Program-made: the position numbers and the translations under genes
Notes under the pieces: generated by a model
What the model was told of the DNA's origin: nothing
Seen by the model: the letters and a program-made list of their open reading frames with translations, nothing else
The model's database searches: none
Assembly (NCBI GenBank): GCA_012519705.1
Contig: JAAYPR010000041.1
Span: forward strand, 1 to 50,987
DNA: 50,987 nt
Reading direction: 5' to 3'
Source: Campylobacteraceae bacterium
GTDB lineage: Bacteria; Campylobacterota; Campylobacteria; Campylobacterales; Campylobacteraceae
Shown: positions 1 to 50,987 of the stretch, one piece after another
Layout: the number at the start of each line of letters is the position of its first letter
How positions within the stretch are numbered: position 1 is the first letter of the stretch

Positions 1-2094
1 GGAACTATAAAAGTAGTAAATGACAACAATCAAACTGTAGCTCAACTAGATAGCACACCATTAACTGTAACAGATAAAAATGGAAATCCATTAACAAGTA
101 TAAATGAAGCTATTAATACTTTAGATGCTCAGGCTGGAGAGCTTGATAAGTTTGCAGTTAAATATGACGACGATGGAACTGGCGAGCCAGATAAAACGAG
201 CATAACTTTAGGTGGACCAAATGCAGCCAAACCTACAGCTATCAAAAACCTAGCAAGTGGTTTGGTTGATGCTAATGGCGATAAGGTAACAGACCCAAGT
301 AAAGCAGTATCTACAAATGCAGTTAATGCTGGAGATTTAAATAAGGTAGCTTCAAACTTAACTAATACTGGTCTAAACTTTATTGGAGATGATGGCACTA
401 GTATAAATAAAAAACTTGGTGAAACATTGAGCATCACTGGTGGCGCTACTGGAAATCTAACCAGTGGAAATATTGGCGTAGTTGCGGGAACAAACGGTCT
501 TGTGGTTAAACTTGCTGAAAATATAGACTTAGGAGCAAACGGAAGTATTAATATAGGAGATACTATACTTAACAATGGCGGCATTACTATAACTGGTGGT
601 AAAGATGGCAATGTAACTCTTAGTAACAAAGGTTTAAATAATGGCGGAAATCAAATTACCAATGTGGCAAGTGGCATGACAGATGAAAACGGCAACGCAA
701 TAACAGACATACAAGATGCAGTTGCTTCAAATGCAGCTACTATGGGTGATTTACAAAAAGTAGATAGTGCTGTTCAAAATATTACTGGCGACATTAGCAA
801 TATAACCAACACTATAGGTGGACCTAACAACAAATATGTTGATGAAAATGGAAACCTTACAGATGAAGGTAAACAAGCACTTGTTACAAATGCACCAAAT
901 GGTCAACGCGAGGTTGCAAACAATAGTGTAATTGAAGCTATAAATAACCTTAATAGACAAGGAACTAAGTTCTTCCACGTTAATGATGGTACTAACGAGG
1001 CAGATGCCGGAAATATATCTACCGATGATTCACAGGCCAACAAAAAAGGAGCTGTTGGTGTTGGTATGTATGCTAAAGCTGATGGCTCAGACTCCATAGC
1101 TATGGGTACAGGTGCCGAGGCTTTAGGTGACAGATCTATCTCTATAGGAACTGGAAACATAGTAAGAGGAGATAACTCAGGTGCTATCGGCGACCCAAGT
1201 ATAATAAACGCAGCAAATTCTTACTCTGTTGGTAACCATAACACTATCGGCGTGGGTGCTGATGGAAGCTTTGTGCTAGGAAATAATGTAAATATTACAA
1301 AAGCCGACTCAACTGCTTTGGGTAATAACTCATCCGTGACCGTAGCAGGCGGTGTAGCACTTGGTTCAAGCTCAGTTGCTGATAGAACTACAGAGACTAA
1401 CAAAGATAGTGTTTATATGTCTGATTACGCAAGTGTAGCTGATAAAGCCGCTGTAAAAGGTACTGTAGTAGGTACTTTAGGCGTGGTTTCAGTAGGAAGT
1501 AGCACAGGAACTAGACATATCACAAATGTTGCAGCCGGTAAAGAAGATAGCGATGCGGTAAACGTAGCTCAACTTAAAGCTCTAACAAATGCGATTGAAA
1601 GCGGGGATGCTGGTTGGGTTAAAATAGATACCAATGTAGCTATCCCAGCAAATAAACCAGTAGTTACAGGCAGTAATTCGGTAGCTATAGGGCCTAGTTC
1701 AAACGACTATGGAAGACCAAATGTTGTTTCAGTTGGTTCTGCTGAAGCTCCAAGACAAATCACAAATGTAGCGGCTGGTACATACGCAACTGACGCAGTT
1801 AACGTAGCTCAACTACAACAAAGTTTAGCTAATGTTTACGGCGATTTAAATAAAGTTCAAAAAGATTCAAGGGCTGGAACAGCTTCAGCTATCGCTATCG
1901 GTAACTTGCCTCAAGCAACAATTCCAGGAAAAGGCATGGTTTCTTTAGGTGCTGGATACTATGAAAGTGAGTCTGCTATAGCATTCGGTCTATCTAAGAT
2001 GAGTGATGATGGTAGATGGGTCGGTAAAGCATCTCTAAGTTATGACTCAAGAGATAGTGTTGGTGCTGGTGTATCTCTAGGATATCATTGGTAA
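1..2094 (+). CDS. Trimeric autotransporter adhesin (YadA/Hia-type, type Vc), C-terminal part
   Basis: The reading frame is open from base 1, so the gene starts upstream of the window and only the last ~697 residues are seen. The visible part is a low-complexity stalk rich in Asn, Gly, Thr and Asp. It is followed by YadA-head-like repeats of the form SIAMGTGAEA / SISIGTGN / STALGNNSSV (about 1070-1380). Two neck motifs of the type ITNVAAG...DAVNVAQL lie near 1519-1580 and 1759-1820, with a degenerate earlier one near 655-760. The last ~90 residues are a YadA anchor (SLGAGYYESESAIAFGLSK...GYHW) ending in an aromatic residue, as expected for the trimeric 12-strand outer-membrane barrel. The family role is surface adhesion to host matrix or cells; the ligand cannot be told. 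A hairpin terminator follows at once. Confidence 0.93.
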   Translation, partial: GTIKVVNDNNQTVAQLDSTPLTVTDKNGNPLTSINEAINTLDAQAGELDKFAVKYDDDGTGEPDKTSITLGGPNAAKPTAIKNLASGLVDANGDKVTDPSKAVSTNAVNAGDLNKVASNLTNTGLNFIGDDGTSINKKLGETLSITGGATGNLTSGNIGVVAGTNGLVVKLAENIDLGANGSINIGDTILNNGGITITGGKDGNVTLSNKGLNNGGNQITNVASGMTDENGNAITDIQDAVASNAATMGDLQKVDSAVQNITGDISNITNTIGGPNNKYVDENGNLTDEGKQALVTNAPNGQREVANNSVIEAINNLNRQGTKFFHVNDGTNEADAGNISTDDSQANKKGAVGVGMYAKADGSDSIAMGTGAEALGDRSISIGTGNIVRGDNSGAIGDPSIINAANSYSVGNHNTIGVGADGSFVLGNNVNITKADSTALGNNSSVTVAGGVALGSSSVADRTTETNKDSVYMSDYASVADKAAVKGTVVGTLGVVSVGSSTGTRHITNVAAGKEDSDAVNVAQLKALTNAIESGDAGWVKIDTNVAIPANKPVVTGSNSVAIGPSSNDYGRPNVVSVGSAEAPRQITNVAAGTYATDAVNVAQLQQSLANVYGDLNKVQKDSRAGTASAIAIGNLPQATIPGKGMVSLGAGYYESESAIAFGLSKMSDDGRWVGKASLSYDSRDSVGAGVSLGYHW

Positions 2095-2099
2095 AATCA

Positions 2100-2126
2100 A
2101 AATTCGTGGGATTTTCCCACGAATTT
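2100..2126 (+). terminator. Rho-independent-like hairpin after the trimeric adhesin
   Basis: A 10-bp perfect stem AATTCGTGGG / CCCACGAATT with an ATTTT loop lies 6 bases after the adhesin stop codon. The downstream T-run is weak (TTAGTTTATT), so termination may be incomplete. Confidence 0.7.
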
Positions 2127-2150
2127 AGTTTATTAAAAGTACTCCACCAG

Positions 2151-2353
2151 TCATTGCGAACAAAGTGAAGCAATCCAGTTCATAAAATTCTAGAGTTGAA
2201 TTTAGCAAATTTTGTATACTAATAAATTTGGCTCTTGGGATTTATTTTAATTTGAGCTCTGGATTGCCACGATTTTTCGTTTCACTAAAAATCTCGCAAT
2301 GACGCATAGAGAATATTTTTATCATGATTTACTTCGTAAATCTCGCAATGACG
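2151..2353. repeat. Cluster of short palindromic repeats (REP-like), 3 copies
   Basis: The 2095-2522 gap has no gene. It holds a copy in one orientation at 2151-2177 (TCATTGCGA...GCAATCCA), one in the opposite orientation at 2261-2304 (GGATTGCCACG...CTCGCAATGACG, inner hairpin GATTTTT/AAAAATC) and a half copy at about 2325-2353. The same family recurs at 3986-4818 and 33378-33608. The small ORFs across such repeats are not genes. Confidence 0.85.
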
Positions 2354-2488
2354 ATAGGACGTAATTTATTTAAAATTTAGTCCGTAAATCTCACAATAAC
2401 AACAGAATATAATTTAGTATAAAAGATTAAATTCACCACAAAAACCATCTAAATTCTCAATTTTATTAAGATTAAAAACTTATTTTGT

Positions 2489-2494
2489 TATAAT
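2489..2494 (+). promoter_or_regulatory. Likely sigma70 -10 box for the phenol-lyase/tryptophanase gene
   Basis: TATAAT preceded by TTTTGT and followed 28 bases later by the ATG at 2523. The region is T-rich upstream, as in Campylobacter promoters, which have a poorly conserved -35. Confidence 0.5.
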
Positions 2495-2522
2495 TAAAAA
2501 ATTTTTTTCAAAAAGGTATTTT

Positions 2523-3971
2523 ATGCAAGGTATTAAACTTTTTAGTGGAGAGCAAATTCCACTTGAGATGCACAAAGTTCGCATCGTTCAAAAACTCACA
2601 CTTCCTACGGTTGAAAGAAGACTAGAAGCGATAGACGAAGCTGGAAACAACACATTCCTACTTACAAACAAAGATATATTTTTAGATATGATAACAGATA
2701 GCGGTGTAAACGCTATGAGCGACAACCAAGTTGCTTCTATGCTTAGAGCTGATGACAGCTACGCTGGAAGTGCGACTTTTACAAGGCTAAAAGAGAGCGT
2801 TCAAAAGTTTTTTAGAAAGAAATATCTACTTCCTGCTCACCAAGGAAGAGCAGCTGAGAACATCATCTCAAGAGCACTAGTAAGTGAAGGCAAATATGTC
2901 ATCACAAACTACCACTTCACAACTTCAAAAGCCCACGTAAACCTAAATGGCGGCGAGATGTTAGAAGCTATCAACCCAAACAGCCTTAAGGTTACAAGCA
3001 ATGAGCTCTTTAAAGGAAATATGGACATAGAGATGCTTAAAGGCTTCATCGCCGAAAAAGGCAGAGAAAACATCGCTTTTGTTAGACTTGAAGCAGGCAC
3101 AAACCTTATCGGCGGACAGCCATTTTCGCTAGCAAATTTAAAAGAAGTTAAAAAAGTATGCTTGGAGTTTAATATCCCGATGGTGCTAGATGCAAGCTTG
3201 CTTGGCGACAACCTATACTTTATAAAAGTTAGAGAAGAAGCTTATAAAAACTCAAGCATTGATGAAATTTTAGAAGAAATTTCAGCTTTGTTTGACATCA
3301 TCTACTTCTCAGCTAGAAAGCTAGGCGGGGCAAGAGGCGGGGCGATTTGCTTTGATAGTGATGAGTATTTTTACAAAATGCGTGAACTTGTTACCATCTA
3401 TGAAGGCTTTTTAACTTATGGTGGGATGAGCGTTAGAGAGATGGAAGCCATAGCAGTTGGGCTTGAAGAGACACTTGACTTTGATAATATCTGCCAAGGA
3501 CCACAGTTTATCGAGTATATGACAAACGAGCTTTTAAAAGCTGGAGTTCCGGTAGTTACACCATCAGGCGGTCTTGGATGCCATATAGATGCGATGGAGT
3601 TTTTAAGCCACGTTCCAAGAGAAGAGTATAGAGCAGGGGCTTTAGCTTCGGCTATCTATATCGCAAGTGGTTGTAGAGGGATGGAAAGAGGAACTCTCTC
3701 AGAAGATAGAAACAAAGATGGAAGTGAGCATTTAGCAAATATGGAACTTGTTAGAATGGCGATGCCAAGACGTGTGTTTACACTATCGCAAGTAAAATAT
3801 ATCGTTGATAGAATCGTTTGGTTGTATCAAAACAGAGAGTTAATCGGCGGGTTAAAGTTCGTAGAAGAGCCAAAAAATTTACGTTTCTTCCTAGGAAAAC
3901 TTGCTCCTACTAGCAACTGGCAAGAAAAACTAGCCCAGAAATATAAAGAAGATTTTAAAGGTAGTTTGTAA
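2523..3971 (+). CDS. Divergent tyrosine phenol-lyase / tryptophanase family PLP enzyme
   Basis: 482 residues, near the usual length of this family (about 456-471). Family reaction: PLP-dependent beta-elimination of an aromatic amino acid to phenol or indole, pyruvate and ammonia. Against Citrobacter tyrosine phenol-lyase, as I recall it, the following align: Tyr80 (Tyr71) in DDSYAGS, HQGRAAEN, Thr in HFTTSKAH (Thr124 region), Asn194 (Asn185) in TNLIGGQP, Asp223 (Asp214), Lys266 (PLP Lys257) in SARKLGG, and Arg389 (Arg381) in GMERGTLS. The Arg in MERG and the SGVNAMSD segment favour phenol-lyase over tryptophanase. Oddly, DATR, whose Arg217 contacts the PLP hydroxyl, is DASL here (Leu226), and the segment after the lysine differs strongly. 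Substrate is therefore uncertain. It stands alone, with its own promoter and palindromic repeats on both sides; no transporter gene is adjacent. Confidence 0.85.
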   Translation: MQGIKLFSGEQIPLEMHKVRIVQKLTLPTVERRLEAIDEAGNNTFLLTNKDIFLDMITDSGVNAMSDNQVASMLRADDSYAGSATFTRLKESVQKFFRKKYLLPAHQGRAAENIISRALVSEGKYVITNYHFTTSKAHVNLNGGEMLEAINPNSLKVTSNELFKGNMDIEMLKGFIAEKGRENIAFVRLEAGTNLIGGQPFSLANLKEVKKVCLEFNIPMVLDASLLGDNLYFIKVREEAYKNSSIDEILEEISALFDIIYFSARKLGGARGGAICFDSDEYFYKMRELVTIYEGFLTYGGMSVREMEAIAVGLEETLDFDNICQGPQFIEYMTNELLKAGVPVVTPSGGLGCHIDAMEFLSHVPREEYRAGALASAIYIASGCRGMERGTLSEDRNKDGSEHLANMELVRMAMPRRVFTLSQVKYIVDRIVWLYQNRELIGGLKFVEEPKNLRFFLGKLAPTSNWQEKLAQKYKEDFKGSL

Positions 3972-3985
3972 GAGCTTTTTTGAAT

Positions 3986-4103
3986 GGATTGCCACGCTGG
4001 ACTTTGTCCAGCTCGCAATGACGCATGGATAGTGAGTTAAAACCTAAATTCATCAAATCTTCCAGAGTCGTCATTGCGAGGAGCGAAGTGACGAAGCAAT
4101 CCA
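3986..4103. repeat. Two inverted REP-like palindromes downstream of the PLP lyase
   Basis: The copy at 3986-4023 contains a perfect inner hairpin (GCTGGAC-TTT-GTCCAGC) and begins 14 bases after the lyase stop codon, so it may also act as the 3' hairpin of that transcript. The copy at 4069-4103 is in the opposite orientation (CGTCATTGCGAG...GAAGCAATCC). Together they form a head-to-head pair, the usual REP arrangement. Confidence 0.85.
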
Positions 4104-4206
4104 TCAAAGATATTTTAAAGAATTTATAAGGTTTCTACTTGAGTAAATTTTGACTTTAAATTTATAAAAAAACAACCTTTAAATTTAACTCTAAATTTAC
4201 CAAAAT

Positions 4207-4818
4207 GGATTGCCACGATTTTCCGTTACGCTTCAAAACAAGAGAATCGCTCGGCAAAGCCGATGTTAGTAGATATGTTTTTATAAGAAATTATAGAGTC
4301 AAATTTGTTAAAATAAATCTCTAAAACCAAATTTGCTAAATTTCACTTCAAAATTTCAACCTCTAGATTGCCACGCTTGCTAACGCAAGCTCGCAATGAC
4401 GGGTAGAGAGTGTTTTTCAAACTAAATTTATAAAATACATTCTATGTCGTCATTGCGAGGAACGAAGTGACGAAGCAATCTAGGCTTTAAACTAGAATTT
4501 GATTAAGAGCCAAATGTTGAAAAATTAAATTTACTAAACAAATAAAATAAATTCAATAAAACCAAATTTGCTAAATTTCACTTTAGAATTAAAAGGTCTA
4601 GATTGCCACGGCGTTTTTCAACGCCTCGCAATGACGCTTAGAGAGTGGGTTAAGACAAAATTTGCTAAATTTCACTTCAAAATTTCAACCTCTAGATTGC
4701 CACGCTTGCTACGCAAGCTCGCAATGACGGAATGGAGAGTGTGGATTGCCACGACAATAAGTTGCCTTGTAATGACGATAGAGCGTGTGGACGGTGTTTT
4801 CAACGCCATGCAATGACC
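4207..4818. repeat. Dense array of REP-like palindromes in a gene-free stretch
   Basis: The stretch 3972-4954 holds no convincing gene. Copies: 4207-4265 (degenerate), 4365-4401 (inner GCTTGC/GCAAGC), 4448-4482 (opposite orientation), 4600-4636 (inner GGCGTT/AACGCC), 4694-4729 (GCTTGC/GCAAGC), 4743-4777 (weak inner stem), and a decayed copy around 4789-4818. Short AT-rich segments containing AAATTTGCTAAATTTCACTT recur between copies (4330-4350, 4564-4583, 4657-4676), so a unit larger than the palindrome has been duplicated. Confidence 0.85.
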
Positions 4819-4907
4819 ACAAAGCGTATTTTTAATAACTTTTGCCCCTAAATTCACTCCCTAGTGCCTAAAATTCTATAAATTATTAATAAGTAATCAT
4901 ATTGTGG

Positions 4908-4913
4908 TATAAT
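4908..4913 (+). promoter_or_regulatory. Likely sigma70 -10 box for the acyltransferase gene
   Basis: TATAAT in the context TTGTGGTATAATTATAAA. It lies 41 bases before the TTG start at 4955, and an AACCGGAG ribosome-binding site sits between. Confidence 0.5.
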
Positions 4914-4954
4914 TATAAATCGATTCTATACAAAACAATAAACCGGAGAAAACA

Positions 4955-6700
4955 TTGGAAAAAAACTACAAAATGATAGATTTAGAAAAAACTATAAAAA
5001 CTAAGTATCCAAATTTATTTAACAAATATCCTAAATTTTTATCAAATTTCATCATAAATACACTTAAAAAGCTTTTTTATGAAGATGAGATAAATAAAAT
5101 CATAGAACAAAATGAGAGTTTAAAAAATGTAGAAATGATAGGAAAAACTCTCGAACACCTAAATTTCACTTACAAAATCGACAACGTCTCTTACCAAAAC
5201 ATCCCTCAAAGTGGTAGAGTTATATTTATCTCAAATCACCCACTTGGCGGACTTGATGCTCTATCTTTAATGCATTTAATTGGTAAAGTTAGAAAAGATG
5301 TGAAAATTCTAGCAAATGAGTTTTTATGTGCGTTAGACCCTATTAAAGAGATGTTAATCCCCATCGACAACCTTACAAACCAAAGCTCAAGAGAGGCTTT
5401 AAAAGCGATAGATCAGCATCTTAAAAACGAAGGTGCTATCATACTTTTCCCAGCTGGCGAGGTTTCAAGAGCGGGGGCGTTTGGGATAAAAGATGTGGAG
5501 TGGAAAGGCGGGTTTTTAAAATTTGCTAAAAAAGCTCAAGCCCCGATAGTTCCTATCTATGTTCACGCTAGAAACTCATGGCTATTTTATGCGGTTTCGG
5601 CTATTTATAAACCACTTGGTGGGCTTTTGCTAGGTAGAGAAATGATGGCAAAAAATGGCAAAAGTTTAAGTATAAAAGTTGGCGAGATGATACCTTACCA
5701 AAACCTTATCTTGCCTGAGATAAAGTCAAATAGAAACACCCTTCGCTTAATTCAAAGACATCTTTATAGCATCGGTAAAAACAAAAAGCCAATTTTTAAA
5801 ACTCAGAGATGTTTGATTCACAAGCAAGACCCAGATGAAGTCAGTAGTGAAGTTTATAAAGGCATAAGTCTAGGAAAAACAAGAGATGGAAAAGATATTT
5901 ATCTTTGCAAAACTCCTGATAGAAGCCCGCTTCTCTTAGAAATTGGACGTTTAAGAGAGCTAACTTTTAGAAGAGTGGGAGAGGGCACTGGAAGAGAGTG
6001 TGATATAGATGAGTTTGACCACTATTATGAGCATTTAGTGCTGTTTGATGGGGAGCAAAAAGAGATAGTTGGAGCTTATAGGATAGGCGTTACAAATGAA
6101 ATCGAGCCTGATTTAAAAGGCGAGAAGCTCTATACTCAAACTCTTTTTGACTTTAAGAAAAGAGCCGAGTTTTTGCTAAGAGACTCTATCGAGCTTGGTA
6201 GAAGCTTTGTTCAGCCAAGGTTTTGGGGAACTAGGGCGTTAGATTATCTCTGGTATGGAATCGGTGCGTATCTTAAAAAATATCCTGAAACAAAGTTTAT
6301 GTTTGGACCTGTTAGTATAAGTGCAAGCTATCCAAAAACGGCTAGAGATATGATGATATATTTTTATAAAAAGCACTTTACAGCAGAAGAAGGGGTTGTT
6401 GTATCAAAAGATCAGTATTTTATAGGGCAGAGAGAAAAAAGAGAGTTGGATGAAATTTTTGTTGGGGAAAACTATGACGAGGATTTTAAAATCTTAAGAG
6501 AGTGTCTTGCGAACTTTGATTTATCAGTTCCAACTCTGTATAAACAGTATAGTGAGCTTTGCGAAGAAGGAGGAGTGCAGTTTTTAGACTTTGGTATAGA
6601 TAGGGATTTTGAAGATTGTGCCGATGGATTTATCTTAGTTGAGACAGCTAAGATAAAAGAGGCTAAAAGAAAGAGATATATGGGTGATGAGATAAGATAA
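4955..6700 (+). CDS. olsF: Bifunctional acyltransferase, PlsC-like + GNAT-like; OlsF-type ornithine lipid synthase candidate
   Basis: 581 residues starting at TTG with CCGGAG 8 bases upstream. The N-terminal half (about 75-270) is a lysophospholipid-acyltransferase fold. It has NHPLGGLD at 94-101, where His and Asp are five residues apart instead of the usual four, and FPAGEVSR at 166-172. The C-terminal part (about 315-540) resembles the GNAT/hemolysin-type N-acyltransferase of OlsB (LLLEIGRLRELTFRRVGEGTG, QPRFWGTRALDYLW, FMFGPVSISASYP). This two-domain order matches OlsF, in which the C-terminal domain N-acylates ornithine with a 3-hydroxyacyl group and the N-terminal domain adds the second acyl chain, giving phosphorus-free ornithine lipid in the membrane. 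The alternative is an aminolipid synthase for another amino acid. It is monocistronic, with its own promoter. Confidence 0.8.
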   Translation: MEKNYKMIDLEKTIKTKYPNLFNKYPKFLSNFIINTLKKLFYEDEINKIIEQNESLKNVEMIGKTLEHLNFTYKIDNVSYQNIPQSGRVIFISNHPLGGLDALSLMHLIGKVRKDVKILANEFLCALDPIKEMLIPIDNLTNQSSREALKAIDQHLKNEGAIILFPAGEVSRAGAFGIKDVEWKGGFLKFAKKAQAPIVPIYVHARNSWLFYAVSAIYKPLGGLLLGREMMAKNGKSLSIKVGEMIPYQNLILPEIKSNRNTLRLIQRHLYSIGKNKKPIFKTQRCLIHKQDPDEVSSEVYKGISLGKTRDGKDIYLCKTPDRSPLLLEIGRLRELTFRRVGEGTGRECDIDEFDHYYEHLVLFDGEQKEIVGAYRIGVTNEIEPDLKGEKLYTQTLFDFKKRAEFLLRDSIELGRSFVQPRFWGTRALDYLWYGIGAYLKKYPETKFMFGPVSISASYPKTARDMMIYFYKKHFTAEEGVVVSKDQYFIGQREKRELDEIFVGENYDEDFKILRECLANFDLSVPTLYKQYSELCEEGGVQFLDFGIDRDFEDCADGFILVETAKIKEAKRKRYMGDEIR

Positions 6701-6744
6701 ATTTATAAGTAAATTTGTTATTATTTCACCTTAAACTATGCTAA

Positions 6745-6750
6745 TATAAT
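6745..6750 (+). promoter_or_regulatory. Likely -10 box for the PAS protein
   Basis: TATAAT in GCTAATATAATTGC, 54 bases before the ATG at 6805. An AAGGA Shine-Dalgarno is at about 6793-6797. Confidence 0.45.
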
Positions 6751-6804
6751 TGCTTTTAAGCAAAAATATATTAAAATGTTATATTTTACCTTAAGGATAT
6801 AAAA

Positions 6805-7359
6805 ATGAGAATAAAACCAACACCGATAGACGAAGAGATTGAATTAGACCCGAAAAGATATTTTATAAGTAGTACGGACTTAAAGGGGATAATTACTGGT
6901 GCAAATATATATTTCATAAACATTTCAGGGTATAGCGAATCAGAGCTTGTGGGAAGTCCTCACAACATAGTTCGTCATCCTGATATGCCAAGAACTATTT
7001 TTAAGATTATGTGGGATCAAATTCAAAACGGGCAAAATATGTGTGCTGTTGTTAAAAATATGGCAAAAAGTGGAAGATACTACTGGGTTGTGACAGATTT
7101 TGAAATTTTAAAAAATGAAATAACTGGCGAACCTATCGGCTATAGAGCTTTTAGAAAGGCAGCAGCAAGAGATACGATTAAAAAAGTTGAACCGCTTTAT
7201 AGAAGGATTGTAGAGGCTGAGCAAGAAGGTGGGCTTTTTGCAGGCGAAGCTGAGCTTAAGAAAATTCTAAAAGAGCAGAGAATGACTTATAACGAGTTTA
7301 TAAACAATGAAAGAAAAAGAAGCGGTCTAAGCGGACTTCTAAGGATGATAGGTCTTTAA
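6805..7359 (+). CDS. PAS-domain signalling protein, CetB/Aer-N-terminus-like
   Basis: 184 residues with a single PAS domain at about 18-130 (FISSTDLKGIITGANIYF, GYSESELVGSPHNIVRHPDMP, GRYYWVVTDFE) and a charged, helical C-terminal tail. It has no transmembrane segment or catalytic domain. This is the layout of Campylobacter CetB and of the N-terminal FAD-binding PAS of Aer, which sense redox or energy state and pass it to a membrane HAMP/methyl-accepting partner (CetA). No cetA-like gene is in the window, so the partner must be elsewhere. FAD binding is inferred from the family, not visible. Its stop codon abuts that of the convergent HD-GYP gene with no base between. Confidence 0.8.
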   Translation: MRIKPTPIDEEIELDPKRYFISSTDLKGIITGANIYFINISGYSESELVGSPHNIVRHPDMPRTIFKIMWDQIQNGQNMCAVVKNMAKSGRYYWVVTDFEILKNEITGEPIGYRAFRKAAARDTIKKVEPLYRRIVEAEQEGGLFAGEAELKKILKEQRMTYNEFINNERKRSGLSGLLRMIGL

Positions 7360-9279
7360 TTAGTCCTTGTTTTCAAGGTTTATTTTTTTAAACTCATCTT
7401 TTATTTTAGTGAAAGCAAGCACCAAGACAGGGTCAAAGTGCTTGCCACTATTTTCTATTATATACTCTTCTGTTTTTTCAAAAGAATAAGCCTCTTTATA
7501 TGTTCTTTTTGATGTTAGTGCATCATATACATCCACTAGCGACATAATTCTTCCTTCAAGTGGAATTTCCTCGCCTTTTAAGCCCCTTGGATATCCAGAA
7601 CCATCCCATCTCTCATGGTGAGTGTAGACTATATTTAGAGCGATGTTTAAAAAGATATTTTTATTATCAGAGATAAGAGTTGCTTTTTCTACTATCTCTT
7701 TGCCATACTCAACATGTCGTTTCATGATCTTCCACTCTTCTTCAGTTAAAGAGCCTTTTTTTCTTAGGATATTGTCAGGAATTCCAACCTTGCCGATGTC
7801 GTGAAGTGGAACTGCTTGAGCAAGAGTTTCTATATATTTTAAATCAACTATCTCTTTAAAAAGACCTTGCCTATAGAGATAAGTAGCAAGAGCTCTAGCA
7901 TACTCTCTAGTTCTAACTATATGCCCACCAGTTTCAAAATCTTTACCCTCAATCACAGTAATCATACTATCTATGGTTGCACCATGAGCTGCGTCTAGTT
8001 CTTTTAAAAATTTTCTGTTTTTAATGTAGCCTACAGCTGCAATAATTAGAGATAAATTTAAAAATACAACAATGAGCGGTGCTATAAAGTAGCCTATAGA
8101 GAGATAGATGTTTTTATCAAGAAAACTATACCCGAAAATAAAAGATATGAGTATAAAAAATAAAGTTAATAAAAGCCCATAAAAATACCCAACTTTAACT
8201 AAAACAAAAATTATAAAAACAAGAACTATAAAAGAAAGAATCAAATTTGCTTTTTGATAGTAGGTTGGCTGGCTTATAAGGTTGTTGGTTAAAAAGTTTT
8301 CTAAAAAAGAAGCGTGATAGTAGACTCCTGGATTTACATTTCCATCAAAGTCCGTAAATTTATCGTAAAGCCCCATAGCAGTAGCACCTAAAAGAACAAA
8401 TTTACCGCTAAATTCGCTTAAATCCACATTCCCAAGTAAAACATCAGAAGCTGAAAAGCGTTTAAATTTATTAGGTGGATAGATGGTGTTTAGAGTCTCA
8501 CTCTTTTCATTTAGCTTTATTTTATCGCTTAAGAAATTTACAACTAAACCTCTGTGTTTAGAATCATTTTCTAGGGTTAAATTCGGATCAACCTTTAAAA
8601 GCATAGCCATAGTTAAAGAGGGAATTAGCTCATTTTTATAGTTCATAAAAGAGCTAGTGCTTTGCAAAAAGCCATCTTGTGGTGATGCGTTGATAAAACC
8701 AGTTGCACTAGCTGAAACATTAATGGCAGGATAGCTACAAGTTAGATTTTGCGTAGAGTTAAGGTGTGGAAAAGTTTGGCTTGACTTAATTGTAGTGATA
8801 TTGTTGCAATTATATAAAATATTTCTCTGCCCTGCAAAAAATGCTAAGACGCTATTTCCAGCTTTAAGTGAGCTTGCAAAAATTTGGTCGCTATCTTGCA
8901 ATGAACTAGGAACATCGCTAGTGTCTATTTTATATCCAAGGATGTTTTGATAAAATTTTTCTATCTCTCTTAGAGATGTTCTATCTTTTTCAGCAAAGAT
9001 TATATCTATCCCTAAAGCAGCTGGTTTTGCAAGCAGGACTTCTTGGGCGAGTTTTGCTAAAACTATCCTGCTCCATGGCCACTGCCCAAAAACAACTAAG
9101 CTTTTTTCATCTATCTCTATAACAACAACAGAGCTTGAAGGTTTGCTTAAGTCTGGCTCTTTTTTTAAAAAACTATAAATCCTATAGTCAAAAAATGGGA
9201 TGAAAGAACTTTTTGCAAAAGCAAAACAGATTATAAGAGCAACAACTAATAAGGCTAAAAACCCATAAAACTTTTTCAT
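7360..9279 (-). CDS. CHASE2 sensor with HD-GYP domain, probable c-di-GMP phosphodiesterase
   Basis: 639 residues. An N-terminal membrane segment (about 5-25) is followed by an extracytoplasmic CHASE2 domain (about 40-330; VVVIEIDEKSL, WPWSR, GIDIIFAE, FVLLGATAMGLYD). Several hydrophobic helices (about 345-425) anchor it, and a cytoplasmic HD-GYP domain (about 440-630) completes it. HD-GYP signatures are intact: GGHIVRTREYA, HDIGKVGIPD, KRHVEYG, HHERWDGSGYPRG and DVYDALTSKRTYK. The family hydrolyses c-di-GMP to GMP and thereby affects motility and surface traits. It is third in a tight minus-strand set behind FecR-domain and OmpA-domain genes (4-base gap), which suggests that the CHASE2 domain listens to an envelope signal supplied by those proteins. 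No GGDEF cyclase is in the window. Confidence 0.9.
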   Translation of the reverse strand: MKKFYGFLALLVVALIICFAFAKSSFIPFFDYRIYSFLKKEPDLSKPSSSVVVIEIDEKSLVVFGQWPWSRIVLAKLAQEVLLAKPAALGIDIIFAEKDRTSLREIEKFYQNILGYKIDTSDVPSSLQDSDQIFASSLKAGNSVLAFFAGQRNILYNCNNITTIKSSQTFPHLNSTQNLTCSYPAINVSASATGFINASPQDGFLQSTSSFMNYKNELIPSLTMAMLLKVDPNLTLENDSKHRGLVVNFLSDKIKLNEKSETLNTIYPPNKFKRFSASDVLLGNVDLSEFSGKFVLLGATAMGLYDKFTDFDGNVNPGVYYHASFLENFLTNNLISQPTYYQKANLILSFIVLVFIIFVLVKVGYFYGLLLTLFFILISFIFGYSFLDKNIYLSIGYFIAPLIVVFLNLSLIIAAVGYIKNRKFLKELDAAHGATIDSMITVIEGKDFETGGHIVRTREYARALATYLYRQGLFKEIVDLKYIETLAQAVPLHDIGKVGIPDNILRKKGSLTEEEWKIMKRHVEYGKEIVEKATLISDNKNIFLNIALNIVYTHHERWDGSGYPRGLKGEEIPLEGRIMSLVDVYDALTSKRTYKEAYSFEKTEEYIIENSGKHFDPVLVLAFTKIKDEFKKINLENKD

Positions 9280-9283
9280 TTTA

Positions 9284-9856
9284 TTATCTTATTTGAATTT
9301 CAACCCTTCTATTTTTAGGCTCAAACACATTATCTGCTGTTTTTATAAGAAGGTCTTTTTCGCCAAATGATAAAACTTCCATTTTAACCATCTCTTCATT
9401 TTTAAAAATTTCCGATACCCGCTGAGCTCTTTTAAGTGAGAGTTTTTCATTTAATTTATCGCTTCCTACAGTATCAGTATGTCCGATGATAGAGACTGCA
9501 CAAGGTTTACGCTTTTTAATCGTAGCTTTTATCTCATCCAGTTTAGCAAGAGAAGCATCATCTAAACTATCACCTTCTGTGAAATAGAGAAGGTATGATA
9601 TTGCTGGTTTAACACCTGCTTTTATTAAGTTTCCATATCTATCATTTATCTCATCATCACTAAGAGTTGTTTGTTTAGCGGAGCTGATATTTGAGATACC
9701 AACAAAAGAGTTTGGGACATCAAGAGTGCTATTTATATCTTTTGTATTAACTTCGATAGCTGATGGTTTATCACTATCTAAAAGAACTATCTCTGTTTTT
9801 TCAACGCCTAAAGTAAGACCAAAAATTATCGCAGCCATAGATAAAAAAACTTCCAT
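9284..9856 (-). CDS. OmpA-family peptidoglycan-binding protein
   Basis: 190 residues. There is a short N-terminal hydrophobic stretch (SMAAIIFGLTLGV), a non-conserved linker, then an OmpA C-terminal domain at about 90-190. The peptidoglycan-binding residues are visible in GHTDTVGSDKLNEKLSLKRA and in NRRVEIQIR at the very end. It probably anchors to the cell wall in the periplasm. AAGGA sits upstream of the ATG, nine bases after the FecR gene ends. Conserved company with FecR and CHASE2 proteins suggests a shared envelope-sensing role; this is inference. Confidence 0.82.
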   Translation of the reverse strand: MEVFLSMAAIIFGLTLGVEKTEIVLLDSDKPSAIEVNTKDINSTLDVPNSFVGISNISSAKQTTLSDDEINDRYGNLIKAGVKPAISYLLYFTEGDSLDDASLAKLDEIKATIKKRKPCAVSIIGHTDTVGSDKLNEKLSLKRAQRVSEIFKNEEMVKMEVLSFGEKDLLIKTADNVFEPKNRRVEIQIR

Positions 9857-9865
9857 TACAAATCC

Positions 9866-10288
9866 TTAATTTAACTTAACCAAAAATTTAGTTCCGCGAA
9901 TTCCTATAGCCCCATCTGGAATTTTAAGCTCAAAACTCTCAGGTGCTAGGTCACCGATTTTCCCGGACTCAAAAAGAATTTGCCCTTTGTCTAAATTTAG
10001 GCTAAATTTATACTTCTCTTCAATCGGGCTAAATTTATAAGCTTCGATGTTTAAAAAGCTCGATTCTCCTAGAGTTATCGTGCTACCATCATCAAAAATA
10101 GCACCTATTTTTGATCCTGAATCAGTTATAAGAATGTCTTTTTCCTGAAGCACATCACCAACTTTCACGCTAATCGTGTCGTTTCCTCTTCTTACGATAG
10201 GGTGCCCCTCTACCATCTTTACAACAGCTATATCTTCAGCAAATAGTAAAAATGGAAACAGTAAAAAAACAGTTAAAAATTTTTTCAT
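9866..10288 (-). CDS. Exported FecR-domain protein
   Basis: 140 residues with a clear signal peptide (MKKFLTVFLLFPFLLFAED; cleavage near residue 17). A FecR domain follows: VVKMVEGHPIVRRG, VGDVLQEKDILITDSGSKIGAIFDDGSTITLGESS, KGQILFESGK, and DGAIGIRGTKFLV at the end. Here it is a stand-alone periplasmic domain, not the transmembrane anti-sigma FecR. It is first of the FecR-OmpA-CHASE2/HD-GYP set, with AAGGA before the ATG and a likely promoter just upstream. Likely role: periplasmic signal or ligand-binding partner for the CHASE2 sensor (inference from context). Confidence 0.82.
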   Translation of the reverse strand: MKKFLTVFLLFPFLLFAEDIAVVKMVEGHPIVRRGNDTISVKVGDVLQEKDILITDSGSKIGAIFDDGSTITLGESSFLNIEAYKFSPIEEKYKFSLNLDKGQILFESGKIGDLAPESFELKIPDGAIGIRGTKFLVKLN

Positions 10289-10319
10289 TTATTGGTTCCT
10301 TAAGTTAATGCAATACTAA

Positions 10320-10325
10320 ATTATA
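10320..10325 (-). promoter_or_regulatory. Likely -10 box for the FecR-OmpA-CHASE2/HD-GYP set
   Basis: On the minus strand this reads GCTATAATTTAG, about 31 bases before the FecR-protein ATG. All three genes downstream lie close together with no obvious terminator between them. Confidence 0.45.
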
Positions 10326-10355
10326 GCATATTTATAGTAATTTTTTATATTTATT

Positions 10356-11048
10356 TTATTTTTTTAATGATAATAGTAATTTTTTATCTTTATCAGAAAC
10401 TCTAAAACTCTCACGCATTTTTGAAATCGCTTTGTTGTGAGTTGTTTTATCTAAAGAGCTATTTTGCATGAAATTTAGCGTCTCTTTTGGAAATTTTGCC
10501 ATACACTCTGCTAGTAACCAAGCGTGAGCCATTGTTATGTAGTATTTACCGCTTTGAAATTTAAGGCTAAAGATGAACTCTAAATTTTCTAAGCTCACAA
10601 AATAATAGAGCAAATTTACAAGTCCCCCGCGGACTATAAATTCGTTTTCATCTCCGTTTTCGTCTTTACTTTTTAGCCAAGTTTTTATGTGATTTAGCAA
10701 AAGCTCTTTTTCGTCCTTGCTAAATTTATCCGCCCCGCTAAATTTCACAGAGTCTATCAAAGCCCAATTATCAGCCTTTTCTATGTAGTTTTCATAAAGT
10801 TTTAGTTTTTCAATTAGTTCTAAATTTAGATATCCTATAACTAAACCCTCTAACAAAACAAGCTCGTAAATTTCATCTTTTTGTGAGTTTATGAAATTAA
10901 AAGCGTCTTTGCTTTTTGCGATTTCTTTTGCTAAAGCCCTTAAATTTGGCATCCTAACACCTAGGATTTCTAATCTTGTCGGCACTAACTTTTGGCTAAA
11001 TTCTTGATATTTTGACTCTTTTAAAGAGTGAAGTTTTTCTAAAATCAT
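10356..11048 (-). CDS. AlkD-like HEAT-repeat protein (putative DNA alkylation repair)
   Basis: 230 residues, mostly amphipathic helices of the ALK/HEAT type. Recognisable segments are LGVRMPNLRALAKEIAK near the N-terminus, LLEGLVIGYL, WALIDSVKFSG (about 95-105) and AHAWLLAECMAKFP (about 172-185). AlkD-family glycosylases remove bulky or positively charged alkylated bases by wrapping DNA with HEAT helices. The WALID/C-type segment matches many annotated DNA alkylation repair proteins. Its start overlaps the PHP-domain gene by 4 bases (ATGA), so the two are co-translated. Glycosylase activity is not proven: many short AlkD-like proteins have no measured activity. Confidence 0.8.
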   Translation of the reverse strand: MILEKLHSLKESKYQEFSQKLVPTRLEILGVRMPNLRALAKEIAKSKDAFNFINSQKDEIYELVLLEGLVIGYLNLELIEKLKLYENYIEKADNWALIDSVKFSGADKFSKDEKELLLNHIKTWLKSKDENGDENEFIVRGGLVNLLYYFVSLENLEFIFSLKFQSGKYYITMAHAWLLAECMAKFPKETLNFMQNSSLDKTTHNKAISKMRESFRVSDKDKKLLLSLKK

Positions 11049-11779
11049 TGCATTTTTAAAATAGAGTGAGTGAAGTTTTTTTGAGTGATTTGCAGAAGTG
11101 AAAGGCTGGTTGTTAAGAGGCTATCAAGATGAAAGTTGTGCGAAATATCAGTGTTTAAAATCCCGCCGTTTTCATCAAATTTAACCTTAGTCGTGACATT
11201 TCCGATGGACTTTTTAAGGTGAGCGTCCGTTGAAGCCATCTTAAACTTACTAAGCTCTTTTGCTAGTAGATAGGCCTTTTGGTTTGCTTTTTCGCTCATA
11301 GAAGCGTTTATCACTTCAACCGCGTCAACCATGTTTAAAATCTCTTTTGAAAGCTCCACGTCTGACTTTACGCTTTTATATAAAACGCCAAAGGGATGAG
11401 GTATAGTGGTAAATGAAATTTGATACTCTTTTTTCATATCAGCAAATCTCTCGCCCACAAACTCCCACATCGGACGGCTTATCCTAGTGATTCTGTTTGT
11501 TAAATACGGCTCAACTTCTTTTATATAAAACTCTTCCGCTCCGCCCGCATCGCTAAAGTAAACAAGCATCTCTTTGCCCTCGCACGTGCCTAGTTCCATC
11601 CCGCAGATAAATGGAAGGTTTTCATTTATAGCGATATCTTGAGCAATAATTGCTCCTTTGATTTGGTTATGATCGGTTATGCTAACGCCGATTTCTTTAG
11701 CCTTAGCTATCTCTAAAACCTCGCGTGGCGTTGGTCTTCCGTCGCTATAAATGGTGTGCATATGCAGGTCAAATTTCAA
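11045..11779 (-). CDS. PHP-domain metal-dependent phosphoesterase
   Basis: 244 residues starting at TTG, with AAGGA about 9 bases upstream. PHP motifs are in order: HMHTIYSDG at 6-14 (His ligands and Asp), SITDHNQ at about 34-40, GMELG, IPHPFG at about 124-129, and STDAH at about 188-192. The arrangement of His and Asp ligands predicts a di- or trinuclear metal phosphoesterase of the YciV/RnaAM type. Members hydrolyse 3',5'-nucleotide bisphosphates or short oligonucleotides; the exact substrate is not evident. It is translationally coupled to the AlkD-like gene. Confidence 0.85.
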   Translation of the reverse strand: MKFDLHMHTIYSDGRPTPREVLEIAKAKEIGVSITDHNQIKGAIIAQDIAINENLPFICGMELGTCEGKEMLVYFSDAGGAEEFYIKEVEPYLTNRITRISRPMWEFVGERFADMKKEYQISFTTIPHPFGVLYKSVKSDVELSKEILNMVDAVEVINASMSEKANQKAYLLAKELSKFKMASTDAHLKKSIGNVTTKVKFDENGGILNTDISHNFHLDSLLTTSLSLLQITQKNFTHSILKMQ

Positions 11780-11879
11780 ACTCTTTTATCCTTTTTGTTA
11801 AATTTGATTGAATTTAACATATAAAAGTTAATCAATTTTGTTTGAAGATAAATTTAGCCGTTTTAAAACTAAGATTTTA

Positions 11880-11885
11880 TATAAT
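11880..11885 (+). promoter_or_regulatory. Likely -10 box and palindrome of the toxin-antitoxin operon
   Basis: TATAAT in TTTTATATAATATTT, 24 bases before the antitoxin ATG. A perfect 10-bp palindrome, GTTTTAAAAC, at 11860-11869 covers the expected -35 region and could be the autoregulatory operator. Such palindromes also arise by chance in AT-rich DNA. Confidence 0.4.
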
Positions 11886-11908
11886 ATTTCAAATTTAAAG
11901 GGGTGAAA

Positions 11909-12160
11909 ATGCAAACTACAACTTTACTATATAACAGTGAGTTTTTAAATAGTTTAAATGAAAGCCAGAGAGACATTATCAACAAAACAAAAGAGATAAT
12001 GGCAAACTGGATTAAAAAACATGAGACAGATGAGCCTTGCCTTATGAATGATGATGAAATCCGCCAAACGATACTTGAAGAGATAGAAAACTACAAAAAT
12101 GGCACAGCTAAAACTTATACAATGGAAGAGATGAAAAAAAGACATGGAATTTCAATATGA
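11909..12160 (+). CDS. Putative type II antitoxin
   Basis: 83 residues if started at the ATG 11909, placed 7 bases after an AAAGGGG ribosome-binding site; a GTG two codons earlier overlaps that site and is less likely. It is small, acidic and helical, with the C-terminal segment AKTYTMEEMKKRHGI typical of toxin-wrapping tails of RelB/Phd-type antitoxins. No DNA-binding fold is obvious by eye. The stop overlaps the toxin start (ATGA). The identity rests mainly on the adjacent RelE/ParE protein. Confidence 0.72.
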   Translation: MQTTTLLYNSEFLNSLNESQRDIINKTKEIMANWIKKHETDEPCLMNDDEIRQTILEEIENYKNGTAKTYTMEEMKKRHGISI

Positions 12161-12447
12161 TTGTTTTTTCAAGCAAATTTGACAAAAGCTTAGAAGAGAT
12201 AAGAGTCTACATTACATTAAAAGATGGCGAAACAAGATATGAAAACTTTGCAAATGAGCTGTTTAGAAGTATCAACAACATAGAATTTATGCCACGAAAA
12301 CACAGAAAAAATTTACAAGTAAATCAAGAAAATATAAGAGATTTGATTTTTAAAGGCTATACAGTGCCTTTTCAAATTCTGGAAAATGGCGATATTTTTA
12401 TAATCACCATTTTTAAACAGAACCAATGGGATGGAAAGATTAACTAA
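12157..12447 (+). CDS. RelE/ParE-superfamily toxin
   Basis: 96 residues, the usual size. The layout of the RelE/ParE fold is seen: an N-terminal strand and helices (FDKSLEEIRVYITLKDG, ANELFRSINNIEFMPRK), then NIRDLIFKGYTVPFQILENGDIFIITIFKQNQ, where RDLIFKGYTVPF corresponds to the conserved R-x-L-x-x-x-Y-x-V/I-x-F core. Such toxins cut ribosome-bound mRNA (RelE) or poison gyrase (ParE), and the sequence does not decide which. It overlaps the antitoxin by 4 bases. The convergent suhB-like gene ends 12 bases away. Confidence 0.8.
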   Translation: MIVFSSKFDKSLEEIRVYITLKDGETRYENFANELFRSINNIEFMPRKHRKNLQVNQENIRDLIFKGYTVPFQILENGDIFIITIFKQNQWDGKIN

Positions 12448-12458
12448 GAGAGATTTAG

Positions 12459-13229
12459 CTAGCCAAAAAGCCTCTCATTTAGGGCGTTATCAATGTATGA
12501 GTTTGTGAAAATATACATTGTATTATGTCCAAATTTACGTGATTTTCCATGTCCGCCTGCCTCTTCTAATATCAGCCAACCAGCACAAAAATCCCACTCA
12601 TTAATATTAAACTCAAAGTAAGCATCGCTATATCCAGCCGCTGTAAAACAAAGATCTATCGCTGCACTACCACTTCTTCTAATGCCTGCGATATGGTTAA
12701 TGATTTTATTAAAATACTCTAAATTTGGGTTTTCCACCGCTCTACTGTAAGGAAAACCGGTTGAGACGATAGCATTTTTAAGCTCTGTTGTTTTAGAAAC
12801 TGAAATTTTTTCGCCGTTTAAAAACGCACCCTGTCCTTTTATAGCGCTAAATTTCATCTTTAAAACCGGTAGTACTACAAGTCCTAAAACTCTCTCACCG
12901 TTAAATTTAAGCCCAACGCTGATGGAGTGAAGTGGGTAAGAGTGGATGAAATTTGTAGTTCCGTCAATTGGGTCAACCACCCAGCACCAAGGACTCTCAT
13001 CGCCCACAACGCCGTGTTCTTCGGTTAGAATTTGATGAGTTGGATAGTTTGTTTTGATGAAATTTATTATCATCTCATCTGATTTTTTATCTACTTCGGT
13101 TACGAAGTCTACACTACTACTTTTTGTCTCTATTTTAAAGCCACTTTTTCTAGCTTCAAGCTGATAGGCGGCAACAGTATCTAAAAACTCATCTAAATTC
13201 TTTAAAATTTCATTCAAATTCTCGTTCAT
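12459..13229 (-). CDS. Inositol-monophosphatase family protein (SuhB-like)
   Basis: 256 residues. Family motifs are intact: EEHGV (about 70-74), WVVDPIDGTTNFIHSYP (about 84-100) with the metal-binding Asp and the catalytic Thr, RRSGSAAIDLCFTAAG (about 184-199) and INEWDFCAGWLILEEAGG (about 210-227) with the last Asp ligand. It hydrolyses inositol-1-phosphate or related phosphomonoesters in a lithium-sensitive, Mg-dependent way, and some members act as ribosome-biogenesis factors. AAGGAG precedes the ATG. The second family member in the window (25299-26162) differs clearly and lies in a transport operon. Confidence 0.92.
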   Translation of the reverse strand: MNENLNEILKNLDEFLDTVAAYQLEARKSGFKIETKSSSVDFVTEVDKKSDEMIINFIKTNYPTHQILTEEHGVVGDESPWCWVVDPIDGTTNFIHSYPLHSISVGLKFNGERVLGLVVLPVLKMKFSAIKGQGAFLNGEKISVSKTTELKNAIVSTGFPYSRAVENPNLEYFNKIINHIAGIRRSGSAAIDLCFTAAGYSDAYFEFNINEWDFCAGWLILEEAGGHGKSRKFGHNTMYIFTNSYIDNALNERLFG

Positions 13230-13289
13230 TTTAGCTCCTTTTTTGCTTCGTAATCATAGCAAAGTTTTAGAAAATATAGCTTGATAAAA

Positions 13290-14459
13290 TTATAGTTCAT
13301 CAAAAATTTCTATAACTCTATCCAAGACGCCTTGAGTTTTAGATATCAAAACACCGTAGTTTGTTATGGCTATATTTTTGTTTTTAGCGGTTTGTTGGCG
13401 GTTTAGCATCGTTTTTCTATTTAGCATACATCCGCCACAGTGGATTATAAGGCTAAACTCATCAATGTCGCCAAACTCTTTTCCACAAGTATAGGTTAAA
13501 TTTGGTTTAAAACCTAGATATTTTTCAAGAAGTTTTGGGATTTTTGTTCTTGCGATATCGCCTTCAACGTAGCGGTGAGAGCAAGCCTCGGCTATGAGAA
13601 TTTTATCATTTTCTTTTAGCCTATCAAGCATATTTGCACCATCAACCAACCCTTTTAAGTCGCCCTTTAGCCTTGCCATCAGTATAGAAAAAGTTGTGAT
13701 TTTAAGCTCTTTGGGGGAGGTTTTTACAACTTCTTGGATGTACTGTGAGTCAGCTACAATCAAATTTGGTTTTTTGCTAAAATTTGCTAAAAGTTCGTCT
13801 ATATTTGTATTTTGCGAAACAAAGGCGTGTGATTTTTTATCCAAAATATCCCTTAAAGCCTGAGTTTGAGGTAAAATCATCCTGCCTTTTGGAGCGGCTT
13901 CGTCAATTGGCGTTATCAAAACTACAAGCTCATTTTCGCCTAAAACCCCATCAAAAATTTCTCTTTTTTCACTTTTTTTATCAAAGATTTTTTTAATGTG
14001 AGTGTAAATTTCATCAACGCTATCTTTTAATAAATTTAAACTTACACTGTTTTCTAAGCTCAAATTTACTAAACTCTCATCAAATTTATTTATAACAAAG
14101 AGCGTTTCTATTTGCTTTTCTTTAAGTTTTTTAACTAGCGTAGTCTCTTGCTCGTTTAAAGCTTCGTTTTTCAAAACAACGATGGCTAAATCAACCCTAT
14201 CTATCTCGGTAACTGCTTTTTTAACTCTCTCTTTTCCAAGTTCGCTCTCATCATCAAGTCCAGCTGTGTCTATGAAAAGAACTGCCCCAACGCCCTCAAG
14301 CTCGTAAGCTTTTTTCACACTATCTGTTGTCGTGCCTTTAACGCTTGAGGTTATAGAGACACTCTCACCTACAAGTGCGTTTAAAAGTGTGGATTTACCG
14401 GCATTTGTAGAGCCGAAAATTCCTATAGTAAAACGCAAAGAATTTGGGGTTTTATTCAT
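13290..14459 (-). CDS. hydF: [FeFe]-hydrogenase maturation GTPase HydF
   Basis: 389 residues using the ATG at 14459, which has AAGGAAAG in front and yields the expected N-terminus MNKTPNSLRFTIGIFG; the frame is open 11 codons further. N-terminal GTPase domain: P-loop GSTNAGKST, DTAG, NKFD. The C-terminal FeS domain has the family ligands CSHRY...HCGGC (about 305-360). HydF is the scaffold that assembles the 2Fe subcluster made by HydE and HydG and delivers it to HydA in the cytoplasm. It is the last gene of the hydrogenase operon and overlaps hydE by 8 bases. Confidence 0.96.
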   Translation of the reverse strand: MNKTPNSLRFTIGIFGSTNAGKSTLLNALVGESVSITSSVKGTTTDSVKKAYELEGVGAVLFIDTAGLDDESELGKERVKKAVTEIDRVDLAIVVLKNEALNEQETTLVKKLKEKQIETLFVINKFDESLVNLSLENSVSLNLLKDSVDEIYTHIKKIFDKKSEKREIFDGVLGENELVVLITPIDEAAPKGRMILPQTQALRDILDKKSHAFVSQNTNIDELLANFSKKPNLIVADSQYIQEVVKTSPKELKITTFSILMARLKGDLKGLVDGANMLDRLKENDKILIAEACSHRYVEGDIARTKIPKLLEKYLGFKPNLTYTCGKEFGDIDEFSLIIHCGGCMLNRKTMLNRQQTAKNKNIAITNYGVLISKTQGVLDRVIEIFDEL

Positions 14460-15522
14460 AAACTTTCCTTTGTTTGTTTTCAAAAAATACACTATCTCCG
14501 TGGTTGTCTGAGATAGAAAAACCAGCTTTTAAAACCTCAGACGAGACTTCTAAAATTTGCTCTTTTAAAGCACAGTTTTGCGTAACTTTGTTTGGATAAA
14601 TTAGATAGTCTTTTCTATATTCATACTCAGCAACTGCGGGCATGACGACATTTGCACCGCTTTGCAAAGCCATTGTTCTGCCGTTTTGGCAAAGTGTTTC
14701 CATAGCAGTTGTTGCGGGGATGTTGATTTCTGGCATTAGAAGTCTGATAATCGCCATAGCTTTTAGTGAGAGTAAAAAACTATCAGTTTTGAAATTTGCT
14801 AATGGCGTGTTTTCACACGGGATAAAAGGTCCAACGCCTATCATATCAAAGTTTTGTTCTTTAAAATACAAAATATCTTTTGCTATCATTCTCTCATCTT
14901 GACAAGGAAACCCAACTATCATCCCGCTTCCCGTTTCATAGCCTAATTTTTGTAAATTTTCCAAAGCAAGAAAGCGGTTTTTATGGCTCATTTTTGGATG
15001 AAGTTTGCTGTATAAGTTGGCATCTGTTGTCTCTATACGAAGTAGATAACGATTTGCTCCTGCCTCTTTGTAAGCTTTATACTCATCAAAGCTTTTTTCA
15101 CCTAGGCTTAGTGTTACTCTAGCACCAAAGTTGTGAATGCTAGAGATTATCTCACACATCTCACTAGTGCTGTAAACTCTGCTCTCGCCAGATTGTAAAA
15201 CTATGGTTTTATAGCCTAAATTTACAGCTTCTTTAGCGGTAGAGAGAATTTGCTCTTTAGTGAGTTTGTATCTTTTAACATTTCTATTTTGTTTTCTTAG
15301 ACCGCAGTAAAAACAGCTATTTTTACAGTAGTTTGAAATTTCAATCAAAGCTTTTAGATGAACGCTCTCTTTGCTAAATTTAATCCTAGCTAAATTTGCA
15401 AACTCAAAAAGCTCGTTATCACAACTCTTGCTTTTTAAGATTTCAGTGCATTCATCAAGGCTTAGACTATGGGTTTCATAGGCTTTTTTTATAAGGTTAG
15501 AGATGTGCGTCTTTTCCGCCAT
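14452..15522 (-). CDS. hydE: [FeFe]-hydrogenase maturation radical SAM enzyme HydE
   Basis: 356 residues. The radical-SAM cysteines are in ISNYCKNSCFYCGLRKQN (C-x3-C-x2-C, about 66-75). The remaining TIM-barrel segments (TIVLQSGE, VTLSLGEKS, RYLLRIETT, SGMIVGFPCQ, IGVGPFIPCENTPL) fit HydE better than biotin synthase. HydE processes the Fe(CO)2(CN)cysteine synthon towards the azadithiolate-bridged subcluster. It overlaps hydG upstream by 26 bases and hydF downstream by 8, so the three maturases are translated together. Confidence 0.96.
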   Translation of the reverse strand: MAEKTHISNLIKKAYETHSLSLDECTEILKSKSCDNELFEFANLARIKFSKESVHLKALIEISNYCKNSCFYCGLRKQNRNVKRYKLTKEQILSTAKEAVNLGYKTIVLQSGESRVYSTSEMCEIISSIHNFGARVTLSLGEKSFDEYKAYKEAGANRYLLRIETTDANLYSKLHPKMSHKNRFLALENLQKLGYETGSGMIVGFPCQDERMIAKDILYFKEQNFDMIGVGPFIPCENTPLANFKTDSFLLSLKAMAIIRLLMPEINIPATTAMETLCQNGRTMALQSGANVVMPAVAEYEYRKDYLIYPNKVTQNCALKEQILEVSSEVLKAGFSISDNHGDSVFFENKQRKVYE

Positions 15523-16972
15523 TTTCTATTTCTTTTAGCATCTCTTCAACTTTTAGGGCAACTTTTGGCAAGTTTTCTTTTAGCATTCCAAGATATTTTG
15601 GGATGATGACATTTTCGCCTATTTCTTTAACTTCCGCACTTGCGTAGTCTCTAATGTACTCTTTGAAAGTTAAAATTCCATTTGGGATACAGAGGTATTT
15701 TATCGTTGCGTTTTTAGCTAGTGGCATGAAGTTTTCGCCAGTTCTGCCTTCTCTATAGCAACTCGTGCAAAATGACGGCAACCTGCCATCTTTGATGATG
15801 CTTAAAATAAACTCATCTATGCTTCTGTTATCGCCTATTTTAAACTGTTGGTTAGACAAATCATTTTTAGTTTTTGTTTGTGAGTATCCGCCAATGCCTA
15901 TGTTTGTTCCAGCATCGGTTTGGGAAATTCCACATTTTTTAAGTGCTATATCTCTAAGTTCTGGCTCTTCTCTTGCTGTTAGGATTGTTCCTGTAAATGG
16001 ACACATAAGCCTAATAATAGCGATGATTCTTAAAAAGTCCTCATCATTTACTAGATAAGAATTGTCGGTGCTACAGGTTGCTGAAGTATCTTTAATACGT
16101 GGAAAACTCATAGTATGAGCTGAAATTCCAAAGTAACGCTCCAAGCTATATGCATGACTTAGCATTGCTAAAACATCAAATCTATAGTCATAAAGCCCAA
16201 GCAAAATACCAAGTGCCACGTCTTCAAGCCCAGCATTTAGCCCTCTATGAAGTGCAAAAAGTCTCCACTCATACTGTCCTTTTAGGGTGTGTTGCGGATG
16301 GACTTTTTCGTAAGTTTCTCTATGATAAGTTTCTTGAAAGACTTGATATGTGCCAATTCCTTCGTCTTTTATCGCTTTGTATTCATACTCAAACATCGGG
16401 GCAGCGTTGATATTTGCCCTTCTTATCTCGCTTTTATCCTTTTTAACGCTATAAATTTCTCTAACACTTTGTGCTATAAATTTATAATCACTCTTTGGAT
16501 GTTCGCCATAAACAGCTATCAAACGCTTCTGCCCACTATCTAAAAGTGCTTCTACTTCACTTTTTATCTCATCATTTTTTAGGATTTTTTTGACAAGTGA
16601 GCTATTTGAAGCTTTAAAGCCACAATACTCACAGTCATTGACACAAGGGCTAGCGATATAAAGTGGCGAGAAAAGAACTATCCTATTTCCATAAACTTCT
16701 TCTTTGATATAAGTAGCAGCTTTGAAAATTTCCTCATCTAGTTCTTTGTTTTTGTTGTTTAGTAAAACAGCAGTATCTTCAAGACTTAGCATCGTGCCCG
16801 TCGTGGCGTTTGCTTTTGCCTTTTCTATGATAGATAAAACTCTTTCTTTACTTGGGTTTTCTGTTGATTTGATAAGATTATGAATCAAATCCTCATCAAC
16901 GAAGTTTTCCCATTTGCACTCTTTTTCCCACTTTTTAATCTCTGCTAACCTATCTTGTGTCCATCCCATCAT
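15497..16972 (-). CDS. hydG: [FeFe]-hydrogenase maturation tyrosine lyase HydG
   Basis: 491 residues. The radical-SAM cysteines are in SPCVNDCEYCGFKAS (about 108-122). The C-terminal motif FCTSCYREGRTGENF (about 405-420) is the second FeS-cluster site specific to HydG and separates it from ThiH. HydG cleaves tyrosine to p-cresol, CO and cyanide and builds the organometallic synthon. Two adjacent ATGs (16972 and 16969) follow AAAAGGATAA; either could be used. It lies 9 bases after the cytochrome b gene. Confidence 0.96.
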   Translation of the reverse strand: MMGWTQDRLAEIKKWEKECKWENFVDEDLIHNLIKSTENPSKERVLSIIEKAKANATTGTMLSLEDTAVLLNNKNKELDEEIFKAATYIKEEVYGNRIVLFSPLYIASPCVNDCEYCGFKASNSSLVKKILKNDEIKSEVEALLDSGQKRLIAVYGEHPKSDYKFIAQSVREIYSVKKDKSEIRRANINAAPMFEYEYKAIKDEGIGTYQVFQETYHRETYEKVHPQHTLKGQYEWRLFALHRGLNAGLEDVALGILLGLYDYRFDVLAMLSHAYSLERYFGISAHTMSFPRIKDTSATCSTDNSYLVNDEDFLRIIAIIRLMCPFTGTILTAREEPELRDIALKKCGISQTDAGTNIGIGGYSQTKTKNDLSNQQFKIGDNRSIDEFILSIIKDGRLPSFCTSCYREGRTGENFMPLAKNATIKYLCIPNGILTFKEYIRDYASAEVKEIGENVIIPKYLGMLKENLPKVALKVEEMLKEIENGGKDAHL

Positions 16973-16981
16973 TTTATCCTT

Positions 16982-17635
16982 TTACTTTTTTATCTCTACA
17001 AGGTCGTTTTCAACCCATTTTGGAGAGTGCTCTTTAGCACCTTCTAGTGAAACTTCACCATTTCCAAACATCGCTTTGAAATCTTCCATATTTAAAAGTG
17101 CCATTGGGAAATGTGCACATACAGCAAGTACTGTGGTAATTATCGAGCCCCAAACGTGGAAGTTAAACATATAAACGATAGTCGTTTTTCCAACAACCGG
17201 AGCTAGAGCGTAAAGTACCCAGCCTGTTACGATAAGTGCAAATATCATAAAGATAAAAAATAGATATGTTAGTTTTTGTCCAGCGTTAAATCTACCTTGT
17301 GGTGCAACCTCTTCTGGTCCAAAGTTTATACCAAGAATTTTCTTTGGATAGCCACCAAAGTTTTTAAACCAAGCAAATGTATCTCTGTCCCAGATAAGTA
17401 AATTTCTTAGCATTAAAGCAAATCTATCTAAATTTAGTATTGCAAAACCAAAGAAATTCGCAGTAAAAACTACAGCTACGTAAATGTGTAAATCCATCCA
17501 AAACTTAACACTTGACTCATCTATCCAACCAAAGTATATGATGATACCACTAAAAGCAAGTATCATCCAAGTGATTAAATTTACATTGTGAAACATTCTT
17601 TCGCTAAAAGGAAATTTTAAAACTTTATCATGCAT
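16982..17635 (-). CDS. Hydrogenase-associated di-heme cytochrome b membrane subunit
   Basis: 217 residues with four hydrophobic helices (about 22-40, 48-70, 122-145, 158-180). Candidate heme-ligating histidines lie in RMFHNVN, MDLHIYV, NFHVWG and CAHFPM, the arrangement of FdnI/PhsC/HyaC-type cytochromes b. It most likely anchors the periplasmic [FeFe] hydrogenase and passes electrons to or from the quinone pool. It has a good AGGAG site and overlaps hydB by 8 bases. Operon position between the structural and maturation genes supports the role. Confidence 0.88.
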   Translation of the reverse strand: MHDKVLKFPFSERMFHNVNLITWMILAFSGIIIYFGWIDESSVKFWMDLHIYVAVVFTANFFGFAILNLDRFALMLRNLLIWDRDTFAWFKNFGGYPKKILGINFGPEEVAPQGRFNAGQKLTYLFFIFMIFALIVTGWVLYALAPVVGKTTIVYMFNFHVWGSIITTVLAVCAHFPMALLNMEDFKAMFGNGEVSLEGAKEHSPKWVENDLVEIKK

Positions 17636-17969
17636 GACTTGCTCCTAATGCTAAATTTGTTCTATCTACATAGACGTGTGTGTGTAAAAGCTCTTTTGCC
17701 ACTTCGCCCATAGGTGCTGTTTTTAAGTCTTCATAGACTTTTAAAGCACTTGGGTTTTGATGAGACGCTGTTAAGTTTACTTTTTGAAGTCTTTTGTCGT
17801 CTTTATACAGACCTTCTTGGCGAAGTGCTATGTATGACTTTCTTTTTTTAACTATATCTGTTAAAGCGTATCCGCTGATTGCTATAGCAGATACCCCAAC
17901 TCCAGCAACTTTTAAAAAATCTCTTCTACTAAATATAGAACTTACTTTTTTCTCAACATATTTTGCCAT
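17628..17969 (-). CDS. hydB: [FeFe]-hydrogenase small subunit with Tat signal
   Basis: 113 residues. A twin-arginine signal (SRRDFLKVAG at 14-23, then a hydrophobic stretch AISGYAL) leads into the small iron-hydrogenase subunit (YIALRQEGLYKDDKRL, ASHQNPSALKVYED). As in Desulfovibrio, this subunit carries the export signal and wraps the large subunit, so the pair is co-exported, folded, to the periplasm. It starts with AAGGAGAAAAAA in front of the ATG and lies 12 bases after hydA. Confidence 0.93.
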   Translation of the reverse strand: MAKYVEKKVSSIFSRRDFLKVAGVGVSAIAISGYALTDIVKKRKSYIALRQEGLYKDDKRLQKVNLTASHQNPSALKVYEDLKTAPMGEVAKELLHTHVYVDRTNLALGASHA

Positions 17970-17981
17970 TTTTTTCTCCTT

Positions 17982-19334
17982 CTATGCTCTTACTGGAAGT
18001 GGTAAAAGTGGGTGTAGCCACGATGTTCCCATCGTTCTAACAGGTTGTCCGCCACCATTTACACAGCCACCTGGGCAGTTCATAACTTCTATAAAGTGAT
18101 ATTTGTTTTTATCACTTACAAGTTCTTTTGCTATTTTATCTATGTTTTTAGAAGCACCATTTACAACAGCAACTTTAACATCTATGACTTTTCCATCATA
18201 CTCTTTTAGAGGAACTGGGATAGTTGCTTCAACAAAGTCTTTATCATACCCTCTAACTGGTGTTAAGTCAGGGTTTTTAAGCTCTGTTCCACTTAGTATA
18301 AAGTAAGCCGTTCTTAAAGCTGCTTCCATAACTCCGCCACTATTTCCAAAGATAGTTGCCCCGCCTGTATAGACGTTCATAGTTTCGTTTTCATACTCAT
18401 CTGACATCTCAAGTGGGTTTATACCTTTTTTCTTAAGTAAAGTTGCGATATCTCTTGCTGTTAAAACAGCGTCTATGTCTTGGAAGCTTGGTGTATCGCT
18501 TGGAATTTCACCATTTCTTACAAGATATTCCCATGCTGAGTTAAACTCAGGTCTACTAGCCTCAAAGATTTTAGCTGTACACGGAGTAATAGACACCATA
18601 TAAACATCTCTTGGGTCAACGTTCCATACAAATTTTGGTGCCCAAGTTTTTGCTAATGCCCCGCCCATTTGGATAGGCGACTTAGCACCTGAAATGTGTG
18701 GTAAAAGCTCTGGGTGGAAAATTTCAGCATTTCTTATCCACGCAGGACAGCAGCTTGTAAAGTGCGGGAAAGGATGTTTTGCAACATGTGCTAACTCTTC
18801 ACTTCTCTCACCTAAAAGCCAATATTTTACTTTATGTATAAACTCTGTTCCTTCTTCTAAGATAGTTTGATCTGCTGCAAAGTTTACATCATACATATGA
18901 AAGCCAGCTTTTACAAAAGCGTTATACATTTTATTTATAGTAACACTTCCTGGCTCTGCTCCAAACTCCTCTGCTAAAGCAACTCTAACAGCTGGTGCTG
19001 GGTGAGCTACAACAAAAGCTTTTGGATCATCAAGCTTTTCCATAACCATATCCACAAAACTCATCTGCTCAATCGCCCCAAACGGACAGTTTGTTAAACA
19101 TTGTCCACAGGTAACGCATCTGTTATCATCAATCGCATGAGCAACTCCTAGTGTGCCTTTTATCGCATCTGTTGGACAAAACGCACTACAGGTATCACAG
19201 CCTGTACATCTATCTTGGTCTATTTTGATGATGCCTCTTAACTCACCTTTTCTATAAGTTCCTTCAAACTCAGCCTCTGTACCCCAAGCATCTTTTGGCG
19301 GTGCAAAAGTTTTAACACTTGAAACTGTACCCAT
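17982..19334 (-). CDS. hydA: [FeFe]-hydrogenase catalytic large subunit
   Basis: 450 residues. Two [4Fe-4S] ferredoxin motifs lie at Cys43/46/49/53 and Cys73/76/79/83. The H-cluster motifs follow: TSCCPAW (193-199), TPCTAKIFE (250-258), GGATIFGNSGGVMEAALR (324-341) with the proton-path Glu, and MNCPGGCVNGGGQP (418-431). Thr250 stands where Met is usual in the MPC motif. Compared with Desulfovibrio HydA as I recall it, there are extra segments near 170-188 and 265-284. It has no signal peptide of its own; export would depend on HydB. Function: reversible H2 oxidation, likely uptake into the quinone pool through the cytochrome b. It is first in the operon, with a strong AGGAGG site. Confidence 0.96.
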   Translation of the reverse strand: MGTVSSVKTFAPPKDAWGTEAEFEGTYRKGELRGIIKIDQDRCTGCDTCSAFCPTDAIKGTLGVAHAIDDNRCVTCGQCLTNCPFGAIEQMSFVDMVMEKLDDPKAFVVAHPAPAVRVALAEEFGAEPGSVTINKMYNAFVKAGFHMYDVNFAADQTILEEGTEFIHKVKYWLLGERSEELAHVAKHPFPHFTSCCPAWIRNAEIFHPELLPHISGAKSPIQMGGALAKTWAPKFVWNVDPRDVYMVSITPCTAKIFEASRPEFNSAWEYLVRNGEIPSDTPSFQDIDAVLTARDIATLLKKKGINPLEMSDEYENETMNVYTGGATIFGNSGGVMEAALRTAYFILSGTELKNPDLTPVRGYDKDFVEATIPVPLKEYDGKVIDVKVAVVNGASKNIDKIAKELVSDKNKYHFIEVMNCPGGCVNGGGQPVRTMGTSWLHPLLPLPVRA

Positions 19335-19719
19335 TATTTCCCTCCTAAGTGATAATAGTATCTAAAAAATATTATCTCTAAATACTATTTTTTGCACGTA
19401 ATTTTACCTTAAGAATAGTAATAATATGCTGAATTTATACATTTGTTAAGTAAATTTTTTATAGTTCAAGATGATGGTGTAAAGATATGGCATTAAACTG
19501 CACATTATTATTCTAAATATAGCGGCAATATGCATAAAATTATTACCAATACTTATTTAAATTTAAAGAAATGGTGTTGCAAAAAGAAATATTTTATTTT
19601 AACACTGCTATAAAAATACCTTGAAAGTGTCGATATATCGGCTTTTGTAAAAAAATGTTTCCATTTTGTAATCAAAGTTAGATAGCATTCGGTTCAAAAA
19701 TTTTCAGCAAAGCGGAGTT
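19335..19719. promoter_or_regulatory. Divergent control region between hydrogenase and transporter operons
   Basis: 385 gene-free bases serve both operons. Near hydA, an inverted repeat AATAGTAT (19354-19361) / ATACTATT (19382-19389) spaced by 20 bases recurs partly as GAATAGTAATA at about 19412-19422, a possible operator set. Near the permease is a perfect CGATATATCG palindrome at about 19629-19638. No -10 box is unambiguous here. No small ORF or RNA gene was recognised. Confidence 0.4.
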
Positions 19720-21528
19720 ATGAATCAGAAATTTAAGATGAATCCATTTTCTTTATATCGTACTAAAATTTCTATGAAAAACCCAGCAACTATTTTGGGT
19801 TTGGTTTTAGTAGCATTTTTTATATATACTATTTTGGCGCCGGTTATAGGCTTGCTTATTTCATCGGTACAGGTTGGAGTTGGGGAGAGTTTTCGCACGG
19901 GTGGCGAAGTTGGCGACTTTACAACTTACTATTTGGAAAGAGTTTTTACCTCAAGAGTTTCTAGTATTATCTTTTGGGAACCACTTTTAAACACACTTGG
20001 CTTGGCTACTGTAACTATTTTTCTTTCTTTACTTTTTGGTGTTCCTTTAGCGTTCTTGCTAGTTAGGACAGATCTTCCTCATAGAGCATGGTTTGCAACT
20101 GCTCTTATCATTCCTTATATGATTCCTTCTTGGACGTTTGCACTTGCTTGGAAAACTATTTTTAAAAACAGACAAGTTGGTGGAGGACTTGGATGGATGG
20201 AGAACTTAGGTTGGACTCCGCCAGATTGGGTTGCTTATGGGTTTTTGCCAATCGTTGTAATCTTTACTCTAAATTTAACCCCTTTTGTAATCTTACTAGT
20301 TTCAAATGCTATTAAAAACATACCAGAAGATTTAGACGAAGTTGCAAGAACTATGGGCATACCTGCCAAAAGAAGAGTGATAAGCATTTTCTTACCACTT
20401 CTTAAGCCTGCCATCATCTCTGCTGCGACGCTGATAGTAGCCAAAGTTATAGGCGACTTTGGTGTAACTTATACTTTAGGAAAGCCTGTTAAATTTCAAG
20501 TTTTAGCAACAACTCTTTATCAAGAGTATGGAGATCCTAGTGGGCGTGGTGTGGCTGCTGTTATAGCACTTGCTATGGTATTTATCGGAGCACTTTCACT
20601 CATGGTAGATTTCTTTTTCTTAAAGAACCTGAAAAGATTTACTACTATGGCTGGTAAGAGTTTTTCAACAAAACTAACAGAGCTAAAATCAACCAAAAAT
20701 CTTATGCTAACTTTAGTTATTGGGTATTTGATTATCTCTGTTGTTTTCCCATTGTTTGTGTTGATACTTTCAACCATCATGAAAACCCCTGGTGTTTTCA
20801 CGCTTAGTAACTTTACGATTGATTATTGGATTGGACAGAACTTACCTTTTGAAAGCTTTAAAGAAGGTATTTTACTGAACCCTAGAACTTGGGACGCTGC
20901 AAGAAACACCATTTTATTTGTTGGAGTAGCTTCTGTTTGTACAGGCGTACTTGGAATGCTTGTTGGTTATGTAACAGTTAGATCACCTTGGAAATGGCTA
21001 GGTGCTACGCTTAAGACATTAACTTTTATGCCTTACTTAGTTCCTGGAATCGCGTTCAGTGTGGCTTTAATAACAGTTTTTGCAGTTAGTAGAGGACCAA
21101 TTCCTGCACTTTATGGAACGTCAGCGATTTTAATTTTAGCGATGATACTTGATGAGATGCCGTTTGCTTCAAGGGCTGGGGTTTCTGCTATGTCGCAGAT
21201 GGGAAAAGACGCTGAAGATGCTGCGAAGGTTATAGGTGCTAGGTGGACTAAAAGAATGTATAGAATAGTTCTGCCTATCCAAAGATCAGCTCTTGCTTCA
21301 GCGATTTTGCTTCCATTTGTATCAGGAGTTCAAACGCTATCATTAGTTATAGTTCTAGCAACCCCTGGAACACAGCTTTTAACAACGCTTTCAATGGATT
21401 TGATTGATAATAGCTATGACCAAATGGCAAACGGAGTTACGGTGCTAATTTGTGCTATCGCACTATTTGGAACTTGGGCTGCTAAGAAGCTATTAAAAGC
21501 TGATTTGGCAAGTGGAATGGGCGGTTAA
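19720..21528 (+). CDS. ABC transporter fused permease (FbpB/AfuB-like)
   Basis: 602 residues, two MetI-type permease halves in one chain with about 12 hydrophobic segments. Each half carries an EAA-loop-like stretch, ARTMGIPAKRRVISIFLPLLKPA (first half) and AKVIGARWTKRMYRIVLPIQRSA (second half), that docks the ATPase. This is the FbpB/AfuB/SfuB family. The first gene of the operon, it has GCGGAG in front of the ATG; a second ATG six codons on is possible. The cargo is better inferred from the phosphatase genes downstream than from the family name, which is usually iron. Confidence 0.9.
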   Translation: MNQKFKMNPFSLYRTKISMKNPATILGLVLVAFFIYTILAPVIGLLISSVQVGVGESFRTGGEVGDFTTYYLERVFTSRVSSIIFWEPLLNTLGLATVTIFLSLLFGVPLAFLLVRTDLPHRAWFATALIIPYMIPSWTFALAWKTIFKNRQVGGGLGWMENLGWTPPDWVAYGFLPIVVIFTLNLTPFVILLVSNAIKNIPEDLDEVARTMGIPAKRRVISIFLPLLKPAIISAATLIVAKVIGDFGVTYTLGKPVKFQVLATTLYQEYGDPSGRGVAAVIALAMVFIGALSLMVDFFFLKNLKRFTTMAGKSFSTKLTELKSTKNLMLTLVIGYLIISVVFPLFVLILSTIMKTPGVFTLSNFTIDYWIGQNLPFESFKEGILLNPRTWDAARNTILFVGVASVCTGVLGMLVGYVTVRSPWKWLGATLKTLTFMPYLVPGIAFSVALITVFAVSRGPIPALYGTSAILILAMILDEMPFASRAGVSAMSQMGKDAEDAAKVIGARWTKRMYRIVLPIQRSALASAILLPFVSGVQTLSLVIVLATPGTQLLTTLSMDLIDNSYDQMANGVTVLICAIALFGTWAAKKLLKADLASGMGG

Positions 21529-21541
21529 GAAAAGGAAAAAA

Positions 21542-22633
21542 ATGAGTGAAATAGAATTAAAAAATATTTATAAAGTCTATCCAGGTATGAAAAAACCTGC
21601 GGTAAATAATGTTAGTCTTAGTATAGAAAAAGGTGAGTTTCTCTGTTTGCTAGGGCCTTCAGGGTGTGGTAAATCAACAATGTTAAGGATGATTGCAGGT
21701 CTTGAAAACCCAACAAAAGGAACTATAAAGATAAAAGATAAGATTGTTGATGATACAGAAAACTCTCTTCATGTAATAACTGAAAAAAGAGACTTAGGCG
21801 TTGTTTTTCAAAACTACGCACTTTGGCCTCATATGAAAGTTGCAGAAAATATAGCTTTTGGACCAGAGATTAAAAAATTCTCAAAAGAAGAGACAAAAGA
21901 GATTGTTGATAGTGTGTTAGAAAAACTCTCAATCACAAAATATGCTGACAGATACCCGTCTGAACTTTCAGGTGGGCAACAGCAACGTGTTGCAATCGCT
22001 AGAACACTTGCTACAAAGTGCGATATTATGCTTCTTGATGAGCCGTTATCAAACCTTGATGCTAGGCTTAGACTTGAGATGAGAGCTGAGTTTCAAAGAA
22101 TTCACAGAGACACTAATGCTACTATGATTTTCGTAACTCACGACCAATGGGAAGCTATGACTTTGGCAACTAGAATTGTTGTTATGAATGAGTCTGTAAT
22201 CCAGCAAATTGGAACGCCGATGGAAATTTATGAAAAACCTGTAAACAGATTTGTAGCGGAGTTCATGGGCTCACCTCCCCTAAATATCATAGAGATGAGT
22301 ATAGAAGATGATCCAAAAAGACAGCTAGAAGCTTGGCTTAAAATGCATAATCTCAAAGGAGCTTCTGCTGGAGTAAGACCTGAGAATATGAACTTCACAA
22401 GTAGAGATGAGATGCCAAAAGACGCTCTTGGTGTGGATTTTCAAGTATCAGGACTTTTGCCAACTGGTGGGTCGTGGATAATAGAAGTAACTGATGGAGT
22501 AAATCACTATTTTGGTGTAACGACTAGAGCACCAGACCTTACTATCGGTCAGAAAGTTACAGCTTGGGGAAAACCTGAGCATGTGCTTGTGTTTGATAAA
22601 AATACAAACAGAGTTGAAACAAATTTTAATTAA
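21542..22633 (+). CDS. ABC transporter ATP-binding subunit (FbpC/AfuC-like)
   Basis: 363 residues from ATG 21542, which has AAAGGAAAA upstream; the frame is open 10 codons earlier, inside the permease gene. Walker A GPSGCGKST (about 36-44), Q-loop in VVFQNYALWPHM, signature LSGGQQQRVAIAR, Walker B MLLDEPLSNLDA and the switch His in VTHDQWEA are all intact. A C-terminal TOBE-like regulatory domain (about 240-363) follows. It energises import through the upstream permease and begins 13 bases after it. Confidence 0.94.
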   Translation: MSEIELKNIYKVYPGMKKPAVNNVSLSIEKGEFLCLLGPSGCGKSTMLRMIAGLENPTKGTIKIKDKIVDDTENSLHVITEKRDLGVVFQNYALWPHMKVAENIAFGPEIKKFSKEETKEIVDSVLEKLSITKYADRYPSELSGGQQQRVAIARTLATKCDIMLLDEPLSNLDARLRLEMRAEFQRIHRDTNATMIFVTHDQWEAMTLATRIVVMNESVIQQIGTPMEIYEKPVNRFVAEFMGSPPLNIIEMSIEDDPKRQLEAWLKMHNLKGASAGVRPENMNFTSRDEMPKDALGVDFQVSGLLPTGGSWIIEVTDGVNHYFGVTTRAPDLTIGQKVTAWGKPEHVLVFDKNTNRVETNFN

Positions 22634-22644
22634 AGGAGTATGTT

Positions 22645-23772
22645 ATGAGAAAAAGTTTTAAAAGTTTAAGTGCTATAAGTTTAGCAGTTGCTTTAAGTGT
22701 TGGTTCAGTTTTTGCTGCAGATGTGACAAAATCACAAATCGATGCTGATTTTAATCTTGAAAAATTGATTGAAGCTGCGAAGCAAGAGGGCTCTTTAACA
22801 GTTTATGATAACTCATCTGCTGTTAAAAAAATGGCAGAAGCATTTGAAGCAAAATACGGTATAAAAACAACTGGTGTTAAAGTTGGAACCGAAGATGCTT
22901 TAGGAAAAATCATAGAAGAAGGTAAGTCTAAAAACGTTCAAGGTGATGTTATAGCGTTTCAAGATTTAGCGGCTTTAACAAATATTTTACTACCAGAAGG
23001 GTATGTTTATAGCTGGGTTCCTGCTGATTTACAAAAAGACATTGATGAGACGCAACAAAACCCTCTAACCCTTGTAAACGATCCAAACTTTTGGTCATAC
23101 AATACAGAAGTTTATGATAGTTGCCCTATTTCAAACCTATGGGAACTAACTGATAAAAAATGGAAAAATAAAGTTGCTTTAGAAGACCCTGAATCAGCGG
23201 TAAAAATCCTTGACTGGTTCTCACAAATGGAGCAATTTGGTGAAGATGAGATGAGAGAGGCATATAAAGAGCATTTTGGTAAAGATTACAAAGGTAAATC
23301 AGCAAGTAAAGAGTGGGTAGATATGCTTGCGAAAAATAACCCTATCTTAACAAACTCAAACGAAGATATCTCTGCTGCTGTTGGTGCACCTAACCAAAAA
23401 GAACCGCCAGTTGGACTTATGGCTTCTTCAAAATTTAGAAATATTGAAACAAAAGGCTATAAACACGGCGTTTGTGAGGGTCTTAAACCATGGGTTGGAA
23501 TCGCAGCACCAAAAAATATAGTTATAGCTACAAACTCTAAAAACCAAAATGCAGCTAAACTTTTCGTTCACTTTGCAATGACAGAAGAGGGTATTAAACC
23601 ACAGATTGGAGATGGAAAATACTCAGCGAATTTATCTATTGTACAGCCAGATGATCCATCAAATTCAGGCAAACATAGAGAAAATGTATTTTTCTTTAAA
23701 TCAGAAGGTGCTAGCAACGACTGGAAAAATAGAGAAATTGTAAAAGATGATTGGAGAATTAGTCATAGATAA
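22645..23772 (+). CDS. Periplasmic substrate-binding protein of the AfuA/FbpA-like family
   Basis: 375 residues with a signal peptide (MRKSFKSLSAISLAVALSVGSVFA, cleavage about residue 24) and a two-lobed binding fold (LTVYDNSSAVKKMAEAFEAKYGIKTTGVKVG, GDVIAFQDLAAL, FWSYNTEVYD, KVALEDPES, NIVIATNSKNQNAAKLFVHFAMTEEG). The paired tyrosines that hold ferric iron in classical FbpA are not seen at the expected place in the second lobe. The ligand is probably an anionic, phosphorylated compound, as for AfuA, a relative first annotated as iron-binding and later shown to bind hexose phosphates. AAAGGAG lies 8 bases before the ATG, and the gene directly follows the ATPase. Confidence 0.85.
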   Translation: MRKSFKSLSAISLAVALSVGSVFAADVTKSQIDADFNLEKLIEAAKQEGSLTVYDNSSAVKKMAEAFEAKYGIKTTGVKVGTEDALGKIIEEGKSKNVQGDVIAFQDLAALTNILLPEGYVYSWVPADLQKDIDETQQNPLTLVNDPNFWSYNTEVYDSCPISNLWELTDKKWKNKVALEDPESAVKILDWFSQMEQFGEDEMREAYKEHFGKDYKGKSASKEWVDMLAKNNPILTNSNEDISAAVGAPNQKEPPVGLMASSKFRNIETKGYKHGVCEGLKPWVGIAAPKNIVIATNSKNQNAAKLFVHFAMTEEGIKPQIGDGKYSANLSIVQPDDPSNSGKHRENVFFFKSEGASNDWKNREIVKDDWRISHR

Positions 23773-23782
23773 GGGTAGTTTA

Positions 23783-24541
23783 ATGAGTCATAACTTAAAA
23801 AAACCAAAAGGTCTTATTTTAGACTTTGGCGGGGTTGTTGTAGAGACTAAGGCACTAAGCGGTTGGGAAGGTGAAGTTGTAAAATCTATACAAAAAATTG
23901 TTGATATTGACAGCGAGAGAATTTACAATGACTTAGTAGCAGGACAAACAGCTGCAAAGCTATGGAGAAACGCGATGAGTCGTCCTAAATTTCCGCCAGA
24001 ACTTACTCATGAAGAGTTTGTTTTAGAGTTTATAGCGGCTGACTGGGGAGACGCGGCTAGAGAGGCACTAAGAAGCCATGTAAGCGAAATTTCATATCAA
24101 GTTGTATATCTAGCTGAAAGCAGAGTAACAAGAAATGGTATGGAAGAGCTTCTTCTTTGGTGCGAAAAAGAAAATATTCCTGTGGCTATCTCTTCAAACG
24201 CATTATGTGGGCAGATGCATAGGGACTATTTAATAGAGCATAAACTAGACCACTATTTTAAAGCAGAGATTTACTCAGATGAGGCAGGGGTTAGAAAACC
24301 AAACCCTTTGCTTGTCCAAAAAGCAGCAGATGCAATTGGCATAGATGTTGAAGAGTGTTGGTATGTAGGCGACCACTACGATAGAGACGTGCTTTGTGGT
24401 AAAAGAGCAAATGCTGGAGCATCAATTCTTATGAAAGTGCCAAATGCTGCAACTAGACCGTTTAAAGTTTATGTAGAGCCTGATTTAATAGTTCAAGATC
24501 CAGTTGAACTACTAGAGGCTTTAAAAAACGCGAAGGGATAG
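23783..24541 (+). CDS. HAD-superfamily phosphatase, copy 1
   Basis: 252 residues from ATG 23783, which has AAGGG upstream and matches the start of its twin; an ATG 36 bases earlier lies inside the binding-protein gene. HAD motifs: I, LILDFGGVVVE, with the nucleophile Asp and Gly in place of the second Asp, as in YihX and the epoxide-hydrolase N-terminal phosphatase; II, ISSNA; III, VRKPNP; IV, VGDHYDRD. Subclass IA helical cap at about 25-110. It likely removes phosphate from a small sugar phosphate. No signal peptide, so it acts in the cytoplasm on the imported compound. About three-quarters identical by eye to the next gene. Confidence 0.87.
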   Translation: MSHNLKKPKGLILDFGGVVVETKALSGWEGEVVKSIQKIVDIDSERIYNDLVAGQTAAKLWRNAMSRPKFPPELTHEEFVLEFIAADWGDAAREALRSHVSEISYQVVYLAESRVTRNGMEELLLWCEKENIPVAISSNALCGQMHRDYLIEHKLDHYFKAEIYSDEAGVRKPNPLLVQKAADAIGIDVEECWYVGDHYDRDVLCGKRANAGASILMKVPNAATRPFKVYVEPDLIVQDPVELLEALKNAKG

Positions 24542-24543
24542 CT

Positions 24544-25302
24544 ATGAGCTTAATAAAACCAAAAGGTCTTATTTTGGACTTTGGCGGAGTTATTGTAGAG
24601 ACTAAATCACGAAGTGGCTGGGAAGATGAGGTTGTAAGCCTTATACAAGAAATTGTTGATGTTGATAGTGAGAGAATTTATACTGACTTGGTAGCAGGAC
24701 AAACAGCTGCAAAGCTATGGAGAAATGCAGTGGCTCGTACTAGATTTCCAAGAGAGCATAGCCATGAAGAGTTTATTTTGGATTTTATAGCGGCTGACTG
24801 GGGAGACGCAGCTAGAGAGGCGTTAAAAAGCCATGTAAGCGAAATTTGCTATCAAATTTCATATCTGTCTGACATGAGAATAGTAAGAGATGGCATGGAA
24901 GAGCTACTTATTTGGTGCAAGGAGAACAGTATTCCTGTAGTTATCGCTTCAAACGCACTTTCTGGGCAGATGCGTAGAGACTACTTAGTAGAGCATAAAC
25001 TAGACGGCTATTTTAAAGATCAAATTTACTCAGATGAAGCAGGGGTTAGAAAACCAAACCCCTTGCTTGTTACAAAAGCAGCTGATGCGATAGGCGTAGA
25101 TGCGAGTGAGTGCTGGTATGTAGGTGACCACTATGATAGAGATGTGCTTTGCGGCAAAAGAGCAAATGCTGGAGCATCAGTTCTTATGGAAGTGCCAAAC
25201 CTTGCAGCTAGACCTTTTAAAGTCTATGTTGAGCCTGATTTGGTAGTTGAAGACCCAACCCAGCTATTAGAGGCTTTAAAAAGAAGAGTGGAGCAGGAAT
25301 GA
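24544..25302 (+). CDS. HAD-superfamily phosphatase, copy 2
   Basis: 252 residues, a tandem duplicate of the preceding gene, with the same motifs (LILDFGGVIVE, IASNA, VRKPNP, VGDHYDRD). The C-terminal half, including CGKRANAGAS and PFKVYVEPDL, is almost unchanged. Differences gather in the cap (for example ARTRFPREHSHEEF against SRPKFPPELTHEEF) and in the loop after motif II, positions that usually set substrate choice. The spacing after copy 1 is 2 bases, with AAGGGA as ribosome-binding site. Conservation of both active sites argues against decay. Confidence 0.87.
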   Translation: MSLIKPKGLILDFGGVIVETKSRSGWEDEVVSLIQEIVDVDSERIYTDLVAGQTAAKLWRNAVARTRFPREHSHEEFILDFIAADWGDAAREALKSHVSEICYQISYLSDMRIVRDGMEELLIWCKENSIPVVIASNALSGQMRRDYLVEHKLDGYFKDQIYSDEAGVRKPNPLLVTKAADAIGVDASECWYVGDHYDRDVLCGKRANAGASVLMEVPNLAARPFKVYVEPDLVVEDPTQLLEALKRRVEQE

Positions 25303-26162
25303 GTGAAATAATAAATGAAAATTTAAATCCAAAAGAGTTAAGAAAAATAGCTGAAGAAGCTGTGCTTTGCGTGGGGGATTATCTAAGAGAGGTTTTTCGC
25401 TCAAATGTAGAGTTTGAACAAAAAAGAGATCAACACGACCTCGTAACTCTGCACGATAAAGAGTGTGAGAGAAGAATCATAGCTCTTATTAAAAAATACA
25501 ATCCTAGCGGGCTAATCATCGGCGAAGAGTCAGGTACTTTAGAAGGCGACTCAAAAATCACTTGGTATATAGACCCGATTGATGGAACGTCAAATTTCGT
25601 GCAAGGACTAGCGTTTTTCTGTGCGGTTGTTGGGGTTGCGGTAGATGATAAAATGGTAGCTGGTGCGGTGTATGACCCTATGGCGGATAATCTTTTCTCA
25701 GCAGATGATGAAAAAGCTTATCTAAACGGCGAAATTTTAAAAACAAAAGACGCCCTGCCACCTAAAGTTGCTACGCTAATAACAGGCTATCCAACAGCAC
25801 TTGATATAGAAACCGATGGCAAAGAGTTAGCACTTGAAATTTTCCATGAGTTTGCTATGGAGTTCTCATCTGTTAGAAGAACCGGCTCAGGAGCTTTAAG
25901 TCTGTGTCACGTTGCTGCTGGCTGGACTGATAGTGCATTTGGCTCATATGTAAGCCCTTGGGACATAAGTGCACCTATGCAGATAGTCAGAATGGCGGGT
26001 GGAACTTATTTACCGTTTGACTATGATGACAAAGATATAAACGACCAGTATACTGCTGGCTATATAGCTTTTGGACCAAAAGGAAACTACCCTGTTTTGG
26101 AAGTTGTTGCGGAGAAAATCATTAAATCTCGTGGTGGCAAGGGTAGGATTTTTAAAAACTAA
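25299..26162 (+). CDS. Inositol-monophosphatase family phosphatase in the transport operon
   Basis: 287 residues. Motifs: GEESG (about 77-81), WYIDPIDGTSNFVQG (about 91-105), RRTGSGALSLCHVAAG (about 205-220) and SPWDISAPMQIVRMAGG (about 231-247). The usual metal-ligand and catalytic residues are present, so the enzyme should be active on a phosphomonoester such as inositol phosphate, fructose-1,6-bisphosphate or a relative. The start overlaps the second HAD gene by 4 bases (ATGA). It is the last gene of the operon, followed by a strong terminator. It is not a close copy of the SuhB-like gene at 12459-13229. Confidence 0.88.
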   Translation: MSEIINENLNPKELRKIAEEAVLCVGDYLREVFRSNVEFEQKRDQHDLVTLHDKECERRIIALIKKYNPSGLIIGEESGTLEGDSKITWYIDPIDGTSNFVQGLAFFCAVVGVAVDDKMVAGAVYDPMADNLFSADDEKAYLNGEILKTKDALPPKVATLITGYPTALDIETDGKELALEIFHEFAMEFSSVRRTGSGALSLCHVAAGWTDSAFGSYVSPWDISAPMQIVRMAGGTYLPFDYDDKDINDQYTAGYIAFGPKGNYPVLEVVAEKIIKSRGGKGRIFKN

Positions 26163-26166
26163 TACT

Positions 26167-26214
26167 AAATTTGAACTACTTATAAATTTTAGTAGTTCAA
26201 ATTTCTCTTTTTTC
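26167..26214 (+). terminator. Strong intrinsic terminator of the transporter-phosphatase operon
   Basis: A 14-bp perfect stem AAATTTGAACTACT / AGTAGTTCAAATTT (26167-26180 and 26191-26204) with a 10-base loop, then CTCTTTTTTC. It starts 4 bases after the last stop codon. Confidence 0.85.
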
Positions 26215-26272
26215 TTATAAACATCTTTTATAAAAACTATACAAAAAATTTACCTGCTCAAGAAAAATATAA

Positions 26273-27007
26273 GGCTCAATGGAACTTAAGCTCCAATAAA
26301 GGAGCCTTAAACTATGATTCCATCGATGAAAAACAAGTATATATATCGTTCAAGAATTTCAAAGCCTTAATTTAGAGAAATTTTAAATTATTTCTGTCTT
26401 GATATAGAGGCAGTTAAAATATCAGAACTAACAGGTGTTTCAGAAAAAACACTAGGTAAAATATTTAAACAAATTAGAACTTTAATGATGAATGAGTGTG
26501 AAAATATAAGTAAATTTAGTGGTGAGATAGAGATAGATGAGAGTTACTTTGGAGCTAAAAGAGTTCGTGGTAAAAGAGGTAGAGGTGCATCTAATAAAAC
26601 ACCTGTATTTGGAATGCTTAAAAGAGATGGCTATGTATACACTCAAATTGTCAAGAATTGCTCTAGTAAAGAGTTGTTGCCTATTCTAATGCAGTTTAGT
26701 GAATTAGATAAAAGCACAATTTACTCAGGCTTATGATGGACTTGTGGATTATGGTGCTAAAGAGCACTATAGAGTAAAACACTGTAAAGATGAGTTTGCA
26801 AATGGTAGAAATCATATAAATGGAATAGAAAACTTTTGGGGCTACTGTAAACACAGACTAAGCAAATTTAAAGGAATTAAAAGAGATAATTTTATCCTGC
26901 ACTTAAAAGAGTGTGAGTATAGGTATAATATTAAAAAAGATAATAAAGATTTGTATAAAACATTATTAAAATTAATAAGAGAAAATCCGCTTAAGTTCCA
27001 TTGAGCC
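26273..27007 (+). mobile_element. IS1595-family (IS1016-like) insertion sequence, complete ends, dead transposase
   Basis: 735 bp bounded by perfect 19-bp inverted repeats, GGCTCAATGGAACTTAAGC at 26273-26291 and its exact complement at 26989-27007. They are flanked on both sides by the same 8 bases, AAATATAA (26265-26272 and 27008-27015), the target duplication length expected for this family. The single transposase reading frame is broken by a stop codon and by a deletion. Insertion was between the operon terminator and the tRNA gene, so no host gene is broken. Confidence 0.95.
26314..27004 (+). pseudogene. Degraded IS1016-type DDE transposase
   Basis: The frame begins MIPSMKNKYIYRSRISKP and meets an in-frame TAA at 26368-26370 where the family usually has a residue of RISExKFREI. 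It continues FREILNYFCLDIEAVKISEL and through the first catalytic Asp region (EIEIDESYFGAKRVRGKRGRG) to about 26727. The frame then moves by one: IYS is followed directly by AYDGLVDYGAKEHY, which suggests loss of about 11 bases that carried the second catalytic Asp (family pattern IYxDGWxAY). The last part (HINGIENFWGYCKHRLSKFKG) is intact and ends inside the right inverted repeat. No active protein can be made. Confidence 0.9.
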
Positions 27008-27101
27008 AAATATAAAAATGGAATTTAAGAGTCTTGTCAAATAGCTTTAAAGAGTTAAAAATAATTAAAAGTGGGTATAAATAACTGAAATTATATAAAA
27101 A

Positions 27102-27178
27102 TGGTGTCAAGAGAGAGACTTGAACTCTCGACCTCCGGCTTATGAGACCAGCGCTCTAACCAGCTGAGCTACCTTGAC
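27102..27178 (-). tRNA. tRNA with CAU anticodon (elongator Met, or Ile2 if lysidine-modified)
   Basis: 77 bases including an encoded CCA. Acceptor stem GTCAAGG / TCTTGAC with a final G-U pair, D arm GCTCAGCTGGTTAGAGC, anticodon loop CTCATAA (CAU at plus-strand 27142-27144), T arm GAGAGTTCAAGTCTCTC, discriminator A. The paired first base (G1-C72) excludes the initiator tRNA. Elongator Met and the AUA-reading Ile tRNA share this anticodon and are not separable here with certainty. Confidence 0.93.
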
Positions 27179-27197
27179 ACTCTAAAAAAAGAAAGTA

Positions 27198-27203
27198 ATT
27201 ATA
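27198..27203 (-). promoter_or_regulatory. Likely -10 box of the tRNA gene, inside a hairpin
   Basis: On the minus strand this reads TTGGTATAATTAC, ending 19 bases before the mature tRNA 5' end, so a short leader is expected. It lies in the loop of a 12-bp dyad (AAGAAAGTAATT / AATTACTTTCTT, 27189-27217) that on the minus strand ends in TTTTTTT. That dyad may also stop read-through from the genes upstream. Confidence 0.5.
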
Positions 27204-27255
27204 CCAATTACTTTCTTATAAATAAATAAAACAAGCCAAATTTAAAGTTTAATTG

Positions 27256-27285
27256 TTTTTAGCTCGGTTTTCGACGAGCTAAAAA
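27256..27285 (-). terminator. Terminator of the dnaG - PP-loop gene pair
   Basis: Stem TTTTTAGCTCG / CGAGCTAAAAA (27256-27266 and 27275-27285) around GTTTTCGA. It lies 6 bases after the PP-loop gene stop and ends in T-runs on both strands. Confidence 0.75.
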
Positions 27286-27291
27286 CAAAAT

Positions 27292-28278
27292 TTACCCAAC
27301 AAAATATTTCTGTGCTTCGTCTTTACTCTCAAATGGAAAAACGCTAAGCTTTTCGCCGTCCACAGAGATGTCATGAGCTCTGTGTTTATCGCCCCTTGAG
27401 TAAGCTAGGATAAGCTTTGCTGCAAGATGCTTGTCTTCAGGACTCGCATTTTTGCTTATTAAATTATAAGGTCCAGTCACGCCACTTGGAAGTGAAACGC
27501 CTACAAATTTAGGGTTGTGAATCTCTCTTAGTCTTTGGTTGTCGTCTAGGCTTTTGCCGATTATGAGTTTTGCACCATCAGGAAGCCTTAAGTGTCTGCC
27601 AAATTTGAGAATTTCCCCATCATCTGGCGTGTCAAGCCCCTCAAATTTAATGGCATCTCTAAGTTTGTTTGCGAAGTTTTCCATAGTTAGCAAACACCCA
27701 CCACCTGGGCTTTCATACTCATCAAACCCAAACTCTTCAGCCATTTTTATCTGCACACTTCTAGCTCGTCCGCTAATGCCTAAAAGCTTCTCTCTATCTA
27801 CCCAGCCTTTTATTTCAGGCGTGGTTGGCTCTAGAAGTTTAGCAGAAAGCGGTCTTAGGATTAGGTCGTTTTCGTTACCAGCTAGTTTATCCACGCTTCT
27901 TAATGCTTCTTTTCGCTGACTCATCGGGCGTTGCCCTAAAACTTCACCTGTGATGATGAAGCTTGCCCCCTCATCTTCTAGCATATTAAGTGCGGCTTTA
28001 AACATATAAGCGTGGCAGTCGATGCAAGGGTTCATATGTTTTCCATATCCATACTTTGGATTTAAAAGCACGTCTTGTAAGTATTTGCTCCTTACATCCA
28101 CGACTTTAAAGTCTGCTCCAGCCGTCCTAGCCCTCTCTTTTAAAAGTTCAAAATTACTCTCTTTTGAGTTATATCCTATATCAACATAAAGTGCCGTAAC
28201 ATCGATGCCTTGCATGGTTATAAGTTTTACCGCAAGCATGCTATCAAGTCCGCCGCTAAATAGTGCTAATGCTTTCAT
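27292..28278 (-). CDS. PP-loop ATPase, MnmA/ThiI-like predicted thiolation enzyme
   Basis: 328 residues. The N-terminal PP-loop ALFSGGLDSMLAVKL (5-19) marks the ATP-pyrophosphatase fold of MnmA, ThiI and argininosuccinate synthase. Further marks are NPCIDCHAYMF (about 83-93) and SPGGGCLLT (about 200-208). Cysteines in these places are typical of tRNA sulfur-transfer enzymes. The C-terminal ~110 residues (HLRLPDGAKLIIGKSLDDNQRL...) are a separate domain I cannot name. The likely role is sulfur or similar activation chemistry on tRNA; the target base is unknown. Genes of this kind are often labelled argininosuccinate synthase-domain proteins. It overlaps dnaG by 4 bases. Confidence 0.75.
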   Translation of the reverse strand: MKALALFSGGLDSMLAVKLITMQGIDVTALYVDIGYNSKESNFELLKERARTAGADFKVVDVRSKYLQDVLLNPKYGYGKHMNPCIDCHAYMFKAALNMLEDEGASFIITGEVLGQRPMSQRKEALRSVDKLAGNENDLILRPLSAKLLEPTTPEIKGWVDREKLLGISGRARSVQIKMAEEFGFDEYESPGGGCLLTMENFANKLRDAIKFEGLDTPDDGEILKFGRHLRLPDGAKLIIGKSLDDNQRLREIHNPKFVGVSLPSGVTGPYNLISKNASPEDKHLAAKLILAYSRGDKHRAHDISVDGEKLSVFPFESKDEAQKYFVG

Positions 28279-29921
28279 TTTGCTCCTTTCAACTCTCTCA
28301 GTTCTTTTTGTATTTTAGCTATTTTTATAAGCTTATCTTCTAAATTTGAGTGTTTTAGCTCATAAATTTGCTTTTCATAGTTTTTAATTATCAGACGTTT
28401 TAATGCTTCGTAAAAACTGCCAAACTCCCAAAGAATTTCGATGCTCTCATCTATACCTATCTCTCTTAAAGCCGCTCTTTGCTCAGGGGTTTTTTCACCA
28501 CCCATTAAAGCTTCAAACTCAAATCTATGAGTTAGGAAAATTTCGCTATTTAAGCTACTTCTAGCTTTTTCTAAAAACTCTTTTTTTACCATCATAGTTT
28601 TTAAAATTTGAAGTTCTAGATAATCTTTTTGCCGAGTAAAGCTTGGTCTAGACTCTTCAAATTTAGGGGTGGTTTTGATATTTAAGCTTGAAAGTTTAAA
28701 ACTCTCAACCGGTAAATTTAGAAGCCTAGCAACTAAGTTTTGATACGAAATCGCCACAACCGGCTTTAAATTTGCCGTAAATTTCTGCACTTCGCTTAAA
28801 GCGTGGCTTTTTTGAATAGGGCGGGATAAATCAAAACTATCAATTATAGTTCTTATGATAAACTCGCCTGACTCTATCCTAGTGTTTAGGATTTTCTCAA
28901 GCTCTCTAAGCTTCCTTGCCTGAACCAAATCCGCTGGGTCAGCACCGTTTGGTATGATAACTACACTTGAGTCAAGCTCGTTTTTTATCAGAAGTTCAGC
29001 ACTTTTAAAAGCTGCGTTTATCCCAGCACTATCGCCGTCAAAACAGAGAACTATCTTAGCGTCACTTCTTCTTAAAAGTGGCAGGTGCTTTTCCGTTAGA
29101 GCAGTTCCAAGCACGGCAACGGTGTTGGTGTAACCAGCTTTATGAAGCATGATAGTATCCATATAGCCTTCAGTTATGAAAATCTCTTTTTGTTTAAAAA
29201 TACTCTCTTTTGCCAAGTCATAAGCGTAAAAAACTTTTGATTTATCAAAGACTCTACTTTGAGGGCTGTTGACATATTTGGCAGGATGGTTTGAGATGGT
29301 TCTACCACCAAAACCGATGAGTTTTCCGGTGTGATTTTTGATAGGAAAAGTGATGCGTTCTATAAAAGAGGCATAAACTCCCCTTTCGTTTGACTTGATA
29401 ATGCCCACGTCTAAAGCTTCGTTTGGTTCTATGTTTTCGTTTTGAAGTAAATTTAGAGTGTTTTGTGAAAGTGGTGCCCAGCCAAGCTCAAATTTAGCTA
29501 TCAAGCTATCATCAAAACCTCTCTCATAGAGATAGTTTACCGCGTGGTTGTTTCTGTAAAGATTACTTTTATAGTAGGAATTTACTATTTCAAGGATTTT
29601 TTTATCTTCCTTGTAGCTGTTTTTATCATCTGTGTATTCAAGGGTGAAGTTTTGCATGCTAGCAAGTCTCTCAACTGCTTCTGGGAAATTTAGCTTTTCA
29701 TACTCCATGATAAACTTAAGTGCATCCCCGCCCATCTTGCATGAAAAACAGTGAAAAATATTAAGCTTTGGACTAACGCTCATACTTGGGTTTTTATCAT
29801 CGTGAAATGGACAAAGCCCCACGAAGTTACTACCACTTGCACGTAAATTCACGTAGTTGCTAACAACATCAACGATATCTGTTTGTTCAAGAAGAGCATT
29901 AATACTTTGTTTTTTAATCAT
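28275..29921 (-). CDS. dnaG: DNA primase DnaG
   Basis: 548 residues. Zinc-binding domain CPFHDDKNPS...FHCFSC (Cys37, His40, Cys58, Cys61). Primase core follows with FPIKNHTGKLIGFGGR and RVFDKSKVFYAYDLAKE. TOPRIM motifs EGYMDTIMLHKAG and VLCFDGDSAG (about 245-300) hold the metal ligands. A variable C-terminal helicase-binding region completes it. It makes RNA primers at the replication fork. The start MIKKQSINALLEQTDIVDVV matches the family N-terminus, yet there is no ribosome-binding site and a TATAAT ends 7 bases upstream, so a leaderless mRNA is likely. Confidence 0.96.
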   Translation of the reverse strand: MIKKQSINALLEQTDIVDVVSNYVNLRASGSNFVGLCPFHDDKNPSMSVSPKLNIFHCFSCKMGGDALKFIMEYEKLNFPEAVERLASMQNFTLEYTDDKNSYKEDKKILEIVNSYYKSNLYRNNHAVNYLYERGFDDSLIAKFELGWAPLSQNTLNLLQNENIEPNEALDVGIIKSNERGVYASFIERITFPIKNHTGKLIGFGGRTISNHPAKYVNSPQSRVFDKSKVFYAYDLAKESIFKQKEIFITEGYMDTIMLHKAGYTNTVAVLGTALTEKHLPLLRRSDAKIVLCFDGDSAGINAAFKSAELLIKNELDSSVVIIPNGADPADLVQARKLRELEKILNTRIESGEFIIRTIIDSFDLSRPIQKSHALSEVQKFTANLKPVVAISYQNLVARLLNLPVESFKLSSLNIKTTPKFEESRPSFTRQKDYLELQILKTMMVKKEFLEKARSSLNSEIFLTHRFEFEALMGGEKTPEQRAALREIGIDESIEILWEFGSFYEALKRLIIKNYEKQIYELKHSNLEDKLIKIAKIQKELRELKGAK

Positions 29922-29928
29922 AAGGTTT

Positions 29929-29934
29929 ATTATA
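29929..29934 (-). promoter_or_regulatory. -10 box of dnaG, predicting a leaderless transcript
   Basis: Minus strand TTTTTGTATAATAAACCTT then ATG. With the usual 6-8 bases to the start site, transcription would begin at or within a base of the initiator A at 29921. Confidence 0.55.
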
Positions 29935-29946
29935 CAAAAACTTTGT

Positions 29947-29952
29947 TATAAT
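29947..29952 (+). promoter_or_regulatory. -10 box of the TPR-rnhA-rnc-aroC operon
   Basis: TTTGTTATAATTC, 28 bases before the TTG start at 29981, with AGGA in between. It sits 12 bases from the divergent dnaG -10 box. Confidence 0.55.
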
Positions 29953-29980
29953 TCATTTAAAAAAACAGGAATTAAGGCAT

Positions 29981-30994
29981 TTGGAAAATTTTTTTATAGA
30001 TTATAGAGATCCCATTTTTGGACTTATAGTTTTGATGAGTATCGCTTTTATCATAGCGTTGTTTAGCTATGTTTGGGGCGTGTTTTCTACAAAAGATAAA
30101 GAGAGCAAACTAGAGGAGTTTATCACTAAATTTAACTCAAAAGGCGGCTCAAAAAGTAGGGAAACTCTTAAAACTTTAGAGACTGAAACTCTTGTACTTT
30201 TGGCTGATATCTACACTAAAAGCGGGGATTTTGACAGTGCGATAGAGACTTACACCATCGCAAATCAAAGCACAAAAAACAAAAAAGAAAAAGACCTAAT
30301 CCTTACAAATTTAGGCGTGGTGTACTATGAAGCGGGGTTTTATAAAAAAGCGGAAAATATCTTTTTAGAAATCATCAAATTTAACCCTAGAAATCAAGAA
30401 GCCCTTAAACACCTAAGCGTTATCTATGAAAAACTTAAGATGTATGAGAGCGAACTAGAAGTTTTAGAAGTTCTAAAAGAGCAGGGCGTTACAACTGAAC
30501 TAAGTACTGCTTATATAAAAGCTCAAATGATAGCCGATGATGCAAGCCTTCCTTTTAATAAAAAAATAAAAGAAATTTTAAAAACAAGTGGGGAATTAGA
30601 GCTTATAAACCGCTTTATTTTAGAGCTTTTTATAAGACATAAAGAGCCACTTAGTGGGATAAAAAACTTTCCAAGTTTAAAAAATGCTATTGATATAGTG
30701 TGGCACTTAAAAGAGAGTGTGAATTTAAAAGATAGCGAGTATAAGGCAGTTTTCTTTGCAAAAGGGCTAAGTGACGCAGAAGCACAAAGTAGCTTTTTTG
30801 AGATAAATGCCTTATCAGCGATGAGAAAAGGTGGGTTTATGGATGGGGATTTAAGCTTTAAATATCTTTGTTCAAATTGTAAAACCACATTTCCATATCA
30901 CTTTTATAGATGCCCAAAATGCTACACTCTTGATAAGACTGAGATTTTGCCAAAAATTATTAGGAGAGATGATGAAATCAATATGCCTTTTTAG
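29981..30994 (+). CDS. LapB/YciM-like TPR protein with C-terminal zinc ribbon
   Basis: 337 residues from a TTG start. An N-terminal membrane segment (about 13-33; FGLIVLMSIAFIIALFSYVWG) is followed by TPR helices at about 65-165 (LLADIYTKSGDFDSAIETY, LGVVYYEAGFYKKAENIF, LSVIYEKLKMYESELEVL). The C-terminus has two CxxC pairs (YLCSNCKTTFPYHFYRCPKCYTLD, about 297-318), as in the rubredoxin-like tail of E. coli LapB. LapB adjusts LPS synthesis by presenting LpxC to FtsH; whether that holds here is inference. It overlaps rnhA by 23 bases and heads an rnhA-rnc-aroC operon. Confidence 0.75.
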   Translation: MENFFIDYRDPIFGLIVLMSIAFIIALFSYVWGVFSTKDKESKLEEFITKFNSKGGSKSRETLKTLETETLVLLADIYTKSGDFDSAIETYTIANQSTKNKKEKDLILTNLGVVYYEAGFYKKAENIFLEIIKFNPRNQEALKHLSVIYEKLKMYESELEVLEVLKEQGVTTELSTAYIKAQMIADDASLPFNKKIKEILKTSGELELINRFILELFIRHKEPLSGIKNFPSLKNAIDIVWHLKESVNLKDSEYKAVFFAKGLSDAEAQSSFFEINALSAMRKGGFMDGDLSFKYLCSNCKTTFPYHFYRCPKCYTLDKTEILPKIIRRDDEINMPF

Positions 30995-31406
30995 CGATGG
31001 TTCATGTCTTGGAAACCCAGGATATGGGGGCTGGGCGTATATATTAAGATATAAAGAGTATGAGAAGAAAGCCTTTGGTGCTATGGCGGATACTACAAAC
31101 AACCAGATGGAACTAACCGCCGTGATAGAGGGGCTTAAAGCCTTAAAAGAGCCATGCAAGGTGGAGCTTTTTACAGATAGCTCTTACGTGGCAAACTCTA
31201 TAAACTCATGGCTTGATGGATGGGTGAAGAAAAACTTCAAAAATGTTAAAAATATCCCTTTGTGGAGGGAGTATTTAGAAGTTTCCGCACCACACAAAAT
31301 CACGGCTACTTGGGTAAAGGCTCACGCAGGACATGCTGAAAATGAAGAGTGTGATACGATGGCAAGAGAAGCAGCACTGAATTTAAAAAACAAAGAGAAT
31401 GGATAA
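30972..31406 (+). CDS. rnhA: Ribonuclease HI
   Basis: 144 residues. ATG 30972 is placed 5 bases after TAGGAG; an ATG one codon earlier is too close to that site, and the frame is open further upstream. Catalytic residues: Asp9 in LFSDGSCLGNPG, Glu in NNQMELTAV, Asp in LFTDSSYV, and the final Asp in EECDTMARE, with His in KAHAGHAENEE. It removes RNA from RNA-DNA hybrids. It starts inside the end of the TPR gene, so the two are translationally linked. Confidence 0.95.
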   Translation: MKSICLFSDGSCLGNPGYGGWAYILRYKEYEKKAFGAMADTTNNQMELTAVIEGLKALKEPCKVELFTDSSYVANSINSWLDGWVKKNFKNVKNIPLWREYLEVSAPHKITATWVKAHAGHAENEECDTMAREAALNLKNKENG

Positions 31407-31418
31407 AGAAGAGAAAAA

Positions 31419-32090
31419 ATGAAAAGTTTAGAAGAGAGTTTAGGATACGAGTTTGAGGATAAAAAACTTTTAGAGAGAGCTTTAACACATAAAAGTTCAA
31501 ATAGACCTTTTAGTAACGAAAGGCTTGAGTTTTTGGGTGATGCTGTGATGGATTTGGTAATCGCCAAATACTTATGTGAGAAATTTAGCAAAACCCCAGA
31601 AGGCGATCTTTCAAAACTAAGAGCAGCTCTAGTGAATGAAACAAGCTTTGCAAGATTAGCTAAGATGCTAAATTTGGGTGAGTTTATGATAATCTCACCA
31701 GCTGAAGAAAAAAACGACGGAAGAAACAAAAACTCACTTTTAGCAGACGCTTTTGAGGCACTAATGGGGGCGATATTTATAGAAAGTGGACTTGATAAAG
31801 TCTCGGAAATCGCTGTAAATTTACTAGAAAAAGAGTATAAAAATATAAGCCTTGACACTCTTGCCAAAGACTATAAAACAACCTTACAAGAAATAACACA
31901 GGGAACTATCGGCATAACGCCTGAGTACAGACTCATCTCATCAAAAGGACCTGACCATAAAAAAGAGTTTAAAATGGGAGTTTATCTAGGCGAGAAAGAG
32001 TATGGCACAGCGATAGGAAAAAGCAAAAAAGACGCAGAGCAAAAAGCGGCTAAAAAAGCGATAGAGAGACTAGAGCAAGAAAGTAATTAA
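31419..32090 (+). CDS. rnc: Ribonuclease III
   Basis: 223 residues. The RNase III signature NERLEFLGDAVMDLVI (about 33-48) and a second acidic site LLADAFEALMGAIF (about 108-121) supply the metal-binding Asp and Glu. A double-stranded RNA-binding domain occupies about 150-221 (DYKTTLQEITQG, GPDHKKEFKMGVYLG, GKSKKDAEQKAAKKAI). It processes rRNA and other duplex RNAs. It lies 12 bases after rnhA and 24 before aroC. Confidence 0.96.
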   Translation: MKSLEESLGYEFEDKKLLERALTHKSSNRPFSNERLEFLGDAVMDLVIAKYLCEKFSKTPEGDLSKLRAALVNETSFARLAKMLNLGEFMIISPAEEKNDGRNKNSLLADAFEALMGAIFIESGLDKVSEIAVNLLEKEYKNISLDTLAKDYKTTLQEITQGTIGITPEYRLISSKGPDHKKEFKMGVYLGEKEYGTAIGKSKKDAEQKAAKKAIERLEQESN

Positions 32091-32114
32091 GACAAAAACA
32101 ACTAAGGATATAAA

Positions 32115-33209
32115 TTGAACACATTTGGAACAAAACTAAGACTTACAACTTTTGGAGAGAGTCACGGGGTGGCGATAGGAGGCGTTTTAGACGGGCTTCC
32201 AGCTGGCATTAAAATAGACCTTGACTACATCCAAGGCGAACTTGATAAAAGAAAACCAGGTGGAAAGTTTGCAACTTCAAGAAAAGAAAGCGACACTTTA
32301 CAAATTCTAAGCGGAACTTTTGAAGGGCTTAGCACTGGCACACCAATCGGACTTTTGATAGAAAATGAAAACCAAAAATCAAAAGATTATGATAATGTAA
32401 AAGACATCTTTCGTCCAGGGCATGCAGACTTTACCTATGAGAAAAAATTTGGTATAAGAGACTACAGAGGTGGCGGTAGAAGTAGTGCAAGAGAGAGTGC
32501 TGTAAGAGTTGCTGGTGGGGCATTGGCACAACTGTTTTTAAATGAGTTTGGGGTTAGTGTTGAGAGTGGAATTTATAGCATTGGCTCTGTAAATCACGGT
32601 GCAAATTTAGATGATGAGGTTTCAAATTTGGACTTTAAATTTGCTGAGAGCTCCGAAATTTATTCACTCTATCCAAGCTTAGAAGATGAGTTTAAAGAAG
32701 AAATTTTAAAAGCTAAAAAATCTCATGATAGTATCGGTGGAAGCGTTGTAACTATCATAAAAAACGCCCCTGTTGGACTTGGTGAAGTTTTGTATGATAA
32801 ATTTGACGCAAGAATTGCTGCTGCTATGATGGGAATAAATGCCGTAAAAGGCGTTGAGATAGGAAGTGGGATAAATGCGAGTTTAAATTTAGGAAGCAGA
32901 AATAATGATGAAATTTCAACGCAAGGTTTTGCTTCAAACAACGCTGGTGGCGTGCTTGGAGGCATTACCACTGGGCAAGATATCGTGATAAAAACTCACT
33001 TTAAACCAACACCGTCTATTTTTATACAGCAAAAAACCATTGATAAATTTGGTAAAGACGCACTTTGTGAGCTAAAAGGAAGGCATGATCCTTGCGTAGC
33101 GGTTAGAGGAAGTGTGGTTGCAACTGCGATGGCAAGGCTAGTTGTGGCTGATATGATGCTTCTAAATTTAGGTTCAAATTTAGCAAATATAAAAAGAGTT
33201 TATAGTTAG
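32115..33209 (+). CDS. aroC: Chorismate synthase
   Basis: 364 residues from a TTG start preceded by AAGGATATAAA. Signatures are TFGESHGVAIGGVLDGLPAG at 12-31, RPGHADFTYEKKFGIRDYRGGGRSSARES (about 99-127) and GRHDPC (about 330). It converts EPSP to chorismate with reduced FMN, the last shared step of aromatic amino acid synthesis. It is last in the TPR-rnhA-rnc-aroC operon and is followed by a structured hairpin. Confidence 0.97.
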   Translation: MNTFGTKLRLTTFGESHGVAIGGVLDGLPAGIKIDLDYIQGELDKRKPGGKFATSRKESDTLQILSGTFEGLSTGTPIGLLIENENQKSKDYDNVKDIFRPGHADFTYEKKFGIRDYRGGGRSSARESAVRVAGGALAQLFLNEFGVSVESGIYSIGSVNHGANLDDEVSNLDFKFAESSEIYSLYPSLEDEFKEEILKAKKSHDSIGGSVVTIIKNAPVGLGEVLYDKFDARIAAAMMGINAVKGVEIGSGINASLNLGSRNNDEISTQGFASNNAGGVLGGITTGQDIVIKTHFKPTPSIFIQQKTIDKFGKDALCELKGRHDPCVAVRGSVVATAMARLVVADMMLLNLGSNLANIKRVYS

Positions 33210-33241
33210 GAATTTTGTTGTAAATTTATAATTTATTTTAT

Positions 33242-33310
33242 AAAAGCCCACTTCCACAGCAAGAAAACAGCCCCAAGGGTTGCTGTGTCAGTGGGCTTTT
33301 ATTATTTTTG
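33242..33310 (+). terminator. Long two-stage hairpin after aroC
   Basis: Outer stem AAAAGCCCACT / AGTGGGCTTTT (33242-33252, 33290-33300), a TC/TC internal loop, then inner stem CACAGCAA / TTGCTGTG (33255-33262, 33280-33287) around a 17-base loop containing CCCCAAGGG. The 3' end runs into ATTATTTTT. It is probably the operon terminator, though larger than usual. Confidence 0.75.
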
Positions 33311-33377
33311 CTTTTGCACAAAGAGGGTATTGTAATATAGAGCTTGAAATAAACAAATTTTTAAAGCTAAAGTTATT

Positions 33378-33700
33378 CCCTGCTTCGCTCTGAGTAGCGA
33401 AGCGACGTGGCAATTTAATCCTTGAGTTTTAACGAATTTGGCTCTAGCGTGCTTTGTGGCTGAGCCACTAGATTACCACGACTTTTAGTTTCACTAAAAG
33501 TCTCGTAATGACGGGTAGAGAGTGTTTTTTAATAAGTTTGGTTATAAAATACCTTCCACGCGTCATTGCGAGATTTTTGAAGCGAAGCGAAAAAATCGTG
33601 GCAATCTAGATGTAAAGCACGAAGTAAATCTAGTCTTTAAGCTTAGATAAGCTCTAGAGTTTTAAGAATTAGACTACTTCCCTACGCTCGTAATAACGAC
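33378..33700. repeat. REP-like palindromes upstream of the metallophosphoesterase
   Basis: The 33210-33749 gap has no gene. A full copy lies at 33470-33513 (inner hairpin GACTTTTAG/CTAAAAGTC). One in opposite orientation lies at 33561-33608 (CGTCATTGCGAG...GTGGCAATCTA, inner GATTTTT/AAAAATC). Fragments lie around 33378-33415 and 33675-33700. They belong to the same family as the repeats at 2151-2353 and 3986-4818. Confidence 0.8.
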
Positions 33701-33749
33701 TATTGGGGCGAATCTTAACTAAATAAACTAAATTTTCAGAAAGGAAAAC

Positions 33750-34448
33750 ATGCTTAGAGTAGAGCATTTTGACGAGACTAAGTTTGATAAAATTTATGTT
33801 TTTGGCGACCTTCATGGAAGCTATGATTTATTTAATAAAATGCTTAAAAAAATCAAGCTAACAAAAAACGACCTTGTCATCATCCTTGGCGATAGTTGCG
33901 ATAGAGGTAAGAAAATCGCCGAGCTTTTTTACAAATATAAAGAGCTTATAGATGATGGCTATAACCTTAAGCATATCATGGGAAACCACGAGCATATGAT
34001 GTATCACGGCGGTTTTAATGGAAATTTTATAGAAAAACTTCTTTGGTTTAAAAGCGGTGGTAAAAAGACGGACTTTTCATTTGCCAACTACCCAAAACCT
34101 AAAAAATCATGGCAAGGCATGGACAAAGACGAAGAACTCATTTGGCTAAAAGAGTGGCTGGAAAATATGCCTCATATTTTAACTAGTCAAAGCTATATCT
34201 TTGTTCACGCTGGGTATGATGGAAGAGTGGATTTAGAGAGTCAAGACGAAGAGTTTGTTGTTTGGAGTAGAGAGGCGTTTTGGTTTTATAACAACACCGG
34301 CAAGGAAATTTACTACGGACATACGCCAAATCTAGACGCCAAAATTCAAAGAAAAGCAAACGGAGTTTATAGTATGGATACAGGCTCGGTCTGTACTGGA
34401 AAGCTGAGAATTTTAGAAGTTAAAAGTAAAAAGGAATTTTTTGTTTAA
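33750..34448 (+). CDS. Metallophosphoesterase (PrpA/diadenosine-tetraphosphatase-like)
   Basis: 232 residues. The calcineurin-type motifs are in order: GDLHGSYD (about 19-26), GDSCDRG (about 47-53), MGNHEHM (about 76-82), a later His in FVHAGYDG and GHTPNLDA with the last His. The size and spacing match bacterial PP1-like serine/threonine phosphatases and ApaH-like enzymes. Which of these it is cannot be told. AAAGGAAAAC precedes the ATG. It overlaps the first FUSC gene by 8 bases, which suggests a shared operon. Confidence 0.88.
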   Translation: MLRVEHFDETKFDKIYVFGDLHGSYDLFNKMLKKIKLTKNDLVIILGDSCDRGKKIAELFYKYKELIDDGYNLKHIMGNHEHMMYHGGFNGNFIEKLLWFKSGGKKTDFSFANYPKPKKSWQGMDKDEELIWLKEWLENMPHILTSQSYIFVHAGYDGRVDLESQDEEFVVWSREAFWFYNNTGKEIYYGHTPNLDAKIQRKANGVYSMDTGSVCTGKLRILEVKSKKEFFV

Positions 34449-35502
34449 TAGAAAAATAAATTTTAAAGATGAGATAAAGTCACTGTTTATTGTAAACAAA
34501 TCAGACCGCCCATGGCATATGCCTTTGGGAGCTGGGATTGCGATGGCTGGACCGCTTTTTGTGGGGGCTTGTTTTGATAGTATGAAACTAGGCTCAATCG
34601 CCTCTATGGCTGGGATACTGTTTTTATACACCTTAAAAACCCCGCTTCATCATAGGATGGCGTATCTGATGGCGTGCGGGTTTGGGCTTATAGTTTCATT
34701 CGTGCTTGGCGGGCTTACTCATCTTAACCCATCTCTTACACCACTTGCTCTTGGACTTTTAACGATGATAGTTACTATGACTGTGAGATATTATCAAATC
34801 GACGTTCCGGGGAATTTCTTCTTTTTAATGACGGCAACCATTGTAGCGTTTATGCCGTTTGAGCCAAGTAGACTTATCGAACTAACTGGATATTTTGTAT
34901 TGGGGGCGATTTGGGCGTGGTTGGTTGCTTTTGTGTATAGTCTTACAACTATTAAATTTATAAAACCAGAGCGAATCCAAAGAGTAAAATACCGCGGTTT
35001 TGATATCGTTATTGTTGATAGTGTGATAATTGGGTTTTTTGTTGGTATAAGCGTTCTTTTGGCTCAAATTATAGGCTTTGACAGACCATACTGGGTGCCG
35101 ATTTCAACTCTAGCGATTTTACAAGGTATGACTTTAAGAAGCACATGGACTAGGCAGATTCACAGAATCAGCGGAACAGCGGTTGGAATATTTTTAGCTT
35201 ATTTTTTGCTAAGACTTGACTTAAACTACTATCAAATCGCAGCACTCGTGGGACTACTTGGGTTTTTGATAGAGTTAACTGTTGTTAGAAATTACGGCGT
35301 TGCAGCTATATTTATAACTCCGATGACGATTTATATGGCTGATATGGGCGGGGTAATCGATGGAAGTTCAGTAGAGCTTATCCTTGCAAGACTTGTAGAT
35401 ATCGCATTTGGAAGTTTTATAGGGTTTATTGGTGGAATTTGCTTACATAGTATTAAATTTAGAGAAGTTATTAAGAAATTTATCTCTATTTTTTATAAAT
35501 AA
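34441..35502 (+). CDS. FUSC-family inner membrane protein, copy 1
   Basis: 353 residues from a TTG start that overlaps the previous gene, with AAAAAGGAA in front. The FUSC/aromatic-acid-exporter fold shows as two sets of hydrophobic helices (about 25-160 and 195-340) joined by a charged linker (TTIKFIKPERIQRVKYRGFD). The FUSC core is in the second set (FDRPYWVPISTLAILQGMTLRSTWTRQIHRISGTAVG). Family members export aromatic or related weak acids with partner proteins, but no membrane-fusion or outer-membrane partner is adjacent. The next gene is a close paralogue. Confidence 0.83.
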   Translation: MFNRKINFKDEIKSLFIVNKSDRPWHMPLGAGIAMAGPLFVGACFDSMKLGSIASMAGILFLYTLKTPLHHRMAYLMACGFGLIVSFVLGGLTHLNPSLTPLALGLLTMIVTMTVRYYQIDVPGNFFFLMTATIVAFMPFEPSRLIELTGYFVLGAIWAWLVAFVYSLTTIKFIKPERIQRVKYRGFDIVIVDSVIIGFFVGISVLLAQIIGFDRPYWVPISTLAILQGMTLRSTWTRQIHRISGTAVGIFLAYFLLRLDLNYYQIAALVGLLGFLIELTVVRNYGVAAIFITPMTIYMADMGGVIDGSSVELILARLVDIAFGSFIGFIGGICLHSIKFREVIKKFISIFYK

Positions 35503-35511
35503 AGGAAAGCT

Positions 35512-36579
35512 TTGCATAAGTTAAATTTAAAAGATGAGATAAACTCTTTACTTGAGATAAGCTACTCAAGCCGTCCATGGCATACATCTTTGTTTACTGG
35601 GCTTTCACTTTCAGGGCCGCTTTTTATCGCTGCGTATTTTGAAAGCATTGGTTTAGTTGGAAGTATAAAACTAGGCGTAATAGCCTCAATGGCAGGACTT
35701 CTTTTTTTATACACTCTAAAAACACCGATATATCATAGAATGGCGGTTTTAATGGCGTGTGGGTTTGGGCTTATGTTTTCATTTATAGCGGGTGGGCTTA
35801 CTCATTTGACACCAAATTTCATTTCTACAACTCTTGGGCTACTTACTTTAATTGTTGCTTTAGGAACAAGGTATTATCAAATCGGCGGAAGCTATTTTTT
35901 CGTGATGGTTGCCACAATCATAGCTTTTATGCCACTACAAACTGATGAGCTAATAGAACTAACTGGATACTTCTCTTTAGGGCTTATCTGGGCGTGGATG
36001 ATGGCGTTTTTATATAGCATTTTAACTTATAAATTTACCAAGCCCGAGCAGGTTCAACCCATCGTTTATAGAGGTTTTGAGTATGTTGTGGTTGATAGCG
36101 TGATAATAGCGTTTTTTATAGGGCTAAGCACGTTTTTGGCTCTGTTTTTGGGGTTTGAGAGACCTTATTGGGTGCCGATTTCAACTCTGGCGATTTTGCA
36201 GGGTATGACTTTAAGAAGTAACTGGTCAAAGCAAATTCACAGAATCGGCGGAACTATCATAGGGCTTGTTTTATCGTGCATTTTGCTAAGTATAAATTTA
36301 GGATATTATCAAATGGCTTTGATGGTTGGAGCACTTGGGTTTTTGATAGACTATACCATCGTTAGAAATTACGGCGTTGCGACTATTTTTATGACACCAC
36401 TTACTTTTTATATGGCTGAGATAACGGGCATAATTGATGATTTAACAGTTTCTATTATGCTTGTGAGGGTTGGAGATATCGCATTTGGAAGTGTGATGGG
36501 TTTTGTTGGCGGGATATTTTTAAACTCTCTTAGTTTTAGGGCTAGGATTAAAAGCTTTATAATGACATTAATAAAATAG
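35512..36579 (+). CDS. FUSC-family inner membrane protein, copy 2
   Basis: 355 residues from TTG, 9 bases after copy 1, with AAAGGAAAG before it. More than half of the residues match copy 1 by eye. The strongest agreement is in the N-terminal part (SSRPWHTSL, LASMAGLLFLYTLKTP) and in the FUSC core (FERPYWVPISTLAILQGMTLRSNWSKQIHRIGGT). Two half-size homologues side by side suggest a heterodimer or recent duplication. No transport partner genes follow; the next gene is an autotransporter with its own upstream region. Confidence 0.83.
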   Translation: MHKLNLKDEINSLLEISYSSRPWHTSLFTGLSLSGPLFIAAYFESIGLVGSIKLGVIASMAGLLFLYTLKTPIYHRMAVLMACGFGLMFSFIAGGLTHLTPNFISTTLGLLTLIVALGTRYYQIGGSYFFVMVATIIAFMPLQTDELIELTGYFSLGLIWAWMMAFLYSILTYKFTKPEQVQPIVYRGFEYVVVDSVIIAFFIGLSTFLALFLGFERPYWVPISTLAILQGMTLRSNWSKQIHRIGGTIIGLVLSCILLSINLGYYQMALMVGALGFLIDYTIVRNYGVATIFMTPLTFYMAEITGIIDDLTVSIMLVRVGDIAFGSVMGFVGGIFLNSLSFRARIKSFIMTLIK

Positions 36580-36631
36580 ATTTCAATTACATTTTGTTTG
36601 ATAATTAAGTAGCTTTTTAACATAAAAGAAT

Positions 36632-36645
36632 TATAATTATATAAT
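36632..36645 (+). promoter_or_regulatory. Two overlapping -10-like boxes before the autotransporter
   Basis: TATAAT occurs at 36632-36637 and again at 36640-36645, about 62-75 bases before the ATG at 36707. AAGGAG is at about 36694-36699. The region is very AT-rich, so either box could be chance. Confidence 0.4.
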
Positions 36646-36706
36646 ATTTAAACTTTAGCTTAAGTGTTATGGCAAATAAGCTAAATAAAATTTTAAGGAG
36701 CTAAAA

Positions 36707-39700
36707 ATGTTTGGCAAATTTAAGTGGCAGCTGGCAGTTTTATCTGCTATTCCATCTTGTTTGAGTGCTTGGACATTGTTACCACACTATTTAGAAAAAC
36801 TAGATGAGAACAGAACCTATCAGTTTGGTATAAATTACCTATATTTTAATGATGGAAACAAGGATAAGTCGCACTTAACAGATGCTCTAGATGGGAGCAT
36901 TTATCCTCCAGGGTTTAAGGGTGATGTTATAGATGATATACTTATTTCATATATTCCTAAGGGTGGAGATAAAATAAGTAACAACCTTAATAAATCTCAT
37001 ATCATAAGCCTTTTAGGTGGCGATGATAGTAAACATAAAGATAAGTGGTACTATGAAAAACCACACATTTTATCAACTCCTATGAACTCCATAGTCTTAC
37101 CAGATGGAGACATCTCGATTTTTAACAATATAAGTGGCATAAAAGTTCCTGTTATTAGTGAAAATTTAGCACCTTATGAACTTAGGCACGTGGATGTCCC
37201 TCAGGCACCAGCAGCTCCAAAAGAGCCAAAAAAACCAAAAGATGTTAGTATAACAATAACAGGTGCTGGAGCGAACCCTAGCAATTCACGCTTCACATAT
37301 TGGGGAGGCAACGAAGCAAACAATGCCAACTACTCTAACATTTCTCAAGTAAATATAGAAAGTGGAACTTTTATAGCTGATGACAAAAAAATAGATGTTA
37401 GAAGCTATAAAGCATCTTTGCCTTATGGGGTAACTTCGGCTAGATATTGGGATTATAGTGATAATACATTCAAAACAAGCACTGAAGCAACTTTTGATAA
37501 AACACCCGATGGTGTTTATGATAATAGAAATGCATTTTTTTATACTCTGTTAAAAAACCCATACTCATATTTTAGCGAAAATACAAATATTCACTATAAT
37601 GAAGGTGCAGCTGGGTACTGGGATCCAGCTAGAGAGTTTCTTTTAAATTTTGAGACAGAGGGTGTAATTTCAAAAACTTTTGATCAGCTAAGAGATGACG
37701 GCGATATATCCCAAGCTGTATATGACGATGCTACGAACTATAGAAATTATATGCCTAAATATGTTCTTGATTTATCAAACAAAAAGCACACTCTCTTTTT
37801 TGATGGCAAAGGTTTAGTTGAAATAGGTCCTAAAACAAAAGCATTTATTTTAACTACTACTCATAGCAACGGTGCTGAAAGAATAAATATAGTTGATAAC
37901 AGTGGAAGACTAGTTCTCTTGCCGCCTGATGAGCTTATGCCAAAACAAAGAGCACTATTTTTTCACTCTCCAGATACTAGTCAGCAAACAAGTTATGTAT
38001 ATGCAAATAGTGGAAAAATGGATGTTATTAATAATAGCGATACCGCACTTAGTTATGCTTTTGTTTTAACTAGTTATTCTAATAGTCATTTTAAGGCAAC
38101 TGATGTTGCGTTTATAAATGATGGCGAGATCAATTTATATGGAAAAAATAACATTGGTATAGGGTTAAATCATGCAAATTCACATAAAATGCGAAAAGGT
38201 ACAAATTTTTATCTTAATAATCCTATAAATATTCTTTCAGACGATTCTTTTGGACTTTATAATTTAAATAATGACTTTTTAAAATCAAACGATGTATTTT
38301 CATATATAAATTTAGCCATAGGAAGCAGAAGCGGGGATACTTCATATACAGACCTAAAGGGCGATGTTCACACCATAAACAACAAAGAGATAGACGGGGC
38401 CTTTGGTATAGTGTATGAAAGCAAAGTAGCAGCACCATCTCAAGAGATGGATGGTTTTGTTAAAACCAAGATAGATATAAACCAGTTTGCAAACAATGCT
38501 GTTGGAATTTATCCAAAAAATGGAACTTTGAAATTTAACAGCCTTACAGACAGCGAAAAAACAAACTTTGAAACAAGCTTTGCAAAAGCTGCAACTAAAA
38601 TTCCTGAAGCTGATAGAAAGCACGAGATAAACATCCTAGGCGGTAAAGATAACTCTGCTTTGGTGGTTGCAAAAGTTGATCCAGCATATGTCTCTAACTT
38701 GGAGTATTATGGCGATATAACCATAAAAGATGGCATTGATGCAGACGGAAATCCAAGCATAGGAAACAAAGCCATAGTTGCTTTAGAGGGCGGGGATGTT
38801 AAATTTAGTGGAAATTTAAAACTTGGTGAGAGTGGTAGCCCTGTTAGGCAAACAGCTGGAATTTACTCAAACAAAGGCTTGGTAACTTTGCAAAATGAAC
38901 CAAACAAGCCAAAAACAAATTTAACTATGTATATGATGCAAAACTCATCAGGCCTTTATGCAAAAGAACAAGCCGCTGGTGGAGTTGCAAATATAAAAGT
39001 AAATCCTGACATAGATGAGATGAAGTTTTACGGAGTTGGGGCAGGTGATGACTCAGTTGGGGTTTATTCTGACAGAAATGGCTTGATAGACATAAGTGGG
39101 GTAAAGTTAAGTGGTAAAAACTTAGCTTCTGTTTTAGTTACTGCAAATGGCGGGGATATAGATGCAACAGGTGCGACTATTAGCTATGATGGAGATGGTT
39201 ATGCTCTTTACTCAGATGCCGATGGCTCTGATATCATCCTAACAAATGCAACTATAAATTTAACTGGCAACTCAGTAGGGCTAGGAGTTAAGCGTGATAC
39301 AAGTTTGGCGGGTGGCTATGACTTTGCTGGCGTTAAGTTAAATAACACAACCATAGGGCTTGGCTCAAAGAATGCTGTTGCGTTTACGATACAAAATTTA
39401 GGAACTATCCAAACATCAAATTTTACAAGCGATGAGGGAGCTATCTTTGGTGGAGACTTAGCGAACTCTTCTGTATATACTATAAACAGAACAGGCGATG
39501 GAAAATATGCAAACCTAGCTATAATAGAAGGGCTAACTGACTACATAATAAATACCAACATAGATAAAAACCTAGCAGGCGAAAAAGGTGATAATATCCT
39601 TGCTATGACTACAAATGATGAGAAAATTTCATTTAACTATGCTAAGGGCATAAAAGCACAAAACGCAAAAGTTACTCTTAAAGATGGTTACAATGTAAGT

Positions 39701-42700
39701 GCTTTGATGAGCGACGTGGCACTTGGAAATTTAGCTATGGATTTCCCTTATGCTGTGGCCATGACATCAAGTAAATTTACAGACACAAAAGATAGTGCTC
39801 AAATCATCTTAGAAGGAAACAACATCATAAATGTTGATAGTGCAAGTGGTGGCAAAAGCGGTGTTGGGCTATATATAAACTTTGGTAAAGTTGATACAGC
39901 TTCTACTTCTACTATAAATGTAGGCTCAAGCTCAAGCCTAGGAAATGGAACAGGGATTTATGCTATATCTAGCGATATCAAGAACAGATCAAGCATAAAT
40001 TTAAATGCAAAAGACTCTGTTGGAATTTTATCATATGCATATAAAGTGCTTGATGAGAATGGAAACATCCTTGAAAATGAGTTTAGTACAGCAACAAATA
40101 GCATAACCCCAGCTAGCTATACAAGCACTGTTTTAAATAGTGGAGTTATAACTACAAATTTAGACTCATCTTTTGGAATTTATATGAATAATAACTCTGT
40201 TGATTCGGATGATATTTTAAACCATAAAGATGAAACTCAGTTCGTAGCGACAAACCAAGGCACTATAAATACAAAAGGTAAAAGCTCAGCCGGCATGATA
40301 GCAAACCACGCAACAGTTATAAATGAAGGCTTTATAAATGTCGAAGGCGATGAGAGTGCTGGTATCTTTGGTGATAAGCAAAGCTTACTAAAAGATGTTC
40401 CTTCAACAGCGCTTTTAGAAAACAGAGGTGTTATAAATTTAAAATCTAAAAGCTCAGCTGGCATCTTGAATGACTCTGAGGATGTTAACTCTAAAGTCAT
40501 AATGAGCGGAACTATAAACTCGGATGTTATTGCAGATGGCTCTGTGGGTATATCAGCTAAAACTATAGATGTTATAGGTGGTGCGACAATAGACCTAAAA
40601 AGTTCAAAATCAGCTGGAGTCTATGCTGATGGCTCTGTGGCAAACATAGGAAATTTAGCTAAATTTGATATGGGTGGAGACGAGTCAACATATGTTTATA
40701 TAAATAATATAAATAACCCTTCTACTATCAACTGGAATCATGCTAGCCAAGCTCTTTTACAAGATATCTCAGTTGGAGTATATGCTGAAAAAAATGCAAA
40801 TAATTTACCAAATATAATCAATATCTATCAAGGCGGCTTTGATATCTTAGGAAATAACTCAGCAGCGATTTATGCAAACGCAAAATCAGATATAAACTTA
40901 GCCGCTGGAACAAAAATCAACATCTTAGGCGATAAAAACTACGGAATTATCGCTAAAAATGGTAGTAGCGTTCAAAGCTATGCTGATATTGATATGAGTG
41001 GTAGTTCAGGTAGTGTAGGAATTCTAACCAAAGATGGTGGAGATATTAAAAACTATGGAGTTATTAAAGTTGGAAATAGCGACGTTCAAAATAGTTACTA
41101 CTCAGTTGGTATGGCGATAGATGGACCTGGCAGGATAGAAAACCACGGAACTATCGATGTTGTGGGTAAAGACTCTATTGGTATGTATGCAAGAGGAACT
41201 GCAAGTACTGTTGCGGCAAACTACGCAGATATAGTAGTTAGACCAAGTGCTGAAAATGGTATAGCTATGTACACAGATGGTGCAACTATAGAAAACCATG
41301 GAACTATAGCCCTGCAAGCTAATAATTCTGTTGGAGCGTATATGTTAAATGGAAGTGTTCTTAAAAACTACGGAACATTTAAGATAGAAAACTCAAGTGC
41401 TTATGAGGTATTCAAAGATAATAGTGGCGTTAAAATAAATCCAGCAGGAGAAGAAGAGCCAGGCAAAACCTACGTTCCTGTTTCAAAGATAAAAATAACA
41501 TCTTCTTCTACATCTGATGTTGAAAAAGGCATAGAAAACTTAAACATAAAAGTTGAAGGATATGACTATAAAGTAACTTATGGTGGAAAAGAGGTTTTAA
41601 GTAGTGAAATAGCTCATGTTTATCTACCACCAGTTCCAAATGCTACAACTATAGACCCTAAAAATCAAGTAAATGCAGAACTTGATGGCATTTTGAGTGA
41701 AGTTGCGGTTGATTTTGATAGCTTAATAAATCAAACATCTGTCAAAAATGCAAGCGAAACTTTAAAAGATACTACAATACCTGCTAATATCTTAGCCATG
41801 TACGCTGATACTTCTGGAGTTCAAACAACTAAACCTATATCAGGACTTGAGAATTTGCCTACAAACTCACAAATTTTACTTTATGTAGGGCCAGAAGCTA
41901 CTTATAATACAAATGCAAAAGTTGTTTCAGTTGAGAAAAACATCATATCGCCTTTTATAGATGCGATGGATAAGTCTTTAGCTACACAAAAAGCTATACT
42001 TGCAGGTTCTCTTACATGGCAAGCGTTTGCTGACTTTGACACAGCTGCTACAAACAAAAACCAAATCAACTCTTTAGTTTTAGCAAAAGTTCCATATACT
42101 GCTTTTGTGGATAAAAACTCAAAAGATTATAAGCTTTATGAAGCTTTAGAGGAAAAATACTCAAACGCACTTCCCGGAACACCTGAAAAAGAGATATTTA
42201 ATAAAATAAGCTCTCTTGGTAAAAACGAAGAGTTTACACTGCACAAAGCATTTAAAGGAATGGCAGGAAATCAATACGCTGGAGTTCAAACAAGAGCTGC
42301 TTCATCGGCTGATGTGTTTGCAAGGGAGTTTGATGATCTTATGAGATGGGATACAAACTCAACAGATACAACGAAATTTAAAGCTTTTGGACATAGTATT
42401 GAAAGAAAAGCTAGAGAAATCGGGCTTTATGGCTTTGATAAAGATGTTTATGGTGTGTTTGTTTTAAACAACCATGACTTAGACTTAGATGAGAACTCAC
42501 ATGGATGGTTTGCTGGTATAGCACATGAAACTTATGACTTCAAAGATGCTGGGGACTCAGAAGAAAAGGCACTAACTGCACAGATTGGTTACTATATAAA
42601 TAATGCTTTAGAGCTTGGAGATAGACCATTTACCAACCATCTTGCAAAAATAGCACTAAATGGAAGCTATAGAGAGATGGAAAGAAACTTCTATGTAAAT

Positions 42701-43210
42701 AACCAAAAATATACAGCAAAAGGCGACTACTATACTTATGGCATAGAGTTTAACAACCTTTTATATAAAGATGTTAGATTTGATAATGGCATAAGAGTTG
42801 TGCCTTATATGGGGCTTGATTTGGCGTATGGTAAAATTTCAAATATCAAAGAAGATAGTGGTCCAATGCAGTTAGAAATAGATGCTGATGACTACTACAG
42901 CATAAGACCAAATTTCGGTGTTGAAGTTGGATATACTATACCAATTAGTGAAAATAACTACATAAACGCCTCACTTGATACCAAGCTATATAAAGAGCTT
43001 GGTAAAATAAACGAGGCTGGAAGTAGAGCGAAATTTAGAGATGGAAGTACTTACTATGGTCTTCATAGAGATGATGAAGAAGATGAAAATGTAGAAATTA
43101 CAGCAAGAGTTAAGTATGAGTCTAGAAATTTCGGCGTAGGAGCAAAAGCTGGATATAACACTAAATATCAAGATAGCTTCATAGGTTTAGATTTTAGACT
43201 AAAATTCTAA
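36707..43210 (+). CDS. Giant classical (type Va) autotransporter
   Basis: 2167 residues. Signal peptide MFGKFKWQLAVLSAIPSCLSA, then a mature N-terminus with a Pro-rich hinge near 162-175 (APAAPKEPKKPKD). The long passenger is built of beta-helix-like units. From about residue 780 to 1550 a short motif, [NSD]S[VA]G[IMV]Y-like, returns every ~20-45 residues (for example SSFGIYMN, ESAGIFGD, KSAGVYAD, DSIGMYAR, NSVGAYML), with NHGTI / NYGVI turns between. A C-terminal beta-barrel at about 1880-2167 ends in Phe (LDFRLKF). The protein should be secreted through its own barrel and act at the cell surface, probably as an adhesin; no protease or other catalytic motif was seen. The passenger style recalls fusobacterial autotransporters. 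Confidence 0.92.
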   Translation: MFGKFKWQLAVLSAIPSCLSAWTLLPHYLEKLDENRTYQFGINYLYFNDGNKDKSHLTDALDGSIYPPGFKGDVIDDILISYIPKGGDKISNNLNKSHIISLLGGDDSKHKDKWYYEKPHILSTPMNSIVLPDGDISIFNNISGIKVPVISENLAPYELRHVDVPQAPAAPKEPKKPKDVSITITGAGANPSNSRFTYWGGNEANNANYSNISQVNIESGTFIADDKKIDVRSYKASLPYGVTSARYWDYSDNTFKTSTEATFDKTPDGVYDNRNAFFYTLLKNPYSYFSENTNIHYNEGAAGYWDPAREFLLNFETEGVISKTFDQLRDDGDISQAVYDDATNYRNYMPKYVLDLSNKKHTLFFDGKGLVEIGPKTKAFILTTTHSNGAERINIVDNSGRLVLLPPDELMPKQRALFFHSPDTSQQTSYVYANSGKMDVINNSDTALSYAFVLTSYSNSHFKATDVAFINDGEINLYGKNNIGIGLNHANSHKMRKGTNFYLNNPINILSDDSFGLYNLNNDFLKSNDVFSYINLAIGSRSGDTSYTDLKGDVHTINNKEIDGAFGIVYESKVAAPSQEMDGFVKTKIDINQFANNAVGIYPKNGTLKFNSLTDSEKTNFETSFAKAATKIPEADRKHEINILGGKDNSALVVAKVDPAYVSNLEYYGDITIKDGIDADGNPSIGNKAIVALEGGDVKFSGNLKLGESGSPVRQTAGIYSNKGLVTLQNEPNKPKTNLTMYMMQNSSGLYAKEQAAGGVANIKVNPDIDEMKFYGVGAGDDSVGVYSDRNGLIDISGVKLSGKNLASVLVTANGGDIDATGATISYDGDGYALYSDADGSDIILTNATINLTGNSVGLGVKRDTSLAGGYDFAGVKLNNTTIGLGSKNAVAFTIQNLGTIQTSNFTSDEGAIFGGDLANSSVYTINRTGDGKYANLAIIEGLTDYIINTNIDKNLAGEKGDNILAMTTNDEKISFNYAKGIKAQNAKVTLKDGYNVSALMSDVALGNLAMDFPYAVAMTSSKFTDTKDSAQIILEGNNIINVDSASGGKSGVGLYINFGKVDTASTSTINVGSSSSLGNGTGIYAISSDIKNRSSINLNAKDSVGILSYAYKVLDENGNILENEFSTATNSITPASYTSTVLNSGVITTNLDSSFGIYMNNNSVDSDDILNHKDETQFVATNQGTINTKGKSSAGMIANHATVINEGFINVEGDESAGIFGDKQSLLKDVPSTALLENRGVINLKSKSSAGILNDSEDVNSKVIMSGTINSDVIADGSVGISAKTIDVIGGATIDLKSSKSAGVYADGSVANIGNLAKFDMGGDESTYVYINNINNPSTINWNHASQALLQDISVGVYAEKNANNLPNIINIYQGGFDILGNNSAAIYANAKSDINLAAGTKINILGDKNYGIIAKNGSSVQSYADIDMSGSSGSVGILTKDGGDIKNYGVIKVGNSDVQNSYYSVGMAIDGPGRIENHGTIDVVGKDSIGMYARGTASTVAANYADIVVRPSAENGIAMYTDGATIENHGTIALQANNSVGAYMLNGSVLKNYGTFKIENSSAYEVFKDNSGVKINPAGEEEPGKTYVPVSKIKITSSSTSDVEKGIENLNIKVEGYDYKVTYGGKEVLSSEIAHVYLPPVPNATTIDPKNQVNAELDGILSEVAVDFDSLINQTSVKNASETLKDTTIPANILAMYADTSGVQTTKPISGLENLPTNSQILLYVGPEATYNTNAKVVSVEKNIISPFIDAMDKSLATQKAILAGSLTWQAFADFDTAATNKNQINSLVLAKVPYTAFVDKNSKDYKLYEALEEKYSNALPGTPEKEIFNKISSLGKNEEFTLHKAFKGMAGNQYAGVQTRAASSADVFAREFDDLMRWDTNSTDTTKFKAFGHSIERKAREIGLYGFDKDVYGVFVLNNHDLDLDENSHGWFAGIAHETYDFKDAGDSEEKALTAQIGYYINNALELGDRPFTNHLAKIALNGSYREMERNFYVNNQKYTAKGDYYTYGIEFNNLLYKDVRFDNGIRVVPYMGLDLAYGKISNIKEDSGPMQLEIDADDYYSIRPNFGVEVGYTIPISENNYINASLDTKLYKELGKINEAGSRAKFRDGSTYYGLHRDDEEDENVEITARVKYESRNFGVGAKAGYNTKYQDSFIGLDFRLKF

Positions 43211-43215
43211 TCAAA

Positions 43216-43246
43216 TTTTTGGCAAGGCTAAAAACCTTGCCAAAAA
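43216..43246. terminator. Bidirectional terminator between autotransporter and murI
   Basis: Stem TTTTTGGCAAGG / CCTTGCCAAAAA around CTAAAAA. Runs of T follow on both strands, and it fills the whole gap between the two convergent genes. Confidence 0.85.
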
Positions 43247-44047
43247 TTAATTAATTTCTCTCATTTTTTCAAGTCTGTTTAGATAGGTTTTTATTTTTTT
43301 TAGTTCTTTTGTGGACAGCTCATTTTTTGAGTAAAAGTAGGTTGTTTTGTTGTTTTGGCTTGGCTTGGCGTTTATGAGCTTATCACTCTCATAATTATAA
43401 AATTTACCTATTTCATCTATAAGCCTATTAATAGTTCCAAGGTTTCCATCTATAATTTCTACATTTTCTGGCAAGATTTCTCTAAAACTATCTTTAAAAT
43501 AGTTAAAATGAGTACATCCTAAAACCAAAGATGAAGCTCTATCAAGCTCAAATTTACTAAACTCATCTTTTATATAGTTTTTTACTTCCACACTTTCAAA
43601 CTTCAAATTCTCAGCAAACTCAACAAGTTTTGGCATAGGAAGCCCCCAAACTTCGCTTTTAGTTTTGGCTATTAAATTTGAAAGTTTTTCGCCTTTTATG
43701 GTTAAAGGTGTGGCGATTAGAAGTATCGGATACCCGTGAAACTTATCATTTGCTAGTTTTATGGCTGGTTCCATCCCAATGATTGGGATGTTAAAACTCT
43801 CTCTTAGCTCATTTATAGCGGCCGAAGTTGCGGTATTGCAAGCCACAACAACAGCTTTTGCTCCTTTTGAAACTAAAAACTCCACCGCATCAAAACTAAG
43901 TTTTATAATCTCATCTTTTGATTTTATCCCGTAAGGGACGTTTTTAGTATCGGCAAAGTATAAAAACTCGGTGTTAGAAAAGTGCCTAAAAGCCTCGCTT
44001 AGCACACTTAAACCACCGATTCCTGAGTCAAAAAAAGCTATTTTCAT
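43247..44047 (-). CDS. murI: Glutamate racemase
   Basis: 266 residues. FFDSGIGGLSVL at 5-16 carries the conserved Asp. The two catalytic cysteines are in VVACNTATSAA (about 66-76) and LVLGCTHFNYF (about 175-185). NVPYGIKS is also conserved. It supplies D-glutamate for peptidoglycan. It lies 49 bases after msrAB on the same strand, with AAGGAAATTT in front of the ATG, so it may be cotranscribed with msrAB. Confidence 0.95.
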   Translation of the reverse strand: MKIAFFDSGIGGLSVLSEAFRHFSNTEFLYFADTKNVPYGIKSKDEIIKLSFDAVEFLVSKGAKAVVVACNTATSAAINELRESFNIPIIGMEPAIKLANDKFHGYPILLIATPLTIKGEKLSNLIAKTKSEVWGLPMPKLVEFAENLKFESVEVKNYIKDEFSKFELDRASSLVLGCTHFNYFKDSFREILPENVEIIDGNLGTINRLIDEIGKFYNYESDKLINAKPSQNNKTTYFYSKNELSTKELKKIKTYLNRLEKMREIN

Positions 44048-44096
44048 AAATTTCCTTAAAAGGCTAAATTTAACTCAAATTTGATAAATTCTTGCT

Positions 44097-45101
44097 TTAT
44101 TTTACGAATTTCATGTACTCTGCGTAACCTTTTTCCTCCATCTCATCAAGCGGGATAAACTCCAGTGCCGCCCCATTTATACAGTATCTCAAAGCCCCGT
44201 TTGGACCATCGTCAAAAACATGCCCTAAATGACTATCTGCTTTGAGTGAACGAACTTCAACCCTGCTCATACCAAAGCTAAAATCACTTTTTTCTTTTAG
44301 TTTTGCGATGGGTTTTGTAAAGCTTGGCCAGCCAGAGCCTGAGTTAAACTTATCAGATGAGCTAAAAAGTGGCTCTTTGCTTACGATATCTACATAAATT
44401 CCTTTTTTATAAAAGTCATTTAAAGGACTTGAAAATGGTTTTTCAGTTGCGTTTTCTTGCGTAACTTTGTATGAAATTTCGCTTAAATTTTCTCTTAACT
44501 CTTCATCACTTGGTTTTATAAATTTTGGCTCATTTTTGCGAGCTTCAAGTGGCTTTTTAGCTAAATTTAAATCAATGTGACAATACCCCTTTGGGTTTTT
44601 GCCTAGATAGTCTTGATGATACTCTTCAGCTAAGACGAAGTTTTTAAGTGGCTCAACTTCAACAACTATCTTTTTTAGATAGTGTTTTTGCTCCTCTTTT
44701 ATGAAATTTAGAGCGAAATTTCCACTTATCTCATCAATGTAGTAAATTCCCGCTCTATACTGCGTGCCGATATCGTTTCCTTGTTTGTTTAGCGAAGTTG
44801 GGTCGATGATTCTAAAAAAGTGTTTTAAAACTTCATCTAAGCTTATGATTTCTTTGTCATAAACAAGGTGTAAAACTTCAGCGTGTCCTGTGACGTCAAT
44901 TTCTTTGTAACTTGTTTTATCGCTTTTTCCATTTGCGTAACCAACAGTTGTTTTTATAACGCCGTTAAGTTGCTTAAAATAGCCTTCCACTCCCCAAAAG
45001 CAACCTCCGCCTAAATAAATTTCGTTTAAATTTTCCATTTTGTTCTCATTTCCTATTAAATTTGCAAACATTAAAAGTAAACTAACTAAAATTTTTCGCA
45101 T
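44097..45101 (-). CDS. msrAB: Exported bifunctional methionine sulfoxide reductase MsrA-MsrB
   Basis: 334 residues. A signal peptide ([19 protein letters not shown]) points to the periplasm. MsrA domain at about 25-180 has [12 protein letters not shown] (catalytic Cys34) and [17 protein letters not shown]. MsrB domain at about 195-330 has [20 protein letters not shown] and the catalytic Cys in [11 protein letters not shown]. The zinc-binding CxxC pairs found in many MsrB proteins are not seen. The enzyme reduces both S- and R-methionine sulfoxide in exported proteins. AAAGGATAAAAAA precedes the ATG. Confidence 0.95.
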
Positions 45102-45190
45102 TTTTTTATCCTTTTTAAAAAGTTACAAAATGGTATCAAAAATAGATGAATAACCTTAAAATAAATTTGAAATTGTTTGCCTATCTTTTG

Positions 45191-45196
45191 TATAAT
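45191..45196 (+). promoter_or_regulatory. Likely -10 box for the exported unknown protein
   Basis: TTTTGTATAATTAAA, 29 bases before the ATG at 45225. It lies in the divergent gap with msrAB. Confidence 0.5.
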
Positions 45197-45224
45197 TAAA
45201 TATATTCTTATCAAAGGAGATGAC

Positions 45225-46937
45225 ATGGCGAAAAAAATAGTTGCAACTATGCTTTTATGCTTAGGTTTTAATGGGTTATTTGCTTTGGATAGCAACACCA
45301 CAGATGGTAATGTGACCGAAGTAGAAAGTATGCTTTCAAATAGTAAGATTTTTACTTTTATAAAGAGAGAAGCAGCAGAGAGTGAAGGTTTTGAGAAAGG
45401 ATATTTTGAGGGTAAAATTACAAGAGAAGAGGCGGAAAACAGAGTTACAAACTTTATCCAAACTTTTAGTAACTTTGGAGTTTCAAAGGAAGAGGTAGAC
45501 TCACTTATCGCTGACTTTAAAGAGAGCGGTGGGGTACCAAGTGACATTGATTTTAGATATGACTATGAGCTTAAATATCTAGGAGAAAGTCTTGAAAAAG
45601 GCTTTGATATGGATGGTAAAATCACCATTTTAACTCCCGAATATGCAGCTATTGCACAAGCGTTTTTTGGTACATACGCTCCTTTAAATTTAAAGATTAG
45701 CAAAACTTTAGAGGATGCGAAAGTTAAGTTAAGCTTAGCAGAAATCAACCAGTTTATGGATGATAATCAAAGCGAAGCTTTAAAACTTAGTGGGGTAGAG
45801 CTTTCATGGAGCGAGATGGCTGAAAAGCTTAAGGACTTTGGATTTAAATTTGGAGATTTTGAAACAGGCAGTGAATTTGATAAAATACTAGTTAAAAATG
45901 CTTTTTTTAATATAGACTTTAAAGATGGAACTCTTAAAGATATGAGTAATGTTATGGAGAGTAACTTTAAGTCAAGCATAGGCTTTGGAGAGGTCTCAGT
46001 TGCTGGAGTTACACTTCTTAATATGATAAATAACGCAGATATGGCAAATGACTCTGGAAGGCTACACTACATCACAGAGTTAAAATTAGATGAAATTTTA
46101 GCTTTTGGTATGGGTGTTAAGAACTTAAAATATCAAGATGAGCTTTTTGTAGATGAAGAGTTTTATAGCTTTTTAACTTCAAAAGCTTCTGCTCTTGCTA
46201 TGGAAGATGAAAATGTAACCATTGAAGAATTTAAATCAAAATTTGGAAATGGTATCAAATACACCCTTAAAGAGCTATCTTTAGAAAACTCAGCTGGAAA
46301 CAAGCTTAGTTTAGACTTAGCTCTTGATATGGCAAAGCTATATGACACACCAGATGAGAATATACAAAATTTAAATCTTAGCGGAAATTTTGCTATATAT
46401 CCAAATTTCCTTGCATTATTAACTCCTTATGGTGAGTATGCTATGTTTGGAGCGATGATAGATGCTTATGAGGGCTTTAAAAAAGATGATAGTAAAACAT
46501 CTCTAAGCTTTGAAAACAAAAACGGTGAGTTTTTCTTAAATGGTGAGAAGATGGAAAACCCACTGCTTGGAATGTTTGACTCTGAAGAGGAGGGTTCTGA
46601 TGACTATACTGATGAGCCTGAAAGCGATGAAGATATAGCACAACTGGCTGCTAATCTTAATATTTTAACATCTGAAATAGTTATGTATTATAATGTTTCA
46701 GGTGGGTTTTCAGATCAAGGCGTAAGTGCTATGACAAAAATTCTTGTTGTGGATAGTTCAAAAACAAGTGCCGATTTCTTAGTGGAAGGCAAAAAATGTA
46801 TAGAGATAAATTTGTTTGAGAAAAGCTTTACTATCACAAAAGGAGCTGAATCATCAGATGAAGCTTGTGAGGAGCTTTACTCTATTCCAAGCGTTGAGAC
46901 TCTATTAGGAACAGGCGAGTTTAGACTGGGAGTATAG
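45225..46937 (+). CDS. Exported protein of unknown function (DUF945/YdgA-like at best)
   Basis: 570 residues from ATG 45225, which has AAAGGAGATGAC in front; the frame is open 16 codons earlier. Signal peptide MAKKIVATMLLCLGFNGLFA. The rest is acidic, with alternating strands and helices. Segments such as VSVAGVTLLNMINNADM, LHYITELKLDEILAFGMGVKNLKYQDELF and KYTLKELSLENSAGNKLSLDLALDMAKL resemble the repeated amphipathic build of YdgA-like periplasmic proteins. The match is weak and no motif is certain. A highly acidic stretch lies at about 472-490 (DSEEEGSDDYTDEPESDED). Single gene, with a dyad downstream. Confidence 0.75.
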   Translation: MAKKIVATMLLCLGFNGLFALDSNTTDGNVTEVESMLSNSKIFTFIKREAAESEGFEKGYFEGKITREEAENRVTNFIQTFSNFGVSKEEVDSLIADFKESGGVPSDIDFRYDYELKYLGESLEKGFDMDGKITILTPEYAAIAQAFFGTYAPLNLKISKTLEDAKVKLSLAEINQFMDDNQSEALKLSGVELSWSEMAEKLKDFGFKFGDFETGSEFDKILVKNAFFNIDFKDGTLKDMSNVMESNFKSSIGFGEVSVAGVTLLNMINNADMANDSGRLHYITELKLDEILAFGMGVKNLKYQDELFVDEEFYSFLTSKASALAMEDENVTIEEFKSKFGNGIKYTLKELSLENSAGNKLSLDLALDMAKLYDTPDENIQNLNLSGNFAIYPNFLALLTPYGEYAMFGAMIDAYEGFKKDDSKTSLSFENKNGEFFLNGEKMENPLLGMFDSEEEGSDDYTDEPESDEDIAQLAANLNILTSEIVMYYNVSGGFSDQGVSAMTKILVVDSSKTSADFLVEGKKCIEINLFEKSFTITKGAESSDEACEELYSIPSVETLLGTGEFRLGV

Positions 46938-46953
46938 AAAGTTCAACTTTATA

Positions 46954-46983
46954 AGACCTAAAACAATATCGTTTTAGGTCTTA
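46954..46983 (+). terminator. Hairpin downstream of the exported unknown protein
   Basis: 12-bp perfect stem AAGACCTAAAAC / GTTTTAGGTCTT with a 6-base loop. No T-run follows on the plus strand (ACCTAATTAA), so it may only stabilise the 3' end. Confidence 0.6.
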
Positions 46984-47061
46984 CCTAATTAATATAAGAA
47001 AATTTTAAGTGTTAAAACGGTACCATTTCAATCTTGATTTAATTTTATAAAAGGAACAAAA

Positions 47062-47100
47062 ATGAACCATCCCATGCTTAAAGGTAGTAAGATTTTTTAA
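47062..47100 (+). other. 12-codon mini-ORF upstream of metE
   Basis: ATG to TAA encodes MNHPMLKGSKIF, with AAAGGAACAAAA as a good ribosome-binding site. Two of the twelve codons are Met. It lies about 200 bases before metE and is followed by a dyad at 47104-47117. It could be a leader peptide, or a chance ORF behind a Shine-Dalgarno-like sequence. Confidence 0.4.
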
Positions 47101-47103
47101 TTT

Positions 47104-47210
47104 ATGCACTTGTGCATCTATCTATGTTCCAAATTCACATAAATTCTTTTATAGACTTACAGGATATAATAAACACTTAATATTCTTTGATATGTGCGAC
47201 TAGCACATAT
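47104..47210 (+). promoter_or_regulatory. metE upstream region: two related dyads around a -10 box
   Basis: The 46938-47297 gap holds dyad 1, ATGCACTTGTGCAT (47104-47117), a TATAAT at 47165-47170, and dyad 2, ATATGTGC-GACTA-GCACATAT (47190-47210), followed by TTTTAC. Both dyads share the half-site GCACA/TGTGC. Dyad 2 lies just after the predicted start site. It could be an operator or an attenuator hairpin. AAAGGATAAATTT precedes the metE ATG. Confidence 0.45.
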
Positions 47211-47297
47211 TTTTACACAAATATAATCAATCAACAAAAAAATTAATATAAAAAACAAACAAATTTAAAAATAAAATTTAATTAAAAGGATAAATTT

Positions 47298-49544
47298 ATG
47301 GTAAAAAGTTTCGTAACAGGTTTCCCAAGAATCGGGGAAAAAAGAGAGTTAAAGTTTGCACTAGAGAAATTCTGGGCTGGTAAAATCGAGTTTGATGAAG
47401 TAAAAGAGGTTGCAAAAGAGCTAAAAACTAGACATTATGGCTATCAAAAAGAAGCTGGCATTGACGTTATCAGTTCAAACGACTTCTCATTTTATGACAT
47501 TATGCTAGACCACATCGTTGCATTTAACGCTATTCCAGAGAGATTTGCTCACTTAAAAGGTAAAGAACTTTACTTTGCACTTGCAAGAGGAAACAAAGAA
47601 CTTGGTGCGTTAGAAATGACAAAATGGTTTAACACAAACTACCACTACATCGTGCCAGAACTTAGCAAAGAGACAAAATTTGAGTTAAACTCAACTAAAT
47701 TTATAAACGAACTTAAATTTGCTAAAGAAAACGGTGTAAATGCAAAACTAAACCTAGTAGGACCTATTACATTTTTAGCGTTATCAAAAACAAGCGATGG
47801 AAGTTGTCAATTTGGCTTACTTGATAGCTTAGTAGCTGAGTATGAAAAACTTCTAAAAGAAGTTGCAAGCGTGGCAAGTGGCGTTATAGTTCAGTTTGAA
47901 GAGCCTATATTTGTAAAAACTGCGGGTCAAGAACTGCTTAAATATGTAAAGTCAGTCTATTCAAAACTAGCACAAAACAAAGATATTAAAATACTTTTCA
48001 CAAGCTACTTTGAACACGCGTTTGAAGCTGTAGATGAGGTTATCGGCACTGGCGTTTGGGCTATCGGACAAGACTACGTTCACGGAGCGTTTTGTGAGAA
48101 AAATTTAGAAAAAATCGCTAACTCAAACCTAGTTCTTTTTGCAGGACTGATTGATGGTAGAAATATTTGGAAAAGCGACATCTCTAAAAAATATGAACTT
48201 GCTAAAAAACTTCAAAACAAACTTGGAAATGATAGATTATATATAGGAACAAGTTGCTCGCTTCTACACGTTCCATTTACTTTAAAATATGAAGAAAAAC
48301 TAAACCCTGAGCTTAAAAACTGGCTAAGCTTCGCAGTTGAAAAGCTTGATGAGGTAGCACTTTTAACAGATCTATTAAACGGTAAAGATGGTGGCGAGAG
48401 ACTAAAAGCAAATATCCAAGCAAACAATGATAGAAAAACTTCACAAGTTGTTCATAAACAAAGCGTTGCTGATAGGGTTAAAAACTTAACTAAATTTGAG
48501 AGAGAGTTAAAATTTGAAGAGAGAATCAAAATTCAAAGAGAAGCTCTAAATTACCCAGTTTTACCAACAACAACCATCGGAAGTTTCCCGCAAACAACAG
48601 AACTTAGACAGATGAGAAACGCTTATAAAAAAGGTTTAATTAATACTGAGGCTTACGAAAACCACATTAAAGAGTATATAAAAGAGTGCGTTGCTTTCCA
48701 AGAAGAAATTGGACTTGATGTACTAGTTCACGGTGAGCCCGAGAGAAACGACATGGTTGAGTATTTTGGCGAACTACTTGATGGTTTTGCATTTACAGAG
48801 AATGGCTGGGTTCAAAGCTATGGCAGTAGATGTGTAAAACCACCACTTCTTTACGCTGACGTTAGCAGACCTGAGCCGATGACTGTTAGATGGATAACTT
48901 ACGCTCAAAGCTTAACTAAAAAACCTATGAAGGGAATGCTAACAGGACCTGTAACTATCCTAAACTGGTCATTTGTAAGAGATGATGAGCCAAAAGATTT
49001 AGTTGCTACGCAAGTTGCTCTATGTATCGCAGACGAAATCGACGACTTACAAAAAGCAGGGATTAAGATAGTTCAAGTTGATGAAGCAGCGTTTAAAGAG
49101 GGCTATCCACTAAGAGATGAAAATATCAAAGCTTATGAGGATTCAGCTGTTAAGTCGTTTAGACTCTCAGTTGCAAGTGCCGAGCCTTCGACGCAAATTC
49201 ACACTCATATGTGTTACTCTGAGTTTAATGATATCATTAAAACTATTGAAGATATGGACGCTGATGTTATCAGTATCGAGACAGCAAGAAGTGGAAACGA
49301 GCTTCTAAAAATCTTTAAAGAAGTTGGATACAAAGCAGAAGTAGGACCAGGAGTTTACGACATCCACAGCCCAAGAGTTCCAAGCGTTGAAGAGATGGTT
49401 AAGCAAATTGATTTAATTTTAGAAGTTCTACCAAAAGAACAACTTTGGATAAACCCAGATTGTGGTCTAAAAACTAGAAAATGGGAAGAGGTAAAACCAA
49501 GCCTTAAAAACCTAGTAGAAGCTACAAAGATAGCAAGAGTATAA
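47298..49544 (+). CDS. metE: Cobalamin-independent methionine synthase
   Basis: 748 residues, close to the family's usual length. N-terminal half begins VKSFVTGFPRIGEKRELKFALEKFW. The C-terminal catalytic half has LPTTTIGSFPQTTELR (about 422-437), VHGEPERNDMVEYFGE and MLTGPVTILNWSF. Zinc ligands are in HTHMCYSEF (His and Cys, about 634-642) and the last Cys in NPDCGLKTR (about 720-728). It methylates homocysteine from methyl-tetrahydrofolate polyglutamate. Directly downstream is an MTHFR-family gene that would supply the methyl donor (2-base gap). Confidence 0.97.
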   Translation: MVKSFVTGFPRIGEKRELKFALEKFWAGKIEFDEVKEVAKELKTRHYGYQKEAGIDVISSNDFSFYDIMLDHIVAFNAIPERFAHLKGKELYFALARGNKELGALEMTKWFNTNYHYIVPELSKETKFELNSTKFINELKFAKENGVNAKLNLVGPITFLALSKTSDGSCQFGLLDSLVAEYEKLLKEVASVASGVIVQFEEPIFVKTAGQELLKYVKSVYSKLAQNKDIKILFTSYFEHAFEAVDEVIGTGVWAIGQDYVHGAFCEKNLEKIANSNLVLFAGLIDGRNIWKSDISKKYELAKKLQNKLGNDRLYIGTSCSLLHVPFTLKYEEKLNPELKNWLSFAVEKLDEVALLTDLLNGKDGGERLKANIQANNDRKTSQVVHKQSVADRVKNLTKFERELKFEERIKIQREALNYPVLPTTTIGSFPQTTELRQMRNAYKKGLINTEAYENHIKEYIKECVAFQEEIGLDVLVHGEPERNDMVEYFGELLDGFAFTENGWVQSYGSRCVKPPLLYADVSRPEPMTVRWITYAQSLTKKPMKGMLTGPVTILNWSFVRDDEPKDLVATQVALCIADEIDDLQKAGIKIVQVDEAAFKEGYPLRDENIKAYEDSAVKSFRLSVASAEPSTQIHTHMCYSEFNDIIKTIEDMDADVISIETARSGNELLKIFKEVGYKAEVGPGVYDIHSPRVPSVEEMVKQIDLILEVLPKEQLWINPDCGLKTRKWEEVKPSLKNLVEATKIARV

Positions 49545-49546
49545 TT

Positions 49547-50428
49547 ATGCTTAGCGACAAGCTTAAAAACGGGAGTGTGCTGCTTTACGGCGTCACGCCC
49601 CCAAAACTAGGCACTAGTGATGAAAAGGTTGAGGGCATCGCAGCAAGGCTAAAAACTAGAGTTCCAAAAGAGCTAGTTGATGGCTTTGTGATTTACGACT
49701 TGCAAGATGAGAGTAGTAGGAACTCAAATGATAGGATATTTGAGTTTTTTGACACTATCGCCCCAGAAGTTTATCATCAAAACTATCTAAGCGAGTATGA
49801 GGCGGTCATTTACAAAGTTGCAAACAAACATACCCCTGATGAGTTTGCTAAATTTATACAAAGCGTTAATAGCCCCGTTGTTTTAGTGGGTTCAAGTTCA
49901 AGCAAGGAAAAGGTCAAATTTAGCCTAAAAGATGCGTATAAGATAAAAAACGAACTTGCACCAAATTTAACAATGGGCGGGATTTGTATACCTGAACGCC
50001 ACACCGCTAAAGGCGATGAGAACTTTAGAGTTGCAAGAAAGAGCATAGATGGATGTGAGTTTTTCATAACTCAAGCGGTTTATGACTTAGAAAGTGCTAA
50101 GAAATTCATAGATGACTACGCTAAAATGGAAGTTGAAAAGAAGAAAATCATCTTTACTCTCACGCCATGTGGCTCTGCAAAAATGCTAAATTTTATGAAA
50201 TGGCTAGGAATTTATGTAGGCAAAGAGATAGAAAAAACTCTTCTTAGTAGTGAAAATATGCTTGAAACATCAGTAAATTTGAACATAGAGATGTTTAAAT
50301 TCCTACAAATTTATAGCAAAAACAAAGGCATAAGCATCGGCGTAAACGTTGAGAGCATCTCAAAAAGAAAAGTTGAGATAGAAGCCTCTGTTGAATTACT
50401 AAAAAAGATAAGAGAGAATTTAAAGTAA
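49547..50428 (+). CDS. Methylenetetrahydrofolate reductase-family protein
   Basis: 293 residues. It is a TIM-barrel-like protein that I place in the MTHFR family from its size, its metE neighbour and segments such as VLLYGVTPPKLGTSDEKVEGIA, DGFVIYDLQDESSRN, MGGICIPERHT and FFITQAVYDLESAKKFIDDY. It lacks the classical MetF N-terminus (SFEFFPP), having YGVTPPK instead, so it is a divergent, non-canonical type. Proposed role: making 5-methyl-tetrahydrofolate for MetE. A bidirectional terminator follows. Confidence 0.75.
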   Translation: MLSDKLKNGSVLLYGVTPPKLGTSDEKVEGIAARLKTRVPKELVDGFVIYDLQDESSRNSNDRIFEFFDTIAPEVYHQNYLSEYEAVIYKVANKHTPDEFAKFIQSVNSPVVLVGSSSSKEKVKFSLKDAYKIKNELAPNLTMGGICIPERHTAKGDENFRVARKSIDGCEFFITQAVYDLESAKKFIDDYAKMEVEKKKIIFTLTPCGSAKMLNFMKWLGIYVGKEIEKTLLSSENMLETSVNLNIEMFKFLQIYSKNKGISIGVNVESISKRKVEIEASVELLKKIRENLK

Positions 50429-50435
50429 AAGCCAT

Positions 50436-50464
50436 AAGCCAAATTTAGTAAAATTTGGCTTTTT
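50436..50464. terminator. Bidirectional terminator between the MTHFR-like gene and the VanZ-like gene
   Basis: 11-bp perfect stem AAGCCAAATTT / AAATTTGGCTT around AGTA, then TTTT. It sits between two convergent stop codons. Confidence 0.85.
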
Positions 50465-50849
50465 AAATTCTCGGTCTTGAGCTTATAGCATAGCTATTTA
50501 TAAATTTAACTATTATAATCCCCAAAACTATACCAACTATATCAGCAACTATATCTAAAAGGCTAAAATATCTATTTTCACAAAAAATTTGAGCGATTTC
50601 TATTTGGATGCCGTATAGTAGTAGGATAATGAAAGCTTGTTTTGTTTTTAATTTTGGAAATCCAAGGCTTAAAGTTATAAAAAGTGTGCCAAAAGCGACT
50701 AGATGATTTAGTTTATCCCATGTATTTTCTACAATTTTTGGACTTGTCGGGATAAGAGAGAGAATTTCTATAGCCACCAAGCAGACGAAAAATAGCACTT
50801 TGAATACCGAATTAACACTAAATTTCAATTTTTTTCCTAAAAATTGCAT
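50463..50849 (-). CDS. VanZ-like small membrane protein
   Basis: 128 residues with four hydrophobic helices. The VanZ-like signature is seen as LIPTSP, then DKLNHLVAFGTLFITLSLG and later SLLDIVADIVGIVLG. Function of chromosomal VanZ-like proteins is not settled; the name comes from a teicoplanin-resistance gene. The ATG at 50849 has no ribosome-binding site, while a TTG at 50828, seven codons in, follows TAGGAAAAAA at good distance and may be the true start (121 residues). Confidence 0.8.
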   Translation of the reverse strand: MQFLGKKLKFSVNSVFKVLFFVCLVAIEILSLIPTSPKIVENTWDKLNHLVAFGTLFITLSLGFPKLKTKQAFIILLLYGIQIEIAQIFCENRYFSLLDIVADIVGIVLGIIIVKFINSYAISSRPRI

Positions 50850-50889
50850 AAAAGCATTTTATTTAAGCATACTTTAAGCAACCCTTGCA

Positions 50890-50895
50890 TATAAT
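50890..50895 (+). promoter_or_regulatory. Possible -10 box for a gene beyond the window
   Basis: TTGCATATAATTTC on the plus strand. No ORF begins before the window ends, so its target, if any, lies outside. Confidence 0.3.
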
Positions 50896-50987
50896 TTCAT
50901 TTCCGTTTCACAAAAAGCTAACAAAGAGCTTATCCAAACGATAATCTTACTGCTTTTTTATAAATATTTAGTCTTTTAACATTACAC

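Follow-up and report, generated by a model that had tools for sequence, protein, structure and literature searches.

A six-gene block on the minus strand of this Campylobacteraceae contig raises three questions: what kind of hydrogenase it would encode, whether that enzyme takes the place of a [NiFe] hydrogenase, and where the genes came from. The window (the whole stretch of DNA analysed, 50,987 nucleotides) is contig C21 of genome G000, an assembly of 1.72 Mb in 52 contigs with an estimated completeness of ~99 percent. We assigned the following features.

17982..19334, minus strand: hydL (hydA), [FeFe]-hydrogenase large subunit, 450 aa (PF02906, 8rtg_A, motifs)
17628..17969, minus strand: hydS (hydB), small subunit with N-terminal Tat signal SRRDFLKVAGV (PF02256, TIGR01409)
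16982..17635, minus strand: hydC-like di-heme cytochrome b, presumed quinone-reducing membrane anchor (PF01292, FdnI homology)
15497..16972, minus strand: hydG, radical SAM tyrosine lyase maturase (TIGR03955, Cys motifs)
14452..15522, minus strand: hydE, radical SAM maturase (TIGR03956)
13290..14492, minus strand: hydF, scaffold GTPase maturase, likely true start ATG 14459 (TIGR03918, domains)
19335..19719, minus strand: intergenic region upstream of hydL, common to a divergent ABC-transporter operon

Gene content of the operon

From 19334 down to 13290, we read six intact open reading frames in the order hydL-hydS-cytb-hydG-hydE-hydF, separated by 12, -8, 9, -26, and -41 bp. The hydF gene probably begins later than its listed GTG (14492). 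An AAAGG-like site precedes the in-frame ATG at 14459, which also fits the orthologues better, and a start there shrinks the hydE/hydF overlap to ~8 bp. A TAGGAGG ribosome-binding site stands before hydL, and a sigma-70-like sequence (a consensus match only) lies upstream of the gene at 19449-19421; the intergenic region held 30 promoter-like matches, compared with 21 +/- 4 in shuffled sequences. The identical arrangement of the six genes in other Campylobacterales genomes excludes chance.

HydL was the sole match to PF02906 in the genome (E of 1e-68 in the domain profile search) and aligned with the Desulfovibrio desulfuricans HydA chain 8rtg_A at an E value of 7.5e-97. TIGR02512 was its best match (E of 1.3e-116), at a score of 389.6 bits, below the curated cut-off of 405.95. 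Two [4Fe-4S] ferredoxin motifs (C43..C53 and C73..C83) are followed by the L1, L2, and L3 H-cluster motifs that define group A, with all four H-cluster Cys ligands: TSCCP (C195, C196), TPCTAK (C252), and EVMNCPGGCVNGGGQP (C420, C424). In the second of these, Thr replaces the Met of canonical MPCxxK, a residue that sits near the diiron site in solved [FeFe] enzymes. The TPC form was found in all 20 HydL sequences of the main Campylobacterales clade and in 8 of the 11 from Sutterellaceae; nearly all others had MPC.

The small subunit HydS matched PF02256 (Fe_hyd_SSU; E of 2e-13), scored above the cut-off of the Tat profile TIGR01409, and showed homology to DdHydB in sequence comparison. A PF02256 subunit with a Tat signal is the mark of the heterodimeric periplasmic group A enzymes. 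The adjoining cytochrome b matched PF01292 (E of 7e-15) and was homologous to E. coli FdnI, a subunit of formate dehydrogenase N (1kqf_C; E of 1.5e-9). Conservation was read across ~90 homologues ranging from Campylobacterota to Archaeoglobaceae: both twin arginines of HydS were invariant (92/92), His 16, 50, and 160 of the cytochrome were always kept (90/90), and His 175 was kept in 89 of 90. Such a di-heme cytochrome, encoded next to the hydrogenase genes and keeping its four His, is characteristic of the HydABC type.

All three maturases exceeded their NCBIfam equivalog cut-offs: HydG with 421.8 bits against TIGR03955 (cut-off, 312), HydE with 344.7 bits against TIGR03956 (254.6), and HydF with 460.8 bits against TIGR03918 (325.6). 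We read CxxxCxxC and CxxC-x22-C in HydG, and in HydF the GTPase, dimer, and tetramer domains together with a conserved CxH...HCxxC, so that the HydEFG system is present with its domains and Fe-S motifs. These comparisons confirm that the six genes encode a heterodimeric [FeFe]-hydrogenase of group A with a Tat signal for export, a di-heme cytochrome b of the FdnI type, and the full set of H-cluster maturases. The original prediction of a complete operon with overlapping genes and three maturases is thus borne out. Its further claims, a periplasmic location and a membrane link through the di-heme cytochrome b, are supported as well; like the maturation set, they follow from the sequences.

Comparison with known systems

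The operon is already known, both in kind and in the Campylobacter group. Ross et al. 2016 (PMC4794192) reported it from C. rectus and C. ureolyticus, with its genes in identical order; in their analysis, a single clade united these two species with Sulfurospirillum cavolei and C. hyointestinalis. The operon shares its genes and their order with the cluster of S. cavolei, C. rectus, and C. ureolyticus, in which the large subunit forms a clade with Campylobacter; an aspartate ammonia-lyase gene separates hydG from hydE in S. cavolei and is absent from the Campylobacter operons. The hydA gene of S. cavolei NBRC carries a frameshift; it is transcribed, and its product is absent from the proteome (PMC6242987). 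This negative result was the only information on the presence of the enzyme in Campylobacterota that we found in the literature, where we found no positive activity measurement for the [FeFe] enzyme of this clade. As far as we could search, our additions are the H-protein gap, the deletion remnants, and the [NiFe]-free genomes described below.

A homologous trio, HydA2B2C2 of Sporomusa ovata (SOV_3c02090-SOV_3c02080), was identified by mass spectrometry, together with a [NiFe] enzyme, in a membrane band that showed H2:TTC activity (PMC9430772). It resembles the window's system in its periplasmic [FeFe] large subunit (HydL identity, ~52 percent), Tat small subunit, di-heme cytochrome b, and coexisting [NiFe] uptake enzyme; we found no maturase genes within 10 kb of its hydL, and the genome encodes an H-protein. 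The periplasmic HydAB of Desulfovibrio (1HFE, 8RTG) is likewise a heterodimer whose small subunit is exported, with a pair of accessory [4Fe-4S] clusters and the same H-domain, but it has MPC rather than TPC at the second H-cluster motif and lies far outside in the tree. Desulfovibrio HydAB has no cytochrome b subunit and uses soluble cytochrome c3 instead. The [NiFe] HydABC(D) of Wolinella and Campylobacter is presumed to play the same physiological role and is likewise exported by Tat and wired through a di-heme cytochrome b, whereas its catalytic subunit and active site are unrelated.

The [FeFe] enzyme adds to a [NiFe] enzyme in this genome

The [FeFe] operon had been proposed to take the place of [NiFe] HydABCD. 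This does not hold for G000, since a search of the rest of the genome revealed a complete HydABCD-type [NiFe] uptake operon on contig C52, separate from the [FeFe] operon, with a Tat-signal small subunit, a large subunit (PF00374, E of 1.4e-210), a cytochrome b, and a maturation protease. The [FeFe] enzyme is therefore an addition in this genome and not a replacement.

The distribution across species, partly published already (PMC4794192), is patchy. An [FeFe] match was present in 15 of the 153 genomes of the family (4 of 12 genera), including 2 of the 14 in the window's genus, and in 16 of 397 genomes (7 of 68 genera) of the phylum. Two of the 15 family matches are deletion remnants, in two different genera. 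In G071, the first 145 residues of HydL are joined directly to a piece of the HydF end; in G147, a damaged HydL is followed by the HydF end. Both record loss from an older state, and the [FeFe] enzyme is evidently dispensable.

A [NiFe]-family match was found in 150 of the 153 family genomes. The closed, [FeFe]-positive genome G067 had none, and the closed genomes G031 and G066, with two [FeFe] copies each, had only a distant one (E of 7e-14), about as weak as complex I or Hyf-type subunits could be expected to give. The [NiFe] uptake large subunit is thus missing from three [FeFe]-positive Campylobacter genomes. Among genomes at least 90 percent complete, this subunit was missing from 3 of 12 with an intact [FeFe] gene versus 1 of 122 others (Fisher P = 0.002, which overstates the evidence because G031 and G066 are close relatives, leaving about two events). 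In well-studied Campylobacter species, H2 respiration is tied to nickel; a species that is [FeFe] positive and [NiFe] free would show that it can become nickel independent.

An H-protein gap in H-cluster maturation

In vitro, the dithiomethylamine (DTMA) bridge of the H-cluster is made from aminomethyl-lipoyl-H-protein (PMC11736057). We searched for H-protein with PF01597 in 20 Campylobacterota genomes, several of them closed (16 carry the operon, 2 a remnant, and 2 neither), and in none did a match exceed the cut-off; G000 gave no match at all. The same search recovered H-protein in 13 of 14 control genomes. Lipoyl synthase (lipA) was also missing from 15 of the 16 operon-bearing genomes; the one match over the cut-off, in G289, contains stops. 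Biotin_lipoyl matches included weaker ones in ~400-residue frames; the strong ones whose DNA we read were all biotinyl (AMKM/AMKI) except for one lipoyl domain, again in G289.

Among eight Sutterellaceae genomes, none had a full-length H-protein match and two had partial ones (E of 3e-4 and 7e-4). H-protein was found in four Sporomusaceae and in Paraferrimonas. In HydF-positive genomes from the phylum of Selenomonas (Bacillota; genome completeness not given), a clear H-protein (E below 1e-15) was present in 61 of 79 and missing from the other 18, which rules out the absence as a trait of Campylobacterota only. The absence is therefore not unique to the operon-bearing Campylobacterota clade, but it is uniform there. 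Another carrier may stand in, the in vitro model may not be universal, or the enzymes may be inactive. Within the part of the literature that we covered, no paper raised this gap for Campylobacterota.

We tentatively propose a joint reading, possible but rather less probable than not when all its parts are taken together. Campylobacterota and the gut Sutterellaceae that share their clade would build the DTMA bridge without H-protein, using another aminomethyl carrier, nearly all of the tested Campylobacterota lacking lipoate synthesis; and in some Campylobacter, the nickel-free enzyme would have replaced the [NiFe] uptake hydrogenase outright. The operon's value lies in the natural test of the H-protein model that it offers: an active enzyme in any of these organisms, free of H-protein as they are, would mean that H-protein does not serve as bridge donor everywhere.

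Proposed function

We think it likely that the operon encodes a three-subunit, membrane-anchored periplasmic [FeFe]-hydrogenase that oxidizes H2 and feeds menaquinone. In the cytoplasm, HydG, HydE, and HydF would assemble the [2Fe] part of the H-cluster, and HydL and HydS, folded and loaded, would then be exported by the Tat route on the HydS signal. H2 would be split at the H-cluster in the periplasm, with electrons passing through the two ferredoxin-type [4Fe-4S] clusters and the di-heme cytochrome b to menaquinone, as in FdnGHI or [NiFe] HydABC. Proton motive force would be gained when the acceptor is fumarate, nitrate, or sulfur compounds. In G000, it would complement the [NiFe] uptake enzyme, probably as a nickel-free, oxygen-sensitive partner, fast but of low affinity, when H2 is plentiful and anoxia strict. 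Gene content, order, motifs, Tat signal, and haem ligands were read from the sequence, whereas the direction, the quinone partner, the conditions, and actual activity are what we infer here. The proposal is backed by the family assignments, by homology to DdHydA, DdHydB, and FdnI, by the conserved His and twin arginines, by the retention of the hydL-hydS-cytb trio across phyla, from Campylobacterota to Archaeoglobaceae, by the S. ovata trio, and by the three genomes that keep [FeFe] without a [NiFe] uptake large subunit. The frameshifted hydA of S. cavolei, the missing H-protein, and the two remnants count against it.

The enzyme might instead work mainly in the opposite direction and, in fermentation-like growth, dispose of surplus electrons as H2, drawing them from menaquinol or from a donor in the periplasm. 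A bias toward H2 production is common among [FeFe]-hydrogenases, and in G000 uptake is already served by the [NiFe] enzyme. Such a bias has been stated for the enzyme of this very cluster (PMC4794192). We nevertheless regard production as improbable. At ordinary H2 pressure, proton reduction by menaquinol (~-75 mV) would require reverse electron transport, cytochromes of the FdnI type are part of quinone-reducing complexes, and the [FeFe] enzyme is kept in the three genomes without a [NiFe] uptake large subunit, as expected if it can take over H2 uptake. A still smaller probability attaches to the idea that the cell, for want of H-protein, can no longer complete the H-cluster bridge and so produces no active enzyme. 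The missing H-protein and lipA, the biotinyl nature of nearly all strong lipoyl/biotin-domain matches read, the frameshifted hydA of S. cavolei, and the two remnants would all fit such decay. Against it, all six genes are intact in 16 of the Campylobacterales operons that we read, from several families, with active-site residues and haem ligands kept, which implies purifying selection, and about a fifth of HydF-positive Bacillota lack a clear H-protein as well. Uptake of H2 into the menaquinone pool remains our preferred reading.

Relatives and history of the operon

Relatives came from one named scan of genome contigs, so that close ones may be missing. The six-gene order recurred in Campylobacteraceae, Sulfurospirillum (with one gene inserted between hydG and hydE), and Helicobacteraceae-like genomes from termite gut. 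Sutterellaceae carry the hydL-hydS-cytb trio followed by hydF and usually hydE, with no adjacent hydG; in Archaeoglobaceae, Sporomusa, Syntrophales, and Paraferrimonas, the trio occurs alone or with scattered maturases. The main Campylobacterales group formed one clade (support, 83/67 with HydL and 97/98 with HydL, HydS, and cytochrome b combined) and was sister to gut Sutterellaceae (100/99 and 100/100, respectively).

A single clade for the GTDB family was rejected for the structural genes (AU test, P = 5e-61), because the termite-gut Campylobacteraceae group with another family. With the maturases, it was not rejected (P = 0.11), and the maturases of the three Campylobacter genera formed one clade (100/100). 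Transfer between families is thus visible, and strictly vertical inheritance is wrong for the family as a whole. We interpret the locus as an operon of long standing in Campylobacterales that has frequently been lost and has at times passed from one family to another; its structural genes would have been exchanged with Sutterellaceae in one direction or the other.

Lateral gain from an anaerobe such as a sulfate reducer, as originally suggested, fares badly, and a recent gain of this kind is hardly credible. The patchy distribution would agree with it, as would the lack of common flanking genes even between two species of the same genus. The trees do not support such a donor: HydL groups with Campylobacterales and then with gut Sutterellaceae, DdHydA lies far outside both, and the Syntrophales/Deltaproteobacteria sequences do not group with it. 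The single clade of Campylobacter maturases and the deletion scars, left by loss from an older state, likewise argue against a recent arrival. The GC content of the operon (36.6 percent) matches that of its surroundings (35.7 percent), giving no compositional sign of recent transfer. Carriage on a plasmid was also rejected, the best plasmid homologues being at most 40 percent identical. A shared insertion site was sought as well: G000 had no flanking gene in common with any relative. Judging from matching sizes of flanking open reading frames, the remnant in G071 and the intact operon in G075 seem to share a locus.

Variants and losses of the hydrogenase

In two compared genomes, G031 and G066, the periplasmic operon is accompanied, at a distance of about 5 kb, by another [FeFe]-hydrogenase gene, a single frame of about 500 residues that joins the large and small subunits:

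L106:4771-6279 (G031), fused second [FeFe]-hydrogenase gene
L107:3973-5481 (G066), fused second [FeFe]-hydrogenase gene

The absence of a Tat signal from the fused protein in both genomes suggests that this enzyme is probably cytoplasmic. Neither genome has a clear [NiFe] uptake enzyme.

The catalytic subunit HydL has Thr in place of Met beside an H-cluster Cys (TPC versus MPC):

window 18585-18587, HydL residue T250

The TPC variant is common to all main-clade Campylobacterales rows and most Sutterellaceae rows. The glycine-cleavage H-protein is missing from the same clade that has the variant.

A separate Campylobacterales lineage of the hydrogenase is represented by G289:

L112:5221-11317 (G289), hydrogenase locus

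Here the gene order differs (hydL-hydS-cytb-467-aa frame-hydF-hydE), HydF is split into two frames, and the hydrogenase groups with Thermodesulfobacteria and Desulfurobacterium rows.

Two genomes retain remnants of a deleted operon:

L109:8744-9300 (G071), start of HydL joined to the end of HydF
L116:1000-2800 (G147), damaged HydL, then the end of HydF

The G071 remnant seems to occupy the locus of the intact operon in G075. G006, a genome of 1.8 Mb and 99 percent completeness from the window's genus, gave no [FeFe] match and no PF00374 [NiFe] match, and is apparently a Campylobacter-type genome without hydrogenase.

Neighboring genes

Three features flank the operon in the window:

19720-26162 (+), divergent operon
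12459-13229, second inositol-monophosphatase-family gene
11903-12447 (+), small gene pair

The divergent operon encodes a PhnU2-like ABC permease, an ATPase, a solute-binding protein, two HAD hydrolases and an inositol-monophosphatase-family protein, and looks like a system for uptake and hydrolysis of phosphate esters or phosphonates. The small pair, whose second gene encodes a ParE-type toxin family protein (PF05016), is likely a toxin-antitoxin module.
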